From positions 3,696,756 to 3,760,755 of the forward strand of contig JBBCGJ010000001.1 of assembly GCA_037200985.1 (NCBI GenBank): a DNA stretch of 64,000 nucleotides. The letters are read 5' to 3'. The notes below the pieces were generated by a model. That model did no database searches. It was not told the origin of the DNA and saw nothing but the letters and a program-made list of their open reading frames with translations. Shown in pieces: positions 1 through 64,000 of this stretch; the first letter of the stretch is position 1, and every line of letters starts with the position of its first letter. This stretch comes from Rhizomicrobium sp. (GTDB lineage: Bacteria > Pseudomonadota > Alphaproteobacteria > Micropepsales > Micropepsaceae). The position numbers and the translations under genes were made by a program.

Positions 1-57
1 ATACGCCGCGCCCGGCCGCCCTCGGACTTGGAAGAAGTCTTTGTTCGAAAAAGGATT

Positions 58-717
58 TCAGGCGGGTCTGCGCTCGGCGGACCAGAACCCGTCGCTCCGC
101 TGCGCGGTCCAGACAAAGGCATAGCGTCCGGCAAGCAGGTCGAGGCTGCCCGTGCCGCTGCCGGCCTCGATGCCGTGCAGGAGTTCTTCGCGCGGCGTGA
201 CGTGGAAGAGGCTGAGCCAGAACCGCAGCAGGCCTTCGCCCAGCCGCCCCAGCCCTTTCAGGTCGCCGAAGTCGACGACATGTATCGTCCCGCCCGGCGC
301 CAGCGACGCCTGCGCCGCGGCGAGCGCCTTGCGCCAATCGGGAATCATCGACAGCGAATAAGAGAATACGATCGCGTCGAACGGCTCGCTTTCGCCGAAA
401 AGCCCGGGCCCGAGGTCTTCGGCATAAGCCTGGACGAGCTTGACCTTGAGCCCGGCGCGCGCGACCGCCTTGGCCGATGTTTCCAGCATCTCCGCCGAGG
501 CGTCGAGCCCGTACAGGACGGCGTCGGGATAGGCCCGGGCGATCTTGATCAGATTGCGCGAGGTGCCGCAGCCGACCTCGATCACCCGCGCGCCGGGCCT
601 CAAGGCCAGTTTGCGGATCAGCCTGTCGCGCCCGAAAAGGTAATATTTCCGCGTGAAATCATAGATATAGCGCTGGCGCCGGTAGATCCGGTCCATCAGC
701 GCGGCATGGTCTGTCAT
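58..717 (-). CDS. btaB: SAM-dependent methyltransferase, BtaB-like (DGTS synthesis)
   Basis: Probable S-adenosylmethionine-dependent N-methyltransferase that trimethylates diacylglyceryl-homoserine to the betaine lipid DGTS. The 219-residue product has a class I methyltransferase fold with the SAM-binding motif VIEVGCGTSRN near residue 46 and an acidic GLDAS segment after strand 2. I chose the ATG at 717 because it lies 8 bases after the stop of the upstream btaA-like gene; longer in-frame starts would overlap btaA. The pairing with a DUF3419/BtaA protein on the same strand is what supports BtaB over a generic methyltransferase. BtaB is known in phosphate-starved alphaproteobacteria; the substrate here is inferred from context. 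Confidence 0.8.
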   Translation of the reverse strand: MTDHAALMDRIYRRQRYIYDFTRKYYLFGRDRLIRKLALRPGARVIEVGCGTSRNLIKIARAYPDAVLYGLDASAEMLETSAKAVARAGLKVKLVQAYAEDLGPGLFGESEPFDAIVFSYSLSMIPDWRKALAAAQASLAPGGTIHVVDFGDLKGLGRLGEGLLRFWLSLFHVTPREELLHGIEAGSGTGSLDLLAGRYAFVWTAQRSDGFWSAERRPA

Positions 718-724
718 CGGCGCG

Positions 725-1942
725 TCACGACGGCTTGCGGCGCGCATAGACATGGAAGCCGCCATAGATCGACGACCGGTCCTTGGCATGCCAGGCGCGG
801 CTTTCGGCCTCCAGATAGGTCCAGGGCGCCAGCACCTCGGGCGGCAATTTGCGCGGCAGCGGCGAATCAGGCCCCGCGGTCCGGAAGATCACGCGCGCGT
901 CGCGCATGTCCGCGGTGCGGTCGATCTCGCGCCACAGCGCGGTGATCTGGTCCTGGTTCATCCAGTCCTGCGCGTCGAGCAGGACATAGCGGTGCAGCGA
1001 TCCGGGCGCCTGGGCCTGCAGGAAATCGGTCAGCGAGGCGTGGTGCACCTCGACCTTGTTCGTGCGCGTACGGATGAAGTTGTAGGTCTCGCGCTGCAGA
1101 TAGGCGGGCACCGCCTCGCGGTGCTCGACGTCGTAGCCGCGGCCGAAGGCCTGCCAGGCGAAATAGTTTTCCTGGATCGGAAAATCGCAGGCCAGCCGCT
1201 CGACGCGCTCGCGCAGCACCGCGACCGGATCGCCCGCCGCGACCAGCTCGTCATACTGCGCCGGCGGAATCCCCAGTGCATAAAGCGAGACCGGGCTCTT
1301 GGAGAGCAGCTTGATCGACTTGTAGTCGAACAGGGGCGCGATATCGCGCTCGAACAGCCGGCGCTGCTCCTCCGGCGTGCGCGCCGCCAGGATGGGCTCG
1401 AGCTTCTTGCCGTGCAGCTTGGCGACGGCGTGCAGGATTCCGATGAAGCGCCCGAGCAGGCCGTAGCGGTAGAGGTTCTTGCCGAACATGTTGATGCGCC
1501 GGCCGCGCAGGGGACGATCCTTCTCCCAATATTTCCGCGTCTCGGCGTCCAGCTTCGGGCGCAGATATTTGTCGTAGGCCGCGCGGTTGGCCTTGTCGTT
1601 GGCCTGGCCGAAGAAGCGGAAGAAGGCGTCGTGGCTGGGAAGGCTCTCCAGCGCGGCGAGTTTCAGCTTGGTCAGCGCGATATGGTTGGGATTGAGATCG
1701 ACGGCGATGATCTTCGCCGGATCGGCGGCGATGTAGTTCAGGACGTTGCAGCCGCCCGACGCGATGGTGATGACCCGGTGCTCCGGAATAAGCGCCAGGG
1801 CGGCCAGGTCGACGACCGGGTCCTCCCAGATTTGGTTGTATACAAACCCTTGAAACATAAGGGTAAAGAGCCGCTCCAGGGCGCCCCTCTTGGTGGTTGC
1901 CGGCTTCTGATGGGCCGCCTTGTCGAGAAGCAGATTTGCCAT
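725..1942 (-). CDS. btaA: BtaA-like SAM:diacylglycerol 3-amino-3-carboxypropyltransferase (DUF3419)
   Basis: Expected to transfer the 3-amino-3-carboxypropyl group of SAM to diacylglycerol, the first step of DGTS betaine-lipid synthesis. The 405-residue length and sequence fit the DUF3419 family: an N-terminal region with NQIWEDPVVD, a glycine-rich ITIASGGCNVLNY SAM-binding motif near residue 59, then an acidic AVDLNPNH segment, and a conserved C-terminal RYVLLDAQDWM stretch. The ATG at 1942 is the first start and leaves a short divergent promoter region before tesB. It is followed by btaB after 8 bp, so the two probably form an operon. The known role is membrane lipid remodelling under phosphate limitation. 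Confidence 0.85.
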   Translation of the reverse strand: MANLLLDKAAHQKPATTKRGALERLFTLMFQGFVYNQIWEDPVVDLAALALIPEHRVITIASGGCNVLNYIAADPAKIIAVDLNPNHIALTKLKLAALESLPSHDAFFRFFGQANDKANRAAYDKYLRPKLDAETRKYWEKDRPLRGRRINMFGKNLYRYGLLGRFIGILHAVAKLHGKKLEPILAARTPEEQRRLFERDIAPLFDYKSIKLLSKSPVSLYALGIPPAQYDELVAAGDPVAVLRERVERLACDFPIQENYFAWQAFGRGYDVEHREAVPAYLQRETYNFIRTRTNKVEVHHASLTDFLQAQAPGSLHRYVLLDAQDWMNQDQITALWREIDRTADMRDARVIFRTAGPDSPLPRKLPPEVLAPWTYLEAESRAWHAKDRSSIYGGFHVYARRKPS

Positions 1943-1995
1943 GGATGTCCTTTGGAACCTCCCGCGTCGCGGGTCGCGTGAAGGGAGTGCCTAAG

Positions 1996-2006
1996 ATTTA
2001 TGACGG
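1996..2006 (-). promoter_or_regulatory. possible PHO-box half-site upstream of btaA
   Basis: Read on the btaA strand, this gives CCGTCATAAAT, close to the CTGTCAT plus A/T-rich linker half of a PhoB box. It sits about 54 nt upstream of the btaA ATG. The second half-site is not convincing, so this is only a candidate. It agrees with the known phosphate control of btaAB in some alphaproteobacteria. Confidence 0.3.
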
Positions 2007-2087
2007 ATTGAAGGAGGCAGGCAAAGAATTTCGCGCCGCGCGGGGTCCGCCTTGCACGCCGCGCCGCCCGACTTTAAGGGGAACCGC

Positions 2088-2969
2088 ATGACCAAGCCCG
2101 CCAAGAAGACCGCCATCGCCGAAGTCCTCGACCTGCTCGATCTCGAAAAGATCGAGGAGAACATATTCCGCGGCCAAAGCCCGGAAGACCGCATGCAGCG
2201 CGTGTTCGGCGGCCAGGTGCTGGGCCAGGCGCTGGTCGCGGCGAGCCGCACGGTCGAAGGCCGCGTCTGCCACTCCTTCCACGCGTATTTCCTGCGCGGC
2301 GGCGATCCCAAGGTTCCCATCCTCTATGAGGTCGATCGGGCCCGCGACGGCGCGAGCTTCACCTCGCGCCGCGTCGTCGCCATCCAGCACGGCAAGCAGA
2401 TCTTCAACATGTCGGCGTCGTTCCAGGTCCCGGAAAAGGGACTGGAGCACCAGTTCGAGATGCCGAACGTGCCCGGCCCCGATTCGCTGGTCGACGAGCA
2501 CGAGGCGCGCAAGCAATGGCTGGACAAGATGCCGGAGGAGCAGAAGGCCTGGATGAGCCGGCCGCGCCCCATCGAGTTGCGCCCCGTCATCCTCGACAAT
2601 TGGATGGACCGCGCGCCGCGCGAGCCGTTCGACAATGTCTGGATCCGCGCCACCGGGCCGGTGCCGGACGACGTCATCGTGCAGCAGTCGGTGCTGGCCT
2701 ACGCCTCCGACATGTCGCTGCTCGACACCGCGCTCCTGCCGCATGGCCGCTCATGGCATTCGCCGATGCAGATGGCGAGCCTGGATCACGCGATGTGGTT
2801 CCACCATCCCTTCAAGATGGACGACTGGCTGCTTTACGCCCAGGATTCGCCGAGCTCGTCCGGCGCGCGCGGCTTCAACCGCGGCTCGATCTTCACCCGC
2901 GAGGGCAAGCTGGTCGCCAGTGTCGTCCAGGAGGGTTTGATGCGGGTGCGCGAGGAAAAGAAGAAATAG
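2088..2969 (+). CDS. tesB: acyl-CoA thioesterase II
   Basis: Hydrolyses acyl-CoA to free fatty acid and CoA in the cytoplasm. The 293-residue product has the double hot-dog organisation of TesB: an N-terminal hot-dog with GQVLGQALVAASRTV and SFHAYFLRGGDP, and a C-terminal hot-dog with LASLDHAMWFHHPF and a typical FNRGSIFTREGKLVASVVQEGLMR ending (quoted in part: GSIFTREGKLVASV). The start at 2088 is preferred over a TTG at 2052 because AAGGGG lies 6-7 nt upstream of it. It is divergent from btaAB and convergent with the TadE-like gene that ends 8 bp further on. No regulation can be read from the sequence. Confidence 0.9.
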   Translation: MTKPAKKTAIAEVLDLLDLEKIEENIFRGQSPEDRMQRVFGGQVLGQALVAASRTVEGRVCHSFHAYFLRGGDPKVPILYEVDRARDGASFTSRRVVAIQHGKQIFNMSASFQVPEKGLEHQFEMPNVPGPDSLVDEHEARKQWLDKMPEEQKAWMSRPRPIELRPVILDNWMDRAPREPFDNVWIRATGPVPDDVIVQQSVLAYASDMSLLDTALLPHGRSWHSPMQMASLDHAMWFHHPFKMDDWLLYAQDSPSSSGARGFNRGSIFTREGKLVASVVQEGLMRVREEKKK

Positions 2970-2977
2970 CGCCCGCC

Positions 2978-3505
2978 CTATGGCGTGCGGTTGATGATGG
3001 TGCTGCGGCGGGGCCGGGCATAGAAGATCTCGGACATGTTGATCGTGCCCGTGATGTAGTCGCTGACCGGCGAGGAATAGGGATAGCTGACCTCGGCCAG
3101 GATCACGCTTCCGCCGGTGGAGATCACGCCGGCCGGCAGCACGATCGTGCTGCCCGTGACTCTGGGCGTCGCGTTCTGCGCGGAGCTCCAGGCGACCTTG
3201 GCGGTGCCGGCATTGTCGACGATGCTCGTGATCACGATCTTCAGACCCGTCGCCGAATAGGGATAGACGATCGAATTCACCGCCGAGAAGACGTTCGAGA
3301 TGTCGCTGTTGGTGACCTGCGTCTCCTGGGCGACGAGGTCGGCGGCGGTCGCCGCCATGCCGGTGACCTTCTGCTGGCAGTCGAGCGCGTCGCACAATTC
3401 GATGCTGCCCAGGAACAGCGCGACCAGCACCGGCGCCAGCATCGCGAACTCGATGGCGGCCAGGCCGTCCTTGGCGCGGCGGAAGCGGGCGATGAGGTTC
3501 AGCAT
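2978..3505 (-). CDS. TadE-like pseudopilin/pilus assembly protein
   Basis: A minor-pilin-type protein of the Tad (Flp) system. The 175-residue product opens with a basic stretch, then the TadE signature GLAAIEFAMLAPVLVALFLG near residues 13-32, a hydrophobic N-terminal helix that in this family is a prepilin-peptidase substrate. The rest is a periplasmic domain with a CDALDC cysteine pair. The ATG at 3505 overlaps the stop of the upstream TadE-like gene by 7 bases, so the two are translationally coupled. Which of tadE or tadF it corresponds to cannot be decided from sequence alone. Confidence 0.8.
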   Translation of the reverse strand: MLNLIARFRRAKDGLAAIEFAMLAPVLVALFLGSIELCDALDCQQKVTGMAATAADLVAQETQVTNSDISNVFSAVNSIVYPYSATGLKIVITSIVDNAGTAKVAWSSAQNATPRVTGSTIVLPAGVISTGGSVILAEVSYPYSSPVSDYITGTINMSEIFYARPRRSTIINRTP

Positions 3506-4083
3506 CCGGCCACCGCGACGTTGAAGGGCTCGTTGCGGAAGGCCGCGGTCGCGGTGATCAGGTGATAGCCGCCGGTGATGTTGGTGAGAAAAACCGAAAG
3601 CCCCGGCGTCAGCACCTTCCAGGTGTAGAAGGCGCGCACCAGCACGACGTTGCAGGCGACGCCGGGCTGGTAGTGGCTGAGATTGGGATTGACGTTGCCG
3701 TTGGCGTCGGTCGGCGGGGAGAATGTCGCGCCGCCATAGCCGGCATAGGCCTGCATGTCGATCTGCAGGTTCGAATCGCAGGCCAGGAGGGGCGCGATGT
3801 CGTTGCAGATCCGCGTGCGGAACTGGGCCTGCGTCATGCTCGCGGCCTGGGCCTGGCCGGTGCGCACATAGCGCGCGGCGTTGTCGGTCGCGTATTGCAG
3901 CGTGGATCCGGCGAAGAAGATCACGCCGTTCTCGACGATGCCCAGGAGCAGGATGAAGAACACCGGCGCGATGATGCCGAATTCGAGCGCCGCGGAACCT
4001 TTGCGCGAATCGTCGCGCATGCGGCGCGCGCGGCGGCGAACGCGCTCGGCGATTCTGGCGAATATGGAAGGGACGCCTGTCAC
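3499..4083 (-). CDS. TadE-like pseudopilin/pilus assembly protein
   Basis: Second TadE-type protein, upstream in the same two-gene operon. A basic N-terminus of about 28 residues precedes GSAALEFGIIAPVFFILLLG, the TadE motif with the conserved glutamate in the hydrophobic helix. The remaining part is a secreted domain containing two separated cysteines (CNDIAPLLAC). A GTG at 4083 gives 194 residues; an internal ATG at 4020 (MRDDSRKG) is an alternative start and would still keep the whole pilin-like signal. It is divergent from TadG across a 288-bp AT-richer intergenic region that probably holds both promoters. Confidence 0.78.
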   Translation of the reverse strand: MTGVPSIFARIAERVRRRARRMRDDSRKGSAALEFGIIAPVFFILLLGIVENGVIFFAGSTLQYATDNAARYVRTGQAQAASMTQAQFRTRICNDIAPLLACDSNLQIDMQAYAGYGGATFSPPTDANGNVNPNLSHYQPGVACNVVLVRAFYTWKVLTPGLSVFLTNITGGYHLITATAAFRNEPFNVAVAGC

Positions 4084-4371
4084 GGCACTCGATCTTAAGC
4101 CTCTTGCCCCGGACCGTTCTTAGGCCGGCGCGGGGACGATCCGAACAACAAGCCGCAACCATGCTCTCCAAACGCTTAAGGCAATGCCAACACGACGCAT
4201 CGAATGGTTACGAAGCGGCGGCGCGTTCACACATCGCTAATCTTTCTTTATTTCGATGCGACTGTCCGGCGCATCGCTAACGATCGCCTAACCATGCCGC
4301 GCAATCGCAACTTCATTTTCATACCGTCGGGAGGATGATGCGGCCGCTGTCCCTCTTTCGAGACGACCGAC

Positions 4372-5826
4372 ATGTTCCTGGCCGAGACATTCCGCGCCGC
4401 CGACCGGCGCGTCCGCGCGTTTCTCCGCAATCGCAATGCCAATGTCGCGATGATCTTCGCCATCTCGATCATTCCGGTGGTGATCGCGGCCGGCGCCGGC
4501 CTCGACCTCGCGCGCGCCATGATCGTGAAATCCGCGCTGAGCGAGGCGCTCGACGCCGCGGCGCTGTCGGTCGGCAGCACGCCCGGCCTGAGCCAGGCGC
4601 AGATGCAGACCCAGGCGCAGAACTATTTCAACGCGAACTACAAGGTCGATCCCGCCTTCGGCACGCCGGGCCCCCTCGTCGTGACACCGAGCGGTCAGCA
4701 GGTCACGGTCTCGACCTCGGTGCCGATGCCGACGACGCTGATGAACGTGGCGGGCATCCGCACCGTCGCGGTCAACGGCTCCTCCACCGTGGTGTGGGGC
4801 CAGACCAAGCTGTGGGTCAGCCTCGTGCTCGACAACACCGGATCGATGTGCGAGTCCGACTCCAATCCCAACGCCATGAGCCCGTGTCCGCATCCCGCCG
4901 CCGGCAGCAAGATCGTGGCGCTGCGGTCGGCGACGCACAGCCTGCTGACCATGCTTCAGAACGCATCGACCACGCCCGGCGACGTCCAGGTCGCGCTCGT
5001 GCCCTTCGTCAAGGATGTCAATGTCGGAACCGGGTTCTCCAGCGCCTCCTGGATCGACTGGGGGTATTTCGGCTCGTGCAACATCTCGGGCATTACCTAT
5101 CAGTCGAAATGCCAGAGCACCCACGGCACCTGGACCACGAGCTGGTTGGGCGGCGGCAGCTGCAACATCTCGGGGCGCACCACGCAGAGCAGCTGCCAGA
5201 ACGCCACCGGCACCTGGACGGGGACGAACCACAACACCTGGAACGGCTGCGTCAACGACCGCGGCAATGACAGCGGCCCCGATACGACCAACAATTACGA
5301 CGCCATGAAAACCTCGCCCTCGACCGCGACGCCGTCGAGCCTGTTCGTGGCGGAACAATATTCCTCCTGCCCGCAATCGCTCATCAGCCTCGGCTACAAT
5401 TGGAGCGCGCTGAGCGCCAAGGTCGACGCGATGGTGGCGGACGGAACCACCAACCAGGCCATCGGCCTGGTCTGGGGCTGGCACGCACTGTCCACGGGCG
5501 CGCCGCTGAGCGCGCCGTCCCTTCCGGCGAACACGGCGCGCTACATCATCATCCTCAGCGACGGCCTCAACACACAGAACCGCTGGTCCAGCTCGCAGTC
5601 CCAGATCGACGCGCGCATGTCGCAGGTGTGCGCCAACGCCAAGGCGGACAAGATCGTCATCTACGCCGTGTTCGTCGACATCGGCGGAACGCAGGGCAAT
5701 TCGTCCGTGTTGCAGAACTGCGCCTCCGACCTGAGCAAGTATTTCGATCTGACCAGCGCCAGCCAGATCGCGGACACCTTCGACAATATCGGCCAGCAGA
5801 TCACCAATCTGCGCGTCGCGCGGTGA
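4372..5826 (+). CDS. tadG: TadG-like protein with von Willebrand factor A domain
   Basis: Tad pilus assembly protein anchored in the inner membrane with a large periplasmic part. Residues 20-45 hold the TadE/TadG motif (ANVAMIFAISIIPVVIAAGAG) that forms the membrane helix. A vWA domain starts near residue 146 with the MIDAS motif DNTGSM at 154-159 and ends with IIILSDGLNT near 391. Between these lie two copies of a cysteine-containing repeat (residues 234-256 and 262-284, pattern GSCNISG...QS.C....GTWT). The 484-residue length is normal for TadG. No strong ribosome-binding site precedes the ATG at 4372. Divergent from the two TadE-like genes. Confidence 0.85.
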   Translation: MFLAETFRAADRRVRAFLRNRNANVAMIFAISIIPVVIAAGAGLDLARAMIVKSALSEALDAAALSVGSTPGLSQAQMQTQAQNYFNANYKVDPAFGTPGPLVVTPSGQQVTVSTSVPMPTTLMNVAGIRTVAVNGSSTVVWGQTKLWVSLVLDNTGSMCESDSNPNAMSPCPHPAAGSKIVALRSATHSLLTMLQNASTTPGDVQVALVPFVKDVNVGTGFSSASWIDWGYFGSCNISGITYQSKCQSTHGTWTTSWLGGGSCNISGRTTQSSCQNATGTWTGTNHNTWNGCVNDRGNDSGPDTTNNYDAMKTSPSTATPSSLFVAEQYSSCPQSLISLGYNWSALSAKVDAMVADGTTNQAIGLVWGWHALSTGAPLSAPSLPANTARYIIILSDGLNTQNRWSSSQSQIDARMSQVCANAKADKIVIYAVFVDIGGTQGNSSVLQNCASDLSKYFDLTSASQIADTFDNIGQQITNLRVAR

Positions 5827-5884
5827 AAGTTTTGCGCAAGGATTTGGGACTTAGGCTCGTCTTGCCTCCGCACGGAACCCCTTC

Positions 5885-6709
5885 ATGATCGGTCCCCTGG
5901 CCGCCGACATCGTCAACGGCTTCGCGCACACCCTGCTGCGCGTGCTGCCCTACATGGCCGTCATGGGCGGGGTCTTCGCGGGCCTGAGCGCGTTCGCGCC
6001 GTGCAATCCGGGCGCGCCGTGGTGGAAGAAGCGCGGCCTCGTCACCGACCTGTGCTACTGGTTCATCGTGCCGGTGTTCACGCGCTATGGCCGCATCGGC
6101 TTTTCGGTGCTGCTGACCGTCTATCTGCTGGGCATCAACACCACCCAGGGCATCGTCGCGTTCTTCGAGTTCGGGCACGGGCCGATCGCGCGCCTGCCGT
6201 TCTGGCTGCAATTCGTGCTCTATCTGCTCAGCACCGAGTTCCTGCTCTACTGGTCGCATCGCTTCTTCCACATGACCAGGCTGTGGAAGTATCACGCCAT
6301 CCATCATTCCTCGGAAGACGTCGAATGGACGTCGGCGGCGCGGTTCCACCCGGTCAATCTGCTGCTCGGCACCGTGCTGGTCGACGTGCTGGCGCTGATG
6401 GCCGGCTTCTCGCCGGACATCTTCCTGATCATGGCGCCGCTCGACACGCTGACCTCGGGCTGGGTGCACGCCAATCTCAACTGGACGCTGGGGCCGCTGA
6501 AATACGTGATCGCCGGACCGGTGTTCCACCGCTGGCATCATACCCGCGAGCATGACGGCAAGAACTTCGCCGGCACCTTCTCGTTCTTCGACGTGCTGTT
6601 CGGGACGTTCTACATGCCCAAGGGCGAACTGCCGGAGAATTACGGCATCGACGACGCCGCCATGCCCGAGAGCTTCGGCCGCCAGGTGCTCTATCCGATC
6701 GTGAACTGA
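5885..6709 (+). CDS. sterol desaturase / fatty acid hydroxylase family protein
   Basis: A membrane-bound di-iron oxygenase-like protein of 274 residues. The three histidine clusters of the family are present: HRFFH at 125-129, HAIHH at 137-141 and HRWHH at 215-219. There are at least four hydrophobic segments (about 22-40, 55-90, 105-122, 158-185). Members hydroxylate or desaturate sterols, fatty acids, hopanoids or carotenoids; the substrate here cannot be told. It lies 58 bp downstream of tadG on the same strand and convergent with the pilus secretin N-domain gene, so it is a passenger in the tad locus with no obvious role in piliation. Confidence 0.85.
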   Translation: MIGPLAADIVNGFAHTLLRVLPYMAVMGGVFAGLSAFAPCNPGAPWWKKRGLVTDLCYWFIVPVFTRYGRIGFSVLLTVYLLGINTTQGIVAFFEFGHGPIARLPFWLQFVLYLLSTEFLLYWSHRFFHMTRLWKYHAIHHSSEDVEWTSAARFHPVNLLLGTVLVDVLALMAGFSPDIFLIMAPLDTLTSGWVHANLNWTLGPLKYVIAGPVFHRWHHTREHDGKNFAGTFSFFDVLFGTFYMPKGELPENYGIDDAAMPESFGRQVLYPIVN

Positions 6710-6715
6710 AAGGCG

Positions 6716-7153
6716 CTATTGCGCGGTCTTGCTGCCGAGGTCGAGATGCTTCGAGACGTCGCCCATCACGTCGGAGAAGCGCGCATCGCCCGGCAGCGGC
6801 GCGGTCTCGCAGCGCGAGCTCGAACAGGCGAGCGTCGTCTGCGCCGCGCCCCGGGTCAGCGTGACCGTCGCGCCGCGCGCGCCCGATACGGTGACGGAGG
6901 TGTTGGAGATCTCGCGGCCCTGCGAATCGAGCGCGATGACGTTGGTCGTGCCGAAGGACTTGCCGAGCACGAAGGCGTGCCGCGAGTCGATGACGTTGAC
7001 GTCTGCGATCGAGGGATTGCCGACATAGACGGTGGTGACCGGCTTGCCGAAGGTGACGGTGCGCACCTCGTCCATCGGAACCGAAACGCCGGCGGCGAAG
7101 GCGGTCGTGCCGGCAAGGCTGAAGGCGAGTGCGGCAAGAGTGACGCGGCGCAT
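6716..7153 (-). CDS. secreted secretin N-terminal-domain protein (pilus formation)
   Basis: A 145-residue protein with a clear signal peptide (MRRVTLAALAFSLAGTTAFA, cleaved after about residue 21). The mature part starts with the conserved pattern GVSVPMDEVRTVTFGKPVTT and VYVGNPSIADVNVID, which is the N-terminal domain found in RcpA/CpaC pilus secretins (pilus formation protein N-terminal family), followed by LGKSFGTTNVIALD. It lacks any secretin domain, so it is a stand-alone version that may assist the CpaC channel encoded at 10635. The C-terminus has a CSSSRC cysteine pair. Its stop is only 7 bp from the end of the desaturase gene. Confidence 0.75.
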   Translation of the reverse strand: MRRVTLAALAFSLAGTTAFAAGVSVPMDEVRTVTFGKPVTTVYVGNPSIADVNVIDSRHAFVLGKSFGTTNVIALDSQGREISNTSVTVSGARGATVTLTRGAAQTTLACSSSRCETAPLPGDARFSDVMGDVSKHLDLGSKTAQ

Positions 7154-7219
7154 GTGCGTGATCCCGGGTTTCGCTGTCCGCCAAAGTATCGCGCGCGGCG
7201 TAAAAGAGGGCTTAACTTT

Positions 7220-8650
7220 TCATCGCGCCGGATCGCCGGTCCTGTCCCGAAACTGGACGACCGCGAAGCGGTCGGCATGGAGCCGGCGCCAGCCCGGCAT
7301 CGCGTCGAGTTCCGCGACGAGCGGCGAGGACGCATCCAGGATCGACCAGCGGATGCCGTACCGGCGGATGGTCGCGCGAAGCGCATCGGGCCTGGCCAGC
7401 GCGGCGTAGTTCTCGAGCGCCGCCTCGCCGTACAGCTCGGCGCGCGAATCGATGAAGGGCTTCACGCCCGAGAAGATGAGATAGCCGCCGAAGGCATAAT
7501 CGTTGAGCACCGGCTCCGCCCGCAGCGTTGCGGGCACGGCGGCCAGCGCGCTTTGCGGCGCCACCGGGGAATCGCCGCGCAGGACGGGTAGGGCGAGGCG
7601 CAGCCCGCAAAGGACCAGAAGACCCGCCATCGCAAGCGCGACCGACAGCCTGGACCGGTCCTCGCGGACCTTGCCGAACGCCCGCGACAGCGGCTCGGCA
7701 AGCAGCAGCGGCGCCGCCACGGCGAACACGATCTGATGACGCGCATGCGCGAAGGCCAGGACGGCAAGCGCGACCAGCATCGCCGCGCGCACCGCCGAGA
7801 GGCGCACCCGCCGCGTCGCGATCACATAGAGCGCCGCCGCGATAACGGGCACGATCGGCTGGAACAGCGTGAGCGGCGTCGCCTGCCACTCGCCGATGGC
7901 GGCGAGCGCCGGCGTCGCCATCAGGGTCAGCGGAAAGACCACGCCCTGCGCGAAATGCGGATTGATCAGCGCCGCGCCCAGCGAAGCCATCCCGAAGACG
8001 CCCCAGCTGCGAAGCGTGCGCAGGCTGCGCTCCTCGAGCAGCGCTTCGAGCGCCAGTCCGCCCGCCAGCGCGAAGCCGAGCAGGAAGCTCGCATGGACAT
8101 TGACCCAGATCGCCATCACCGGCAGCAGCGCGAGGCTCGGGGCGCGCCTGCGGCTCCTGGCCGTTACGAGCTCCGCAGTCCAGATCGCGAGCAGGGGCAG
8201 CGCCAGAAGATGCGGCCGCGCCAGCAGGCTCGCCGTCATGCAGGACATCGCCAGCACGGTCGCGGCGGCCTGCGCCCTGGGTTCAAGCCAGCGGCCGAGC
8301 GCGTCGGCGAGCACGAACACGGTCGCCGCCGCGGCGGCGGCGAACAGCACGAGCAGCCCGCTCCATCCGCCCGCCGCATAGGCGAGCGCCATCGCGATCT
8401 CGGCCAGCCATTCATGCGCTTCCCACGGCGCGCCGGCGAAGGTGTAGGAGAACGGATCGCGGAACAGGATCGCGTGATCGTCCAGCATCCGGCGTCCCGC
8501 CGCGATGTGCAGGAACGTATCGCCGTCGTTCAGCACCTGTGGCGCGAACGCGGTCACGGCGAAGGCCAGCAGCGCGGCGGCCGCCGTCACCGCGCCGCGG
8601 CCGCTCCACGCGGCGGCGCGCCATCCGGACATCGAAAGGGCGATGGTCAT
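7220..8650 (-). CDS. polytopic membrane protein of unknown function
   Basis: Not recognised with confidence. The 476-residue product has roughly ten to twelve hydrophobic segments and a short C-terminal soluble part. The region after the first membrane segment carries the pattern NDGDTFLHIAAGRRML and FRDPFSYTFAG, followed by WEAHEWLAEI. An acidic loop after the first helix and many membrane spans are also seen in GT-C-type glycosyltransferase-like membrane proteins, but no catalytic motif proves that. It lies in the tad locus between the secretin N-domain gene and the pilin, on the opposite strand to flp; whether it modifies the pilus is unknown. Confidence 0.6.
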   Translation of the reverse strand: MTIALSMSGWRAAAWSGRGAVTAAAALLAFAVTAFAPQVLNDGDTFLHIAAGRRMLDDHAILFRDPFSYTFAGAPWEAHEWLAEIAMALAYAAGGWSGLLVLFAAAAAATVFVLADALGRWLEPRAQAAATVLAMSCMTASLLARPHLLALPLLAIWTAELVTARSRRRAPSLALLPVMAIWVNVHASFLLGFALAGGLALEALLEERSLRTLRSWGVFGMASLGAALINPHFAQGVVFPLTLMATPALAAIGEWQATPLTLFQPIVPVIAAALYVIATRRVRLSAVRAAMLVALAVLAFAHARHQIVFAVAAPLLLAEPLSRAFGKVREDRSRLSVALAMAGLLVLCGLRLALPVLRGDSPVAPQSALAAVPATLRAEPVLNDYAFGGYLIFSGVKPFIDSRAELYGEAALENYAALARPDALRATIRRYGIRWSILDASSPLVAELDAMPGWRRLHADRFAVVQFRDRTGDPAR

Positions 8651-8952
8651 CGTCTATCGGTAGCGCAAAGCGATGAGGGAATGATTGACTGCGTCCGGTG
8701 AACGCGGCTCGGCGGCGGAACCCGGATGAACCGCCGCGTTTCGGGCGAGACGGTTAACAATGCGCCGATATTAATCCTGACGCATGTTCCCGGCCGGCCA
8801 TTCCGTTCGATATCGGTACATGTCCCGGATCGTGAGGATTGCGAGTTTAATCCGTCGTTAAGCCAGCCGCACTAGACTCACGGCTGTCCAGGTTGGTCTC
8901 TCGCAATTGATGCTGGCCGGACGTCCAAGGGTGTCATTTTGTGGAGGCTTTC
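8651..8952. other. intergenic regulatory region between membrane protein gene and flp
   Basis: About 300 bp without a supported gene. It is more AT-rich than its flanks and holds one complete CtrA-type box at 8847-8861. It should contain the promoters for the divergent membrane-protein gene and for the flp-cpa operon. I looked for a sigma-54 signature and did not find an acceptable one. Confidence 0.6.
8847..8861 (+). promoter_or_regulatory. CtrA-type box upstream of flp pilin
   Basis: The sequence is TTAA, seven bases, TTAA, which matches the full consensus for the cell-cycle regulator CtrA. It lies about 91 nt upstream of the flp start codon. In Caulobacter the pilin gene pilA is a known CtrA target, so position and gene content agree. 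Binding is inferred. Confidence 0.6.
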
Positions 8953-9117
8953 ATGAACAATCTTTTCGCTCGCTTCGTGCGTGACGAATCCGGCGCGACG
9001 GCCATCGAGTACGGCCTCATCGCGGCGCTCATCGCCGTCGTCATCATCGGTGCCGTTCAGGTCGTGGGTACCAACCTGTCGACCACCTTCACCACGGTGT
9101 CGGGCAAGATCAAGTAA
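8953..9117 (+). CDS. flp: Flp family type IVb pilin
   Basis: Major pilin subunit of the Tad pilus. The 54-residue product reads MNNLFARFVRDESG followed by ATAIEYGLIAALIAVVIIGA. The conserved glutamate-tyrosine pair and the preceding glycine mark the prepilin peptidase site, predicted between Gly14 and Ala15; the mature pilin is therefore about 40 residues, normal for Flp. A GGAGG ribosome-binding site lies 5-6 nt before the ATG. It is followed 88 bp later by the prepilin peptidase gene cpaA. Its expression is probably controlled by the CtrA box upstream. Confidence 0.95.
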   Translation: MNNLFARFVRDESGATAIEYGLIAALIAVVIIGAVQVVGTNLSTTFTTVSGKIK

Positions 9118-9205
9118 ACGTTCGCGCTCTTTGGCACGGACGTCTGGCGTGCGGCCGTTCCCGCCTGGGCGCGGCCGCTCGCATGCCTCTTGAACGGGAA
9201 AGCGG

Positions 9206-9715
9206 ATGGCTGCCGAGCTTCTCGTCCTGATCGTGCTGCCCGCCCTTCTGGCGCTCGCGGCCGGCTGGGACCTTGCCAGCTTCACCATCCCCAACTTCCT
9301 CCAGCTCGCCCTGATCGCCGCCTTCGCGGCGTTCGTGATCTTCGCCGGCCTGTCGCCCGCCGCGATCGGCGGCCACCTGCTGGCCGGCTTCGTCGGCCTC
9401 GCGGTCGGCTTCACGCTGTTCGCGCTTGGCTATGTCGGCGGCGGCGACGCGAAGCTGTTCGCCTGCGTCGTGCTGTGGATGGGATTCCGCAACCTGCTCG
9501 ACTACGCGCTCGTCGCCGCGGTGATGGGCGGAGGCCTCAGCCTTCTCATCATCGCGATGCGGCGGCTGCCGCTTCCCGTCTTTCTCGGCTCGCAGCACTG
9601 GATCGCGCGCCTGCACGACGCCAAGGCCGGCATCCCGTACGGCGTGGCGCTCGCCGCCGGTGCCTTCCTCGTTCTTCCGCAGACGGAAATTTTCAAAATC
9701 GCCGCCGCGATCTAG
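9206..9715 (+). CDS. cpaA: prepilin peptidase CpaA (A24 family)
   Basis: Inner-membrane aspartic peptidase that cleaves the Flp prepilin and the TadE/TadG-type pseudopilins. The 169-residue length fits the small TadV/CpaA type without an N-terminal methylase domain. The two catalytic aspartates are visible: Asp22 in the motif WDLASFTIPN and Asp81 in GGGDAKLF. Four to six membrane segments cover most of the protein. It sits between the pilin gene and cpaB, as in other tad loci. The ATG at 9206 lies 88 bp after flp. Confidence 0.9.
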   Translation: MAAELLVLIVLPALLALAAGWDLASFTIPNFLQLALIAAFAAFVIFAGLSPAAIGGHLLAGFVGLAVGFTLFALGYVGGGDAKLFACVVLWMGFRNLLDYALVAAVMGGGLSLLIIAMRRLPLPVFLGSQHWIARLHDAKAGIPYGVALAAGAFLVLPQTEIFKIAAAI

Positions 9716-9764
9716 CGGCACGCATCCTCGATCGCGCGCCATGATTCGCTTGCACGGCTTTATG

Positions 9765-9779
9765 TTAAGCAAATTCTAA
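9765..9779 (+). promoter_or_regulatory. CtrA-like box upstream of cpaB
   Basis: The sequence is TTAA, seven bases, CTAA, one mismatch from the CtrA consensus. It lies in the short gap between cpaA and cpaB, about 40 nt before the cpaB start, so it could drive or repress a second promoter for cpaB-cpaF-tadBC. Confidence 0.45.
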
Positions 9780-9819
9780 AGGGTTCGTGGTCGGATCGCA
9801 CCCAAAGGAGTTTGGGCTC

Positions 9820-10632
9820 ATGAACATGCCGCGCATGCTGGTTCTCGGTCTCGCCGTCGTCGCCGCGGTCGCCGCCGTGCTGATCGTCCGCGGTCTGATG
9901 GGCGGCGGCACGCCGCAGGTCCAGGCGATGCTGCCCAGGCCGCAGGTCGTCACGAGCGAAGTGCTCGTCGCGTCCGTGCCGCTCCAGCCCGGCCAGCCGC
10001 TCGACGCGTCGCTGGTGCGCTGGCAGACATGGCCGAAATCCGACATCGATTCGAGCTTCCTCACCCATGAAGACACGCCCAACCTCCAGGCCGCGCTCGC
10101 CGGCACGGTGGTGCGCGCGCCGATGGTGGCGGGCGAGCCGTTGACGGCGACGAAGTTCGTGCATGGCGACGCGGCGGGCTTCATGGCCGCCACGCTTCAG
10201 CCCGGCATGCGCGCGGTGTCGATCCCGATCGCCACCGAATCCGGCGCCGGCGGTTTCATCCTGCCGAACGACCGCGTCGATCTTCTGATGACCGAGCAGA
10301 TCTCCGACACGCCGCGCCGCTTCCGCGCCCGCATCGTGCTCACCAATATCCGCGTGCTGGCGATGGACCAGACCTACAAGCAGGACAAGGACCAGAAAGT
10401 GGTCCTGGCCAAGACCGCGACGCTCGAATTGTCGTCCGACCAGGCGCGCACCGTGGTGAAGGCGCAGGCCGGCGGCCCGCTCAGCCTGGCGCTGCGCGCG
10501 CTCGGCGACAACTCCAAGCCGACGCCGATGGCGGCCAATCAGGCGAACGACGACGACGGGCCGGACGGCAGCGGCGTCACCGTCATCCGCTTCGGCGTGG
10601 TCCCGAACGGCGCGAACGGAAGGAAAGAGTGA
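9820..10632 (+). CDS. cpaB: Flp pilus assembly protein CpaB (RcpC)
   Basis: Periplasmic assembly protein that works with the CpaC secretin. The 270-residue product begins with an N-terminal membrane anchor (MLVLGLAVVAAVAAVLIV), then a SAF-like domain (VVTSEVLVASVPLQPGQPL near residue 50) and the family motif GMRAVSIPI near 126 with GFILPNDRVDLLMT. The ATG at 9820 is chosen because AAAGGAG lies 9 nt upstream; an upstream in-frame start at 9787 has no such site. The stop overlaps the cpaC start region. Confidence 0.92.
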   Translation: MNMPRMLVLGLAVVAAVAAVLIVRGLMGGGTPQVQAMLPRPQVVTSEVLVASVPLQPGQPLDASLVRWQTWPKSDIDSSFLTHEDTPNLQAALAGTVVRAPMVAGEPLTATKFVHGDAAGFMAATLQPGMRAVSIPIATESGAGGFILPNDRVDLLMTEQISDTPRRFRARIVLTNIRVLAMDQTYKQDKDQKVVLAKTATLELSSDQARTVVKAQAGGPLSLALRALGDNSKPTPMAANQANDDDGPDGSGVTVIRFGVVPNGANGRKE

Positions 10633-10634
10633 CG

Positions 10635-12125
10635 ATGCGCAATATCCTTCTCGGGCTCGCCCTGGCCGCGCTCGGCCTCCTGGCCGGCAGCGCCGTCGCC
10701 GCGCCGCCTTCCGACGGCGCCGTGCGCGTCATCTCGATCAATACCAGGAACGGCACCGTCAGCCAGCGCATCGTGCTGTCGACCAACAAGGCCGTCGTGG
10801 TGCAGCTCGACGCCGACGCGCGCGACGTGCTGGTGTCGAGCCCCGACATCGTCGACGCCGTGGTGCGCAACCCGCGCCGCATCTTCCTGCTCGCGCTCAA
10901 GACCGGACAGACCAACGCCTTCTTCTTCGACGCCGCCGGCCGCCAGCTCGCCTCGATCGACATCCGCGTCGAGAAGGACACGACCGATCTCGGCACGATG
11001 CTCCGCAACGACATGCCCGACGCGAACATCAAGGTCGCGTCGATGAACGACAATGTGGTGCTGACCGGCACCGTCGCCAGCGCGCAGGAATCCGCCCGCG
11101 CCCAGGACGTCGCGGCGCGCTTCGCGGGCGACCCGCTCAAGGTCGTGAACATGCTTCGGGTCGCGGCCAGCGAGCAGGTGATGCTGCGCGTCCGCATCTC
11201 GGAGATGCAGCGAAACATCGCCAAGCAGTTCGGCGTCGATATCGCCAGCGCCGCCATCGTCGCCGGCGTGCCGATGGTGGGCTCCTCCGCGCCCGCCTTC
11301 GGGCTCACGGGACGCGCGCTCAACGACCTGACCGGCGGCCAGATCGGCCAGATCTGCAACGGCGCCACCGGCAGCACCGTGCAGAACCCGCTCACCGTGT
11401 TCCAGCAGGGCGGCAGCTGCAGTCTCCAGCCCAACAATCTGCAGGGCGCCCTGCAGGCGCTGGAGCAGGTCGGCCTGGTGCACACGCTGGCCGAACCCAA
11501 TCTCACCGCGGTGTCGGGCGAGACCGCCAAGTTCCTCGCCGGCGGCGAATTCCCGGTTCCGGTCGCTAAGGACAACCAGGGCAATGTCACCGTCGAGTTC
11601 AAGCAGTTCGGCGTCGGCCTGTCCTTCACGCCCGTCGTGCTGAGCGCCGGGCGCATCTCGCTTCAGGTCTCCACCGAGGTCAGCGAGCTCACCAACACCG
11701 GCGCCTTCACGCTGCAGGGCACGACGACGGCCCAGGGCCTGACGATCCCGGCGCTGTCGGTGCGCCGCGCCCAGACCACGGTCGAGCTTCCCTCGGGCGG
11801 CAGCTTCGCCATCGCCGGCCTGATGCAGCACAATTCCAAGCAGGTGCTTCAGGCGCTGCCCGGCGTGAAGGATCTTCCGATCCTGGGCGCGCTGTTCCGC
11901 AGCCGCGACTTCCAGAACGACGAGTCGGAGCTGGTGATCGTCATCACGGCCTATCTCGTCACGCCGACCGCGATGGCCAATATCGCGCTGCCGACCGACG
12001 GATTCCTCTCGCCGACCGATCCGGAGACCATCCTGCTCGGCCGTCTCAACGCCGTCCACGACAACAAGCCCGCCGGTACCGCGAAGCCCAACGCTTCGTC
12101 CGGCGTCGGCTTCATCATCCAATAG
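10635..12125 (+). CDS. cpaC: Tad pilus outer-membrane secretin CpaC (RcpA)
   Basis: Forms the outer-membrane channel for the Flp pilus. The roughly 496-residue product has a signal peptide (about residues 1-24, ending AVAAPP), a pilus N-terminal domain with VVVQLDADARDVLVSSPDIVDAVV, a BON domain around residues 115-165 (VVLTGTVASAQE), and a C-terminal secretin domain with EPNLTAVSGETAKFLAGGEF and VELPSGGSFAIAGLM. An ATG at 10635 and a GTG at 10629 (which overlaps the cpaB stop as GTGA) are both possible starts; only two residues differ. Co-transcribed with cpaB and cpaD. Confidence 0.95.
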   Translation: MRNILLGLALAALGLLAGSAVAAPPSDGAVRVISINTRNGTVSQRIVLSTNKAVVVQLDADARDVLVSSPDIVDAVVRNPRRIFLLALKTGQTNAFFFDAAGRQLASIDIRVEKDTTDLGTMLRNDMPDANIKVASMNDNVVLTGTVASAQESARAQDVAARFAGDPLKVVNMLRVAASEQVMLRVRISEMQRNIAKQFGVDIASAAIVAGVPMVGSSAPAFGLTGRALNDLTGGQIGQICNGATGSTVQNPLTVFQQGGSCSLQPNNLQGALQALEQVGLVHTLAEPNLTAVSGETAKFLAGGEFPVPVAKDNQGNVTVEFKQFGVGLSFTPVVLSAGRISLQVSTEVSELTNTGAFTLQGTTTAQGLTIPALSVRRAQTTVELPSGGSFAIAGLMQHNSKQVLQALPGVKDLPILGALFRSRDFQNDESELVIVITAYLVTPTAMANIALPTDGFLSPTDPETILLGRLNAVHDNKPAGTAKPNASSGVGFIIQ

Positions 12126-12136
12126 GGAAATTTGCG

Positions 12137-12817
12137 ATGGTGCCCAACGCCAAGGATTTTCTGAAGCTCGCGTCGCTCCTCGCCGTCCTCGCGGCGGGAA
12201 GCTGCGCCGCGCCGATCAACGATGCGAATATCGGCCTGCTCGACGATCCGGCCGTCAACCATCCGATCCAGGTCCAGCCGAACTTCCACACGATCAGCCT
12301 GCCCTTCTCGGGCAACGATGCCGGCCTGATGCCGGACGATTCGCAGCATTTCGACGCGTTCGTCGCCGGCTATGTCCAGCACGGCAACGGCGCGATCTCG
12401 ATCGCGGCGCCGGCCGGCCGCGACGCCTCGGCGGCCATCGAATATTTCGGCGAGCGCCTGGCCTCGGCCGGCGTGCCGCGCGACCGCATCCTGGTGGGCA
12501 CGCGCGACGGCGGCGACGGCAAGGTCGAGCTCGGCTATATCGGCTATGACGCGACGACCGCGCCCTGCGGCGACTGGTCGGCGAATTACGGCGATACCGC
12601 CTCCAACCGCGTCTCGCCCAATCTCGGCTGCGCCACCCAGCACAACCTCGCCGCCCAGATCGCCGATCCGCGCGACCTCGTCGCGCCGCAGCCGATGGGC
12701 GCGGGCGACGCCGCGCGCCGCGCCACCGTCTACAGCAATTACCGGGACGGCAAGCCGACCGGCGCCACGCTCACGCCGGAACAGTCGGGCGCCGTCGCCG
12801 ACGTGAACAAGCAATAG
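12137..12817 (+). CDS. cpaD: pilus assembly lipoprotein CpaD
   Basis: Outer-membrane-associated assembly factor of the Flp pilus. The 226-residue product has a lipoprotein-like signal (LASLLAVLAAGSC, acylated cysteine near residue 23) and the CpaD family pattern with HTISLPFSGNDAG, ILVGTRDG and a C-terminal NLGCATQHNLAAQIADPRDL motif. The last motif is diagnostic for this family. The ATG at 12137 follows AGGGAAA. It lies between cpaC and cpaE, with gaps of 11 and 8 bp. Confidence 0.9.
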   Translation: MVPNAKDFLKLASLLAVLAAGSCAAPINDANIGLLDDPAVNHPIQVQPNFHTISLPFSGNDAGLMPDDSQHFDAFVAGYVQHGNGAISIAAPAGRDASAAIEYFGERLASAGVPRDRILVGTRDGGDGKVELGYIGYDATTAPCGDWSANYGDTASNRVSPNLGCATQHNLAAQIADPRDLVAPQPMGAGDAARRATVYSNYRDGKPTGATLTPEQSGAVADVNKQ

Positions 12818-12825
12818 GATTCGTC

Positions 12826-14079
12826 ATGGTGAAACACGCACCGGAACCGGAAGAGGCCTTCGGCGCCGCGCCGCACGAGCGGCCGGTGCCGCGCATCTCC
12901 ATCGACGCCTTCGTCGAATTCCCCGATACCGGCGCCGCGCTGCAGCGGGCCGGCGCTGACCGCCGTCTCGCCAAGGCGCATATGAACGTCCAGCTCGGCG
13001 GCATCAATGCCGCGATCGAGCACTTCCAGGGCCAGGTCACGCCCAATCTTCTCGTCGTCGAGACCCGCCTCAACGGCCAGGCGGCGCTGCAGGAGCTCGA
13101 CCGGCTGGCCGAGGTCTGCGATCCCTCCTCGAAGGTCATCGTGGTCGGCCGCGTCAACGACGTCGAGCTCTATCGCGAGCTGATGCGCCGCGGCGCCTCG
13201 GAATATCTCGTCGCCCCGCTCAACCCGCTGCACCTGATCGAGGTGATCTCCGGCCTCTACACCGATCCGGAGGCCGCTCCCATCGGCCGCATCGTGACCT
13301 TCGTCGGCGCGCGCGGCGGCGTGGGCTCCTCCTCGCTGTCGCACAATGTCGGCTGGTGCATCGCCGAGGAATTGCGCATCAACACCACCATCGTCGATCT
13401 CGACCTGCCCTTCGGCACCACCGGCCTCGATTTCAACGACGAGCCGAGCCAGGGCGTCGCCGACGCGCTCTCCGCGCCCGAACGCCTCGACGACGTGCTG
13501 CTCGACCGGCTCCTCGTGAAACGTGGCGACCATCTGTCGATCTTCTCGACCGCGGCGCAGATCGACCGCGACTACGAGGCGGCCACCGACGCCTATGAAT
13601 CGGTGCTCGACGCGGTGCGCCAGTCCACGCCCTGCGTCATCGTCGACGTGCCGCATCTGTGGACGCCCTGGATCAAGGCCACGCTCGTCAGCGCCGACGA
13701 CATTGTCCTGGTCGCCACGCCCGATCTCGCGAGCCTGCGCAACACCAAGAACCTGGTCGAGATCCTGCGCCAGAGCCGCGCGAACGACTCGCCGCCCCGG
13801 CTCGTCCTGAACCAGGTCGGCGTCGCCAAGCGGCCCGAGATCCCGGTCAAGGACTTCGCCGAGACCATCGGCATCGAGCCGTCCCTCGTCATGGCGTTCG
13901 ATCCCTATCTCTTCGGCCAGGCCGCCAACAACGGCCAGATGCTGAACGAGCTGGCGCCGAAATCGCCGGCCGCCGGCAGCATCCGGCGCCTCGCCGAACT
14001 CGTCACCGGGCGCGTGCCGCAGCCGCTGCAGAAGGCCTCCCCGCTTCTTTCGTTTTTTGCGAGCAAGAAGAGAGCGTAA
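12826..14079 (+). CDS. cpaE: pilus assembly ATPase-like protein CpaE
   Basis: MinD/ParA-like protein that localises the pilus machinery. The 417-residue product has an N-terminal receiver-like domain (about residues 20-140, with LLVVETRL and GASEYLVAPL, but no clear phosphoacceptor aspartate) and a C-terminal P-loop domain starting IVTFVGARGGVGSSSL near residue 157. The signature lysine of a normal MinD P-loop (KGGxGKT) is missing, as it often is in CpaE. Switch-like VDLDLPFGTTGLDF and VIVDVPHLWTPW follow. It sits between cpaD and cpaF in the operon. Confidence 0.92.
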   Translation: MVKHAPEPEEAFGAAPHERPVPRISIDAFVEFPDTGAALQRAGADRRLAKAHMNVQLGGINAAIEHFQGQVTPNLLVVETRLNGQAALQELDRLAEVCDPSSKVIVVGRVNDVELYRELMRRGASEYLVAPLNPLHLIEVISGLYTDPEAAPIGRIVTFVGARGGVGSSSLSHNVGWCIAEELRINTTIVDLDLPFGTTGLDFNDEPSQGVADALSAPERLDDVLLDRLLVKRGDHLSIFSTAAQIDRDYEAATDAYESVLDAVRQSTPCVIVDVPHLWTPWIKATLVSADDIVLVATPDLASLRNTKNLVEILRQSRANDSPPRLVLNQVGVAKRPEIPVKDFAETIGIEPSLVMAFDPYLFGQAANNGQMLNELAPKSPAAGSIRRLAELVTGRVPQPLQKASPLLSFFASKKRA

Positions 14080-14082
14080 CCG

Positions 14083-15576
14083 ATGTTCGGCAAGCGCAAC
14101 GCCTCGACGGACGCCGTCGCGCGGACAGCACCTCCCGCGCCGCCGCCGCTCACGCCCGGCGCGCCGCCCAAGGCCCCCGTGGCCGCCGCCGGCGCGCCGC
14201 CGAAGGCGGACGCCCAGGGCGGAAGCGTTCCCCAGCGCAGCGCGCCGCTCCTCGTGACCCCGTCGCCCAAGGCGGGCGCGCGCGCCGTCGCCGACACCCG
14301 CTCGGACGACTACTACCAGATCAAGTCGACGATCTTCTCCGCGCTGATCGACACCATCGATCTGGCCCAGCTCGCCCAGCTCGATCCGGATTCGGCGCGC
14401 GAGGAAATCCGCGACATCGTCAACGAGATCATCTCGATCAAGTCCGTGGTGATGTCGATCGCCGAGCAGGAACACCTGCTGCAGGACATCTGCAACGACG
14501 TGCTCGGCTACGGCCCGCTGGAGCCGCTGCTGGCGCGCGACGACATCTCCGACATCATGGTCAACGGCGCCAACCGCGTCTTCATCGAAGTCGCCGGCAA
14601 GGTGCAGCTCACAAATATCCGCTTCCGCGACAACGCGCAGCTGATGAACATCTGCCAGCGCATCGTCAGCCAGGTCGGCCGCCGCGTCGACGAATCCTCG
14701 CCGATCTGCGACGCGCGCCTGCTCGACGGCTCCCGCGTCAACGTGATCGCGCCGCCGCTGGCGCTCGACGGGCCCACGCTCACCATCCGAAAGTTCAAGA
14801 AGGACAAGCTGACGCTCGACGATCTCGTCAAGTTCGGCTCCATCAGTCCCGCCGGCGCGCGGGTGCTGGCCGTGATCGGCCGCTGCCGCTGCAACGTCCT
14901 GATCTCCGGCGGCACCGGCTCGGGCAAGACCACGCTTCTGAACTGCATGACCGCCTATATCGACGCCGACGAGCGCGTCATCACCTGCGAGGACGCGGCC
15001 GAACTGCAATTGCAGCAGCCCCATGTCGTGCGCCTGGAAACCCGCCCGCCGAACCTCGAAGGCCAGGGCATGATCTCGATGCGCGATCTGGTGCGAAACT
15101 GCCTGCGCATGCGTCCCGAGCGCATCATCGTCGGCGAAGTGCGCGGACCCGAAGCGTTCGACCTGCTCCAGGCGATGAACACCGGCCATGACGGCTCGAT
15201 GGGCACGCTGCACGCCAACAGCCCGCGCGAGGCGATGTCGCGTCTGGAATCCATGATCACCATGGGCGGCTTCCAGCTTCCGACCAAGACGATCCGCGAG
15301 ATGATCGTCGGCTCGATCGACGTCATCCTGCAGGCCGAGCGCCTGCGCGACGGCTCGCGCCGCATCACCAAGGTCACCGAGGTGGTCGGCACCGAGGGCG
15401 AGGTGGTGATCACCCAGGATCTGATGAACTACGAGATTTCCGGCGAGGACGAGACCGGCCGCCTCAAGGGCAAGCATGTCGGCACCGGCATCGTGCGCCC
15501 CAGCTTCTGGGAGCGCGCGCGCTACTACAATCTGGAGCGCGAACTGGCCGAGGCGCTCGACGCGCTGCAGCAGTGA
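14083..15576 (+). CDS. cpaF: pilus assembly/secretion ATPase CpaF (TadA)
   Basis: Hexameric cytoplasmic ATPase that drives pilus assembly. The 497-residue product has a proline/alanine-rich N-terminal tail (about 60 residues), then the type II/IV secretion ATPase domain: Walker A GGTGSGKTT at 276-284, Walker B RIIVGEVRG at 347-355, and the His box TGHDGSMGTLHANSP at 367-381. It starts 3 bp after cpaE and its stop is followed by tadB after 7 bp. Length and motif order are normal. Confidence 0.96.
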   Translation: MFGKRNASTDAVARTAPPAPPPLTPGAPPKAPVAAAGAPPKADAQGGSVPQRSAPLLVTPSPKAGARAVADTRSDDYYQIKSTIFSALIDTIDLAQLAQLDPDSAREEIRDIVNEIISIKSVVMSIAEQEHLLQDICNDVLGYGPLEPLLARDDISDIMVNGANRVFIEVAGKVQLTNIRFRDNAQLMNICQRIVSQVGRRVDESSPICDARLLDGSRVNVIAPPLALDGPTLTIRKFKKDKLTLDDLVKFGSISPAGARVLAVIGRCRCNVLISGGTGSGKTTLLNCMTAYIDADERVITCEDAAELQLQQPHVVRLETRPPNLEGQGMISMRDLVRNCLRMRPERIIVGEVRGPEAFDLLQAMNTGHDGSMGTLHANSPREAMSRLESMITMGGFQLPTKTIREMIVGSIDVILQAERLRDGSRRITKVTEVVGTEGEVVITQDLMNYEISGEDETGRLKGKHVGTGIVRPSFWERARYYNLERELAEALDALQQ

Positions 15577-15583
15577 GGCGCTG

Positions 15584-16549
15584 ATGCTCTATCTCGTCGC
15601 ATTCGCGTTCCTGGTCCTGGCGATGGGCGGCGGCTATTACGCCTTCGCCGGCGGCGACGGCCGCAGCGCGCGGGTCAACGCCATCGCCAAGCCGCAGGCC
15701 GGCGGCCGCGGCGTCAAGGCCCCGGACAGCGCCGCGCTCAAGCGCAAGAACGTCCAGGCGCTGCTCAAGGAAATCGAGGACAAGCAGGCCGAAAAGAAGG
15801 TCAAGATCACGCTCGCCCGGCGCCTTGAACAGGCGGGCCTGCCCAACGTCTCGGTGCGCACCTACTGGATCGTGTCCGGCGCCCTCGCCCTGGTCGCGGC
15901 CATGTTCTGCGTCCTGTCCGGCCAGAGCCTCGTCGTCACCGCGCTGGTCGGCTTCGCCTTCCTGCTCGGCGTGCCGCGCTGGGCCCTGGGCTTCATGAAG
16001 CGGCGCCGCGAAAAGGCCTTCACCAACGAATTCGCCAACGCGATCGACGTCATCGTGCGCAGCGTCAAATCGGGCCTTCCGACCAACGAGGCGCTGCGCA
16101 TCGTCGCGCGCGAGGTGCCCAATCCCTGCGGCGCCGAGTTCAACCGGCTGGTCGAAAGCCTGAAGGTCGGCGTCACGCTCGAACAGGGCGTCAAGAAGAT
16201 GTACGACAGCATGCCGACGCCGGAAGTGAGCTTCTTCGGCATCGTCATGACGATCCAGCAGAAATCCGGCGGCAATCTGTCGGAGGCGCTGGGCAATCTG
16301 TCGTCGGTGCTGCGCGACCGCAAGCGCCTGGTCGGCAAGATCAAGGCGATGTCGTCCGAGGCCAAGGCCTCGGCCGCCATCATCGGTTCGCTGCCGCCGG
16401 GCGTGATGGGCATCGTCTATCTGACGACGCCGGGCTACATCAAGCTCCTGTTCACCGAGCATATGGGCAACCTCATGCTGCTCGGCTGCGTGATCTGGAT
16501 GGCGCTCGGCATCGCGGTGATGCGCAAGATGATCAACTTCAAGAGCTAG
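15584..16549 (+). CDS. tadB: type II secretion F family protein TadB
   Basis: Inner-membrane platform protein of the Tad pilus. I start it at the ATG at 15584, directly after the cpaF stop and preceded by GAGG; an upstream in-frame start would lie inside cpaF. The 321-residue product has an N-terminal membrane helix, a cytoplasmic GSPII_F domain (about 155-285, with EFANAIDVIVRSVKSGLPTNEA shortened to NAIDVIVRSVKSGLPT), and membrane segments near 90-125 and at the C-terminus. It pairs with TadC directly downstream. Confidence 0.92.
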   Translation: MLYLVAFAFLVLAMGGGYYAFAGGDGRSARVNAIAKPQAGGRGVKAPDSAALKRKNVQALLKEIEDKQAEKKVKITLARRLEQAGLPNVSVRTYWIVSGALALVAAMFCVLSGQSLVVTALVGFAFLLGVPRWALGFMKRRREKAFTNEFANAIDVIVRSVKSGLPTNEALRIVAREVPNPCGAEFNRLVESLKVGVTLEQGVKKMYDSMPTPEVSFFGIVMTIQQKSGGNLSEALGNLSSVLRDRKRLVGKIKAMSSEAKASAAIIGSLPPGVMGIVYLTTPGYIKLLFTEHMGNLMLLGCVIWMALGIAVMRKMINFKS

Positions 16550-16561
16550 AGGCGCAAACCT

Positions 16562-17542
16562 GTGCTCAATGTCGGCATCCTCGAGGTTCTGTTCGACAAG
16601 ACCTTCATCGCGACGGCCTGCGCCGCGATCTTCGCCTTCGCGACCATCGTTACGCTGGGCCTGCCGCTCGCCAACCGCGACGGTCTCGGCCAGCGCCTCA
16701 AAGCGGTGTCGCAGCGGCGCGAGGAATTGCGCGCCAAGCATCTGGCGGCGCTCAGCGCCCGGCGCGGTGCGCTGCGCAGCCAGCCGGTCGGCTACATGAA
16801 GACGACGCTCGACCGCTTCAAGCTGGGCAATCTGCTCGAGTCGGAAGACACGCGCGAGAAGCTCTCCAGGGCCGGCTATCGCGGCCAGGGGCCGGTCGTG
16901 ACCTTCATGTTCTTCCGCTTCGTCATGCCGTTCGCGGTGTTCCTGCTGTCGCTGCTCTATCTCTTCGTCATCGCCCATTTCACCTGGACGCCGACGATGA
17001 AGATCACCGTCTCGGTCGGCATGGCGCTGCTCGGCTTCTACCTTCCCGACCTCTTCCTCAACAACAAGATCGCGCGGCGCCAGCAATCGATCATGCGCGC
17101 CTTCCCCGACGCGCTCGACCTGCTGCTGATCTGCGTCGAATCGGGCATGTCGGTCGAGTCCGCGTTCCAGCGCGTCGCCACCGAGATCGGGGCCCAGTCC
17201 GGCGAACTGGCCGAGGAATTCGGCCTGACGACCGCGGAGCTCTCCTACCTGCCGGAGCGCCGGCAGGCGTTCGAGAATCTCGCCACGCGCTGCGGCCATT
17301 CGGGCGTCAAGGCGGTGGCCACCGCGCTCAACCAGGCCGAGAAATACGGCACGCCCATGGGCCAGGCGCTGCGCATCGCGGCGCAGGAAAACCGCGAGCT
17401 GCGCATGTCGGAAGCCGAGCAGAAGGCGGCCTCGCTGCCCGCCAAGCTGACCGTCCCGATGATCATCTTCTTCCTGCCCTGCCTCTTCGTGGTGATCCTC
17501 GGCCCCGCCATCATGAAGATCATGCACCTGACGCATCACTGA
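16562..17542 (+). CDS. tadC: type II secretion F family protein TadC
   Basis: Second inner-membrane platform protein, partner of TadB. The 326-residue product has N-terminal and central membrane segments (about 13-33, 115-165), a cytoplasmic GSPII_F domain with AFPDALDLLLICVESGMSVESA (key part DLLLICVESGMSVE near residue 190) and a C-terminal helix PMIIFFLPCLFVVILGPAI. A GTG at 16562 is the start, preceded by TAGAGG. It is the last gene of the plus-strand pilus operon; a palindromic repeat follows. Confidence 0.92.
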   Translation: MLNVGILEVLFDKTFIATACAAIFAFATIVTLGLPLANRDGLGQRLKAVSQRREELRAKHLAALSARRGALRSQPVGYMKTTLDRFKLGNLLESEDTREKLSRAGYRGQGPVVTFMFFRFVMPFAVFLLSLLYLFVIAHFTWTPTMKITVSVGMALLGFYLPDLFLNNKIARRQQSIMRAFPDALDLLLICVESGMSVESAFQRVATEIGAQSGELAEEFGLTTAELSYLPERRQAFENLATRCGHSGVKAVATALNQAEKYGTPMGQALRIAAQENRELRMSEAEQKAASLPAKLTVPMIIFFLPCLFVVILGPAIMKIMHLTHH

Positions 17543-17609
17543 ATCGCGCACGCTTCGCGATCGGCCCTGTCCGCTGGCGCCGCTCGGTCCGGCTTGAACC
17601 CTCTCGGCC

Positions 17610-17724
17610 GTCATCGCCCGCTTCATGCGGGCGACCCATTTTGGCGGCGGGAAAGATGGCTTGCCCGGACCAGCCGGGCGATGACGGCCCAATTGTGCGG
17701 GCAATTCAAACGAAACGACTCTGG
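17610..17724. repeat. dispersed palindromic repeat (also at 31521)
   Basis: Starts with GTCATCGCCCG and about 70 bases later has its inverse CGGGCGATGAC, so it can form a long hairpin after tadC. About 58 bp are nearly the same as 31521-31580, and both copies end with CGAAACGACTCTGG. This copy carries an extra internal segment. It could act as a transcription end for tadC. The flanking 17543-17821 shows no gene. Confidence 0.65.
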
Positions 17725-17821
17725 ATGTCCTGGCCGGCCGCGTGCGTGGGGACGATCTCAGGACGTTCGGGATCCCGCCGGCGGGACGGTGCGGGCGAAG
17801 ATCGCGCCGCCTCCGAAAGCC

Positions 17822-18754
17822 TTACGGCCGGCTGGCGTCCGCCGTCATGCGCAGGGCCGGGATGTGGCTCGCGGCGGGCTTGGTCTTCTTGGGCGGCTTC
17901 GGCGTCGTCTGGGCGACGCGGGGCGTGGGACGCGCGGCCGGCTTCGCGGGCTTGGGCGCGGTCGCCGCCACCGGACCGGCGAGCGCGTCGACCGGGACTT
18001 CCTGCATGACGACCCGAGCGCCGTCCTGTGTCAGCGGCCGGGGGGCGCCGCTGGCGGAGGGGATGGGCGGCATCGCCGTGCGCGCCACGGGCCTCGTCGC
18101 GGGCGCGCCCGCGATGGCACCGGTCGGTGCCGTGGGCGCCGGCATCGCCGTCGGCATGACCGGCGCGGTGCGGTCGAGCAGCGCCAGATTGCTCGCGATG
18201 CGCGGATCGGCGGAGCCGCTCGCCTGCGCCTGCATCAGAAGCGTGCGCGCGCTCGCCGTGTCGCCGGCCAGCATGCGCGACATCGCGTAATTGTTCAGGA
18301 TCGCGGGCTCGCCCGGCTTCAGCGCCAGCGCCCGCTCATAGGCGAGGCGGGCATTCGCCGGATCGTTGCGCTGGTCGAAGGCGACGCCCAGGGCCGAATA
18401 GGTCGACCAGTCATTGGGCTGGAGCTGGATCGCGCGGCGCAGGAACGCGATGGCGTCGCCGCTCGCCTTCTGCTGCACCAGAAGCTTGCCGTATTCGCCG
18501 ACCACGCGCGGATCGTCGGGATAGACCAGCATGAGCTGGCTCATGATGCGCGTCGCGCCGGCGACGTCGCCGCCCAGGCGCAGCGCCTGCGCCTGTCGCA
18601 CCGCCGCGTCCACATCGGGGGCCATCGGCGAGACGTCGGCGCCGCGCGCCGGCGCGCCGCCCGCATCCGTGTCGGACCCGCCGAAGGCGCCGCAGCCGCC
18701 GAGCGTGCCGGCGCAGAGCGCAAATGCCGCGATCCGAACAGCCAAACGATGCAT
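17822..18754 (-). CDS. tadD: TPR-repeat lipoprotein TadD
   Basis: Tetratricopeptide pilotin-like protein of the Tad system. The 310-residue product has a lipoprotein signal with lipobox LGGC (Cys21), then tandem TPR motifs between about residues 50 and 170 (GDVAGATRIMSQLMLVYPDD, AIQLQPNDWSTYSALGVAFD, RALALKPGEPAILNNYAM). The last 120 residues are rich in proline, alanine and lysine and carry no recognised domain. It is the only pilus gene on the minus strand at this end of the locus, facing tadC. Confidence 0.85.
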   Translation of the reverse strand: MHRLAVRIAAFALCAGTLGGCGAFGGSDTDAGGAPARGADVSPMAPDVDAAVRQAQALRLGGDVAGATRIMSQLMLVYPDDPRVVGEYGKLLVQQKASGDAIAFLRRAIQLQPNDWSTYSALGVAFDQRNDPANARLAYERALALKPGEPAILNNYAMSRMLAGDTASARTLLMQAQASGSADPRIASNLALLDRTAPVMPTAMPAPTAPTGAIAGAPATRPVARTAMPPIPSASGAPRPLTQDGARVVMQEVPVDALAGPVAATAPKPAKPAARPTPRVAQTTPKPPKKTKPAASHIPALRMTADASRP

Positions 18755-18961
18755 CGCAAGATTCCCTTTTGCCCAAGAGCGCTCCCGGGTTTCAGGATGG
18801 ACCGGCGGGGGTCAACAAACCCTTAAGTATATTGCGGCATAACGAGATAAAGGCCCGGAACGGCCGGGCGAAAGGCATTCCTCTCAAGCGCGGCGGGAAG
18901 GTTACTTTTTTCCGAACGCGTCCAATTCCTGACGCAAAAGGCGAGTTGGATTGGGCAGCTC

Positions 18962-20020
18962 ATGAATATGCCCCGAATCCTCGGTCTCTCGGCCGCCGGT
19001 CTTGCCCTGATCGGCGGTGCATTGCTGCTCGCCGTCACGCTCGGCTCGGCGCAGGGCCTGGCGCCGCGCATCTCGTTCCAGATCCTGACCGGCTCGACGG
19101 GGGGAACTTATTTTCCGGTCGGCCAGCTCATCGCCGGCCTGCTCAGCCACCCGCCCGGAGTCGACCGCTGCGAGGCGGCGCCGGTCTGCGGCCCCGCCGG
19201 CCTGATCATCTCCGCCCGCACCTCGGACGGCGCCGTGGCCAATGTCCTGGCGGTGAATGCCGGCCGCGGCGATTCCGGTCTCGCCCAGGGCGACGTGATC
19301 GCCGAGGCGGTCAAGGGCGCCGGCGCCTTTCGCGGCACCGGCAAGCAGCAGGCCGTCCGCGTCATCGCCGATCTCTTCCCGGAAGACGTGCACCTTCTGG
19401 TCGCGCGAAAATCGAAGATCCAGAGTGTCGCCGATCTCAAGGGCAAGCGGGTGTCGCTCGGCGCGGCCAATTCGGGAACCGGCGTCACCGTGCGCGCCAT
19501 CCTGGCGGCCTACGACATTCCCGAGCGCCGCCTGAAGGCGCGCCACGACACCAGCGACGTCGACGCCCAGCTTCTGCAGCAGGGCCAGATCGACGCCTTC
19601 TTCTTCGTCGGTGGGCGGCCGGTCGACCTGGTGGACGATCTGATTTCCCACGGCGTGGCGCGGCTGGTTCCCATCGACGGCGGGGGTCGCGACAAGCTGG
19701 TCAAGGCGGTGCCGTCGCTGTCGCCCGACGTCATTCCGGCCGGCACCTATCGCGGAACTCCGGCGGTGCAGACGGTCAGCGTCCGCGCCTTGTGGATCGT
19801 GAATGCCCGGGTGTCCGACGGTCTGGTCTACGGCCTCACCCGCGCCCTGTTCGATGCCGGCAACCGCGACGCGCTGAACGGCGGGGTGCGCTCGGCGGGG
19901 ATGATCCGGCTCGACACCGCGACGCAGGACCTGCCCGCGCCGCTGCATCCCGGCGCCGCGCGCTTCTACCGCGAAATCGGCCGCCTGCCGAAGGTGAACA
20001 CCAAGGCCGGCAAGATCTAG
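18962..20020 (+). CDS. TAXI family TRAP transporter solute-binding protein (orphan)
   Basis: Periplasmic solute-binding protein of the TAXI type used by TRAP transporters. The 352-residue product has a hydrophobic signal segment (about 5-30), then the family opening FQILTGSTGGTYFPVGQLIA, the pattern ANVLAVNAGRGDSGLAQGDV, and GKRVSLGAANSGTGVTVRAIL. Known members bind glutamate or other organic acids. No TRAP permease gene (fused 4TM-12TM) is next to it, so the partner is elsewhere or it has another use. Its TAG stop overlaps the GST stop on the other strand in a shared CTAG. Confidence 0.85.
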   Translation: MNMPRILGLSAAGLALIGGALLLAVTLGSAQGLAPRISFQILTGSTGGTYFPVGQLIAGLLSHPPGVDRCEAAPVCGPAGLIISARTSDGAVANVLAVNAGRGDSGLAQGDVIAEAVKGAGAFRGTGKQQAVRVIADLFPEDVHLLVARKSKIQSVADLKGKRVSLGAANSGTGVTVRAILAAYDIPERRLKARHDTSDVDAQLLQQGQIDAFFFVGGRPVDLVDDLISHGVARLVPIDGGGRDKLVKAVPSLSPDVIPAGTYRGTPAVQTVSVRALWIVNARVSDGLVYGLTRALFDAGNRDALNGGVRSAGMIRLDTATQDLPAPLHPGAARFYREIGRLPKVNTKAGKI

Positions 20021-20682
20021 GCCTCGCCCGAATCGATTTCCGTCTGCGCCTCGGCGCCCCAGTCGCGCATCGCGGGCAGCGCCATCACGCGTTCCATGTA
20101 GGATTTCACCGCTGCGGGCACATCGACGCCGAAGGTGACGAAGCGCGACACCACCGGCGCATACATACAATCGGCGACCGAGAGGCCGCCGAACAGGAAG
20201 CCGCCATCGTGCCCGAACCGCGCCAGCGCCGAGGACCAGGCATCGACGACCCGGCCGATCTGCGCCAGGGTCGCCTCGCGCAGGGTGGGCAAGGGCAGGC
20301 GCCGCACGAAATCCATCGAGAGCTGGTCGCGCAAGTCGGGAAAGCCCGCATGCATCTCGGCGGCATAGGACCGCGCCTCCGCCCGCACCAGCGGATCGGA
20401 CGGCCACAGCCCCGCCGCGGGATGGCGCTCGGCCAGCGTCTCGCAGATCGCAAGGCTGTCCCACACGATCGCCTCGCGTCCGTCGTCCTCCTCGATCCTG
20501 AGGATCGGCACGCGCCCCGCCTTGGAATAGCGCTTGATCTCGTCGCCGGTCAGATTCTGCTGGCGCAGCCTGACCTTGATCTCCGCGAACGGCGCCCCCG
20601 TCGCGCGCAGCGCAACATAGGGCCGCAGGCTCCAGCTCGACCATTCCTTGGTTCCCACGATCAGCGTGTAGCGCGCGGTCAT
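20017..20682 (-). CDS. glutathione S-transferase family protein
   Basis: Predicted cytoplasmic GST of 221 residues. The N-terminal thioredoxin-like domain has the motif WSSWSLRPYVALR with the usual catalytic Ser/Tyr position, the cis-proline region GRVPIL near residue 57 and the glutathione-binding VWDSLAICETLAE near 73. The C-terminal helical domain carries FGGLSVADCMYAPV. The ATG at 20682 was chosen because the longer frame continues into the upstream region with no homology-like sequence. It is convergent with the TAXI gene and divergent from the aminopeptidase gene. Confidence 0.88.
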   Translation of the reverse strand: MTARYTLIVGTKEWSSWSLRPYVALRATGAPFAEIKVRLRQQNLTGDEIKRYSKAGRVPILRIEEDDGREAIVWDSLAICETLAERHPAAGLWPSDPLVRAEARSYAAEMHAGFPDLRDQLSMDFVRRLPLPTLREATLAQIGRVVDAWSSALARFGHDGGFLFGGLSVADCMYAPVVSRFVTFGVDVPAAVKSYMERVMALPAMRDWGAEAQTEIDSGEA

Positions 20683-20794
20683 GTCCTTGCGTCCTCGAAG
20701 GGCGCGCACTATCGCCCCATCGCCGCCGCGGCGGCAACATTGCGCGCCAGGACGCGCCGTCCTATCCATCGCCTCGACCCGAAGGAACCGCCCG

Positions 20795-22171
20795 ATGCAT
20801 CCCAGCCTCGTCAAGTCCGCGCGCGGCGCCATTCCCCTGCACGCCGTGACCAAGGACGGGCTCAAGCGCTTCCTCGCGGAGCTGCCCAGGCGCGACGCGG
20901 CCATCCTGAAGAGCATCGGCTTCGCCGCCGGCGAAGGCGAATTGAAGCTCGTGCCGAACGCGGCCGGCGACATCGGCGCCGCCGTGCTGGGGCTGGGCAA
21001 GGGCGATGACAAGCTCGCGCTCGCCGTGTTCTCCGAGCAGCTTCCCGCCGGCACCTATCGCTTCGCCGATGTGCCGGACGGCGTGGGCGGTGCGAATGGC
21101 GCGCTCGCCTGGATCCTCGGCACCTATCAGTTCACCCGCTACAAGAAGGGAAAGACGCTCGCCGCCAGGCTCGTCCTGCCCGACGGCGTCGACGGCGAAG
21201 AGGTCTCGCGCATCGCCGCCGGAATCTTCCTCGGCCGCGACCTCATCAACACCCCGGCCAACGACATGGGCCCGGAAGAACTCGCCGCCGCCGCCCGCGA
21301 TGTCGCGAAGAAGCACGGCGCGAAATTCGCCGTCGTCGTCGGCGACGCGCTGCTGACGCAGAACTATCCGCTCATCCACGCCGTCGGCAAAGGCTCGGCG
21401 CGCGCGCCGCGCATCGCCAGCTTCGCCTGGGGCCGCGCCGGCGCGCCCAAGGTGACGCTGGTCGGCAAGGGCATCGTCTTCGATACCGGCGGCTACGACC
21501 TCAAGCCTGCCTCCGGCATGCTGTCGATGAAGAAGGACATGGGCGGCGCCGCGACCGTGCTCGCCATCGCCGACATGGTGATGGGCGCGGGGCTCGATGT
21601 CCGTCTCTCCGTCTTCGTGCCGGCGGCGGAGAATTCCGTCTCCGGCAGCGCCTATCGCCCGAGCGATGTGTTCCCCTCGCGCAAGGGCCTGACGGTCGAG
21701 ATCGGCAACACCGACGCCGAAGGCCGCCTCGTCCTCGCCGACGCGCTGGCGGAGGCCGATGCGGCGGCGCCCGATCTTCTGATCGACATCGCGACCTTGA
21801 CCGGCGCGGCGCGCACCGCCACCGGTTTCGAATTGCCGCCCTTCTTCACCGACGACGAGGCGCTGGCCGCCGACCTGATGAAGCATGCCGCGCTGGCCGG
21901 CGATCCGATGTGGCGCCTGCCCCTCTGGCGCGGCTACGAATCCGCGCTCAACTCCACGGTCGCCGACCTCACCAACAATCCGAACTACGGTTATGCCGGC
22001 GCGATCACCGCGGCGCTGTTCCTGAACCGCTTTGTCGAGAAGGCGAAAAGCTGGGTGCATTTCGACATCGCCGCGTGGGTCGACCGCCCCAAGCCCGGCC
22101 GCCGCGCCGGCGCCGAACCAACCGCGGCGCGCGCGATCTATTCCCTGCTGAAGGACCGCTACGGCCCGTGA
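20795..22171 (+). CDS. leucyl aminopeptidase family protein (M17)
   Basis: Cytoplasmic metallo-aminopeptidase. The 458-residue product has the M17 catalytic domain: GKGIVFDTGGYDLKP with the metal-binding lysine/aspartate (around 229-243) and the signature NTDAEGRLVLAD around 305. The N-terminal domain is short and divergent from PepA, a form common in alphaproteobacteria. The start at 20795 has GAAGGA 7 nt upstream. The stop overlaps the GTG of the following NlpC/P60 gene (GTGA), so the two are coupled and may act together on peptides. Confidence 0.92.
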   Translation: MHPSLVKSARGAIPLHAVTKDGLKRFLAELPRRDAAILKSIGFAAGEGELKLVPNAAGDIGAAVLGLGKGDDKLALAVFSEQLPAGTYRFADVPDGVGGANGALAWILGTYQFTRYKKGKTLAARLVLPDGVDGEEVSRIAAGIFLGRDLINTPANDMGPEELAAAARDVAKKHGAKFAVVVGDALLTQNYPLIHAVGKGSARAPRIASFAWGRAGAPKVTLVGKGIVFDTGGYDLKPASGMLSMKKDMGGAATVLAIADMVMGAGLDVRLSVFVPAAENSVSGSAYRPSDVFPSRKGLTVEIGNTDAEGRLVLADALAEADAAAPDLLIDIATLTGAARTATGFELPPFFTDDEALAADLMKHAALAGDPMWRLPLWRGYESALNSTVADLTNNPNYGYAGAITAALFLNRFVEKAKSWVHFDIAAWVDRPKPGRRAGAEPTAARAIYSLLKDRYGP

Positions 22172-22995
22172 GCGACCCGCGCATCACCCCGGCGCGGCCC
22201 GATCTCGCCGCCGCATCGCTGAAGGGCCAGGTCCAGGCGGCCGCCTTCGCCGAGGGCCGCGCCATGACCATCGCGCGCGGCCGCGCCCCGCTCCGGCATT
22301 CGCGCTCGCTCGAGGCGGTCCAGGACGACGAACTGCTCTTCGGCGAGGTGTTCACCGTCTATGAGACGAAAGACGGCTGGGCCTGGGGCCAGTCGGCGGT
22401 CGATTCCTATGTCGGCTATGTCCACACCATCTTCTGCTGCGATCCCGTCGCGCCCACCCATCGCGTCACGGCCCTGACGACGCCGATCCTGACCGGCCCC
22501 GACATCCGGCGCGCGACGCGCGATCTGCTGCCGCTGAACGCGCGCGTGAAGGTCCTGGACCGCGCCAAGGGCTTCATCCGCATCGCGCCCGACGGTTTCG
22601 TCTTCGAAGGCCATATCGCGCCGCTGGACGTGCTCGCGCCCGACTTCGTGGCGACGGCGGAGCGTTTCGTCGGCACCGCCTATGTCTGGGGCGGCAAGAC
22701 GCATGCAGGTCTCGATTGCTCGGGCCTGGTGCAGACCGCGCTCGCGAGCGCCGGCATCGCCGCCCCCCGCGACACCGACCAGCAGGAGACGGCGCTCGGC
22801 CAGGCCGTGCCCTTCGCCGAGCGGCGGCGCGGCGATCTCGTCTTCTGGAGCGGCCATGTCGGCATCATGCTGGACGCGGCGCGCCTGCTGCATGCCAACG
22901 CCTTCCACATGCAGGTCGAGATCGAGCCGGTGGAAGACGCCGTCGCCCGCATCGCCCCCATCGCCGGCCCGGTGACGGTTGTGAAGCGGCTTTGA
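22168..22995 (+). CDS. NlpC/P60 family peptidase with N-terminal SH3-like domain
   Basis: Probable cysteine peptidase acting on cell-wall peptides. The product (275 residues from a GTG that overlaps the aminopeptidase stop) has an SH3-like region (about 40-150) and a C-terminal NlpC/P60 domain with Cys184 in AGLDCSGLVQ, His230 in SGHVGIML and His242 in LLHANAFH, the expected triad. No signal peptide is visible, so it may act on recycled peptides in the cytoplasm. Coupling to an M17 peptidase supports that idea. Confidence 0.9.
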   Translation: MSDPRITPARPDLAAASLKGQVQAAAFAEGRAMTIARGRAPLRHSRSLEAVQDDELLFGEVFTVYETKDGWAWGQSAVDSYVGYVHTIFCCDPVAPTHRVTALTTPILTGPDIRRATRDLLPLNARVKVLDRAKGFIRIAPDGFVFEGHIAPLDVLAPDFVATAERFVGTAYVWGGKTHAGLDCSGLVQTALASAGIAAPRDTDQQETALGQAVPFAERRRGDLVFWSGHVGIMLDAARLLHANAFHMQVEIEPVEDAVARIAPIAGPVTVVKRL

Positions 22996-23001
22996 AAAAG
23001 C

Positions 23002-23080
23002 TGTCATGCCCGCGAAGGCGGGCATCCAGCGACTGGGCGATTCGCTGAGTCTGTCCTTTCCCGCCTGCGCGGGACGTGAC
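23002..23080. repeat. dispersed palindrome, 'TGTCATGCCCGCG' family
   Basis: Begins TGTCATGCCCGCG and ends with a near-inverse CGCGGGACGTGAC. It sits just after the NlpC/P60 gene. Related copies lie at 26411, 37658, 44243 and 54836. Confidence 0.7.
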
Positions 23081-23089
23081 GGAATTGCT

Positions 23090-24025
23090 TCAATACCCCC
23101 GCGTCATGTCCACGACGTTCTTCGGCGCCTCGCCGCGCTCCAGCGCCGCGATCCCGGCGAGGATCGAACGGGTGGCGGCCAGCGGCGAGGTGATCGCCGC
23201 GATGTGCGGCGTCGCGATAATCCTGGGATGCTTCCAGATCGGGCTCGTCTCCGGCAGCGGCTCGGTCTCGAACACGTCGAGCGTCGCGCCCGACAGATGC
23301 CCGGAGTCGAGCGCCGCGATCAGGTCCGGCTCGTTCACATGCCCGCCGCGCGCGATGTTGACGACATAGGCGCCTTTCGGCAGCTTCGCGAAGGTCTCGG
23401 CGCGCAGGATGTGCCGTGTGTCGGGCGTCAGCGGCAGCACGCAGATCAGAAAATCGCAGCCGCCGAGGAACGCGTCCATCTCCTTCGCGCCGGCGAAGCT
23501 CGTCACGCCCGCCACCGTCTTGCGCGAGCGGCTCCAGCCGCTGACGGCAAAGCCCAGGTCGCGCAGGCGTGCGGCGCAGGCCGTGCCGATCTCGCCCAGG
23601 CCCAATATGCCGACGCGCGTGTCGGCGGTGGCGCGCGGCAGCATGCGCTGGCGCCATTTGCTCTCCGCCTGCGCCGCGGCGAAGAACGAGACGGTGCGGT
23701 GCTGCATCAGCACATGGAGCACGGCGAACTGCGCCATCTCGCCCGACAGCGTCGGATCGACAAAGCGGATCAGCGGGATGTGCTTGGGAAAATCCGGATC
23801 CATCAGGAACCCGTCGACGCCGGCGCCGAGCGAGAACACCGCTTTCAGGTTCGGCAGCGAGGCCAGCAGGCCCGGCGGCGGGCGGAAGCTCACCGCATAG
23901 GCGATCTCGGCCGGGTCGTAGCTGTCGACGCCATGGGCATGGACCCGCAGCCCGCCGACCGACAGCGGCTGTTGCCACAGCCCGCCCCAGCCGGGCGGGA
24001 CGAGCAGGAGGATCGATCCGTTCAT
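23090..24025 (-). CDS. ghrA: 2-hydroxyacid dehydrogenase (GhrA-like)
   Basis: Probable NAD(P)H-dependent glyoxylate/hydroxypyruvate reductase. The 311-residue length fits GhrA. Motifs: nucleotide-binding VGILGLGEIGTACA (near 135), catalytic-arginine region VNIARGGHVNEPDL, and the TPHIAAITSP histidine segment. I use the ATG at 24025, giving MNGSILLLVPPGW; earlier in-frame starts exist but add no family sequence. It lies 39 bp downstream of the cytochrome c gene on the same strand and may share its transcript. Confidence 0.85.
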   Translation of the reverse strand: MNGSILLLVPPGWGGLWQQPLSVGGLRVHAHGVDSYDPAEIAYAVSFRPPPGLLASLPNLKAVFSLGAGVDGFLMDPDFPKHIPLIRFVDPTLSGEMAQFAVLHVLMQHRTVSFFAAAQAESKWRQRMLPRATADTRVGILGLGEIGTACAARLRDLGFAVSGWSRSRKTVAGVTSFAGAKEMDAFLGGCDFLICVLPLTPDTRHILRAETFAKLPKGAYVVNIARGGHVNEPDLIAALDSGHLSGATLDVFETEPLPETSPIWKHPRIIATPHIAAITSPLAATRSILAGIAALERGEAPKNVVDMTRGY

Positions 24026-24064
24026 ATCGCGCACGCTCACGCCTTCGCGCGCACCGCGCAAGCT

Positions 24065-24673
24065 TTACTTCGCCGGCGGCGTCGCGGCCGGCGGTGTCGC
24101 GGCGGCCGCGGGCTTGGGCGGCGCGGGCGCCGGGATCGGCGGCGGGCTGTCGTTCTGGGTGCGCAGGAACGCGATCAGGTTGATGCGGTCCGCCGCGCTC
24201 TTGATGCCCGCGAAGGTCATCTTGGTGCCCGGCACATAGCTCTGCGGCGACTTGATGAACTTGAACAGGTTGTCATAGGTCCACGGATCGTGGCTGGCGC
24301 TCATCGCGCTCGAATAGGAGAAGCCGGCTTCGGTCGCGCGCGGCCGGCCGACCACGCCATAGAGCTCCGGTCCGATCTTGTTCGGCCCGCCCTTGGAGAT
24401 GTCGTGGCACTGCTCGCAGCGGCCGGAGATCGCCTTGCCGCCGGCGACGTCGGCGGTCGGCAGCACCGTGCCCCAATCGGGCAGGGCTTCCTCGACGGGC
24501 GCGGTCGCGGCGCCGCCGGTGGAGGCGGTCTCGGTCACACCTTCGACGTGATAGGCCTCCTTGGCCGGCTTCTCCGGCTCGAACAAAGCTTCGGTCGCGA
24601 AATTGATCACGAGGACGAAGATCAGCGTGCCCAGGACCGCGCCGGCGATCTTGTTCCACTCCCAGGAATCCAT
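24065..24673 (-). CDS. cycM: membrane-anchored c-type cytochrome (CycM-like)
   Basis: Electron carrier with an uncleaved N-terminal membrane anchor (about residues 8-27) and a class I cytochrome c domain in the periplasm. Haem attachment motif CEQCH at 86-90; axial methionine likely Met152 in GTKMTFAG. This arrangement matches CycM/c552, which feeds cytochrome c oxidase. The 202-residue product ends with a proline/alanine-rich tail (about 25 residues). It is divergent from kdsB. The mature electron partner is not in the window. Confidence 0.9.
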   Translation of the reverse strand: MDSWEWNKIAGAVLGTLIFVLVINFATEALFEPEKPAKEAYHVEGVTETASTGGAATAPVEEALPDWGTVLPTADVAGGKAISGRCEQCHDISKGGPNKIGPELYGVVGRPRATEAGFSYSSAMSASHDPWTYDNLFKFIKSPQSYVPGTKMTFAGIKSAADRINLIAFLRTQNDSPPPIPAPAPPKPAAAATPPAATPPAK

Positions 24674-24783
24674 AAGGTCACCGCTCCGCTAAGGTCGCCC
24701 GAATGCCGGGCGACATTACCCATGGGCTGGGAACCGTCATTGCGGCGAAGCGTCGCAGAATTCAAGGGAATTCAAGGGTTTCG

Positions 24784-25521
24784 ATGAAACCGATCGTGCT
24801 TATCCCCGCCCGCATGGCGTCGACGCGCCTGCCCGGCAAGCCGCTCGCCGACATCGGCGGCCAGCCGATGATCGTGCTTGTGTGGCGTCAGGCGATGGCG
24901 GCGGGCATCGGCCCGGTGGCGGTCGCCGCGGCGGAGCCGGAAATCGCCGCCGCGATCGAAGGCGCGGGCGGCCGCGCGATCCTCACCGATCCCGACCTGC
25001 CGTCGGGGTCCGACCGCATCTTTCAGGCCCTGAGCCGGCTCGATCCGGGCGGCGAATACGACGTCGTCGTCAATCTCCAGGGCGATCTGCCCGCGCTCGA
25101 CCCCGCCCAGGTCCGGCTCGTCGCCCGGACCCTGTCGGACAGCGGCGCCGACATCGCGACCCTGGCCGCGCAGATCGACGATCCGGCCGATTGCGACAAT
25201 CCCGCCGTCGTGAAGCCCGTTGTCGCCTGGCAGGGCAATCGCGGCCGCGCTCTCTACTTCACCCGCGCCCGGGCGCCGTCGGGCGACGGCCCGCTCTACC
25301 ATCACATCGGCATCTACGCTTACACCCGTGCGGCGCTCGCGCGCTTCGTCGCCTTGCCGCCGTCCCCGCTCGAAATGCGCGAGAAGCTCGAACAGCTTCG
25401 CGCGCTGGAAGCGGGCATGAGCATTGCGGTGGCCCGCGTGGACAGCGTGCCGCTCAGCGTCGATACTCCCGCCGATCTCGAAAAAGCGCGCGCGATATTG
25501 GGCAAGAAGACGTCGTCATGA
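24784..25521 (+). CDS. kdsB: 3-deoxy-manno-octulosonate cytidylyltransferase
   Basis: Activates Kdo as CMP-Kdo for lipopolysaccharide synthesis in the cytoplasm. The 245-residue product shows the family opening IPARMASTRLPGKPLADI, then VAAAEPEI, the SGSDRI motif near 79 and VVVNLQGDLPALDP near 96. The usual EPxI is replaced by LPAL, a mild change. The start at 24784 gives the canonical N-terminus; longer in-frame starts do not. The stop overlaps the pheA start (ATGA). Confidence 0.92.
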   Translation: MKPIVLIPARMASTRLPGKPLADIGGQPMIVLVWRQAMAAGIGPVAVAAAEPEIAAAIEGAGGRAILTDPDLPSGSDRIFQALSRLDPGGEYDVVVNLQGDLPALDPAQVRLVARTLSDSGADIATLAAQIDDPADCDNPAVVKPVVAWQGNRGRALYFTRARAPSGDGPLYHHIGIYAYTRAALARFVALPPSPLEMREKLEQLRALEAGMSIAVARVDSVPLSVDTPADLEKARAILGKKTSS

Positions 25522-26381
25522 GCGGACCGGCCATCTCCAAGGCGCGGCGCGTCGCCTTCCAGGGCGAGCCCGGGGCCTATGCCAACCTCGCCGCGCGCGA
25601 GGCGCTGCCGCACGCGCAATACATTCCCTGCCCGACCTTCGACCAGGCGGTCGAGGCGGTGAAGCAGGGCGAGACCGATCTGTGCATCATCCCGGTCGAG
25701 AATTCGCTGATGGGCCGCATCGCGGACATCCATCACCTCCTGCCCGAGGCGGGGCTGCACATCGTCGGCGAGCACTTCCTGCGCATCCGCCACCAATTGC
25801 TCGGGATCAGGGGCGCGGCGCTCGGCGGCCTCAAAAGCGTCTACAGCCAGGGCCCGGCGCTGGCGCAGTGCCTGAAGGTGATCCGCGAGCTGAAGCTGAA
25901 GGCCGAGAACTGGCACGACACGGCCGGTTCCGCCAAGCACATCGCCGAGCTCCAGGACCCGACCGCCGCCGCCATCGCCTCGCGGATGGCGGGCGAGCTT
26001 TACGGTCTCGACGTGCTGAAGGCCGATGTCGAGGACGAGCATCACAACCATACCCGCTTCCTCATCATGTCGCGCGAGTTCGATGTCGCGCCGAATGACG
26101 GGCGGCGGATCATCACGACCTTCGTGTTCCGGGTGAAGAACATCCCCGCCGCGCTGTACAAGGCGATGGGCGGCTTCGCGACCAACCAGGTGAACATGAC
26201 CAAGCTGGAGAGCTACCAGCTCGGCGGCTCCTTCAACGCAACGCAGTTCTACGCCGATATCGAGGGCCATCCCGACGACGACAATGTCCGCCGCGCGCTG
26301 GAAGAACTCGCCTTCTTCACCTCGAAGCTGACCGTGCTCGGCGTCTATCCGGCGCACGAGTACCGCGACGACATGCCGTGA
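25518..26381 (+). CDS. pheA: prephenate dehydratase
   Basis: Converts prephenate to phenylpyruvate for phenylalanine synthesis. The 287-residue product has the periplasmic-binding-like catalytic domain (VAFQGEPGAYANLAAREA, IPVENSLMGRI near 61, TRFLIMSRE near 174) and a C-terminal ACT domain for phenylalanine feedback (TKLESYQLGGSF near 235). There is no chorismate mutase domain. The ATG overlaps the kdsB stop by 4 bp, an association often seen in alphaproteobacteria. Confidence 0.94.
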   Translation: MSGPAISKARRVAFQGEPGAYANLAAREALPHAQYIPCPTFDQAVEAVKQGETDLCIIPVENSLMGRIADIHHLLPEAGLHIVGEHFLRIRHQLLGIRGAALGGLKSVYSQGPALAQCLKVIRELKLKAENWHDTAGSAKHIAELQDPTAAAIASRMAGELYGLDVLKADVEDEHHNHTRFLIMSREFDVAPNDGRRIITTFVFRVKNIPAALYKAMGGFATNQVNMTKLESYQLGGSFNATQFYADIEGHPDDDNVRRALEELAFFTSKLTVLGVYPAHEYRDDMP

Positions 26382-26410
26382 CGTATAATCAGTTCTCGCA
26401 TAACCAAAAC

Positions 26411-26487
26411 TGTCATGCCCGCGCAGGCGGGCATCCAGCGTCTGGGCGGATAGCCGGGTGTGGATTCCCGCCTGCGCGGGAATGACA
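26411..26487. repeat. dispersed palindrome, 'TGTCATGCCCGCG' family
   Basis: Starts TGTCATGCCCGCGCAGG and ends CCTGCGCGGGAATGACA, forming an inverted repeat of about 20 bp per arm. It lies between convergent pheA and the GNAT gene and could stop transcription from both sides. Confidence 0.75.
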
Positions 26488-26519
26488 TTCTGGAATTGGG
26501 ACGTGAATGGCGGTCGGGC

Positions 26520-26978
26520 TCAACGCTTGGCAGCCCGCCAGCGATAATACACCCGCGGCCCCGACCATCCCTCCTGCATGATCTCGTTCTCGCGCACGAA
26601 GCCCTCGCGCTCGTACCAGGCGATTGCCTTGGCGTTGCCGACGGCCGTCCGCAGCAGGATCTCGTCCGGCAGGTGTTGCCGCGTGAATGCAAGCAACGCC
26701 TTGCCGATGCCCTTGCCCTGATGCTCCGGCGCGACGAACAACTGGTCGAGATAGTTGTCGTGCGAGCGGAACGCCAGCATCGCCGCGATCCTGCCGTCCA
26801 GCTCGGCGACGTAAAGCTGCCAGCCTCGTGCGATCTCGTCCGGAATCCGCGCCCGCAGATCCGCCAGCGTCGCATCCCATCCGGTCGCCAGCCCGGTCGA
26901 GACATGGCTATCCATCCACACGCGGGCGACCGCGTCGAACTCGTGCGCGCGCGCCGGCCGGATGACGATGCCGCTCAC
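26520..26978 (-). CDS. GNAT family N-acetyltransferase
   Basis: Acetyl-CoA-dependent acyltransferase of unknown substrate, 152 residues. The acetyl-CoA motif A is clear: LDQLFVAPEHQGKGIGKALL (QGKGIG near residue 95), followed by motif B NAKAIAWYEREGF. The start is a GTG at 26978 that overlaps the stop of the upstream GNAT-like gene (GTGA), giving VSGIVIRPARAHEFDAV. It is the third gene of a tightly coupled nudC-GNAT-GNAT unit. Confidence 0.88.
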   Translation of the reverse strand: MSGIVIRPARAHEFDAVARVWMDSHVSTGLATGWDATLADLRARIPDEIARGWQLYVAELDGRIAAMLAFRSHDNYLDQLFVAPEHQGKGIGKALLAFTRQHLPDEILLRTAVGNAKAIAWYEREGFVRENEIMQEGWSGPRVYYRWRAAKR

Positions 26979-27700
26979 AGGCAAAAGCTCTCTCCCACGA
27001 AGGGCAGTGCCAGCTTGGCGATCACGCGCTGCGAGGCGGCGTTGTCGCGATGGGTCGAATAGAACAGCACCGGGTGGCGCGGCAGAAGCGTGCTCCAGGC
27101 CGCCGTGACGGCCGCCGCCAGCCCGCGCCCGCGATGGGCTTGGATCGTGAACACGCCGACATCCGCGGCCAGCAACCCCTTGCGCGCCGCGAAGGCGATG
27201 GCCGCGAGTTCGCCCTCCGCCAGCGCGACGCACCACGGCTCCCAGAAATGGCTGAGGTCGGCGAAGCCGGCCTCGATCATGCCCTGCGGCATGCCTTCGC
27301 GTTCGATCCGCGTCCGCAGCACCTCGCCCTCCGGCGTGCCGCTGCGGACGAGCGCCGCCTCGCCTGTCCACCGCAGGCCGCGCGGCAGGCGGTGGATCGG
27401 GCCGTAATTGTGCCCGGTCAGCAGGTCGCTCCAGCCCACGATCTCGCGATAGGCGTCGGCGAAGCGCGGCACCGCGCCCGGCGCGCGGACCGGCGGCTCG
27501 CGCAAGATCAGTTCGTCGAACGCCCGCGCCGCGGCGTCGTCCACGTCCTCGCGGACATAGCCGATCCAGCCTTCCTCGCAGCCAGACATGAAGAGGAGCG
27601 GGCCTTGCGATCCCTCGGGATCGTTCTCGCACACGATCCGCCGGGCCGGCGTGAGGCGGAATCGCGTCGCGGCATGCAGGGCAAGAAGCGCGCGCGTCAC
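26975..27700 (-). CDS. GNAT family N-acetyltransferase-like protein
   Basis: The 241-residue product has a C-terminal GNAT fold: VFTIQAHRGRGLAAAVTAAW with the RGRGLA acetyl-CoA loop near residue 190, then NAASQRVIAKLAL. The N-terminal half (about 1-120) is less typical and starts VTRALLALHAATRFRLTP. The GTG start at 27700 overlaps the nudC stop (GTGA). Substrate unknown. Together with the next GNAT it forms a coupled pair, which could indicate an enzyme and a modifier of similar molecules; this is inference. Confidence 0.8.
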   Translation of the reverse strand: MTRALLALHAATRFRLTPARRIVCENDPEGSQGPLLFMSGCEEGWIGYVREDVDDAAARAFDELILREPPVRAPGAVPRFADAYREIVGWSDLLTGHNYGPIHRLPRGLRWTGEAALVRSGTPEGEVLRTRIEREGMPQGMIEAGFADLSHFWEPWCVALAEGELAAIAFAARKGLLAADVGVFTIQAHRGRGLAAAVTAAWSTLLPRHPVLFYSTHRDNAASQRVIAKLALPFVGESFCL

Positions 27701-28620
27701 ATCGCTCCTTCCGCGAACGCCTTGATCAGGTGATGCGCGATGGCGACGGCGGGCGGCACCGAGATGTCGGGCAGCCGCTCGCCCGCGATCAGGCGCCGCG
27801 CCTTGTCGCGGTCGAGCCACATCGCATCGGCGATCTCCTCGCCGTCCGGCTTGAAGTCGCGGCTTTCGGCTTCCGCGAGGCAGCCGATCATCAGCGAGGA
27901 CGGAAACGGCCAGGGCTGCGTCGCGTGATAATGCACCCTGCCGACCTTGAGGTTCACCTCTTCCATCAGCTCGCGGCGCACCGCATCCTCGATGGTCTCG
28001 CCCGGCTCCATGAAGCCCGCGAGCGCCGAATAGAAATTCCCCGGAAAGCGCTTGTTGCGCCCGACCAGGCAGGCGCCGTCGTGTACCGCCAGCATGATCA
28101 CCACCGGATCGGTGCGGGGGAAGTGCTCGGAATTGCACGAAGGGCAGAGGCGTTTCCATCCCGCATCGGCGAATTCGCTGCGCGTGCCGCAATTGGCGCA
28201 GAAGCCGTGGCGGTTGTGCCAGTCGATCATCGCCTTGGCCTCGCCCATGATCGCGGCGTCGGGGATGGGAAGCGTGGCGGCGGCCGCGCGCGCATCGCGG
28301 AAATGGCCGAGCCCGGCCAGCGGCCCTTCGTTGGCCGGATCGCGCGCCGCCGAGATATCGAGCGCGAAGATCGCGTGGTCCTTCTCCAGGCCGAGGAAGA
28401 TGCAAGGCGCGTCCGGCGCCGCCAGGGAATCGGCGAGCCCTGGCTTCAGGAGGCCGAGTTCGACCGGCGCGGCCGCCGTCTCCGGCCCGATGACGAAGGG
28501 TTGCAGCCGCCACATCGGCAGGATGAAGGACGACGCGTCGCGCCGCCTGGCGGCCATCCAGTCGGCATCGGTCCGCTTGACGCTCGCCCGGTCGAGGGGA
28601 TTGCCGGTGAAGGGAATCAT
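27697..28620 (-). CDS. nudC: NAD(+) diphosphatase (Nudix, NudC type)
   Basis: Hydrolyses NAD(H), and in characterised homologues removes NAD caps from RNA. The 307-residue product has the NudC zinc ribbon CANCGTRSEF...CPSC near residues 140-165, the Nudix box (GFMEPGETIEDAV followed by RRELMEEV) near 205, and the family signature TQPWPFPSSLM near 237. I chose the ATG at 28620 (MIPFTGNPLDRA) rather than the longer start at 28668. First gene of the three-gene GTGA-coupled unit; the ffs locus lies upstream. Confidence 0.92.
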   Translation of the reverse strand: MIPFTGNPLDRASVKRTDADWMAARRRDASSFILPMWRLQPFVIGPETAAAPVELGLLKPGLADSLAAPDAPCIFLGLEKDHAIFALDISAARDPANEGPLAGLGHFRDARAAAATLPIPDAAIMGEAKAMIDWHNRHGFCANCGTRSEFADAGWKRLCPSCNSEHFPRTDPVVIMLAVHDGACLVGRNKRFPGNFYSALAGFMEPGETIEDAVRRELMEEVNLKVGRVHYHATQPWPFPSSLMIGCLAEAESRDFKPDGEEIADAMWLDRDKARRLIAGERLPDISVPPAVAIAHHLIKAFAEGAM

Positions 28621-28683
28621 GAAGCACCCGATAGCTGTTCGCGCCATGGTAGGGCGGAGCGGCGCCAAGATGAAACCGGCAAG

Positions 28684-28833
28684 GCGACTCGCATTTTCCG
28701 CGGCGTCGCCCTATATCCCCGCCCGGAAGTCGGTTGGACGGACCGCTCGCCAACCCGGTCAGGTCGGGAACGGTGAGGGCCCCTTGGCGAGAGCCGACAG
28801 GCTCTCGCGGCCCGAACGCCGTAACGAATCCGC
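28684..28833 (+). pseudogene. rearranged tandem copy of the SRP RNA gene
   Basis: This copy matches the ffs gene 149 bp downstream over about 87 bp with four mismatches, including the CTATAT -10-like element and the 5' arm of the RNA up to CAGGTCGGGAAC. After that the six bases GAAGCA of the real gene are replaced by 46 bases that form their own perfect hairpin (GCGAGAGCC / GGCTCTCGC), and then GCCGTAACGAATCCG matches again. The 3' closing strand is lost. It lacks the SRP54-binding AAGCAG strand, so it is probably not a working SRP RNA; it may still be transcribed. Confidence 0.6.
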
Positions 28834-28865
28834 CGACTCGCATTTTTCGCGGCATCGCCCTATAT

Positions 28866-28965
28866 CCCCCGCCGGAAGTCGGTTGGACGGACCGCTCGCC
28901 AACCCGGTCAGGTCGGGAACGAAGCAGCCGTAACGAATCCGATCCGGGTCAGCCGGCTTCCACCT
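28866..28965 (+). ncRNA. ffs: signal recognition particle RNA (4.5S type)
   Basis: The SRP RNA domain IV is plain: GGTCAGGTCG, GGAA tetraloop, CGAAGCAGCC, followed by the alphaproteobacterial GTAACGA. The tetraloop closing pair is G-C instead of C-G, a compensated change. The ends pair: GGAAGTCGGTTGG at 28874 with CAGCCGGCTTCC at 28950-28961, about 13 bp including G-U pairs. A -10-like CTATAT at 28860 precedes it. Exact ends are estimated. The position upstream of dnaX and recR is a common bacterial arrangement. Confidence 0.88.
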
Positions 28966-28980
28966 CACCCAAAATTCGAA

Positions 28981-29035
28981 TGTAAAGCACCCTTGACACG
29001 CCTTTTGCGGCCGCCTATGTAAAGGATGCTTTACA
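28981..29035 (+). promoter_or_regulatory. promoter and operator of the membrane protein/XRE pair
   Basis: A near-consensus promoter: TTGACA at 28993-28998, 17 bp, TATGTA at 29016-29021. A perfect inverted repeat TGTAAAG-GATG-CTTTACA at 29018-29035 overlaps the -10 and the likely start point. A third half-site, TGTAAAGCA, lies at 28981-28989, 12 bp in front of the -35. This layout suggests autorepression by the small XRE protein encoded downstream. Confidence 0.75.
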
Positions 29036-29045
29036 GGAGGTTTCC

Positions 29046-29453
29046 ATGATTGCTGCTGTCAGACCGGTCAAATACGCCGCCCGTGCCTATATTCTCGAAC
29101 TGATCTTCGTCCAGGCGCTCTACATCCTGGCCGCCGTCATACGGCCATGGCTGATCGCCCATGCCGCGAACGCCGACTGGGCGCTGGCGGCGCGGATCGT
29201 ACCGGCGATTCCGATCTGGCTGACCTTTGGGGTGATCTGGCGCTACTATCGGCGGATCGACGAATTCGAGCGCCTGAAATTTCTCCAGACGCTGGCGGTC
29301 TCCTTCGGCGTCGGATCTTGCGTCCTGATCACCTACGCCGTCCTCTCCGACGCGGTTCCGTCGCTCGCCATCACCTGGGCCTGGCCCACGCTGGCCGTGT
29401 CCTGGGCCCTGACCACGGCGATCATGTCGCTGGCTCAGAACCATGCGAAATAG
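29046..29453 (+). CDS. small four-helix membrane protein paired with an XRE regulator
   Basis: No known family is recognised by name. The 135-residue product has four hydrophobic segments (about 15-37, 48-66, 85-105, 110-128) with charged RRIDEFERLKF between the second and third. An AGGAGG site lies 5 nt before the ATG. It overlaps the XRE gene by 11 bp. Small membrane proteins coded directly before a 60-70-residue XRE regulator are common, usually as an autoregulated pair; the physiological signal is unknown. Confidence 0.75.
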   Translation: MIAAVRPVKYAARAYILELIFVQALYILAAVIRPWLIAHAANADWALAARIVPAIPIWLTFGVIWRYYRRIDEFERLKFLQTLAVSFGVGSCVLITYAVLSDAVPSLAITWAWPTLAVSWALTTAIMSLAQNHAK

Positions 29454-29637
29454 CCTTCCGGCGCTCCGGGCCGAGCGCGGCATGACGCAGGCCGCGCTCG
29501 CCGAGGCGCTCAACGTCTCGCGCCAGACCATCAATGCCATCGAGACCGGGCGCTACGACCCGAGCCTGCCCCTGGCCTTCGCTATCGCCGCGGTTTTCAA
29601 CAGGCGAATCGAGGAAATCTTCCAGCCCCAGGCCTGA
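29443..29637 (+). CDS. small XRE-family transcriptional regulator
   Basis: A 64-residue protein that is almost only a helix-turn-helix: LRAERGMTQAALAEALNVSR, then QTINAIETGRYDPSLPLAF, ending IEEIFQ. This YvaO-like arrangement is well known. It overlaps the upstream membrane-protein gene by 11 bp and should bind the TGTAAAG palindrome in the shared promoter. The overlap means the two are made together. Confidence 0.88.
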   Translation: MRNSLPALRAERGMTQAALAEALNVSRQTINAIETGRYDPSLPLAFAIAAVFNRRIEEIFQPQA

Positions 29638-29678
29638 GATTCCGCGAGCGCGGCGGCCGGGCTTGCTATAGTGCCCCC

Positions 29679-31517
29679 ATGGATGAAACCGACGAACCCG
29701 CCCTCGGACTAGGCCTCGAACCCGCGCCGGCCAAGGCGGAAGCCTACCGCGTGCTGGCGCGCAAATACCGGCCGCAGGATTTCTCCGGCCTGATCGGGCA
29801 GGAGGCGCTGGTCAAGACGCTGTCCAACGCCTTCGCCACGGGGCGCATCGCGCATGCCTTCATGCTCACGGGGGTGCGCGGCGTCGGCAAGACGACGACC
29901 GCCCGCATCATCGCCCGCGCCCTCAACTGCGTCGGCCCCGACGGCACGCGCAAGGAACCCACGATCCATCCCTGCGGGGTGTGCGAACCCTGCGTCGCCA
30001 TCGCCGAATCGCGTCATGTCGACGTGCAGGAGATGGACGCCGCCAGCCACACCGGCATCGACGACATCCGCGAGATCATCGAAGGCGTGCGCTATGCCCC
30101 GGCCAGCGCGCGCTACAAGGTCTACATCATCGACGAAGTGCACATGCTGTCCAAGGCCGCGTTCAACGGCCTGCTCAAGACGCTGGAAGAGCCGCCGCCG
30201 CATGTGAAATTCGTCTTCGCGACGACGGAGATCCGGAAAGTTCCGGTGACCGTCCTGTCCCGCTGTCAGCGTTTCGACCTGCGCCGCATCGAGACCGGCG
30301 AGCTGGTCGGCCTGCTCTCGACCATCGCCGAGAAGGAGAATGTGAAGATCAGCCGCGATGCGCTGGCGCTGATCGCCCGCGCAGCGGAGGGTTCGGCCCG
30401 CGACAGCCTCTCGCTGCTCGACCAGGCCATCGCGCATAGTGGGGAGAAGAGGGGCGACGGCGGCGAGATCCCGGCCGATGCGGTGCGCGGCATGCTGGGC
30501 CTGGCCGACCGCGGCCGCGTCCTCGACCTGTTCGAAAAGCTGATGGGCGGCAGGATCGCCGAGGCGCTGGGCGATCTCGGCGAACTCTACGACCACGGCG
30601 CCGATCCCCTGGCGGTGATGCAGGACCTTTTGGAGATCGTGCATTTCCTCACCCGCGTGAAGGTGGCGCCCGGCGCCGAAGGCTTCTTCGACGGCGGCTC
30701 GGGCGAGGCCAAGCGCGCCGCCGCCATGGCGGGCAAGCTCTCCGTGCCGTCGCTGACCCGCGCCTGGCAGGTGCTGCTGAAGGGCCTCATCGAAGTGCGC
30801 GACGCGACGCGGCCGGTGGCCGCGTGTGAAATGGCCCTGATCCGGCTCGCCTACGCCGCCGACCTGCCGCCGACCGACAAGCTGGTGCGGGATTTACTCG
30901 ACAACCCTCCCCTTGAGGGGTCCGCCAGCGGCGGCGTGCGGACGCGGAGCGAAGCGGAGCAGGGGTCGAAAAATTCGAGCGAAGCGAAGAATTTTTCGGG
31001 GAGGGGTCCGACCGCCGCCGCCAACCCCTCCCCGAAATTTGCTTCGCAAATTTCGACCCTCCCTCAAGGAGAGGGTGGAAAAAGTTTCGCGCCGAAGATC
31101 GAGGCGTCTGCTGCGCCGCAGGTTCAACTGCGCTCGCTGCAGGACGTCATCGCGCTGCTCGAACCGACCTCGAGCCTCAAGGTGAACCTCGAGCACAACG
31201 TCCACCTCGTTCACATGGAGCAAGGCCGCATCGAAATCCGCCCCACGCCCAAGGCGCCGACGACCCTGGCGGGCGATCTCTCCCAGAAGCTTTTCGCGCT
31301 GACCGGCCAGCGCTGGTCGATCTCGATCTCGCGCGAGGCCGGTCAGCCGACGCTCGCCGAGCAGAAGCGCGACGCCAAGGCGGCGAAGTTCGAAAGCGTG
31401 ACGCAGGAAACTTTGGTGCGCGCCGTTCTCGACCGCTTTCCCGGCGCCGAGATCAAGGAAGTCCGCCGCATCGCCGACGAAGACGTCGCCGCGCCGACGC
31501 CGGAAGACAATTCCTGA
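29679..31517 (+). CDS. dnaX: DNA polymerase III subunit gamma/tau
   Basis: Clamp-loader ATPase. The 612-residue product has Walker A GVRGVGKT at 65-72, zinc cysteines at 84, 99, 102 and 105, Walker B-type DEVH at 152-155 and the SRC motif near 194. Domain III ends near residue 400. Residues about 409-467 are an odd, low-complexity stretch (LEGSASGGVRTRSEAEQGSK and LPQGEGGK) encoded by a palindromic element inserted in frame. The C-terminal part resembles the tau region. I see no strong slippery site for a gamma product. Confidence 0.95.
   Translation: MDETDEPALGLGLEPAPAKAEAYRVLARKYRPQDFSGLIGQEALVKTLSNAFATGRIAHAFMLTGVRGVGKTTTARIIARALNCVGPDGTRKEPTIHPCGVCEPCVAIAESRHVDVQEMDAASHTGIDDIREIIEGVRYAPASARYKVYIIDEVHMLSKAAFNGLLKTLEEPPPHVKFVFATTEIRKVPVTVLSRCQRFDLRRIETGELVGLLSTIAEKENVKISRDALALIARAAEGSARDSLSLLDQAIAHSGEKRGDGGEIPADAVRGMLGLADRGRVLDLFEKLMGGRIAEALGDLGELYDHGADPLAVMQDLLEIVHFLTRVKVAPGAEGFFDGGSGEAKRAAAMAGKLSVPSLTRAWQVLLKGLIEVRDATRPVAACEMALIRLAYAADLPPTDKLVRDLLDNPPLEGSASGGVRTRSEAEQGSKNSSEAKNFSGRGPTAAANPSPKFASQISTLPQGEGGKSFAPKIEASAAPQVQLRSLQDVIALLEPTSSLKVNLEHNVHLVHMEQGRIEIRPTPKAPTTLAGDLSQKLFALTGQRWSISISREAGQPTLAEQKRDAKAAKFESVTQETLVRAVLDRFPGAEIKEVRRIADEDVAAPTPEDNS
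30903..31077. repeat. palindromic repeat element inserted in frame within dnaX
   Basis: Imperfect terminal inverted repeats (left AACCCTCCCCTTGAGGGG, right CCCTCCCTCAAGGAGAGGG) flank two internal hairpins, one around AAAAATTC/GAATTTTT and one perfect (CGAAATTTGC-TTC-GCAAATTTCG at 31033-31055). The dnaX frame is open through the whole element. Sequences of this kind are normally found between genes. Confidence 0.75.
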
Positions 31518-31520
31518 CAC

Positions 31521-31610
31521 GTCATCGCCCGCGTCATGCGGGCGACCCAACTTGGCCGCGGGAAAATAGGTTGCCCGTATATGGGGAACTTCAAGTCGAA
31601 ACGACTCTGG
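31521..31610. repeat. dispersed palindromic repeat (related to 17610)
   Basis: Starts GTCATCGCCCGCGTCATGCG and shares about 58 bp with 17610-17670 plus the same CGAAACGACTCTGG tail. It lies between the convergent dnaX and the SDR gene. The second hairpin arm is shorter than in the other copy. Confidence 0.6.
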
Positions 31611-31612
31611 TC

Positions 31613-32221
31613 TCAGCTATCCGTCTTGTGAAGTTTGACGATCCGGCCGTTCATCGGCGTCGCGATGGCGCGCAGATAGGCGTTTGCGACCTCCGCCGCC
31701 GGCACCGGCGTGAAGCCGGGGAAGGCGGCGTAATAGGCGGTCGATTCCGTCAGCACCGTCGGGCTCACGCAGTTGATCCGTATTCCGCGCGGCAGCTCGG
31801 ACGCTGCGCCCTTCACGAAGCCTTCGACCAGATGGTTGATCGTCGTGCCGATGGTGCATCCCTGGATGACCTCGTCGGTGAGCACGCCGGAGATCAGCGT
31901 GAACGACCCCCGGTCGGCGATATGGGGCAGCGCCGCGCGCACCAGATTGATCTGGCCCATGCCTTTCCCCTGGATCGAGCGCGCCCAATCCGCGTCGCTC
32001 GCCTGTTCCAGCGGCGCGGGAAACACGTCGCCGGCGGCGCAGGCCACGGCGTCGAACGCCCCGATGCCGGCGAACAGGCGGTCGAGGCTGGCCTTGTCGG
32101 TCATGTCCGCCCGATGCGCGCCGGACGAACGGCCGACCGCCACGATCACATGGCCGGCCTCCGCAAGCGCGGCCCGGACGGCTTTTCCGATGGTTCCGCT
32201 GCCGATGACGATGACGCGCAT
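31613..32221 (-). CDS. short-chain dehydrogenase/reductase
   Basis: NAD(P)-dependent oxidoreductase of 202 residues, shorter than the typical 250. Rossmann start VIVIGSGTIGKAVRAAL with a GxGxxG variant, a VACAAGD segment matching the NAG region, and a C-terminal RINCVSPTVL motif. The catalytic Ser-Tyr-Lys set is not clear: the usual YxxxK is replaced by TIGTTINHLVEG, so the activity is uncertain. A GGAGG site lies before the ATG at 32221. Confidence 0.75.
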   Translation of the reverse strand: MRVIVIGSGTIGKAVRAALAEAGHVIVAVGRSSGAHRADMTDKASLDRLFAGIGAFDAVACAAGDVFPAPLEQASDADWARSIQGKGMGQINLVRAALPHIADRGSFTLISGVLTDEVIQGCTIGTTINHLVEGFVKGAASELPRGIRINCVSPTVLTESTAYYAAFPGFTPVPAAEVANAYLRAIATPMNGRIVKLHKTDS

Positions 32222-32339
32222 TGCCGATCCTCCGTGATCGCGGTTGTTGCACGCCGCAAGCAATGCCGGCGCGATGGCCTTCTGTCTGCTACCAAAAGGT
32301 ATAATTGCACCGACCGCCGGAAGGGGCCGCCGAGGCGTC

Positions 32340-33047
32340 CTATAGAAAATTGTTCGGCCAGATCATCGTGCGCCACATATGGGCGACGGGCGAATTGTCG
32401 AAGCCGAGGCCTTCCTCCGGCTGCTTGAAGTGCCGGCCGATGACATCCTCGAATTCGCCCGGATCGACCGTGACCGACTCGTCGAAGGCATAAATGTCGT
32501 TCAGGCAGATGATCCGCGACGTCATGTACCAGCGATGCGCGCGCGCCGCCGCATAGGCCTTTTGCAGATATTCCGGCACGACATAGCCGGGCCCGAAGAA
32601 CCGGTCATAAGCCGCCGGATATTCGTAGCCGACATCGGGATCGGGAAAGAACCGCAGCGCCTGGTGGTGCTGTATGGCCCAGCTCACTTCCGCGTCGACG
32701 TAAGGCGCCACCAGTTGCGCGCCCCAATAGCCGTGATCGCTGCGGATCAGCACGCCGTTTGCGATGTCGTGCAAGAGGCAGGTGAGCACGATCTTCTCGG
32801 AATGCCCCGCCTTGCGCGCCAGCATGGCGCTTTGCAGCAGATGGTTGACGGTGATCTTGCCGAAGCGCAGGCGGAAGAAATCCAGCAGCGTCGGCTTGGC
32901 CGGCATTTTGGGCAGCGCCGGATTGTCGCCCTGCATCATCACGACGCCGGGCTCCAGTTGCGCGACCACGGCGCGCTCGGCGCTGCATTCGCGGTCGCCG
33001 GCCGTTGCGATCGGCTGCGACAGAATAAGCCGGCGCGTGTCGGACAT
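32340..33047 (-). CDS. HD-domain protein of unknown function
   Basis: The 235-residue product has an HD-type metal-binding pattern: NHLLQSAMLARKAG, CLLHDIANG near residue 100 and SDHGYWGA further on, then AIQHHQALRF. HD proteins are usually phosphohydrolases, but the substrate is not evident. The ATG at 33047 has AGGAGA upstream on its strand; a longer start at 33074 adds nine residues. It is divergent from recR, with 61 bp between the starts. Confidence 0.75.
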   Translation of the reverse strand: MSDTRRLILSQPIATAGDRECSAERAVVAQLEPGVVMMQGDNPALPKMPAKPTLLDFFRLRFGKITVNHLLQSAMLARKAGHSEKIVLTCLLHDIANGVLIRSDHGYWGAQLVAPYVDAEVSWAIQHHQALRFFPDPDVGYEYPAAYDRFFGPGYVVPEYLQKAYAAARAHRWYMTSRIICLNDIYAFDESVTVDPGEFEDVIGRHFKQPEEGLGFDNSPVAHMWRTMIWPNNFL

Positions 33048-33108
33048 GGCGGTCTCCTGTTCGCGGGCGACCATGGCAAGATTCCGGCGGCCCTGCTAGA
33101 TCGTCGCC

Positions 33109-33711
33109 ATGACCAATTCCTCCATGGGGCCGCAGATCGAGCGGCTGATCCAGCTTCTCGCCAAGCTGCCGGGGCTGGGTCCGCGCTCGGCGCGCCGCGC
33201 CGCGCTGACCCTGCTCAAGAAGCGCGACCTTTTGCTCGAGCCCCTGGCGCTGGCGATGCGCGACGCGGCGGCCGCGATCAAGACCTGCGAGACCTGCGGC
33301 AATCTCGACACCACCTCGCCGTGTTCGCTGTGCCGCGATCCGCGCCGCGATTCCCATGTGCTCTGCGTGGTCGAAGACGTCGCGGACCTCTGGGCGCTGG
33401 AGCGCGCCGGCGTGTTCCGCGGCAAATATCACGTTCTGGGCGGCGCGCTTTCTGCGCTCGACGGCGTGACGCCGGAGCGCCTCAACGTCGCCGGCCTGGT
33501 CGGCCGCGTGAAATCGGGCGTCGACGAGGTCATCCTGGCGATGAACGCGACGGTCGAGGGCCAGACCACGGCGCATTATCTGATGGACATGCTGGCGCCG
33601 ACGGGTGTCGCCGTCACGCGGCTGGCCCATGGCGTGCCGGTGGGCGGCGAGCTCGACTATCTCGACGAAGGCACGCTGTCGGCCGCGTTCAAGGCGCGGC
33701 GCAGTCTCTAG
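33109..33711 (+). CDS. recR: recombination protein RecR
   Basis: Gap-repair protein that acts with RecO/RecF. The 200-residue product has the helix-hairpin-helix [17 protein letters not shown], a zinc finger [16 protein letters not shown] at about 62-77, and a Toprim domain with [12 protein letters not shown] and the [15 protein letters not shown] segment. The usual ybaB gene between dnaX and recR is absent here. Its TAG stop overlaps the rmuC stop on the other strand in a shared CTAG. Confidence 0.96.
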
Positions 33712-35267
33712 GCCGCCTCGCCATCGTCCTCGGCTTCGCTCTCCAGCGTTGCTTCATCGAGACCGAGCAGCGTTTGCGACGCAGGCCCCGGCGCCGCTTC
33801 GACATTGCGCAGCGCCCGGTTCATGGCCCGCGTCCGCGTGCCCAGCTTGTCGATCGTGTTGGTCGCGGCGTTGAGCTGGCGCTTGAGCGAATCCACCACC
33901 TTGCCGTGCGACAGGAACTCGGTACGCACCGCGCCCAGCATCTGCCACACCTCGCTGGAGCGTTTCTGGATCGCCAGCGAGCGGAATCCCATCTGGAACG
34001 CGCTCAACATGGACGCCAGCGTGGTCGGCCCGGCCAGCGTCACGCGGCAATCGTTTTGCAGATGCTCGAACAGGCCGGGCCGGCGCAGAGCCTCGGCCAG
34101 CAGGCTTTCGGTCGGCAGGAACAGGATCGCGAAGTCGGTCGTGACCGGCGGATTGATGTATTTTTCCGATACGGTCTTGGCGAAGCTCTTGATCCGCGCC
34201 TCCAGCGCCGCCGAGGCTTCTTCGACCGCCACGACATCGGCGCGCTCGGTCGCCAGCACCAGCCGCTCATAGTCCTCCTGCGGGAATTTGGCGTCGATCG
34301 GCAGCAGCACCTCTTTCTCGTCGTCGCGGCCGGTGAAGCGGACCGCGTATTCGACGCGCTCCAGGCTGTGCTCCTTGACCTGCGCGTTGCGCAGATACTG
34401 GTCGGGCGACAGGAACTGCTCGAGCAGCATGCCGAGTTGCACCTCGCCCCAGGTGCCGCGGGTCTTCACATTGCTGAGCACGCGCTTCAGATCGCCGACG
34501 CCGGTCGCCAGCGATTGCATCTCGCCCAGGCCGGAGTGCACGCGTTCGAGCTGCTCCTGCACCGTGCGGAACGATTCCGTCAGGCGCTGATCCAGCGCCG
34601 TTTGCAGCTTCTCGTCGACCGTCTGCCGCATTTCGTCCAGCTTGGCGGCATTCTCCTGCCGGATGGCGTCGAGGCGGCCCTCGACCGCGCTGCGCAAGAT
34701 TTCCTGATCGGCGCTTTGCCGGTCCGTCAGCCCCTTGAGTTCGGCGGCGACCTTGTCCAACCGCTCCTGCTGCTGCACGCCCAGGTCGCGCGTGGTCGAA
34801 GACAGCGTGTCAGCGGTGCGCGTGTAGTTTCCGATCAATTCTTCGCGCAGCTCGCGGGCGGCGATTGTCTGGCGATCTGCGAACTCGTTCAGCTTGGTTT
34901 CGATGGCTTGGCGAAGAGCGTCGCGATTCTCGCCGGCGTCCTTGCCCATCTTGGCGATGTCGGCGTCCAGCTTCTGGCCGATGCCCACGATCGGCTGGCG
35001 GATATTCTCGATCGCGACGTCCAGGCGGTTCAGCAGCGCGTCTTGAAAGCGCAGGATCGCCTCGTCCAGTCTCTGCTTCACGGCGCGCGACTGCTCGGCA
35101 TTGTCGGCGCGGACGCGGTCGGCCTCGGTCCGCACCGTCGCCGCGATGGCGTCGGCCGCGAGGGCCGATTGCGGCAGCTTGCGGCCCACGCCCAGGAGCA
35201 GCAGAAGCCCCGCCAGCGTCGCGGTCGCGCTGAACGCCAGCGTCAGATAAAGCAGGATTTGCGGCAT
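33708..35267 (-). CDS. rmuC: DNA recombination protein RmuC
   Basis: Predicted nuclease-like protein limiting inversions. The 519-residue product has an N-terminal membrane segment (about 5-28), a long coiled-coil region (about 50-250) and the RmuC core with [18 protein letters not shown] near 290, [11 protein letters not shown] and [15 protein letters not shown] near 325. The C-terminal 15 residues are acidic. It is divergent from def by 80 bp and convergent with recR. Confidence 0.93.
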
Positions 35268-35347
35268 AATCGGGTCCGGTTCGCGCGGGAATCGCCGGAT
35301 TCTATCCTTGCTTGACCGCAGCCACTATCGTCCTTATTTGAGCGATC

Positions 35348-35866
35348 ATGGCCGTACGACCCATCCTGACCGCGCCCGATCCGCGCCTCAAAGCCGTCTC
35401 GCAGTCCGTCGAGACGGTCGATGCCGCCACGCGCCGGCTGATCGACGACATGGTCGATTCGATGTACGCCGCCGACGGCATCGGCCTCGCCGCGGTCCAG
35501 ATCGGCGCGCCCCAGCGCATCATCGTGATGGACCTCGACCAGCGCGAGGGCAAGAAGACCCCGCGCCATTTCATCAACCCCATCATCACCTGGCGGTCGG
35601 AGGACCTGGCGACCTTCGAGGAAGGCTGCCTCTCCGTGCCCGAGATCTGGGAAGACGTGGAGCGCGCCGCGCGCATCAAGGCGACCTATCTCGACCGCGA
35701 CGGCAAGAGCCACGAGCTCGAAGCCGACGGGTTGCTCGCCACCTGCCTGCAGCATGAGATGGATCATCTCGAAGGCGTCCTGTTCATCGACCACCTCTCC
35801 AAGCTCAAGCGCTCCATGGCGCTGCGCAAACTGCAGAAGGCGAAGCGTCTGAAAGAGACGGGGTAG
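35348..35866 (+). CDS. def: peptide deformylase
   Basis: Removes the formyl group from nascent proteins. The 172-residue product has the three signature motifs: GIGLAAVQIG near residue 45, EEGCLSVP near 95 (metal Cys) and QHEMDHLEG near 136 (metal His). Start at the ATG at 35348. It is followed by a palindromic repeat and then fmt and truA, the usual def-fmt order. Confidence 0.96.
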   Translation: MAVRPILTAPDPRLKAVSQSVETVDAATRRLIDDMVDSMYAADGIGLAAVQIGAPQRIIVMDLDQREGKKTPRHFINPIITWRSEDLATFEEGCLSVPEIWEDVERAARIKATYLDRDGKSHELEADGLLATCLQHEMDHLEGVLFIDHLSKLKRSMALRKLQKAKRLKETG

Positions 35867-35876
35867 GCATGCGCCT

Positions 35877-35981
35877 TGTCATCCCGGAAGCCGCGACAGC
35901 GGCTATCCGGGACCCATCGGGACGCTGCACCATGGGTCCCGGCTCTGCGCGATGCTTGCGCATCGCTTGGCCGGGATGACA
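35877..35981. repeat. dispersed palindrome, 'TCATCCCGG' type
   Basis: Begins TTGTCATCCCGGAAGC and ends GGCCGGGATGACA, about 105 bp. Inside are further hairpins (GGGACCCAT/ATGGGTCCC). It is the only copy of this subtype in the window and separates def from fmt. Confidence 0.7.
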
Positions 35982-35991
35982 GGCTTGTAAA

Positions 35992-36909
35992 ATGACCCTC
36001 CGCCTCGCCTTCCTGGGCACGCCCGATTTCGCGGTGCCGACGCTCGCCGAATTGATCGCGCAGGGCCACGACATCGCCTGCGTCTATTCCCAGCCGGCCC
36101 GCCCCAAGGGCCGCGGGCTGGAGACCGAGCCCTTGCCGGTCCATGCCCTGGCGCTCAAGCACAAGATCGCGGTCCGCACGCCGGTCTCGCTCAAGGACGC
36201 CGCGCAGCAGGAATTGTTCGCCGCCCTCGACCTCGATGTCGCCGTCGTGGTCGCCTATGGGCTGATTCTGCCCAAGCCGATCCTCGATGCGCCGCGGCTC
36301 GGCTGCATCAATCTGCACGGCTCGCTCCTGCCGCGCTGGCGCGGCGCCGCGCCGATCCAGCGCGCGATCATGGCGGGCGATGCCGAGACCGGCGTGATGA
36401 CCATGCAGATGGGAGAGGGCCTCGACACCGGCCCCGTCCTGATGGCGGAGCGCACGCCCATCGGCCGCAAGACCTATGGCGCGCTGCACGACGAACTCTC
36501 CCGTCTCGGCGCCGATCTCATGGCCCGCACCCTGGCGGCGCTGGAGCGCGACACCATCGCGCAGACGCCGCAGGCGGAGGAGGGCGCGACCTATGCGAAG
36601 AAGATCGCCAAGCAAGAAGCCCGCATCGATTGGACCAGGCCGGCGCGCGAGGTCGATTGCCTGATCCGCGGCCTCTCGCCGATGCCCGGCGCCTGGTGCG
36701 AGGCGAAAGGCGAGCGCCTCAAGATACTCGACTGCGATCCGGCAACCGGCAGCGGCGAACCCGGCATGCTCTTGGACGACGCGCTGACCGTCGCCTGCGG
36801 CGACGGCGCGCTGCGCCTCACGCGCCTGCAACGTTCCGGCAAGTCCGCGATGAGCGCGACCGAGCTCCTGCGCGGCTTCGCGCTGCCGCGCGGCGCCGTG
36901 CTCGCCTGA
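35992..36909 (+). CDS. fmt: methionyl-tRNA formyltransferase
   Basis: Formylates initiator Met-tRNA. The 305-residue product begins [19 protein letters not shown] and has the folate-binding [20 protein letters not shown] motif near residue 105 with the catalytic HGS and later GLDTGPV. The C-terminal beta-barrel domain ends with a typical [11 protein letters not shown]. The next gene, truA, starts 1 bp after the stop. Confidence 0.96.
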
Positions 36910-36910
36910 G

Positions 36911-37648
36911 ATGCCGCGCTATCGCTTGACCCTCGAATATGACGGCGCCGGCTTCGTCGGCTGGCAGCGGCAGGACAATGGCGCCTCGGTCCAGGGCACG
37001 CTCGAAGCCGCCATCGAAAGCCTGTCCGGCGAGCGCGTCACCGTGCACGGCGCCGGCCGCACCGATGCCGGCGTGCATGCGCTCGGGCAGGCGGCGCATT
37101 TCGATCTCATGAAGGACTTCGCCCCCGACAAGGTGCGCGACGCGCTGAACCATTTCGTCCGTCCCGCCGCCATCGCGGTGCTGGAGGCGGCTGTCGCCGC
37201 GCCGGATTTCCACGCGCGGTTCTCGGCGACGGGCCGCCACTATCTCTACCGCATCCTCACCCGCCGCCCGCCGCCGGTGCTCGACGCCGGCAAGGTCTGG
37301 CATGTCGTGCACGCCCTCGACGCCGAGGCGATGGACGCCGCGGCGCAGGCCCTGGTCGGCCGGCACGATTTCACGACGTTCCGTGCCGCCGAATGCCAGG
37401 CGAAATCGCCGGTGAAGACCTTGGACAAGCTCACCGTCCGTCGCGCCGCCGAGGAGATTCATATCGAGGCCTCGGCGCGGTCTTTCCTGCATCATCAGGT
37501 GCGCTCGATGGTGGGTTCGCTGAAGCTGGTCGGCGAGGGCAAATGGCGCGCCCGCGACCTCGCCGACGCGCTCGCAGCGCAGGACCGCGCCCGCTGCGGC
37601 CCCGTCGCCCCGGCGGACGGGCTGTATCTGGTGCGGGTCGACTACTGA
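36911..37648 (+). CDS. truA: tRNA pseudouridine(38-40) synthase
   Basis: Makes pseudouridine in the tRNA anticodon stem-loop. The 245-residue product has the TruA core: [19 protein letters not shown], the catalytic-aspartate motif [12 protein letters not shown] near residue 52, and the C-terminal [14 protein letters not shown]. It starts 1 bp after fmt. A palindromic repeat follows the stop. Confidence 0.96.
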
Positions 37649-37657
37649 CCTTATGCC

Positions 37658-37731
37658 TGTCATGCCCGCGTAGGCGGGCATCCAGAGTCGCTTGCGGCCA
37701 AGACTGGATTCCCGCTTCCGCGGGAATGACA
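37658..37731. repeat. dispersed palindrome, 'TGTCATGCCCGCG' family
   Basis: Begins TGTCATGCCCGCGTAGG and ends CCGCGGGAATGACA. It sits between the convergent truA and murI. Confidence 0.75.
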
Positions 37732-37746
37732 ACCTGGAATCGGGTT

Positions 37747-38556
37747 CTAATTCTGCAAGTCGATCAACTCGACCGCGCCCGGATCGATCGGCTGTCCCAA
37801 GAATATCTCGCCCGCGCGCGCAAACCGGTCCGGCGCATCGGTGGCGAGGAAGCGGAGAGTCGGAGTCCCGCCCTCGCTTGCCAGCCCGCGCGCCGCGATC
37901 AGTTCGGCCACCGCCTCCGCCGTCGTGATCGCGCTGTCGACCAGCACGATGTCGTCGCCGGCGATCCGCGCGATGGCCTCTTTCAGCACCGGATAATGCG
38001 TGCAGCCGAGCAGAAGGCATTTCGGCCGCGGCAGCGTCGCCAGCAGGGGATCGAGATAGCGCCGCACCGCGAGTTCCACGAGCGGCCCGTCGGTCAGTCC
38101 CTCTTCCGCCAGCGGCACGAAAAGCGGGCAGGCCTGCTGCACGATCGGCACGTCGGAGCCTTCCGCCCGGATCGCGGCGCGATAGGCGCCGCCCTTCACC
38201 GTCCCTTCCGTCGCGATGACCGCGATGGGTCCGTCCGGCGCCGCCGCCAGCGCCGCCTTGGCGCCCGGCACGATCACGCCCAGGACCGGCAGCGGCGCCA
38301 GCGCCGCGGCGACCTCAGGCAGCGAGACCGACGCGGTGTTGCAGGCGATCACCACCATCTTCACGCCGCGCGCCACCAGCGCCTTCGACGCCTGGACGGC
38401 ATAACGGCGCACCGTGTCGGCGCTCTTCGTACCGTAGGGAAGCCGCGCCGTGTCGCCCAGATAGACGAAGCTCTCGCCCGGCAGCCGCGCCATCAGCGCG
38501 CGCATCACCGTCAGCCCGCCCATCCCGGAATCGAACACCCCGATGGGCGCCTTCAT
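37747..38556 (-). CDS. murI: glutamate racemase
   Basis: Produces D-glutamate for peptidoglycan. The 269-residue product has both catalytic cysteine motifs: VIACNTASV near residue 70 and LLGCTHYP near 180, plus the opening [14 protein letters not shown]. It starts at 38556 and overlaps the dapE stop as ATGA, linking two cell-wall precursor genes. Confidence 0.95.
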
Positions 38557-39716
38557 CGCGGCGGATCGGCGAAATAGGCGTCCAGCACGCGCGCATAGAG
38601 CGCCGTCAGCGTCTCGATCTCGGCGACCGGCACGCATTCGTCGGCCTTGTGCATCGTGCCGCCGGGAAGACCCATCTCCACCACGGGGCAATAGTTCTTG
38701 ATGAAACGCGCGTCGGAGGTGCCGCCCGTGGTCGACAGCTCCGGCGTCCGTCCTGTCACGTCGTGAACCACTCTGCTCAGCATCGCCGTGAAGTCTCCGG
38801 GCGTGGTGAGGAACGGCTCGCCGCTCGCATGCGCGCTCACCGCGATCTCGACGCCGCGCGCCGCCGCGACCCTTGCCGCCTCGGCTTCGATATGCGCGAC
38901 CAAGTCGGCGCTTTTGTGGCGGTCGTTGAAGCGGATGTTGAAACCCGCGCGCGCCTCGGCCGGAATGACGTTGGTCGCGGGATTTCCGACATCGACGGTG
39001 GTGAAGGCCAGCGTCGAAGGATCGAAATGCTCGGTTCCCTCGTCGAGTTTCCAGGCCGCCAGCGCGGCTACCAGTTCCGCCAGCGCCGGGATCGGATTGT
39101 TCGCCTTCGCCGGATAGGCGGCATGGCCCTGCGTGCCGGTGACGGTCAGCTTCACGTTCATCGTGCCGCGCCGGCCGATCTTCAGCACGTCGCCGGTCGC
39201 CGCCGTCGCGGTCGGCTCGCCGACGATGCAGTGATCGAGACGCTCGCCCTGTTCCGCCAGCCATTGCAGCACGCGCTTGGTGCCGTTGACGTTGGTCGGG
39301 CCTTCCTCGTCGCCGGTGATGAGCAGGCTGATCGAGCCGTGAGGCTTGCCGCTCGCGATGAACCGCGCCGCCGCCGCCGCGAAGCAGGCCACCGCCGTCT
39401 TCATGTCGACCGCGCCGCGGCCATAGAGCGTGCCGTTCTCGATCGTCGCGCCGAAGGGATCGTGCTTCCACAATTTGGCGTCGCCCGGCGGCACCACGTC
39501 GGTGTGTCCGGCGAAGCAGAAATTCGGTCCCTGCGTTCCGATGCGCGCATACAGGTTCTCGACCGCCGCCGTGCCGTCCGCCTGAAACCGCAGCCGCGTG
39601 CAGGTAAAGCCCAGCGGCGTCAGCGCCGCTTCCAGCACGCCCAGCGCGCCGCCGTCCTCCGGCGTGACGGAGCGGCAGCGGATCAGGGCCTGGGAAAGGG
39701 CGACGGGATCGGTCAT
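38553..39716 (-). CDS. dapE: succinyl-diaminopimelate desuccinylase
   Basis: Metal-dependent M20 peptidase-family enzyme of lysine/meso-diaminopimelate synthesis. The 387-residue product has metal motifs [12 protein letters not shown] near residue 64, GAVDMKTAV near 95 and TGDEEGPTN near 128, the lid/dimerisation domain in the middle, and a C-terminal [12 protein letters not shown] start it at 39716 ([14 protein letters not shown]). Downstream it overlaps murI. Confidence 0.95.
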
Positions 39717-39776
39717 CGGTTGCGATGTACGCGCGCCCCTCGCTATGGTCAATCAAGGCAAATTCGGGAGGTTCGC

Positions 39777-40649
39777 ATGGCCGGTCGTCTGGAAGGCAAG
39801 GTCGCCGTCGTCACCGGCGCGGCGAGCGGCATCGGCCGCGCCACGGTCGATCTCTTCGTCGCGGAAGGCGCGCGCGTCGTCGCCGCCGACATCCAGGACG
39901 ACAAGGGCGCCCGCATCGAGGAGGACCACAAGGGCATGGCGCATTACGTCCGTTGCGACGTGACGCGGGAAACGGACATCGCGGCCGCCGTCGCCGCCGC
40001 CAAGCGGCATTTCGGCCGCCTCGACGTGCTGTTCAACAATGCCGGCACCGGCGGCGCCAACGATCCGGCCGACGGCGTCACGGCGGAGGGCTTCGATTCC
40101 GTCATGCACCTGCATGTCCGCGCCGCCCTGTTCGGCATGAAATACGCCGTGCCCCTGATGCGCGCGGCGGGCGGCGGCGCGATCATTTCCACCGCCTCGG
40201 TCGCCGGCATCCGCACCGGCTACGGCCCGCTGCTCTATTCCATCGCCAAGGCCGCCATCGTGCACATGACCCATGCCGCCGCGGCCCAGCTCGGGGCGGA
40301 GAATATCCGCGTCAACTGCATCTGCCCGGGCGTGATCGCCACCAACATCTTCGCCCATGCCATGGGAATCCCCAGCCAGATCGGCGAGACGCGAATCGAG
40401 GCCATCGCGGAGGCCGGCGCGGCCCTGCAGCCGATCCCGCGCGGCGGCCGCGCCCGCGACATCGCCGAGGCCGCGCTCTATCTCGCGTCGGACGGCGCCA
40501 GCTTCGTCAACGGCCATGCCCTGGTGGTCGATGGCGGCCTGACGCTGGGGCCGACCGGCATGGCGCAGATGGCGGTCTACGCGCCCATCGTGCAGGCGCT
40601 CGGCGTCGACGCGGACGCCATCGCCGCCGCGGTGCAGGCGCGCGGTTAG
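39777..40649 (+). CDS. SDR family oxidoreductase
   Basis: Short-chain dehydrogenase of 290 residues. Cofactor motif VVTGAASGIGRAT (GxxxGxG) near residue 12, NNAGTGG near 87, catalytic Ser in ISTASVAGI, YSIAKAAIVH (YxxxK) near 160, and ICPGVIATNI. It continues past the usual C-terminal end by about 30 residues. GGGAGG lies 5 nt before the ATG. Substrate unknown; the next gene on the other strand overlaps its stop. Confidence 0.88.
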   Translation: MAGRLEGKVAVVTGAASGIGRATVDLFVAEGARVVAADIQDDKGARIEEDHKGMAHYVRCDVTRETDIAAAVAAAKRHFGRLDVLFNNAGTGGANDPADGVTAEGFDSVMHLHVRAALFGMKYAVPLMRAAGGGAIISTASVAGIRTGYGPLLYSIAKAAIVHMTHAAAAQLGAENIRVNCICPGVIATNIFAHAMGIPSQIGETRIEAIAEAGAALQPIPRGGRARDIAEAALYLASDGASFVNGHALVVDGGLTLGPTGMAQMAVYAPIVQALGVDADAIAAAVQARG

Positions 40650-41209
40650 CGCCCCGCCAGCGGATCGGGCCCGAAGCGGTTGTCGCCCGCCGTGCCGCGC
40701 AGGATGTAAAGCTCGACGAAGGCCCACAGCCCGATGATCGTCGCCGCGCCGCGCGCGATCAGAGCCAGCGGCGACTGGACCGGCGGTGGCGGCGGCGGCA
40801 GATTGTTCTGCGCCGCGTGCATCGCCGCGCCGATATTGGCGAACATCTCCGGCATGGCCATGATGGTCGGTATCTGCAGCACCGCCGGAAGCAGGAAGAA
40901 CACGATCAGCCACCATGCGCTCCGGTTGCGGTCGTGCAGCCGCTTGGTCGCCACCGCAAGGCCGATGTAAAGGCCGATCAGGTACAATACGCAGAAGACG
41001 ATGCCGAAGGTGTGCGCCTGCGGCGTCGCGACGACGGCCGACAGCGTCGTCTGCTCCTGGGCCAGCGCGACGATTGCCTGAAGGCCGATCGTGTAGACGA
41101 ACACGACGCAGACCAGCGCGACATGAACCGCGCTCACCAGCAGCACGGCCCATTGCTTGGCGCGATTGATGCGGCCGGAAAAGCCGAAGAGATAATGACC
41201 CAGACCCAT
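40646..41209 (-). CDS. DUF805 membrane protein
   Basis: The 187-residue product carries the DUF805 pattern: LFGFSGRINRAKQW at the N-terminus, KRLHDRNRSAWW near residue 90, and a C-terminal GTAGDNRFGPDP. Four hydrophobic segments. A run of seven prolines (near 137-144) lies in a loop. The function of the family is unknown. It is convergent with the SDR gene, with overlapping stops. Confidence 0.88.
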   Translation of the reverse strand: MGLGHYLFGFSGRINRAKQWAVLLVSAVHVALVCVVFVYTIGLQAIVALAQEQTTLSAVVATPQAHTFGIVFCVLYLIGLYIGLAVATKRLHDRNRSAWWLIVFFLLPAVLQIPTIMAMPEMFANIGAAMHAAQNNLPPPPPPVQSPLALIARGAATIIGLWAFVELYILRGTAGDNRFGPDPLAGR

Positions 41210-41320
41210 GGAAAGCCCCCGCCTTCGATGGCGGCAGTATCGCCCGCCGCGGCGGTCGCGTGAAGGGTTAACGGCCTCAAATAGCGAAGCGATAGGCCGA
41301 ATAAATCATGCTGCGCCGCG

Positions 41321-42145
41321 TCAATCGCGCAACAGCTCGTTGATCGCGGTCTTGGACCGTGTGCGCGCGTCCACCGTCTTGATGATGACACCGCAATAGA
41401 GCGACGGCTTGCCAAGCCCGCCGCCGATCGAGCCCGGCACCACGACGGAATAGGGCGGCACCCGCCCGGTCACGATCTCGCCCGTGTGACGGTCGACGAT
41501 CTTGGTGGTCGAGGTCAGGAACGTCCCCATCGCCAGCACCGATCCCTCGCCGACGATCACGCCCTCGGCGACTTCGGAACGCGCGCCGATGAAGCAATTG
41601 TCCTCGATGATGGTCGGCGCCGCCTGCAACGGCTCCAGGACGCCGCCCAGCCCCGCGCCGCCGGAAATGTGGCAATTGGCGCCGACCTGGGCGCAGGAGC
41701 CGACCGTCGCCCAGGTGTCGATCATCGTGTTCTCGCCGACATGGGCGCCGACATTGACGAAAGACGGCATCAGCACGACGCCCCTGGCGATGAAGGCGGA
41801 GCGCCGCACGATCGCCCCCGGCACGGCGCGGAAGCCCGCGGCCTGGAAGCGGCCTGCGTCCCAGCCGGCGAATTTCGAATTGACCTTGTCCCACCACGAC
41901 GCCTCGCCCGGCGCCCCTTCGATCAGCTTCATCGCGTTCAGCCGGAAGGACAGCAGCACCGCCTTCTTCAGCCATTGATGGACGACCCATTCGCCCGCGC
42001 GCTTCTCCGCGACGCGCGCGCGCCCCGCGTCGAGGTCTTCGAGCGCGGTCTCCACCGCCTCGCGCACTTCGCCCTTGGTATTGGCGTTCAGCGCGTCGCG
42101 GTTCTCCCACGCCGCGTCGACGATGCGGGCGAGTTCCTGGGCCAT
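41321..42145 (-). CDS. dapD: 2,3,4,5-tetrahydropyridine-2,6-dicarboxylate N-succinyltransferase
   Basis: Succinylates tetrahydrodipicolinate in diaminopimelate synthesis. The 274-residue product has the left-handed beta-helix hexapeptide repeats: [51 protein letters not shown]. It begins 4 bp after the HAD gene. With dapE (38553) most of the succinylase branch steps are here. Confidence 0.95.
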
Positions 42146-42149
42146 GGGT

Positions 42150-42851
42150 TCAGATCCTGATCGATTGCAAGAAGGTCGGAAGATGGTCCGTCTCGTGATC
42201 GATGTGAAGCTCGGGATTGTCGATCCGCCAATAGGACTGGCCCTTGCCGTCGTTGAACCACACCGTGGTCATGCCCAGCGCCCTGGCGGGCACCAGATTC
42301 CTGGGCGAATCGTCGAACAGCGCGGCGCGGCCGGGATCGAACCGGCCGCGCGCCAGCAGCGCGTCATAGGCCGGCGCCTTGGGCTTGGGCACGAAGCCCA
42401 TCGCCTTGGCGTCCACGATGGCGTCGAACAGATCGTCCACCCCCAGCCGTGTCAGCACCGCATGGGCGAAGCGGCCGCAATTGTTGGTGAAGACCAGGCG
42501 CCGGCCGGGCAGCCGCAACAATCCGGCGCGCAAGCCGGCGTCGGGCATCAGCTCCAGCGCCTCGATGTCGTTGATGTCGTCGTGATATTCGTCGGGGTCG
42601 ATCTTCTGATGGACCATCAGCCCGGCGAGCGTGCTGCCATATTCCTTCAGATAGTGCTTCTGCATCTCCCAGGCGGCGGCGCGCGGCAGGTCGAAATGCC
42701 GCTGGACATAGCGGCAGATGCGCTCCTCCATCTCGGCATGCTGGGCCTCGTTGAAGGTGTAGAGCGTGTGGTCGAGATCGAAGACCCAGGTCTCGACATG
42801 GGAAAAATCGGGACCGGGGATGTTGTCGTCGACGGCGGCTGCGCTACGCAT
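42150..42851 (-). CDS. HAD family pyrimidine 5'-nucleotidase-like hydrolase
   Basis: The 233-residue product has HAD motif [12 protein letters not shown] near residue 21, motif II VFTNNC, motif III KP in [12 protein letters not shown] and motif [10 protein letters not shown]. The cap region and length fit the pyrimidine 5'-nucleotidase (SDT1-like) group. It lies directly upstream of dapD, where alphaproteobacteria often keep this gene. I chose the ATG at 42851 over the longer start at 42890. Confidence 0.88.
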
Positions 42852-42971
42852 GGCGCGACCTTGGGCGAAGCCGCGCCGGCAGGCAAGCATCGTAAGGCTT
42901 CCTCAACCACGTCTCTTAAACGAAGGTAAACCGCGCCGGCCGACTATCGCGGGTCAGGGAGAAGACCGGCG

Positions 42972-44216
42972 ATGGGACGGGAAGCCGCCAAGACGCCTGC
43001 CATGACGCGCGACGAGGCCCTTGCGCGGCTGGAGACGCGCGCCCAGGCGGCGCAGAGCGAACTGGCCGGCCGCACCGATGCCGGCCCGAAGGTCCTGACC
43101 TATCTGGCCGAGAACGGCGCGCCCGCCACGCGTCGCGCCGTGGCCGCGAACATCGCCGCGCCCGCCCAGGCCAATCGCCGCCTGGCCGATGACGACGACG
43201 ACGACGTCCGCGCCGAACTCGCCCGCAAGGTCGCCCGGCTGATGCCCAGCCTCTCGGCCGCGGAAGGCGCGCATGTCCATGCGCTGACCGTGGAGACGCT
43301 GGAGCGTCTCGCCCGCGACCAGGTTCCGCGCGTCCGCGCCGTCCTGGCCGACGCGGTCAAGACGCTCGACTGCATCCCGAAATTCATCGTGCTCACCCTG
43401 GCGCGCGATCTCGACGCCATCGTCGCCGCGCCGATCCTCGAATATTCGCCGCTGCTCTCCGACGCCGACCTGATGGAGGTCATCGCCGCCGCCAAGGCGG
43501 AGGAAGTCCTCGCCGCCATCGCCCGGCGCAGTCCGGTGAGCCCGGCGGTGTCCGAGGCCCTGGTCAGCTCGCTCGACATCCCGGCGATCGCCGCCCTGCT
43601 CGCCAATCCCGATGCGAGGATCCGCGACAAGACGCTCGACGACATCGCCGCCCAGGCCGAGAAGATCCAGTCCTGGCACGTTCCCCTGGTCCTGCGCGCC
43701 GATCTGTCCAAGCGCGCCATCCTGCGCATCGCCACCTTCGTCGGATCGAGCCTGATCGAGCAGCTCGTCACCCGCTACGGCCTGGACGCGGACATCGAGC
43801 ACCAGCTCAACAAGGAATTGCGCGCGCGCCTGGCCGAAGAGGCGCGGCCCGCATCCTCGGCGACCGATCTGGCGGTGCGCGACGTCGCGGCGGCGCGCGC
43901 GGGCGGCAAGCTCGACGAGGCTTTCGTCGAGCAGGCGGCCAATGCCGGCCAGCGCGACGCGGTCGCCCTGGCGCTGGCGGAGCTTGCCCGCGTGCCGGAC
44001 GCGACGGTGCGCAAGATCCTCGCCTCGCGCTCGGCCAAGCCGCTCGTCGCGCTGGTCTGGCACGCCCGGCTCAGCATGCGGCTGGCCTTCAAGATACAGA
44101 GCTTCGTGATGAAGCTTCCCGCCGGCGAATTGCTGCCCGCGCGCGCCGGCGTGCACTTCCCCATGACCGAAGACGAGATGCGCTGGCACCTGGGCTATTT
44201 CGACGTCGCGGCGTAG
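42972..44216 (+). CDS. DUF2336 domain protein
   Basis: The 414-residue product matches the alphaproteobacterial DUF2336 type: HEAT-like helical repeats with RRAVAANIAAPAQANRRLA, ELARKVARLMP, RVRAVLADAVKTLD and PILEYSPLLSDADLMEVI. The function is unknown; some members are linked to cell-cycle or regulatory genes. A run of six aspartates lies near residue 75. A weak CtrA-like site (TTAA-N7-TAAA at 42917-42931) sits upstream. Confidence 0.85.
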   Translation: MGREAAKTPAMTRDEALARLETRAQAAQSELAGRTDAGPKVLTYLAENGAPATRRAVAANIAAPAQANRRLADDDDDDVRAELARKVARLMPSLSAAEGAHVHALTVETLERLARDQVPRVRAVLADAVKTLDCIPKFIVLTLARDLDAIVAAPILEYSPLLSDADLMEVIAAAKAEEVLAAIARRSPVSPAVSEALVSSLDIPAIAALLANPDARIRDKTLDDIAAQAEKIQSWHVPLVLRADLSKRAILRIATFVGSSLIEQLVTRYGLDADIEHQLNKELRARLAEEARPASSATDLAVRDVAAARAGGKLDEAFVEQAANAGQRDAVALALAELARVPDATVRKILASRSAKPLVALVWHARLSMRLAFKIQSFVMKLPAGELLPARAGVHFPMTEDEMRWHLGYFDVAA

Positions 44217-44242
44217 TGGGGCTCATCGTCCCAATTCCAGAT

Positions 44243-44317
44243 TGTCATGCCCGCGCAGGCGGGCATCCGGCGACTGGGCGCTGCCAAGACTGGATGCCCG
44301 CTTTCGCGGGCATGACA
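44243..44317. repeat. dispersed palindrome, 'TGTCATGCCCGCG' family
   Basis: Begins TGTCATGCCCGCGCAGG and ends TTCGCGGGCATGACA, between the convergent DUF2336 and DUF1036 genes. Confidence 0.75.
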
Positions 44318-44324
44318 GTTTAGG

Positions 44325-45353
44325 TCACTTCCCCGGCCGGCGCGGCGGCGTCCGGATCATCCCCGTCTCGCCGATATGGACGGCATAGCCGCTGAGCCCC
44401 TTCACCCGCGTCTCGGCGAAGCCCAGCTCGGTCAGTCCGCGATTGGAGCAGCGGCCGCGGCCCTGGATGTCGAATTCGATATCGGCGACGCAGAATTTGT
44501 TGGGCCCGCTCACCACCGGCGGCCCGCCGATCTTCTGCACGAAGAGAAAGACCGAATCGAGCGCGCTCAGATCGGCCATCACCCGGGCGCAGCTGCCCGC
44601 CGCGATCTTCCACCAGCCATGGCTGACCCAGTCGTTGCGCAGCTTCTGTCCCGTCGCCGCCGCGACCGCCTTGGCCGTGTCGTTGCACACCGCATAGCCG
44701 GCGGGCGTCGCGTTCTTCAGCGCCTCGGTCTCCAGCGCGTCGAACATGTCGGCGACGGTGGCGGTCGGCGCCAGCCTGAGCTTCTTGCGGAAATCGACGA
44801 GTGCGGCGTCGGTCGCCTTGTTCGGCGCGGCATCGATCGCGGGGATGCGATAGCCGGTGTCGCGCAGGAGCCGCTTGAGGCCCGCGAGCTGCGCCTGCGG
44901 CAGGCTCGCGAGCTGCGGCGTCTCGCTGAAGGTGGCGGTCCAGGATTTGAGGTGGTGGGTGTCGACGGTGGCGAAGGGCAGTTCGAAGAAATCGTCGGTC
45001 GCGCAATGCGTCTGGTTCATCGTGTCGCGATTGGTGAAATTGGTGTCCTTGACGCAGATCTGGACGTTGCCGCCCCAGGCGCGCTGCGCCCCCGAATGGG
45101 CCTGCGACGAGCGGGCATAGAGATAATAGGTCGGCGCGGTCAGGTCGCCCGGCAGCACGGCCTGGCACGTTCCCGGCGTCACGCGCGACCAGCCCTGGGC
45201 GGCGACGCCGCCGGGCACCGCCATGCCCGTCGCGGCATAGAGGACGTAGGAGGTGCGATTGCACAGCGTCAGCGCGGCGCGCGACGGGCTCGCGAACAGC
45301 GAACATCCGAGCGCGAGCAGAAGGGCCGGAAGGCAGCGCGCCAGCACCTTCAT
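44325..45353 (-). CDS. secreted protein with two DUF1036 domains
   Basis: The 342-residue product has a signal peptide (about 1-27) and two DUF1036 units: first [19 protein letters not shown] with [14 protein letters not shown], second [15 protein letters not shown] with [14 protein letters not shown]. The linker at 150-200 looks like a degenerate peptidoglycan-binding helix set. Cysteines suggest disulphides. The function is unknown. Its ATG overlaps the argB stop (ATGA). Confidence 0.8.
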
Positions 45354-46249
45354 TCGGCGGTGATCAGCGTACCGGCGCCGTGCTCGGTGAAAAGTTCGAG
45401 CAGAAGGACGTGCGGGATCCGTCCGTCCAGGATGACGGCGGCGTGCACGCCGCCCTCGACCGCGTCGATCGCCGTCTCGATCTTGGGGATCATGCCGCCC
45501 TTGATGATGCCCTGGGCGATCAGCGCGCGGGCTTCTTCCACCGTCAGGCGCGGGATCAGCTTCTTCTCCGAATCCAGCACGCCCTCGACGTCGGTGAGCA
45601 GGATCAGGCGCTCGGCCTTCATCGCGCCGGCGATGGCGCCCGCCACGGTGTCGGCGTTGATGTTGTAGGTCTCCCCCGCCTCGCCCACGCCGATCGGCGC
45701 GATGACGGGAATGATCTCGGACCGCATCACGGTGTGCAGCACGTCGGGGTTCACGCGCTCCGGCTCGCCGACGAAGCCCAGATCGACGCCGTTCTTGACG
45801 AGCTTGCGCGCCAGGAGCAGCGTCGAATCCTTGCCCGACAGGCCGATGGCGCGCCCGCCCGCCGCGTTGATGCTGGTGACGATCTGCTTGTTGATCGATC
45901 CCGTCAGCACCATCTCGACCACGTCGATCGCCGCCTGGTCGGTGACGCGCAGCCCGTCGACGAAGGTGGACGGGATCTGCAGCTTGCTCAGCATCGCGCC
46001 GATCTGCGGCCCCCCGCCATGCACCACGACCGGATCGATCCCGGTCTGTTTCATCAGCACGATGTCCTGCGCGAAATCCGCCGCCGTGCCGCCCCCCGCC
46101 ATGGCGTTGCCGCCGAATTTCACGACGATGGTCTTCTGGTCGTATTTCAGGATGTAGGGCAGCGCCTCGACCAGGACGCGCGCGGTCGAACGCCAGCGCG
46201 CCATCACGCGCAGATTGCGTTCCTGGCCGAACTCGTCGGTGAGCGCCAT
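45350..46249 (-). CDS. argB: acetylglutamate kinase
   Basis: Second step of arginine synthesis. The 299-residue product has the amino-acid-kinase glycine loop [12 protein letters not shown] near residue 43, [12 protein letters not shown] near 79, and the C-terminal KMIPKIE-like [17 protein letters not shown]. It lies 40 bp downstream of engB in the minus-strand block and overlaps the DUF1036 gene. Confidence 0.96.
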
Positions 46250-46289
46250 ATGCCTAATCCACTGAAAGCGCGGGCCTTATAGCCCATGC

Positions 46290-46934
46290 TCAGGGCTGGG
46301 CCAACGCCGCAAGTTGCAGCTTCAGAGGCTCCAAGCCAAGCCCCTCATGCGCCGAGGTCGCGCAGATTTGCGGAAACGCCGCGGTGTGCTTGCGCGCGGC
46401 GGCATCGGCCGCGGCGACGGCCGCCGCCGCTTCCTCGGGCTTCAGCTTGTCGATCTTGGTCAGCACGACGCCGTAAGACACCGCCGCCTCGTCCAGAAGT
46501 TTCATGACCTCCTGGTCCAGGTCCAAGACGCCGCGCCGCGCATCGATCAGAAGGACGACGCGCCTCAGGCTGGCCCGGCCGCGCAGATAGGCGAAGATCA
46601 GCTTCTGCCACTCCGCCGTCATCGCCTTGGAGGCCTTGGCATAGCCATAGCCCGGCAGGTCGGCCAGCATCAGCCGGTCGGCGAGCTTGAAGAAATTGAT
46701 TTCCCGCGTGCGCCCCGGCGTGTGGCTGACGCGGGCCAGCGTCTTGCGGTTGGTCAGCGCGTTGATCAGGCTCGACTTGCCCGCATTGGAGCGGCCGACG
46801 AAGGCGATCTCGGGCAGGCCCGCCGGCGGCAGGCTGTCGATGTCGCCGGTGCCCCAGACGAAGTCGCAGGCGCCGGCGAACAGCTTCACCGCAGCGGCGC
46901 GTTCCTGCTTCCGGTCTTCGGCTTCGTCGCTCAC
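46290..46934 (-). CDS. engB: ribosome biogenesis GTP-binding protein EngB (YihA/YsxC)
   Basis: GTPase needed for 50S assembly. The 214-residue product has G1 GRSNAGKSSLINALTNRK near residue 39, G3 DLPGYG near 84 and G4 TKID near 148. The start is a GTG at 46934 that overlaps the yidC stop (GTGA). The longer frame upstream lies inside yidC. Confidence 0.94.
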   Translation of the reverse strand: MSDEAEDRKQERAAAVKLFAGACDFVWGTGDIDSLPPAGLPEIAFVGRSNAGKSSLINALTNRKTLARVSHTPGRTREINFFKLADRLMLADLPGYGYAKASKAMTAEWQKLIFAYLRGRASLRRVVLLIDARRGVLDLDQEVMKLLDEAAVSYGVVLTKIDKLKPEEAAAAVAAADAAARKHTAAFPQICATSAHEGLGLEPLKLQLAALAQP

Positions 46935-48769
46935 CTGTCGTTCGCGGCCGGCGGCTTGGCCCCGCCGGTCAGCCGCTGCACCAGCGCGTCGAGCTTGAGG
47001 TTCTTGAACAGGTGCACTTCCACGCCCTGGCGGCGCATGATGTACCATTGCTGCGCCACGCCCAGGATGTTGTTCCAGGTGTAGTAGATCACCAATCCGG
47101 CGGGAAATGTCGCGAACATGAAGGTGAACATGATCGGCATCAGGCCGAACATGCGCGCCTGGATCGGATCGGCCGGCGCGGGGTTCAGCTTGGTCTGCAC
47201 CCATTGCGTGATGCCCATCAGGATCGGCCAGATGCCGATCGACAGGAACGCCGGGATGAAGCTCGGCGGATGGAAGGGCAGGAGCCCGAACAGGTTGATG
47301 ATCGAGGTCGGATCGGGCGCGGCGAGATCGTGGACCCAGCCATAGAACGGCGCCTGGCGCATCTCGATGGTGACGAAGAACACCTTGTAGAGCGAGAAGA
47401 ACACCGGAATGACCAGGAGCTGCGGCACGCAGCCGGTCACCGGGTTCACCTTCTCGCGGCGATAGAGCTCCATGATCGCCTGCTGCTGCTTGGCCGGATC
47501 GTCGGCGAAGCGCTCCTTGATCTTCTCCTGCTCGGGCTGGACCTTCTTCATCTTGGCCATGGTCTTGGCCGACGCATTGGCGATCGGGAAGGTCACCGCC
47601 TTGACGCAGACGGTGAGCAGAAGGATGGCCAGCCCGAAATTGCCGAGCAGCTTGTAGAAATAATCCAGGATCCAGAACAAGGGCTGGGTGATCGGCCGGA
47701 ACCAGCCCCAGTCCACCGCCATCACGAAGTCCTGCACGCCCAGCGTGCTCTCATAGTGGCGCAGCGTGTCGACGACCTTGGCGCCGGCGAACAGGTGATG
47801 CGTCACGCTCGCCGCGCCGCCGGCCGCGAGGTTGCGCGCGCCGAGCTGATAGCTCGCGTAATAGGCTTTCGTGCTTCCGAAATTCTCGGCGCGGAACGAG
47901 CCGTCATAGTTCTCATGCTGCGGCGGGATGACGGCGGCCATCCAGTATTTGTCGGTGATGCCGGCCCAGCCGCCCGTGGCGGAGAAGGTCTTGGCCGGCG
48001 TGCCGTCGTCCTTGAAATCGTCATAGCTCGCGTCTTTCAGCGAATCCGCCCAGGCGACGAAGCCCTCGTGCAGCACCCAGTACTTCTGGCCCGGCGGCAC
48101 GCCGTCGCGCGCCACCAGCGCATAGGGGTAAAGCGTCGCCGGCGCCGCGCTCTTGTTCTGCACGCCGTCGGTGATCGTGAACATGAACTGGTCGTCGACC
48201 TCGATCCGCCGCGTGAAGACGAGTCCGTGGCCGTTGTCCCAGGTCAGCGTCACCGGATGGCCGGGCGACAGCACCGTGCCGTCCGCGAGCGTCCACACCG
48301 TGTCGTCATTGGGCAGCGGCTGGTGCATGCCCTGGGCATTGGTCCAGCCGAAATCGACGAAATAGGGATACTCGGTCCCCTTCGGCGCCAGGAGCACGAT
48401 CTCGGGGCTCTTTGTGTCGGCGGTGTCGTGATATTTCTTCAACCGCAGATCGTCGAACCGCGCGCCCTTGAGCTGCAGCGAACCATCGACGTCGGGCGTG
48501 TCGATCCTGACGCGCGCGCCGCCCGCGGCCAGCGCCTGGGCGCGGGACACATGTCCGCCCGTGCCGCCGCCCGCGACGGTCGGTACGCCGGCCGGCGTGC
48601 CCGCCGGCGTCGTCGGAGTCGCGGCGTGCTTCTGCGACAGCTCCGCCGCCGCGCGCCGCGCCTGCGCCGCCTTCTCCGCCGGGCCGCCGATGAAGAACTG
48701 CCAGCCCAGGAAGATCACGACCGACAGAAGCGTCGCGATGATGAGATTGCGGTTGTTGCTGCTGTTCAT
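46931..48769 (-). CDS. yidC: membrane protein insertase YidC
   Basis: Inner-membrane insertase. The 612-residue product has an N-terminal helix ([19 protein letters not shown]), a large periplasmic domain (about 60-360) and the C-terminal core with five membrane segments, beginning [20 protein letters not shown]. The ATG at 48769 overlaps the yidD stop by 4 bp. It belongs to the rpmH-rnpA-yidD-yidC-engB chain. Confidence 0.96.
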
Positions 48770-49053
48770 CGACAAGACCTATCGGGGCGGCCAAATTTAC
48801 CGGGAGGAACGGGATCGAAGCCCGACGAACCGCCGAGCCAGGAAATGGGATGGCAGCGCGCCAGCCGCCGGAGCGCCAGGGCCGCGCCTTTCAGCGCCCC
48901 ATGGGTCTGGATGGCCTCGATCGCATAGTGCGAGCAGGTCGGCTGGAAGCGGCAGGCGGGCGGGAAGAACGGCGACACCACGGCGCGATAGAACCGGATC
49001 GGCGCGATCAGCACGCTTGCGGCCACGCCGCGCCTATCCTTGACCGTGCTCAC
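48766..49053 (-). CDS. yidD: membrane protein insertion efficiency factor YidD
   Basis: Small helper of YidC. The 95-residue product has the family motif [19 protein letters not shown] with [12 protein letters not shown] and the ending [14 protein letters not shown] at 49053 overlaps the rnpA stop. A longer frame upstream lies in rnpA. Confidence 0.95.
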
Positions 49054-49448
49054 CGGACGTCTCCTCGCGGCGCCAGCTTGAGATGGGCGGCGCGTAGCGC
49101 TTGGGCAAGGTCGGATTTGAGGCTTTCGAAGGGCCTCGTGGCCGTGTCCCGCCGCGCCACCAATACATAGTCGGTGGCCGGAAGGCCGCAAAGGGCAAGC
49201 ACCTCGGCCGCGGCGGCCCTGAGGCGCCTTTTGGCCCGGTTGCGCACCACGGCGCCGCCGACCTTGCGACTGGCGGTGAAGCCGACCCGAAGGGGCCCGC
49301 CCTCCGGATTGGGGCAGATTTCGAGCGTGAACCCGGGCGTCACGCGGCGGATGCCGCGCGCGGCGCGCAGGAATTCTTGGCGTTTGCGGAGGTGTTCCAG
49401 GGGGCGGCCCGGGGCCGCGCCGTCAGGCGGACAGCTTCGCGCGGCCAT
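49050..49448 (-). CDS. rnpA: ribonuclease P protein component
   Basis: Protein subunit of RNase P. Core motifs: [16 protein letters not shown], then [25 protein letters not shown] (key part [13 protein letters not shown] near residue 80). The start is uncertain: the ATG at 49448 gives 132 residues and overlaps rpmH by 26 bp. No ATG or GTG start is seen between the rpmH stop and the conserved LEHLRKR, so some overlap or a CTG start is needed. Confidence 0.9.
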
Positions 49449-49557
49449 GGGCCCGGCGGCGGGCCAGCACCTTGCGGCCGCCCTTGGTGGCCATGCGCGC
49501 GCGGAAGCCATGGCGCCGCTTGCGGACGATCTTGCTGGGCTGGTAGGGGCGCTTCAT
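49423..49557 (-). CDS. rpmH: 50S ribosomal protein L34
   Basis: The 44-residue product, [20 protein letters not shown] then [20 protein letters not shown], is a clear L34 with all conserved residues. It is the first gene of the minus-strand block and is followed by rnpA as in nearly all bacteria. Confidence 0.97.
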
Positions 49558-49683
49558 GGGTGTCTCGGGTCTGACGTCGAAAGAGCGGGGGTTCTATGGC
49601 CTCCGCTAGTGGGCTGTCAACCGCGCCGGACAGGGCCGGCCCCGCCCGGTCCGGGCTAGGATTTGGCCCTTTCTTCGGGCTTT

Positions 49684-51129
49684 ATGCCGGCCATGCCTGG
49701 CCGCCTCCGCGCCCGACTGGCCGACGCCTATGGGCTTGCCGCCCATAGCCTTTCCGGCCGCCTGCTGCTCCTGACCGTGATTTACGTGATGGTGGCGGAA
49801 GTCCTGATCTTCGTGCCCTCGGTCGGCCGCTACCACCGCGAGCTCCTGAACAACCATATCGAGAGCGCGGAACTGGCGGTGCTCCCCTTCACCGAGCCGG
49901 GCGGGCAGAACCTGTCGGACGACGTCCGCTCGATCCTGCTCAAGCGGGCCGGCGCCATGCAGGTCCTGCTCACCTCCAGGGACATGCGCCAGCTCTTCCA
50001 GGTCGACGGCAAGGCCGACCGGATCGACGCCACCATCGACCTGATCCACGCCGCGCCCGCGACCGACATGATCGATGCGCTCGACAGCCTCGTGAACGGC
50101 GGCGACCGCACGCTGCACGTCATCGCGCCGACCAACATCAAGGGCGAGGATTCCATCGGCATCATCCTGTCGGAAGGGCCGATCCGCGCCGCGCTCGTCG
50201 CCTATGCCGACCGCGTCATCGTCACCGGCCTGATCGTGTCGCTGATCACCGCCTTCCTGGTCTTCGCCAGCCTCTATCTGGTCTTCGTGCGCCCGATGCG
50301 CCGTGTGACCGAGGCGATGGTCGCGTTCCACGAGAATCCCGAAGACCCGGCGCGCATCGTCCAGCCCAGCGCCCGCCGGGACGAGATCGGCCTCGCCGAG
50401 CGAGAGCTCGCCGCCATGCAGCGCGATCTTTACGGCTTTCTGCAGCAGAAGACGCGGCTGGCGGCGCTCGGGCAGGCGGTGGCGCGCATCCAGCACGATT
50501 TGCGCAACATCCTCTCCAACGCCCAGCTCGCCTCCGACCGCCTGAGCGCGATCGACGATCCGGTGGTCAAGAAGCTGGCGCCGCGCCTCGTGGCGTCCAT
50601 CGACCGCGCCGTCTCGCTCGCCACCAACACGCTGCGCTATGGCCGCGCCGACGAACGCCCGCCGCAGCGCAAATTCGTGCCGCTCGCGCCGCTGGTCGCC
50701 GAGGCCGCCGACGCCGCGATCGAGGCGCGCATCGCGCCCATCGACATCGCGCTCGAAAACGCGATCGATGCGGCGCTGGAAATCGACGCCGATGCGGAGC
50801 AGCTCTATCGCCTGGTGCTCAACCTGATCCGCAACGCGGTGGAGGCGCTGGTCGCGCAAGGCTGCGCCGGGCGCATCTGCGTGAAGGCGGAGCGCCAGGG
50901 CCAGCGCGTCGTGCTCGAGATCGCGGACAGCGGCCCGGGCATTCCGCCGAACCTGCATGCCCGGCTGTTCCAGCCCTTCGCGAGCGCTGCCCGCGCCGGC
51001 GGCTCGGGCCTCGGCCTCGCCATCGCCCGCGACCTCGCGCGCGCCCATGGCGGCGACATTGTCCTCGTCTCCACGAGCGAGGCCGGCACGGTGTTCCGAG
51101 TCGAAATTCCCGATAGGGAATTGCTTTGA
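49684..51129 (+). CDS. sensor histidine kinase with HAMP domain
   Basis: Two-component sensor, 481 residues from the ATG at 49684 (a TTG at 49663 adds seven). Two membrane segments (about 27-48 and 177-208) enclose a periplasmic sensing region; then HAMP, a DHp helix with LGQAVARIQHDLRNILSNAQ (phospho-His in HDLRN) and a HATPase domain with NLIRNAVEALV (N box), DSGPGIPP (G1) and GGSGLGLAIA (G2). No response regulator is adjacent, so it is an orphan kinase. Signal unknown. Confidence 0.9.
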   Translation: MPAMPGRLRARLADAYGLAAHSLSGRLLLLTVIYVMVAEVLIFVPSVGRYHRELLNNHIESAELAVLPFTEPGGQNLSDDVRSILLKRAGAMQVLLTSRDMRQLFQVDGKADRIDATIDLIHAAPATDMIDALDSLVNGGDRTLHVIAPTNIKGEDSIGIILSEGPIRAALVAYADRVIVTGLIVSLITAFLVFASLYLVFVRPMRRVTEAMVAFHENPEDPARIVQPSARRDEIGLAERELAAMQRDLYGFLQQKTRLAALGQAVARIQHDLRNILSNAQLASDRLSAIDDPVVKKLAPRLVASIDRAVSLATNTLRYGRADERPPQRKFVPLAPLVAEAADAAIEARIAPIDIALENAIDAALEIDADAEQLYRLVLNLIRNAVEALVAQGCAGRICVKAERQGQRVVLEIADSGPGIPPNLHARLFQPFASAARAGGSGLGLAIARDLARAHGGDIVLVSTSEAGTVFRVEIPDRELL

Positions 51130-51142
51130 CAACCCCAATTGG

Positions 51143-51267
51143 TGTCATGGCCCGCGAATGCGGGCCACCCAGTTGACGTCTGACAATTGCCGCTCGGCTT
51201 TGGTATTGGAAATCCTGAGCACGCCCGCGAGCGTCACCTGGATGGCCCGCATTCGCGGGCCATGACA
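51143..51267. repeat. long dispersed palindrome overlapping the tam leader
   Basis: Begins TGTCATGGCCCGCGAATGCGG and ends CCGCATTCGCGGGCCATGACA, a 21-bp nearly perfect inverted repeat pair with 80 bp between (quoted arms: TGTCATGGCCCGCG and CGCGGGCCATGACA). It extends to 13 nt before the tam start codon. Confidence 0.8.
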
Positions 51268-51279
51268 AAATGGGATGTC

Positions 51280-52041
51280 ATGACCTGGAACCCCGCCGCC
51301 TATCTCGCCCATGCCGACGAGCGCACGCGCCCCGCCGCCGAGCTTCTCGCGCGCGTGTCCGACACATCGCCGGCGCGCGTCGTCGATCTCGGCTGCGGCC
51401 CGGGCAATTCCACCGCGCTGCTGCGTGCCCGCTGGCCGCAGGCCCGTATCGAGGGCCTCGACTCCTCCCCCGACATGCTGGCGCAGGCCAAGGCCTCCGG
51501 CATCGCCGCCGATTGGCTGCTTGCCGATCTCGCCGCCTGGACGCCGTCCGCGCCCTATGACGTGGTGTTCTCCAACGCGACCCTGCAATGGCTCGGCGAT
51601 CACGAAGCGCTGCTGCCGCGCCTCCTCGGCTTCGCGAAGCCCGGCGGCACCTTCGCCTTCCAGGTGCCGCACAACATGGATGCGCCGAGCCACGCCCTGA
51701 TGCGCGAGACCGCCGCGCGAGGTTCGTGGTCGGCGAAGCTGGCGAATGTCCGCGAGATCGCCGTTCTGCCGCCCGCGCGCTACTACGACATCCTGGCGCC
51801 GCTGGCCGCGTCGGTGGACATCTGGGAGAGCGAATATCTCCATGTGCTGAGGGGCGCGGACGCCGTCTATCGCTGGGTCGCCGCCACCGGCCTGCGCCCC
51901 TTCGTGCAGGCGCTGGACGGCGCCGAACGCGACGCCTTCATCGCCGACTACAAGACGCGGCTGAGCGGCGCTTATCCGATCCGCCCCGACGGCACGACGC
52001 TGTTCCCGTTCAAGCGGCTGTTCGCGGTGGCGAAGCGCTAA
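51280..52041 (+). CDS. tam: trans-aconitate 2-methyltransferase
   Basis: SAM-dependent methyltransferase that detoxifies trans-aconitate. The 253-residue length equals that of the family. It begins TWNPAAYLAHADERTRPAAE as known Tam proteins do, and carries VVDLGCGPGNSTALL near residue 34 and LQWLGDHEALLPRLL. An upstream ATG at 51262 lies within the palindrome and was not chosen. It is convergent with ggt, with overlapping stops. Confidence 0.9.
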   Translation: MTWNPAAYLAHADERTRPAAELLARVSDTSPARVVDLGCGPGNSTALLRARWPQARIEGLDSSPDMLAQAKASGIAADWLLADLAAWTPSAPYDVVFSNATLQWLGDHEALLPRLLGFAKPGGTFAFQVPHNMDAPSHALMRETAARGSWSAKLANVREIAVLPPARYYDILAPLAASVDIWESEYLHVLRGADAVYRWVAATGLRPFVQALDGAERDAFIADYKTRLSGAYPIRPDGTTLFPFKRLFAVAKR

Positions 52042-53735
52042 TCCCCGAGCGCCACCCCGTCGCGCCGGGGATCGGCGCCGCCGATATAGCCGCCGGGCAC
52101 TTTCTCGATCGTATGCGTCCCGCTTCCCAGCTCGGTGAGCACCACCGTATGGCCCATCGCCGTCAGCGGATCGCGCAGCGCTTCGAGCGACGTCCCCTTC
52201 TCCAAAAGCGTCGGCCCGTTGGGATTGAACGGATGCGGCAGGGCGGCGGCCTCCTGCGGCGTCATGTGCCCGTCGATCATCGCGATCAGGTCCTGCGCGA
52301 CATAGCCGATGATCGCGGGCCCACCCGGCGAGCCGGTCGCGATGGCGAAATCGCCCTTGGCGTCGAACACGATGGTCGGCGACATCGCGCTCATCGGCCG
52401 CTTGCCCGGCCCCGGCGCGTTGGCGACCGGCTTGCCGTTCAAGACCGGATCGAAGGAGAAGTCGGTCAGCTCGTTGTTGAGCAGGAACCCGTTCGCCATC
52501 GTCTGCGACCCGAAGGCGAATTCGATGGTCGTGGTCATCGCCGCCACCTGGCCGCGGTCGTCGACCACCGACAGATGCGACGTGCCCGGAAGCTGGACGC
52601 TGCGCTGCGGCGCATAGTCGGCGCGCTTGTCCGGCGGCGTGCCGGCGCTCGCCTGGCCCATGTCCTTCTTGGGATCGATCAGTGCCGAGCGCTGCGCCAG
52701 ATAGGCCGGATCGGTCAGGCCGCGCAGCGGCACGGCGATCACGTCGGGATCGCCGAGATAGGTGGCGCGGTCGGCGAAGGCGAGCCGGCTCGCCTGGGTG
52801 AAGAGATGCACCTCGCTCAGCGAATCGGGCGCCAGGTCGCTTTGCGGAAACCGTTCCAGCATGCCGAGTATCTGCAGCACCGCGACGCCGCCCGAGCTCG
52901 GCGGCCCCATCGAGCACAGCTTATAGGTCCGATAGGTGCCGCACACCGCCGGGCGCTCCAGCGCGCGATAATTTGCGAGATCCTTCAGCGTCATGCCGCC
53001 CGGATTGACCGGCGCATGCTGAACCGCGTCGACGATGTTCTGCGCGATCCTGCCCGTATAGAACGCCTTGGCGCCGCCTTTGGCGAGAACGCGCAGCGTG
53101 GCGGCGAAGCGCGGGTTCTTCAGGATCTCGCCCTGCGCCACGGGCGTGCCGTCCGCGTGATAGAAATAGCGCTTGATCGACGGCATCGCCGCCATCTGCG
53201 GAAACTGCCTGAGTTCGGCCGCGAGCTTGCGGCTCACCGGAAAGCCTTTTTCCGCGAGCGCGATCGCCGGATCGAACAGCCTGGCCCAGGCGAGGCGTCC
53301 GTACTTCTTGTGCACGAGATCGAACAGCGCGATCACGCCCGGCACGCCGGTCGAAAGCCCGCCGGGGATCGCATCCATATGCGGCCTGGGCTTGCCGTCC
53401 GTCCCTAAGAACATGCCCGGCGTGGCGCTGGCCGGCGCCGTCTCGCGCCCGTCGAAGCTCAGCGTCCGCTTGGTCTTGGGGTCGTAGAGCATCAGGAAGG
53501 CGCCGCCGCCGATGCCCGACGATTCCGGCTCGACCAGCGTCAGCACCATCTGCGCCGCGATGGTCGCGTCCACCGCCGAGCCGCCCTGGCGCAGGATCTG
53601 CCGCCCGGCCTCCGCCGCCAGCGGGTTGGCGGCGGCGATCATGTGGTGCTTGGCGATGGGCTCGGCGGCGTCGGCGGCTGCGCTGAAGGCGAAGAACCAG
53701 ACCAGGGCGTACAGCACCCCACGCATAGCACGCAT
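52038..53735 (-). CDS. ggt: gamma-glutamyltransferase
   Basis: Periplasmic N-terminal nucleophile hydrolase acting on glutathione. The 565-residue precursor has a signal peptide (ending AAADAAEP near residue 25) and then the self-cleavage site before Thr in PGTSHLSVVDDRGQVAAMTT; the threonine becomes the nucleophile of the small subunit. Substrate motif SGIGGGAFLMLYD in the large subunit. Divergent from the P1 peptidase by 50 bp. Confidence 0.94.
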   Translation of the reverse strand: MRAMRGVLYALVWFFAFSAAADAAEPIAKHHMIAAANPLAAEAGRQILRQGGSAVDATIAAQMVLTLVEPESSGIGGGAFLMLYDPKTKRTLSFDGRETAPASATPGMFLGTDGKPRPHMDAIPGGLSTGVPGVIALFDLVHKKYGRLAWARLFDPAIALAEKGFPVSRKLAAELRQFPQMAAMPSIKRYFYHADGTPVAQGEILKNPRFAATLRVLAKGGAKAFYTGRIAQNIVDAVQHAPVNPGGMTLKDLANYRALERPAVCGTYRTYKLCSMGPPSSGGVAVLQILGMLERFPQSDLAPDSLSEVHLFTQASRLAFADRATYLGDPDVIAVPLRGLTDPAYLAQRSALIDPKKDMGQASAGTPPDKRADYAPQRSVQLPGTSHLSVVDDRGQVAAMTTTIEFAFGSQTMANGFLLNNELTDFSFDPVLNGKPVANAPGPGKRPMSAMSPTIVFDAKGDFAIATGSPGGPAIIGYVAQDLIAMIDGHMTPQEAAALPHPFNPNGPTLLEKGTSLEALRDPLTAMGHTVVLTELGSGTHTIEKVPGGYIGGADPRRDGVALGD

Positions 53736-53785
53736 CGAAATCCTCGCTCTTTCCGCACCGCCGCCGAGGCGATAGCCTTGCATAC

Positions 53786-54793
53786 ATGGTACGTCCCGGC
53801 GCGCGAAATCTCATCACCGACGTGGCCGGATTGCGGGTCGGGAATGCGCAGGACCGCGCCGTCGTCACCGGCACCACGGTGCTGACCGCCGACAGGCCGT
53901 TCGCCGCCGTGGTCGATGTGCGCGGCGGCGCGCCGGGCACGCGCGAGAGCGACGCGCTCGATCCCGCCAGCCTCGCCGGACGGGCCGATGCCATCGTGCT
54001 CTCGGGCGGCTCGGTGCATGGGCTGGACGCGGCGTCCGGCGTCACCGCCGCCCTGTTCGCCGCCGGACGGGGCTTTCGCCTGGCGCCGGGCGCGCCGCCG
54101 GCGCCCATCGTGCCCGCCGCGATCCTGTTCGATCTCACCAATGGCGGAAACAAGGACTGGGGCGAAGTCTCGCCCTATGCCGCGCTCGGCCGCGCCGCGC
54201 TGGCGGCCGCCGGCGAATCTTTTCCGCTCGGCAATGTCGGCGCGGGCCTCGGCGCGCGCGCCGGTGCCTATAAGGGCGGCCTCGGCAGCGCCTCCTCCGT
54301 CACCGATGACGGCTTCACCGTCGGCGCGCTGGCGGCGGTCAATTCGCTGGGCTCGCCGCTTATTCCCGGCACCGGCGTGTTCTGGGCCTGGCCGTTCGAG
54401 CAGGCGGGCGAATTCGGCAACCGCCGCCCGCGCGACGGCGGCGCCATCGATCTCGATCTGCCGGCGGACCTGAAAGGCCCCATCCGCGCCGGCACCAACA
54501 CGACCATCGCCATCGTCGCGCTCGATGCCGATATCAGCCGCATCGAGCTCAAGCGCATCGCGGTGATGGCGTCCGACGGCGTCGCCCGGAGCTTGCGCCC
54601 CGCCCACACGCCGTTCGACGGCGACCTCGTCTTCGCGCTCACGACGGCCGCGCGCCCGGTGGGCGAGCCGCGGCCCCGCGCCCTCATGCGGCTGGGCAGC
54701 ATCGCCGCCGACACGCTCGCCCGCGCCGTCGCGCGCGGCGTCTTTGACGCAGAAACATTGGGCGCGATGAAGAGTTATCGGGATTCGTTTTAG
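53786..54793 (+). CDS. P1 family peptidase (DmpA/L-aminopeptidase-D-esterase-like)
   Basis: The 335-residue product opens RPGARNLITDVAGLRVGNAQ as usual for the family and has GGSVHGLDAASGV, FDLTNGG and a self-processing GGLGSASSV site with the serine nucleophile near residue 172. Members cleave N-terminal amino acids or amides after auto-cleavage. It is divergent from ggt, which may place both in peptide turnover. Confidence 0.9.
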   Translation: MVRPGARNLITDVAGLRVGNAQDRAVVTGTTVLTADRPFAAVVDVRGGAPGTRESDALDPASLAGRADAIVLSGGSVHGLDAASGVTAALFAAGRGFRLAPGAPPAPIVPAAILFDLTNGGNKDWGEVSPYAALGRAALAAAGESFPLGNVGAGLGARAGAYKGGLGSASSVTDDGFTVGALAAVNSLGSPLIPGTGVFWAWPFEQAGEFGNRRPRDGGAIDLDLPADLKGPIRAGTNTTIAIVALDADISRIELKRIAVMASDGVARSLRPAHTPFDGDLVFALTTAARPVGEPRPRALMRLGSIAADTLARAVARGVFDAETLGAMKSYRDSF

Positions 54794-54835
54794 AGATGGC
54801 GCCCTTGTCGGAACCAATCCCCGTTTGTCATTCCC

Positions 54836-54905
54836 GCGAAGGCGGGAATCCAGGGCCAGCGACACCGCGACCGTCCTCTGGATGCCCGCCTTCGCGGGAA
54901 TGACA
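54836..54905. repeat. dispersed palindrome, 'TGTCATTCCCGCG' subtype
   Basis: Begins TGTCATTCCCGCGAAGGCGGG and ends CCCGCCTTCGCGGGAATGACA (arms of about 21 bp, quoted here in full match). It lies in the leader of the dienelactone hydrolase gene, 43 bp before its start. Confidence 0.8.
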
Positions 54906-54948
54906 GGCTCGTTGTTGAAGAACGCAATCGATCTCCAGAGAGAGTCCC

Positions 54949-55800
54949 ATGGATAAAGACCAGACCTTCGCCCTTCCGCGCCGCGCCTTCGTCGGCACGC
55001 TGGTGGCCGGCTTCACGCTGGCGGCCGGCCCCGTCAGCGCCGCCGCCATCGTCACGGACACGAACGGCCTCGACGCGGGGGAGGTCTCGATCCCCGTGTC
55101 CGACGGCCATATCCCCGCCTATCGCGCGCGCCCCTCGGCCAAAAAGGACGCCGCCATCGTGCTGGTGGTGCAGGAGGTGTTCGGCGTGCACGAGCACATC
55201 AAGGACCTTTGCCGCCGTCTCGCCCATGCCGGCTATTACGCCATCGCGCCGTCGCTCTATGCCCGCCAGGGCGATCCCGGAAAGTACGACATGGCCCATG
55301 TCGGCGACCTGCTGAACGACATCGTCGCCAAGGTGCCGGATGCGGAGGTGATGAGCGACCTCGATTCCACCGTCGCCTTCGCGAAGGGGGAGGGCGCCGA
55401 CACCGTCCGGCTCGCCGTCACCGGCTTCTGCTGGGGCGGACGCATCGTCTGGCTCTATGCCGCGCACAATCACGCGGTGAAGGCGGGCGCCGCGTGGTAC
55501 GGCCCGCTCGCCGGCACCGACAACGATCTGCATCCGCACACCGCGATCGAACTGGCGGGCGCGGTGAAGGCGCCGGTGCTCGGCCTCTATGCCGGCCTCG
55601 ACCAGAACATCACGGCTGGGGACGTCGAAGCCATGCGCAAGGCGCTGGCGGCGTCCGGCAACACGACCTCGCGCATCGACGTCTTCGCGGATGCCCAGCA
55701 CGGCTTCAACGCCGATTATCGTCCCAGCTACAACGAGAAGGACGCGAAAGAGGGCTGGGCCAGGATGCTCGCCTGGTTCAAGGCGAACGGCGTCAGCTGA
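54949..55800 (+). CDS. dienelactone hydrolase family protein, probably exported
   Basis: Alpha/beta hydrolase of 283 residues. An N-terminal [20 protein letters not shown] looks like a Tat signal, so it may act outside the cytoplasm. Family motifs: [12 protein letters not shown] near residue 70, nucleophile [11 protein letters not shown] with Cys near 157, catalytic aspartate in YAGLDQNI and histidine in [10 protein letters not shown]. Substrate unknown. Confidence 0.9.
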
Positions 55801-55830
55801 CGTTCCTCTCCCGCGAGGGGGAGAGGACGC

Positions 55831-57036
55831 TTACCTGACGAACACCCGCACTTCGCTCGAGGTCGCGCCCGGATCGGTCGCGCTCGCCACCGCCAGCCGC
55901 GAGGCCGGCACGCCCATGTCGGTCATCGAGCGCAGCACTTCCTGCGCATGGTTCTTGGCCGAGGTCTGGGCGAGCTGCACCGCCGCCGCCGTGCCGCGCG
56001 TCGGCGCCACCGCGACGACCGAGAAGCCGGCATTCGGCTTGGACTGCAGCGCCTGGCTGAGCGCCGCATAGAGGATCTGCTGATAGTCGACGCCCGGGCG
56101 GTCGAAGCGGATCACCACCAGCGGCGTGCCGGCATAGGCCAGCGTCGAGGCCGACATCGGCCCGCCGGCCGAGGCCGCGATCGGCGCGCTGCCGAGATCG
56201 GCGCCATAGAGCTCCCCGTTCTTGATCGCCGAGGCCAGCGTGGTGAGGTTGGCGCGCTCATTCGCGACATAGGCGGTCTGGCGCTGGGTGTCTTCCGCCG
56301 CCGCCTTCAGCAGCCGGTCGATCAGCACGATGGTCTGGTTGGTCTCGTCCTCCAGCACGCCGAGCTGGCGATGATCCTCGTCGACCGCGCCGGAGACGTT
56401 GTAGGTCGCCTGGATCTGGTCGAGCGCGAAATGCGCCGTCGAGGAATCCGTGGCGAGCGAGGCGGCGAGCGAATTCAGCGCATTGATGTTGCCGGCAAGG
56501 TTGTCGAGCGAGGACTGCGCGTTGTTCCACTCGGTGACGAGTTCGGGATTGCCGCGCGTCGTGCCGATCTGCAGCCGCGTCGTGATGCGCGCCTTGGATT
56601 CGTGATAGGCCCCGGCCGCGTCGGCGCCCTGGTTGCGCAGGTCGCTCAGATGCGAGGCATTGGCCGCGAGATGGTCTTCCAGCGTCTGCACCTGGCCGCG
56701 CAGCGTGGCGATGGTGGCGCTGACCGCGGTGCCGGTATTGCTGCCCGGCTCGATCGGCACCGGCGTGATGGCGACGACGGGGGCCGAGCCGCCCGATGCC
56801 GCCGGACCGGAAGAACCGCCCGGCAGCGAACCGGGCAGCGTGCCCGGCGAGCCCGCGGGTGCGGGGCCGCCATCGGGGTAGGGCGAGGCGCTGCCGGGGA
56901 CCGAGCCGGAATCGTCCGGCTGGCCGCCGAACAGCGAATTGTCGAGATCCGAGCAGCCCGCCAGGCCGAGGCCGGCCGCAAGCGCCAAGACACTGACCAG
57001 GCGAGACTTCCGCCCTGCCGCCGGATTCCCCTTCAT
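55831..57036 (-). CDS. putative lipoprotein with coiled coil and degenerate OmpA-like end
   Basis: Not a recognised family. The 401-residue product has a lipobox LAGC (Cys28), a 60-residue glycine/proline/serine-rich linker, a long helical region (about 110-270) and a C-terminal segment (about 300-401) where TSAKNHAQEVLRSMTDMGVP and SRLAVASATDP resemble the second half of an OmpA-like peptidoglycan-binding domain. It probably sits in the outer membrane and touches the cell wall. Function unknown. Confidence 0.7.
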   Translation of the reverse strand: MKGNPAAGRKSRLVSVLALAAGLGLAGCSDLDNSLFGGQPDDSGSVPGSASPYPDGGPAPAGSPGTLPGSLPGGSSGPAASGGSAPVVAITPVPIEPGSNTGTAVSATIATLRGQVQTLEDHLAANASHLSDLRNQGADAAGAYHESKARITTRLQIGTTRGNPELVTEWNNAQSSLDNLAGNINALNSLAASLATDSSTAHFALDQIQATYNVSGAVDEDHRQLGVLEDETNQTIVLIDRLLKAAAEDTQRQTAYVANERANLTTLASAIKNGELYGADLGSAPIAASAGGPMSASTLAYAGTPLVVIRFDRPGVDYQQILYAALSQALQSKPNAGFSVVAVAPTRGTAAAVQLAQTSAKNHAQEVLRSMTDMGVPASRLAVASATDPGATSSEVRVFVR

Positions 57037-57303
57037 GTGCCGCTCTCCGCCCCCGCCCGCCGCATCGCGGCCGCCGGTCCATCCACCAGATGGGACGCGT
57101 CATGGTTACGCGAGTCCCTCGCGGGCCAGTCTTAACCAGCGGGGCGAGTGCAAACAAGGGTACGCGATGCCGCTTCCTGGGGAGATTTTCCCGAAGCGGG
57201 AAGGACTTGGATGGTTTCGCGCGGGCCCGGCGGGGCAGGGCGCGGCGGTGCCGGTTGCGCTTGCCTTTGGCCGCGCCTCACAATAGGTTCGCCGCCCTTG
57301 AAT

Positions 57304-57380
57304 GCACCCGTAGCTCAGCTGGATAGAGCATCAGACTACGAATCTGAGGGTCAGGAGTTCGAATCTCTTCGGGTGCGCCA
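57304..57380 (+). tRNA. tRNA-Arg (anticodon ACG)
   Basis: The 77-nt sequence starts GCACCCG and ends CGGGTGC-G-CCA with the acceptor arm paired. D arm AGCTCAGCTGGATAGAGC, anticodon stem TCAGA/TCTGA with loop CTACGAA giving ACG, and T arm with GAGTTCGAATCTC. The CCA end is encoded. The riboflavin genes begin directly downstream. Confidence 0.96.
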
Positions 57381-57389
57381 TTTTCGATG

Positions 57390-57437
57390 GCGGGCGGGCA
57401 AGGCAGCCGCCACGCCAACCCTGCTTTGCCCGCCCGC
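57390..57437. terminator. strong GC hairpin between tRNA-Arg and ribA
   Basis: GCGGGCGGGCAAGGCAG at 57390 pairs with CTGCTTTGCCCGCCCGC ending at 57437, a 17-bp stem with one G-U pair and a 14-nt loop. It has no T run but lies between convergent units and may stop transcription from both. Confidence 0.5.
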
Positions 57438-57443
57438 TGAAAT

Positions 57444-57475
57444 CCCGCCTCAGTCAGACCCCGCCTCAGTCAGAC
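57444..57475. repeat. 16-bp tandem duplication at the end of ribA
   Basis: CCCGCCTCAGTCAGAC occurs twice in a row. The second copy contains the ribA stop codon, so the duplication looks recent and lies at the very edge of the riboflavin island. Confidence 0.8.
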
Positions 57476-58089
57476 AAAGTCGGAAAGGCTGCCCGCTTCG
57501 CCGCGATATATCTGCCGTTATAGGGCGTGAGATAAGCCGGTGTCGCCACGCGCTCGCGCACGACAATGCCGTGCTTCTCCAATTGCGCGATCTTGTCGGG
57601 GTTGTCCGTGATCAGGCGTATTTCCGTCGCCCCCGCGGCGCGCAGCATGGCCGCCGCCGCGGAATAGTCCCGCAGATCCGCCGGCAATCCGAGTTCGCGG
57701 TTCGCCGCGAAGGTATCGAAGCCTTCGTCTTGCAAGCGGTAGGCGGACAATTTTTTGTAGAGACCGATTCCTCTGCCTTCCTGGCGCAAGTAGACGAGGA
57801 AGCCACCCTGCGAAGACATGCGCTCCAGCGCGCCGGTCAATTGCTGGCCGCAATCGCAGCGCAGCGACCCGAACAGATCGCCCGTCAGGCATTCGGAATG
57901 CACGCGCACCAGGGGCGCCGCCGTCCGGTCCGGCTCGCCGACGATGATCAGCAGATGCTCTTTCTGTTCGTCCAGCCCGGTGAAACTGCAAAACCGGACC
58001 GTGCTGCGAATCCGCGCGATCGGAATCGCGACGGTCTCCGCGATTTTCGGGGAGCGATCCGCCGGCCCATCGATCTCGATCCGTGTCAT
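57466..58089 (-). CDS. ribA: GTP cyclohydrolase II
   Basis: First committed step of riboflavin synthesis. The 207-residue stand-alone enzyme has VHSECLTGDLFGSLRCDCGQ with the zinc cysteines 67, 78 and 80, and the GTP-binding RQEGRGIGL at 102-110. The start at 58089 (MTRIEIDGPADR) fits; the longer frame continues into the opposite gene. It is divergent from the fused HTH-RibB gene and shares a 75-bp promoter region with it. Confidence 0.94.
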   Translation of the reverse strand: MTRIEIDGPADRSPKIAETVAIPIARIRSTVRFCSFTGLDEQKEHLLIIVGEPDRTAAPLVRVHSECLTGDLFGSLRCDCGQQLTGALERMSSQGGFLVYLRQEGRGIGLYKKLSAYRLQDEGFDTFAANRELGLPADLRDYSAAAAMLRAAGATEIRLITDNPDKIAQLEKHGIVVRERVATPAYLTPYNGRYIAAKRAAFPTLSD

Positions 58090-58110
58090 TGCCGCCCCAA
58101 GGATTGCCTT

Positions 58111-58128
58111 TTCGAATATTTCGAATAT
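58111..58128. promoter_or_regulatory. tandem 9-mer, candidate operator between ribA and the HTH-RibB gene
   Basis: TTCGAATAT occurs twice head to tail in a very AT-rich stretch (58108-58150), unlike the rest of the window. Each unit contains the palindrome TTCGAA. It lies midway between two divergent riboflavin genes, one of which codes for a DNA-binding domain, so it is the obvious binding-site candidate. Confidence 0.5.
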
Positions 58129-58164
58129 CATACATACGATACAAACGAAACAGGCCGGCTGTAA

Positions 58165-59664
58165 ATGGCCCGATACGGGGAAATTCCGACCAGATCCGAG
58201 GTCGCGCTGGCGCAGGCGGCCAAGCGTGTCTTGGGTCAGGCCCATGGCGGCCCGGCGCGGGTTTCGCACGCCGCGCACAAATCCGCCGTGCTGCCCGAAG
58301 CGGCGTTCCAGGTCCTGCTCGAAACCCTCGGCCAGATGGCGCGCGGCAACGTCGTCGCCGTCACGCCGCTGGAGGCGAGCCTGACCACGCAGCAGGCCGC
58401 GGAGCTTCTGGGCGTGTCGCGGCCGCATCTGGTGAAATTGCTGGAATCGGGCGCCATTCCCTATCGCAAGACCGGCAAGCACAGGCGCGTCAGCCTGAGC
58501 GACCTCAATGCCTATCGCTCACCGAACCACGCCGCGGCGGAGGGACTCATGAAGCTCGACACGGTGGATGACGCGATCCGGGCGATCGCGCGCGGCGAGA
58601 TGGTCGTCGTGGTCGATGACGACGACCGGGAGAACGAAGGCGATCTGATCGTCGCCGCGTCGAAGGTCACGACCGAGCAGGTCGCCTTCATGGTCCGCCA
58701 CACCAGCGGCATCCTGTGCGCCCCCCTCACGCGGGAACGCGCGCAGCACCTGCAACTGGAGCCCATGGTGCGCGAGAACAGCGCGCCGCTGCGGACCGCC
58801 TTCACCGTCTCGGTGGACTACCGGGACGGACTGACCACCGGCGTTTCCGCAAGCGAGCGCACCAACACCGTCCGCGCCCTGGCGAACGGCAATGTGGCGG
58901 CGGGCGATTTCGTGCGCCCCGGCCATGTCTTCCCGCTGATCTCCGAGGAGGGCGGGGTGCTCATGCGCTCGGGCCACACCGAAGCGACGACGGACCTCGC
59001 GCGTCTCGCGGGCCTGCCGCCAATCGGCCTCCTGGGCGAGCTCGTCAACGACGACGGCACGCTCAAGCGGCTCCCGCAGCTCGTCGCCTTCGCCAGGGAG
59101 CACGGGCTGGCGATCGTCTCGATCGCCGATCTGATCGCCTATCGCCGGGCGCGCGAGAAGCTGGTCCGGCGGATTTCGGAGTTTGAAATCGCCACGGAAA
59201 TCGGACCAACGAAGGCGGTCGCCTATGCGACGGCGTTCGACACCGTGCAGCATCTCGCCCTGGTGTTCGGCGACATTCAAACCGGTAGGCCGGTCCCGGT
59301 GCGCATCCACCGCCAGGAGGTGATTTCCGACGTCTTCGGGCAGACGCCCAATCTCATTTCCGCGGCCCTGCGGATCATGAAAGCGGAAGGCGGCGGCGTG
59401 CTGGTCTATCTGCGCGAAGGCGCGTCGGGCGTCGCCGCGCCGGCTTGGAGCGATCCGCCCGCCGCCGCGCATCGCAGCGAAGTCCGGCGCGAGAAGCAAT
59501 GGCGCGAGGTCGGGATCGGGGCCCAGATACTGAAGGATCTGGGGCTGGGCGCGATCAAGCTCCTCACCACGCACCGGCTGGACTATGCCGGCCTCGCGGG
59601 CTTCGACATCCAGATCGCCGAGAGCGAGATCATCGGTTCGCAAGCTTCGGGCGAACCCGGCTGA
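58165..59664 (+). CDS. ribB: fusion: excisionase/antitoxin-type HTH domain + RibB (DHBP synthase) + degenerate RibA domain
   Basis: The 499-residue frame has three parts. Residues 1-127 resemble excisionase-family antitoxins: SLTTQQAAELLGVSRPHLVK at 72-91 and IPYRKTGKHRRVSLSDLNAY to 117. Residues 129-325 are DHBP synthase, with DDDDRENEGDL at 151-161, HTSGILC and RSGHTEATTDLA. Residues 340-490 look like GTP cyclohydrolase II but lack all three zinc cysteines (RQEVISDVFG where SECLTGDLFG is expected), so they are probably inactive. An internal ATG at 58549 follows GGAGGG and could also make RibB without the HTH. Confidence 0.85.
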   Translation: MARYGEIPTRSEVALAQAAKRVLGQAHGGPARVSHAAHKSAVLPEAAFQVLLETLGQMARGNVVAVTPLEASLTTQQAAELLGVSRPHLVKLLESGAIPYRKTGKHRRVSLSDLNAYRSPNHAAAEGLMKLDTVDDAIRAIARGEMVVVVDDDDRENEGDLIVAASKVTTEQVAFMVRHTSGILCAPLTRERAQHLQLEPMVRENSAPLRTAFTVSVDYRDGLTTGVSASERTNTVRALANGNVAAGDFVRPGHVFPLISEEGGVLMRSGHTEATTDLARLAGLPPIGLLGELVNDDGTLKRLPQLVAFAREHGLAIVSIADLIAYRRAREKLVRRISEFEIATEIGPTKAVAYATAFDTVQHLALVFGDIQTGRPVPVRIHRQEVISDVFGQTPNLISAALRIMKAEGGGVLVYLREGASGVAAPAWSDPPAAAHRSEVRREKQWREVGIGAQILKDLGLGAIKLLTTHRLDYAGLAGFDIQIAESEIIGSQASGEPG

Positions 59665-59678
59665 CGAAGGAGCATGCG

Positions 59679-60164
59679 ATGACGAAGAAACTGGGAATTG
59701 TCGATACGAGCTTCGCGCGAATCGACATGGGCGGCATCGCCCTCGAATACCTCAACGACTCGGCCGGCGACGATATCGCATGCGTCCGGGTGACCGTTCC
59801 CGGCTTCAAGGACCTCGCGGTCGAAGCGAAGCGGCTGGTGGAAGAGGATCGCTGCGACATGGTCCTGGCGATGGGCTGGTCCGGCGGCGCCGCGCTCGAC
59901 GCCAACTCGGCGCAGATCGCTTCGGCCGGGATCATGCTGGCGCAGCTTCTGACCGGACGCCACATCCTCGAAGTCTTCGTCCATGCCGACGAGGCCCCGA
60001 ACGACGAGACGCGGCTTCGCGCGATTGCCGAGGGCCGGGTGCGCGGCCATTGCGAGAACGCGCTGCGGATGCTGCGCGACCGGTTCGCGCTGGTCGGCCG
60101 CGCCGGCACGGGCCGCCGGCAGGGCGAGCGCGATGCGGGTCCGCTTCCGCTCCAAGGGCGTTGA
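59679..60164 (+). CDS. ribC: riboflavin synthase, archaeal RibC type
   Basis: The 161-residue product reads KKLGIVDTSFARIDMGGIAL, then RVTVPGFKDLAVEAKRLVEE, GIMLAQLLTGRHILEVFVHA-DEA and a C-terminal AGTGRRQGERDAGP. These match the archaeal (Methanocaldococcus MJ1184) riboflavin synthase family, a paralogue of lumazine synthase, and not bacterial RibE. AAGGAG lies 6 nt before the ATG at 59679, 14 bp after the HTH-RibB stop, so the two are one operon. Confidence 0.85.
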   Translation: MTKKLGIVDTSFARIDMGGIALEYLNDSAGDDIACVRVTVPGFKDLAVEAKRLVEEDRCDMVLAMGWSGGAALDANSAQIASAGIMLAQLLTGRHILEVFVHADEAPNDETRLRAIAEGRVRGHCENALRMLRDRFALVGRAGTGRRQGERDAGPLPLQGR

Positions 60165-60179
60165 GGCGGACCGGCCGCC

Positions 60180-60379
60180 CTATGCCATGTCCCGATCCGT
60201 GGAAACCCCATAACCCAACCGGTCCAGGGCCGGCTGCAGGATCGGGATGACCGGGGCGAGATGTTTCACATACCACCGGTGCGGCTCGGACTGCTGGCAT
60301 AGGTCGGATGAACCGGCGCCAGCGCGGCGCCCGCGGCCGGCACGCCCCAGGCGGCGGCGAGCGCAAGAAGCATTTTCAT
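60180..60379 (-). pseudogene. possible frameshifted small exported protein
   Basis: From an ATG at 60379 the strand reads MKMLLALAAAWGVPAAGAAL, a good signal peptide, but stops at 60266. Another frame continues with QQSEPHRWYVKHLAPVIPIL and ends at 60180. A single frame change would join them into one short secreted protein. The region 60165-60486 has no other gene. Could also be chance. Confidence 0.3.
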
Positions 60380-60486
60380 GGAAACCCGGCCCGCAGCCGC
60401 GCAACGAACGCCGAGCCGGGCTGCCGGGCCACGGCTTTCGGAGCTTCCGGCGCGGCCTGCTGCCTGTCAATGCCCGTCGGCCCGGC

Positions 60487-61899
60487 TCAATCCGCGCGCG
60501 TCTGGAACTCGAACCGGCAGCAAACGCCCTCCGGCTCGAAGAGCAGGCTGGTGCTGCCGTTCTGCTCCGCGGCCACCGCGGATTTGATGACGCGGCTTCC
60601 GAATCCGCTTCGCGTGGGGACGCTCACGATGGGCTCTCCGCCGCGCTCCGTCCATTCGATCGCGACGCGCCCCGCATCGTCCACGGACCAGTGCAGGGAA
60701 ACCCGCCCCGCCGCCGTCTTGAGGGCGCCGTATTTGATCGCGTTCGTCGCGAGTTCGTGGACCGCCAGGGCAAGGCCGCCGGCGGTCGTCTCCGACACTT
60801 CGACATGCGGTCCGCCCATGGCGATCTGCGCCTGATTGGGATCGACGAAAGGCTGCAGCGCCATCTCGAACAGCTGCTGGAGCGAGGCCTGCCGCGACGC
60901 CGAGCCGACGACGATTTCGCCGCTGGACAGAAGGGCGCGCAGCCGCCCGACGAACATATCGAGCACGGCTTGCGCTTCCGGCGCGTCCTTGGGGCGCGAC
61001 TGCCGCGCGATGGCATCGACCACCGCCACGAAATTGCGGGTGCGGTGCTTCATCTCGCCCAGAAGAAGTTCTTGCTGCTCCTGCGCGCGCCGGCGCTCCG
61101 AAATGTCCCGGGCGATCTTGGACGCGCCGATCACCCGTCCGCTCGAATCCTTGATCGGCGACACCGTGATCGAAAGCTCGATCGGGCTGCCGTCCTTGCG
61201 GCGGCGGATGGTCTCGTAGTGATCGACGCGCTCGTTGCGCCGGATCTTGCTGAGGATGACCGCTTCCTCGTCGAGGCGGTCCTGCGGGATGAGAATGGAG
61301 ATGTGCCGCCCCACGACCTCGTCCGCCGTATACCCGAACACGCGCTCCGCCGCCCGGTTCCAGCTCGAAATTATCCCGTTGAGGTCCTTGCCGACGATCG
61401 CATCGTCGGACGACTCCACGATCGCGGACAGGCGCTCGCGGATTTCCTCCGCCTTCTTGAACTCGCTGATCTCCACCAGCATGTTCACGGCGCCGATCAG
61501 CGTGCCGGCGTCGTCGAACAGCGGCGTGGGGTAGGGAAGGAACGGCACGCGCGTCCCGTCGGGCCGCTCGGCGATGGCCTCCATGCCGCGCACGATCCGC
61601 CGCTCCTTGACGGCGATGGCCATCGGACAGGCGCCATGCGGAAGCGGCGTGCCGTCGGGCCAATAGAGTTTCCACGAACCGCACCACTCGCTCGTCCCGA
61701 GCGGCGGGCTGTGCCCCCAAAGCGAGGCGGCTGCCCGATTGTAGTAGGTGATGCGGCCCGACGCGTCGGTCGTATAAATCGCGGCCGGAAGCTCGTCGAG
61801 AACCTTGCGGAAGTACCGGTCGCGCGAAACGACCGCTTCGCCTGCATAGGGAATGGCTTGCCCCGCTGGCGCTATGTCTGTACGCGTCGTGCTCTTCAT
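60487..61899 (-). CDS. PAS-containing HWE-family sensor histidine kinase
   Basis: The 470-residue product has two PAS domains (about 20-150 and 155-275; ELPAAIYTTDASGRITYYNR and VESSDDAIVGKDLNGIISSW), then an HWE-type kinase core: MKHRTRNFVAVVDAIARQS with the phospho-His, HELATNAIKYGAL (N box) and the WTERGGEP motif. No membrane segment, so it is cytoplasmic. No LOV cysteine motif. No response regulator is adjacent. Confidence 0.9.
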   Translation of the reverse strand: MKSTTRTDIAPAGQAIPYAGEAVVSRDRYFRKVLDELPAAIYTTDASGRITYYNRAAASLWGHSPPLGTSEWCGSWKLYWPDGTPLPHGACPMAIAVKERRIVRGMEAIAERPDGTRVPFLPYPTPLFDDAGTLIGAVNMLVEISEFKKAEEIRERLSAIVESSDDAIVGKDLNGIISSWNRAAERVFGYTADEVVGRHISILIPQDRLDEEAVILSKIRRNERVDHYETIRRRKDGSPIELSITVSPIKDSSGRVIGASKIARDISERRRAQEQQELLLGEMKHRTRNFVAVVDAIARQSRPKDAPEAQAVLDMFVGRLRALLSSGEIVVGSASRQASLQQLFEMALQPFVDPNQAQIAMGGPHVEVSETTAGGLALAVHELATNAIKYGALKTAAGRVSLHWSVDDAGRVAIEWTERGGEPIVSVPTRSGFGSRVIKSAVAAEQNGSTSLLFEPEGVCCRFEFQTRAD

Positions 61900-62117
61900 C
61901 GAACAATCTACCGCTTTTGCGGTCAAAGAGCCATGGCGGCCGATCTTCCGGCATTTTTGCAGCCCTTTTCAAGCGGAAAACAATTCAAGCATGCCGAAGC
62001 CGGACGATCGTTGTTTCATCGGCCGGCGGTCGCAGGCAACGTCGTCCCGTCGGTTCGCCGCGCGAAGTTTCCAGGAGAAACGCGCCAGCGCCTTGTGCCC
62101 TGTCGCTGTCGCAATCC

Positions 62118-62921
62118 TTACGGATACAGCCGCTTGTACGTCGCCCAGACGTTCTGCCCGTAATTCGCCTCGTTGGGATTGTTCTGCTGCGCGACCGTCA
62201 TGACGATCGCCTGCTCGCCCGGCACCGGCATCTTGGCGAGCTGCGCGTTCACCCGGACGCGCACCGTCGGCGTGATGAACGCTGTGCCGTTCTGGGCCAC
62301 GGCGACCGCTTCGATCCTGGCGCCGGCGGTGCCGGGCGGCGCGTTCACCGCCTTGCGCTGCCAGGCGGCGCGGTTCTCGCCCCAGGTGTTCGGCCGCGTG
62401 ATGTAGGTCTTGAGGCTGCTCTCCCCCAGGCCCAGCCGTTCGGCCGGCGCCAGGCTCGCGATGGCCTGCGCCGCCGTCTTGCGGTGCGCCGCCACCTCCG
62501 CGGCGAGCGCGTCGATCTTCCGCTTGAGCGCGGCGGCGGCGAACATCGTGGCGACGTCGGCGGCGCCGAGCCCCGTCGCGGCGACGGCGCCGGCATGCTG
62601 GGCGACGAAGGCTTGCGGCGTCTGCGTCGACTCGGCCACGAGGGCGAGCAGCGTCTTGACCGCGTCGCAGCGCGACGCGGCGGCGGCGAGCTCCGCCGCC
62701 GTCAGCGCCGGCACCGCCAGGCCGCGCAGCGCCGCGAAGCGCGTCAGCGCGTCGACGGCATAGGGCATGGTCGCCTGCTCGACCGTCGCCATGCTGGCGG
62801 CGAGTCCCGCCACGGTGTTGAGCTTGGATTCGACGGGCGCCGGATGGTCGCCGCCGCGATTGGTCTCCCAGATGCCGATACAGCGCACGATGCGCGCGGT
62901 CAGTTCGTCTGCGCTTGGCAT
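62118..62921 (-). CDS. hypothetical protein
   Basis: Not recognised. The 267-residue product begins MPSADELTARIVRCIGIWET (GGGAG lies upstream of the ATG at 62921), continues with an alanine-rich helical middle (about 50-160) and ends with a more mixed region containing AITPT-like AFITPTVRVRVNAQL and NYGQNVWATYKRLYP. No signal peptide, membrane segment or catalytic motif is seen. The gene is alone, between the HWE kinase and the partial dehydrogenase, all on one strand. Confidence 0.65.
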   Translation of the reverse strand: MPSADELTARIVRCIGIWETNRGGDHPAPVESKLNTVAGLAASMATVEQATMPYAVDALTRFAALRGLAVPALTAAELAAAASRCDAVKTLLALVAESTQTPQAFVAQHAGAVAATGLGAADVATMFAAAALKRKIDALAAEVAAHRKTAAQAIASLAPAERLGLGESSLKTYITRPNTWGENRAAWQRKAVNAPPGTAGARIEAVAVAQNGTAFITPTVRVRVNAQLAKMPVPGEQAIVMTVAQQNNPNEANYGQNVWATYKRLYP

Positions 62922-63033
62922 GTGATGCTCCCGCCCAGGCGCCGGCCGGCGCCGCGACCGCAAGGACGCGCGGCAGAACCCGGACATGTCATCACGAACG
63001 CCCGGTCTTTCAAAGGACGGAATCGTCCGCGCC

Positions 63034-64000
63034 TTATCCTTCCAGCGCGAAACGCAGCCCCGCCTTCTTCGGCAGCCGCTCGAGCAGGGCATCCGCCATC
63101 GCCGCGGCCGGGCTCCAGCAGCCGCCGGGCGTCGTCGTCTTCGGCACGCCCGCCAGCGCCAGCGCCGCTTCGGCGAGGATCTTCGACGTCGAGCCATAGC
63201 CCGGATCGCGGTCGCCCTTGACCGCGGCGCGCAGGCTGCGCCCGTCCGCCGTCTCGGCGACGAACAGGATGTCGTACCAGCCGGTGTCGCGTTCCTGCTT
63301 GCTCGGTCCCTCGCCCGGCTTCGGCAGGCCGCCGGCCCCGAAACTGAAGCCGCCGAGCCCGCCGGCCTGGGGCTTGGGCGGCCCGTCCAGCATCTGCATT
63401 TCGCAATAGCGGAAATCGGCGCCCCAGGGATGGCCGAGCAGGAAGTTGGTGCGATGCACCGCCTTGGTGTTGATGGACGCCATCATGAACGGCCCGACCC
63501 AGGCGCCCACCGCTTCGTCTTCATAGGGTGTGTTGCCGTCCGGCTGTTCCGCGCCGGCAAAGCCCGGCGTCAGCGCGAAGGGATTGCCGAGCGTCTCGGC
63601 GATCTTCGGATCCTTCGCCGCCGCCATCATCGTCGCCTGGCCGCTCGCCAGCGTCCCGCCGGAGAGCCCGCCCGCCATGCCGCGGATGCGCCCGCGCACC
63701 CGCGGCGCATAGGTGCCGAAGGCCGCCTTCGCCGCCTCCTGGACGAAATGGACGCCGAGATCGAACGGAATCGAATCGAAGCCGCAGGAGAACACCAGCC
63801 GCGCCCCGCTCGCCTTCGCCGTCGCCTCATGCGCCGCGATCATCTGCGCGATCCAATGCGACTCGCCGGTCAGGTCGACATAGTCGGTGCCGGTCCTGGC
63901 GCAGGCCGCGACCAGGTTGGAGCCGTAGAGCTGATAGGGCCCCGCCGTCGACACGATCACCTTGGCGCGTCGGCACATCGCCTCCAGCGACGCCGGATCG
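63034..64000 (-). CDS. saccharopine dehydrogenase family protein (partial)
   Basis: The 5' end lies beyond the window. The visible 322 residues contain VIVSTAGPYQLYGSNLVAAC, the TDYVDLTGESHW motif and GARLVFSCGFDSIPFDLGV, typical of the saccharopine dehydrogenase NADP-binding family (trans-acting enoyl reductase-like group). The N-terminal Rossmann motif must be in the missing part. The C-terminal GGCWSPAAAMADALLERL ending also fits this group. Function unknown. Confidence 0.85.
   Translation of the reverse strand, partial: DPASLEAMCRRAKVIVSTAGPYQLYGSNLVAACARTGTDYVDLTGESHWIAQMIAAHEATAKASGARLVFSCGFDSIPFDLGVHFVQEAAKAAFGTYAPRVRGRIRGMAGGLSGGTLASGQATMMAAAKDPKIAETLGNPFALTPGFAGAEQPDGNTPYEDEAVGAWVGPFMMASINTKAVHRTNFLLGHPWGADFRYCEMQMLDGPPKPQAGGLGGFSFGAGGLPKPGEGPSKQERDTGWYDILFVAETADGRSLRAAVKGDRDPGYGSTSKILAEAALALAGVPKTTTPGGCWSPAAAMADALLERLPKKAGLRFALEG

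Follow-up and report, generated by a model that had tools for sequence, protein, structure and literature searches.

A putative enzyme-repressor in Rhizomicrobium: the riboflavin enzyme RibBX joined to the DNA-binding part of an antitoxin

Why should an enzyme of riboflavin biosynthesis carry a DNA-binding domain? The question is raised by a gene within 64,000 nucleotides of Rhizomicrobium sp. DNA, the whole stretch that we analyzed and here call the window. The genome to which it belongs measures 4.64 Mb and is designated G000. The gene and its parts are as follows.

58165..59664, + strand: HTH_17-RibBX fusion gene, 499 amino acids, ATG start, one unbroken open reading frame
58165..58374, + strand: N-terminal arm (residues 1-70), common to solo antitoxins by alignment, homologues being 31-53% identical over their matched parts
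58375..58518, + strand: winged helix-turn-helix (HTH) of the HTH_17 family (residues 71-118; Pfam, NCBIfam), whose model is closest to BldC and Xis
58519..58548, + strand: linker (residues 119-128), aligned in place of the C-terminal tail of solo antitoxins
58549..59661, + strand: RibBX part, with DHBP synthase (residues 136-326) and a zinc-less X domain (residues 336-486)

An initial sequence-only reading had described an HTH of the antitoxin or excisionase kind, joined to DHBP synthase and a zinc-less domain, and domain searches bear out this make-up. Pfam places HTH_17 at residues 73-117 (6.8e-13), DHBP_synthase at residues 136-326 (4.5e-81; complete, with model positions 2-191 of 191) and GTP_cyclohydro2 at residues 336-486 (2.1e-30). 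With NCBIfam, the "excise" model exceeds its cut-off at residues 73-117, as does the ribB model (226.9 bits versus 177.45), and the ribA model falls far below its cut-off on the third domain (33.5 bits versus 205.85). The REnEGD and GHTEA motifs, presumably catalytic in DHBP synthase, are invariant or nearly so in a 36-sequence alignment. In an alignment to 4i14, the C-terminal domain lacks the zinc-site cysteines of the cyclohydrolase, which we take to be the zinc ligands. PDB matches of the enzyme part are RibA2 of Mtb (4i14) and RibBX of A. baumannii (6mnz). Because of its domain make-up, the sub-cut-off ribA score and these PDB matches, the enzyme part is, as judged by sequence, RibBX, the already described form of RibB in which the X domain is inactive. 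A model of the full-length fusion (mean pLDDT, 80.1) has the RibBX fold; an alignment for structure prediction in which RibBX and solo antitoxins were combined (A2) looked misaligned and was set aside. In the part of PMC10012899 available to us, the cyclohydrolase-like X domain of RibBX proteins in general lacks the zinc cysteines, and X is said to affect RibB by a mechanism described as unknown.

The whole HTH_17-RibBX fusion was found in three members of one genus, out of 96 genomes searched in the family: G000, G067 (90% identity over residues 1-499) and G019 (65% identity over residues 5-492). The relatives thus carry the same fusion, not separate genes with a stop between them. A sequencing error as the cause is excluded, since the hidden stop codon considered in the sequence-only reading is present at the junction of HTH and RibB in none of the three genomes, and the linker differs among them by whole codons only. 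For the HTH, dN/dS is 0.079 between G000 and G067 and 0.36 between G000 and G019, the more distant pair, in which dS is near saturation; the corresponding values are 0.17 and 0.53 for the arm, 0.081 and 0.16 for RibB, and 0.11 and 0.30 for X. By these sequence measures, the fusion is real and conserved, and is under purifying selection. A tree of 89 RibBX rows, built by a quick method with L054 dropped as too short and L120-L147 not included, groups the three fusions in a single clade (SH-aLRT 100). No HTH_17 fusion occurs among the best 80 of 394 relatives in a contig scan from which records close to the window's genome may be missing. Because its ancestor is rare (3 of 96 genomes), the role of the fusion is local.

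The origin of the HTH is indicated by its homologues. Stand-alone proteins 140-165 residues long align with residues 1-120 at 31-53% identity over the matched part, and in 5 of 5 loci checked with Pfam, these are HTH_17 proteins directly adjoining a PIN_3 gene; we therefore regard them as antitoxins. Alignment shows that invariant SRP and GxHRR residues are common to the fusion and the solo antitoxins, and that the fusion retains the arm and HTH without the antitoxins' C-terminal tail. On this alignment evidence, the HTH part is of antitoxin ancestry. Genome searches found no PIN_3 gene in G000, G067 or G019 (the last a 98% complete draft); PIN_3 is present where solo antitoxins occur (two in G066, one in G029). 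The next gene after the fusion is ribC, not a PIN_3 toxin gene. It is very improbable that the fused protein still acts as an antitoxin against a PIN toxin, the enzyme being passenger or ballast: residues 1-120 are homologous to PIN_3 antitoxins, which favors such a function, but the antitoxin tail and, in the searches just described, the PIN_3 gene are both missing, and we rejected it.

The features in and beside the 75-bp gap between the fusion and the divergent ribA gene (58090-58164) are as follows.

57466..58089, - strand: ribA, stand-alone GTP cyclohydrolase II, 207 amino acids
58110..58127, + strand: candidate operator, two 9-bp direct repeats TTTCGAATA, 28.7 bits with the solo-antitoxin motif
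58133..58150, - strand: inverted copy of the operator, weak (12.7 bits) and ranking third among the positions of the window
58104..58131, + strand: fusion-gene promoter, sigma-70-like, TTGCCT-16-TATCAT; its spacer is filled by the operator, which also overlaps the -10 element
58136..58165, - strand: sigma-70-like promoter of ribA, TTTACA-18-TATCGT, from a promoter scan

A tandem 9-bp repeat was seen by eye in the promoters of solo antitoxins. We fitted a tied two-copy motif to 24 such promoters, with the fusions excluded from training (L165, identical in sequence to L164, was omitted and L180 was too short; the near-copies L181/L185 and L167/L168 were retained). The motif consensus is TTTCGAATA twice, and a site was found in 23 of the 24 promoters, with none in L184. 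A scan of periods from 6 to 14 peaks at 9 (score, 370.7; next best, 325.4; shuffled promoters, 204.0). Across the solo antitoxin loci (L160-L185), operators resembling TTTCGAATA occur as two to four tandem copies. In the literature that we searched, we found no description of a direct-repeat operator of HTH_17 antitoxins.

This motif, trained on solo antitoxins, scores 28.7, 28.2 and 25.3 bits in the fusion promoters of G000, G067 and G019, respectively; the runner-up in the window has 13.3 bits, and no score as high as 25.3 occurs among 1,669,116 background positions. The G019 operator differs in sequence, yet still fits the motif. When the consensus TKCGNWTATTKCGNWTAT was searched with at most two mismatches, G000 had 19 sites (reversed control, 3), G067 had 15 (control, 7) and G019 had 10 (control, 4). 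The sole mismatch-free site genome-wide is the fusion promoter in both G000 and G067; G019 has no mismatch-free site, and its single one-mismatch site is again the fusion promoter. Positions 58110-58150 are identical to G067 at 39 of 41 nucleotides, versus 18 of 34 in the remainder of the gap.

The gap holds two promoter-like sites, in divergent orientation (shuffle mean, 0.1), and the weak inverted operator copy overlaps the -10 element of the ribA promoter. Operator and promoter are arranged as expected of a repressor, and from this geometry we infer the sign of regulation. Because the operator transferred from solo antitoxins matches there, it is very probable that the fused protein binds its own promoter. 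The sequence-only suggestion that the protein regulates its own divergent promoter thereby gains support, since the putative antitoxin-type operator lies inside the gap. The operator could have arrived together with a captured antitoxin promoter. Other targets of the fused HTH are possible, given the 19 sites in G000. A non-regulatory HTH, whose role is to anchor the enzyme on DNA or to act at a different site (for example, in a global or integration-linked role), would fit the excisionase-like fold and the 18 further G000 sites with at most two mismatches, but we consider it quite unlikely, since the best site is the protein's own promoter in all three fused genomes. Taking together the antitoxin homology, the operator match in the promoter and the failure to find PIN_3 in the fused genomes, we consider it very probable that an antitoxin was domesticated here and turns RibBX into a repressor of its own gene.

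Structural models suggest how such binding might occur. The model of residues 1-128 (mean pLDDT, 83.1) is closest to BldC (Z, 8.4; rmsd, 1.5; 53 residues), followed by Xis of phage Pukovnik (Z, 8.3) and by RdfS (Z, 7.2, with larger rmsd); Foldseek also ranks BldC first, with a weak E value of 0.066. RibB is a dimer, and its dimerization could bring two HTHs together. According to the part of PMC5859096 available to us, BldC occupies direct repeats of 9 bp in a head-to-tail arrangement, with one protomer per repeat; our 9-bp period had been found before this description was read.

The fusion is not the only RibBX with an HTH. A RibBX-like match (E <= 1e-95) was found in 23 of 385 genomes drawn from the class; among those 23, besides the HTH_17 of G000, a Cro-type HTH is fused at the same place in G136, G358, G164 and G282. 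The same arrangement occurs in four genomes of genus g6, in the family of the window, and at no fewer than 14 loci among the best 80 of 394 relatives, including Aestuariivirga, Anderseniella and Labrys. In total, at least 22 alphaproteobacterial proteins are Cro-type HTH-RibBX fusions, and their HTH is unrelated to HTH_17. The earlier statement that RibB elsewhere has no DNA-binding part was therefore wrong. An assignment of the Cro-type HTH to YdaS was rejected: Pfam YdaS scores are below threshold, and HTH_3 passes in two of eight Cro-type proteins scanned. The 22 Cro-type loci (L008-L011, L051-L053, L056, L071-L118) have an internal start, and an annotation beginning there would hide the fusion. 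On the RibBX tree, the three labels require six changes and the Cro-type label alone five; starred branches force four of these five, whether as gains or losses. These independent fusions of an unrelated HTH at the same position of RibBX count in favor of an enzyme-repressor.

Cro-type fusions also have candidate operators. In 13 of the 22, a TTAG-type palindrome begins 23-26 bp before the start codon, and in a shuffle test of palindromes in the upstream 60 bp, 11 of 22 fused genes were significant (p <= 0.05), compared with 2 of 22 unfused genes. In L102, which is among the 11, the palindrome differs from the TTAGC one, and both significant unfused genes share one Methylobacterium hairpin. 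The same test found no significant palindrome in the four g6 genomes, L052, L056 or L095. With at most one mismatch, the TTAGC pattern has 10 sites in 10 genomes (reversed control, 9), and 9 of the 10 begin 23-26 bp before the start codon of the fused gene; because the genome-wide count is about that of the control, the operator argument rests on position. Two separate observations are that the Methylobacterium-type RibBX genes L055 and L066, which have no HTH, share the hairpin CTCCTCCCCGCAAGGGGGAGGAG just upstream, and that a second TTAGC palindrome, with one mismatch, lies away from RibBX at L207 (G478:C35:72739-72755).

A search of 19 Cro-type genomes, those from the contig scan being of unstated completeness, found no DHBP synthase besides the fused one in 13 of them, so the fused enzyme must be active there if riboflavin is made. 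A further DHBP synthase is present in the other six Cro-type genomes and in all three HTH_17-type genomes.

Within the fusion gene lies a second possible start of translation.

58539..58543, + strand: internal Shine-Dalgarno sequence GGAGG before ATG 58549, duplex -10.0 kcal/mol

ATG 58549 is at the usual RibBX start position. An internal Shine-Dalgarno sequence of -4 kcal/mol or better precedes this position in 22 of 24 fused genes (L008 and L010 are the exceptions; L089, which contains Ns, was omitted). The corresponding share is 24% among 456 control windows taken from within these genes and 70% among the starts of 20 unfused RibBX genes. It is likely, from these sequence signals, that two products are made: a long DNA-binding form and a short form with the enzyme only. 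The strong internal start, with its recurrence in 22 of 24 genes, would also suit an HTH that is a relic, in a decaying upstream frame, with RibBX translated from the internal ATG as the working product. We consider such decay unlikely, because the dN/dS of the HTH is as low as that of RibB in the G000-G067 comparison, linker length changes in frame only, the operator is conserved in G067 (39 of 41 positions) and G019 carries a fusion that is 65% identical. Also against decay, the 22 Cro-type fusions show eight different lengths of HTH plus linker, and no separate upstream HTH gene of these kinds was found at 64 unfused RibBX loci, save one 10-residue match, in a search that recovers 22 of 22 fused cases and for which some loci had little upstream DNA (107 bases at least).

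The neighboring genes are as follows.

59679..60164, + strand: ribC, archaeal-type riboflavin synthase (TIGR01506), 164 bits versus a cut-off of 100.55
57304-57377, + strand: tRNA gene adjoining the 3' end of ribA (Rfam)
60487-61926, - strand: gene for a PAS-HWE histidine kinase, beyond the downstream end of ribC and opposite to it in strand (Pfam)

ribC directly follows the fusion on the same strand. An archaeal-type ribC exceeds the cut-off in 1 of 289 genomes of the class, which is G000 itself; the gene was probably acquired horizontally. G000 also has the bacterial-type ribE, and open reading frames inspected by eye indicate a separate housekeeping cluster of ribE, ribBA and ribH around C1:1.493 Mb. 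Since that cluster exists separately, ribA, HTH-ribBX and ribC in the window constitute a second, partial riboflavin set. Their order is the same in G067. Control of ribA is not general, because in G019 the fusion lacks both ribA and ribC as neighbors.

No FMN riboswitch was found in the window or elsewhere in G000. Among 38 genomes that were chosen non-randomly, are related to each other and include four of one genus among the 18 unfused, an FMN riboswitch is present in 2 of 20 with fused RibBX versus 10 of 18 with unfused RibBX (9 over the cut-off). Labrys and one Anderseniella have both the riboswitch and a fused RibBX. The distribution gives a hint that the fusion replaces the riboswitch.

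In the reading that we favor, with a probability of about 0.73, the protein is an enzyme-repressor bound at its own promoter and repressing ribA and the fusion gene. The arm and winged HTH of an HTH_17/PIN_3 system would have been fused in frame to RibBX, and the fusion kept after loss of the toxin. The protein would bind the 9-bp direct repeats at 58110-58127 head to tail, within its own promoter, and also the weaker inverted copy in the divergent ribA promoter, presumably assisted by dimerization through RibB. The outcome would be repression of ribA to one side of the gap and, to the other, of the fusion gene and probably also of ribC. The internal start probably yields plain RibBX as a second product.

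Neither fusion type is described in the literature that we searched; RibBX papers of 2013 and 2021, known to us via the accessible part of PMC10012899, may mention an HTH. The HTH_17 fusion would illustrate cleanly how the DNA-binding module of an antitoxin can be domesticated to regulate an enzyme of housekeeping type. Because the ancestral operator can still be read, the transition from an addiction module to control of metabolism is directly testable. It also points to the second and more widespread set, the Cro-type HTH-RibBX proteins, which are often the only DHBP synthase found. These fusions offer a possible role for the X domain. More tentatively, and at somewhat less than even odds, RibBX may be a recurrent chassis in Alphaproteobacteria for self-regulating riboflavin enzymes, made by separate fusions of unrelated HTHs with operators at their own promoters, in which X or the active site would report the state of the pathway to the HTH, the protein would do the job done elsewhere by the FMN riboswitch RNA and the gene would also yield an HTH-free product.

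Several known systems share parts of this design. Alphaproteobacterial RibBX orthologues are 50-67% identical to the fusion over the matched part, and RibBX of A. baumannii (6mnz) resembles it in sequence, fold and order of domains, and likewise ends in a zinc-less domain; this domain is the X domain of RibBX and is not new. The fusion adds a 128-residue antitoxin-derived DNA-binding arm, for which the part of PMC10012899 available to us has no counterpart in RibBX. HTH_17/PIN_3 antitoxins have in common with the fusion the arm, the winged HTH, the SRP and GxHRR residues and a 9-bp direct-repeat operator, whereas the fusion has an enzyme in place of the toxin-binding tail and PIN_3 partner. 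BldC, RdfS and Xis share the HTH fold of the model, and BldC also shares the 9-bp direct repeats of the operator (PMC5859096, in part). Unlike the fusion, all three are small proteins without an enzyme.

As a kind, the fusion belongs, by its sequence features, with the bifunctional enzyme-repressors. These "trigger enzymes" include PutA, NadR and BirA, as well as archaeal RbkR, an HTH-riboflavin kinase. Like the fusion, they are metabolic enzymes with a DNA-binding domain of their own, and RbkR likewise acts in flavin metabolism. The fusion differs from them in that it is bacterial, its enzyme is DHBP synthase, its HTH families are others and two unrelated HTHs occur on the same enzyme. What is new is the enzyme, the antitoxin ancestry of the DNA-binding part and the repeated assembly of such proteins on RibBX.
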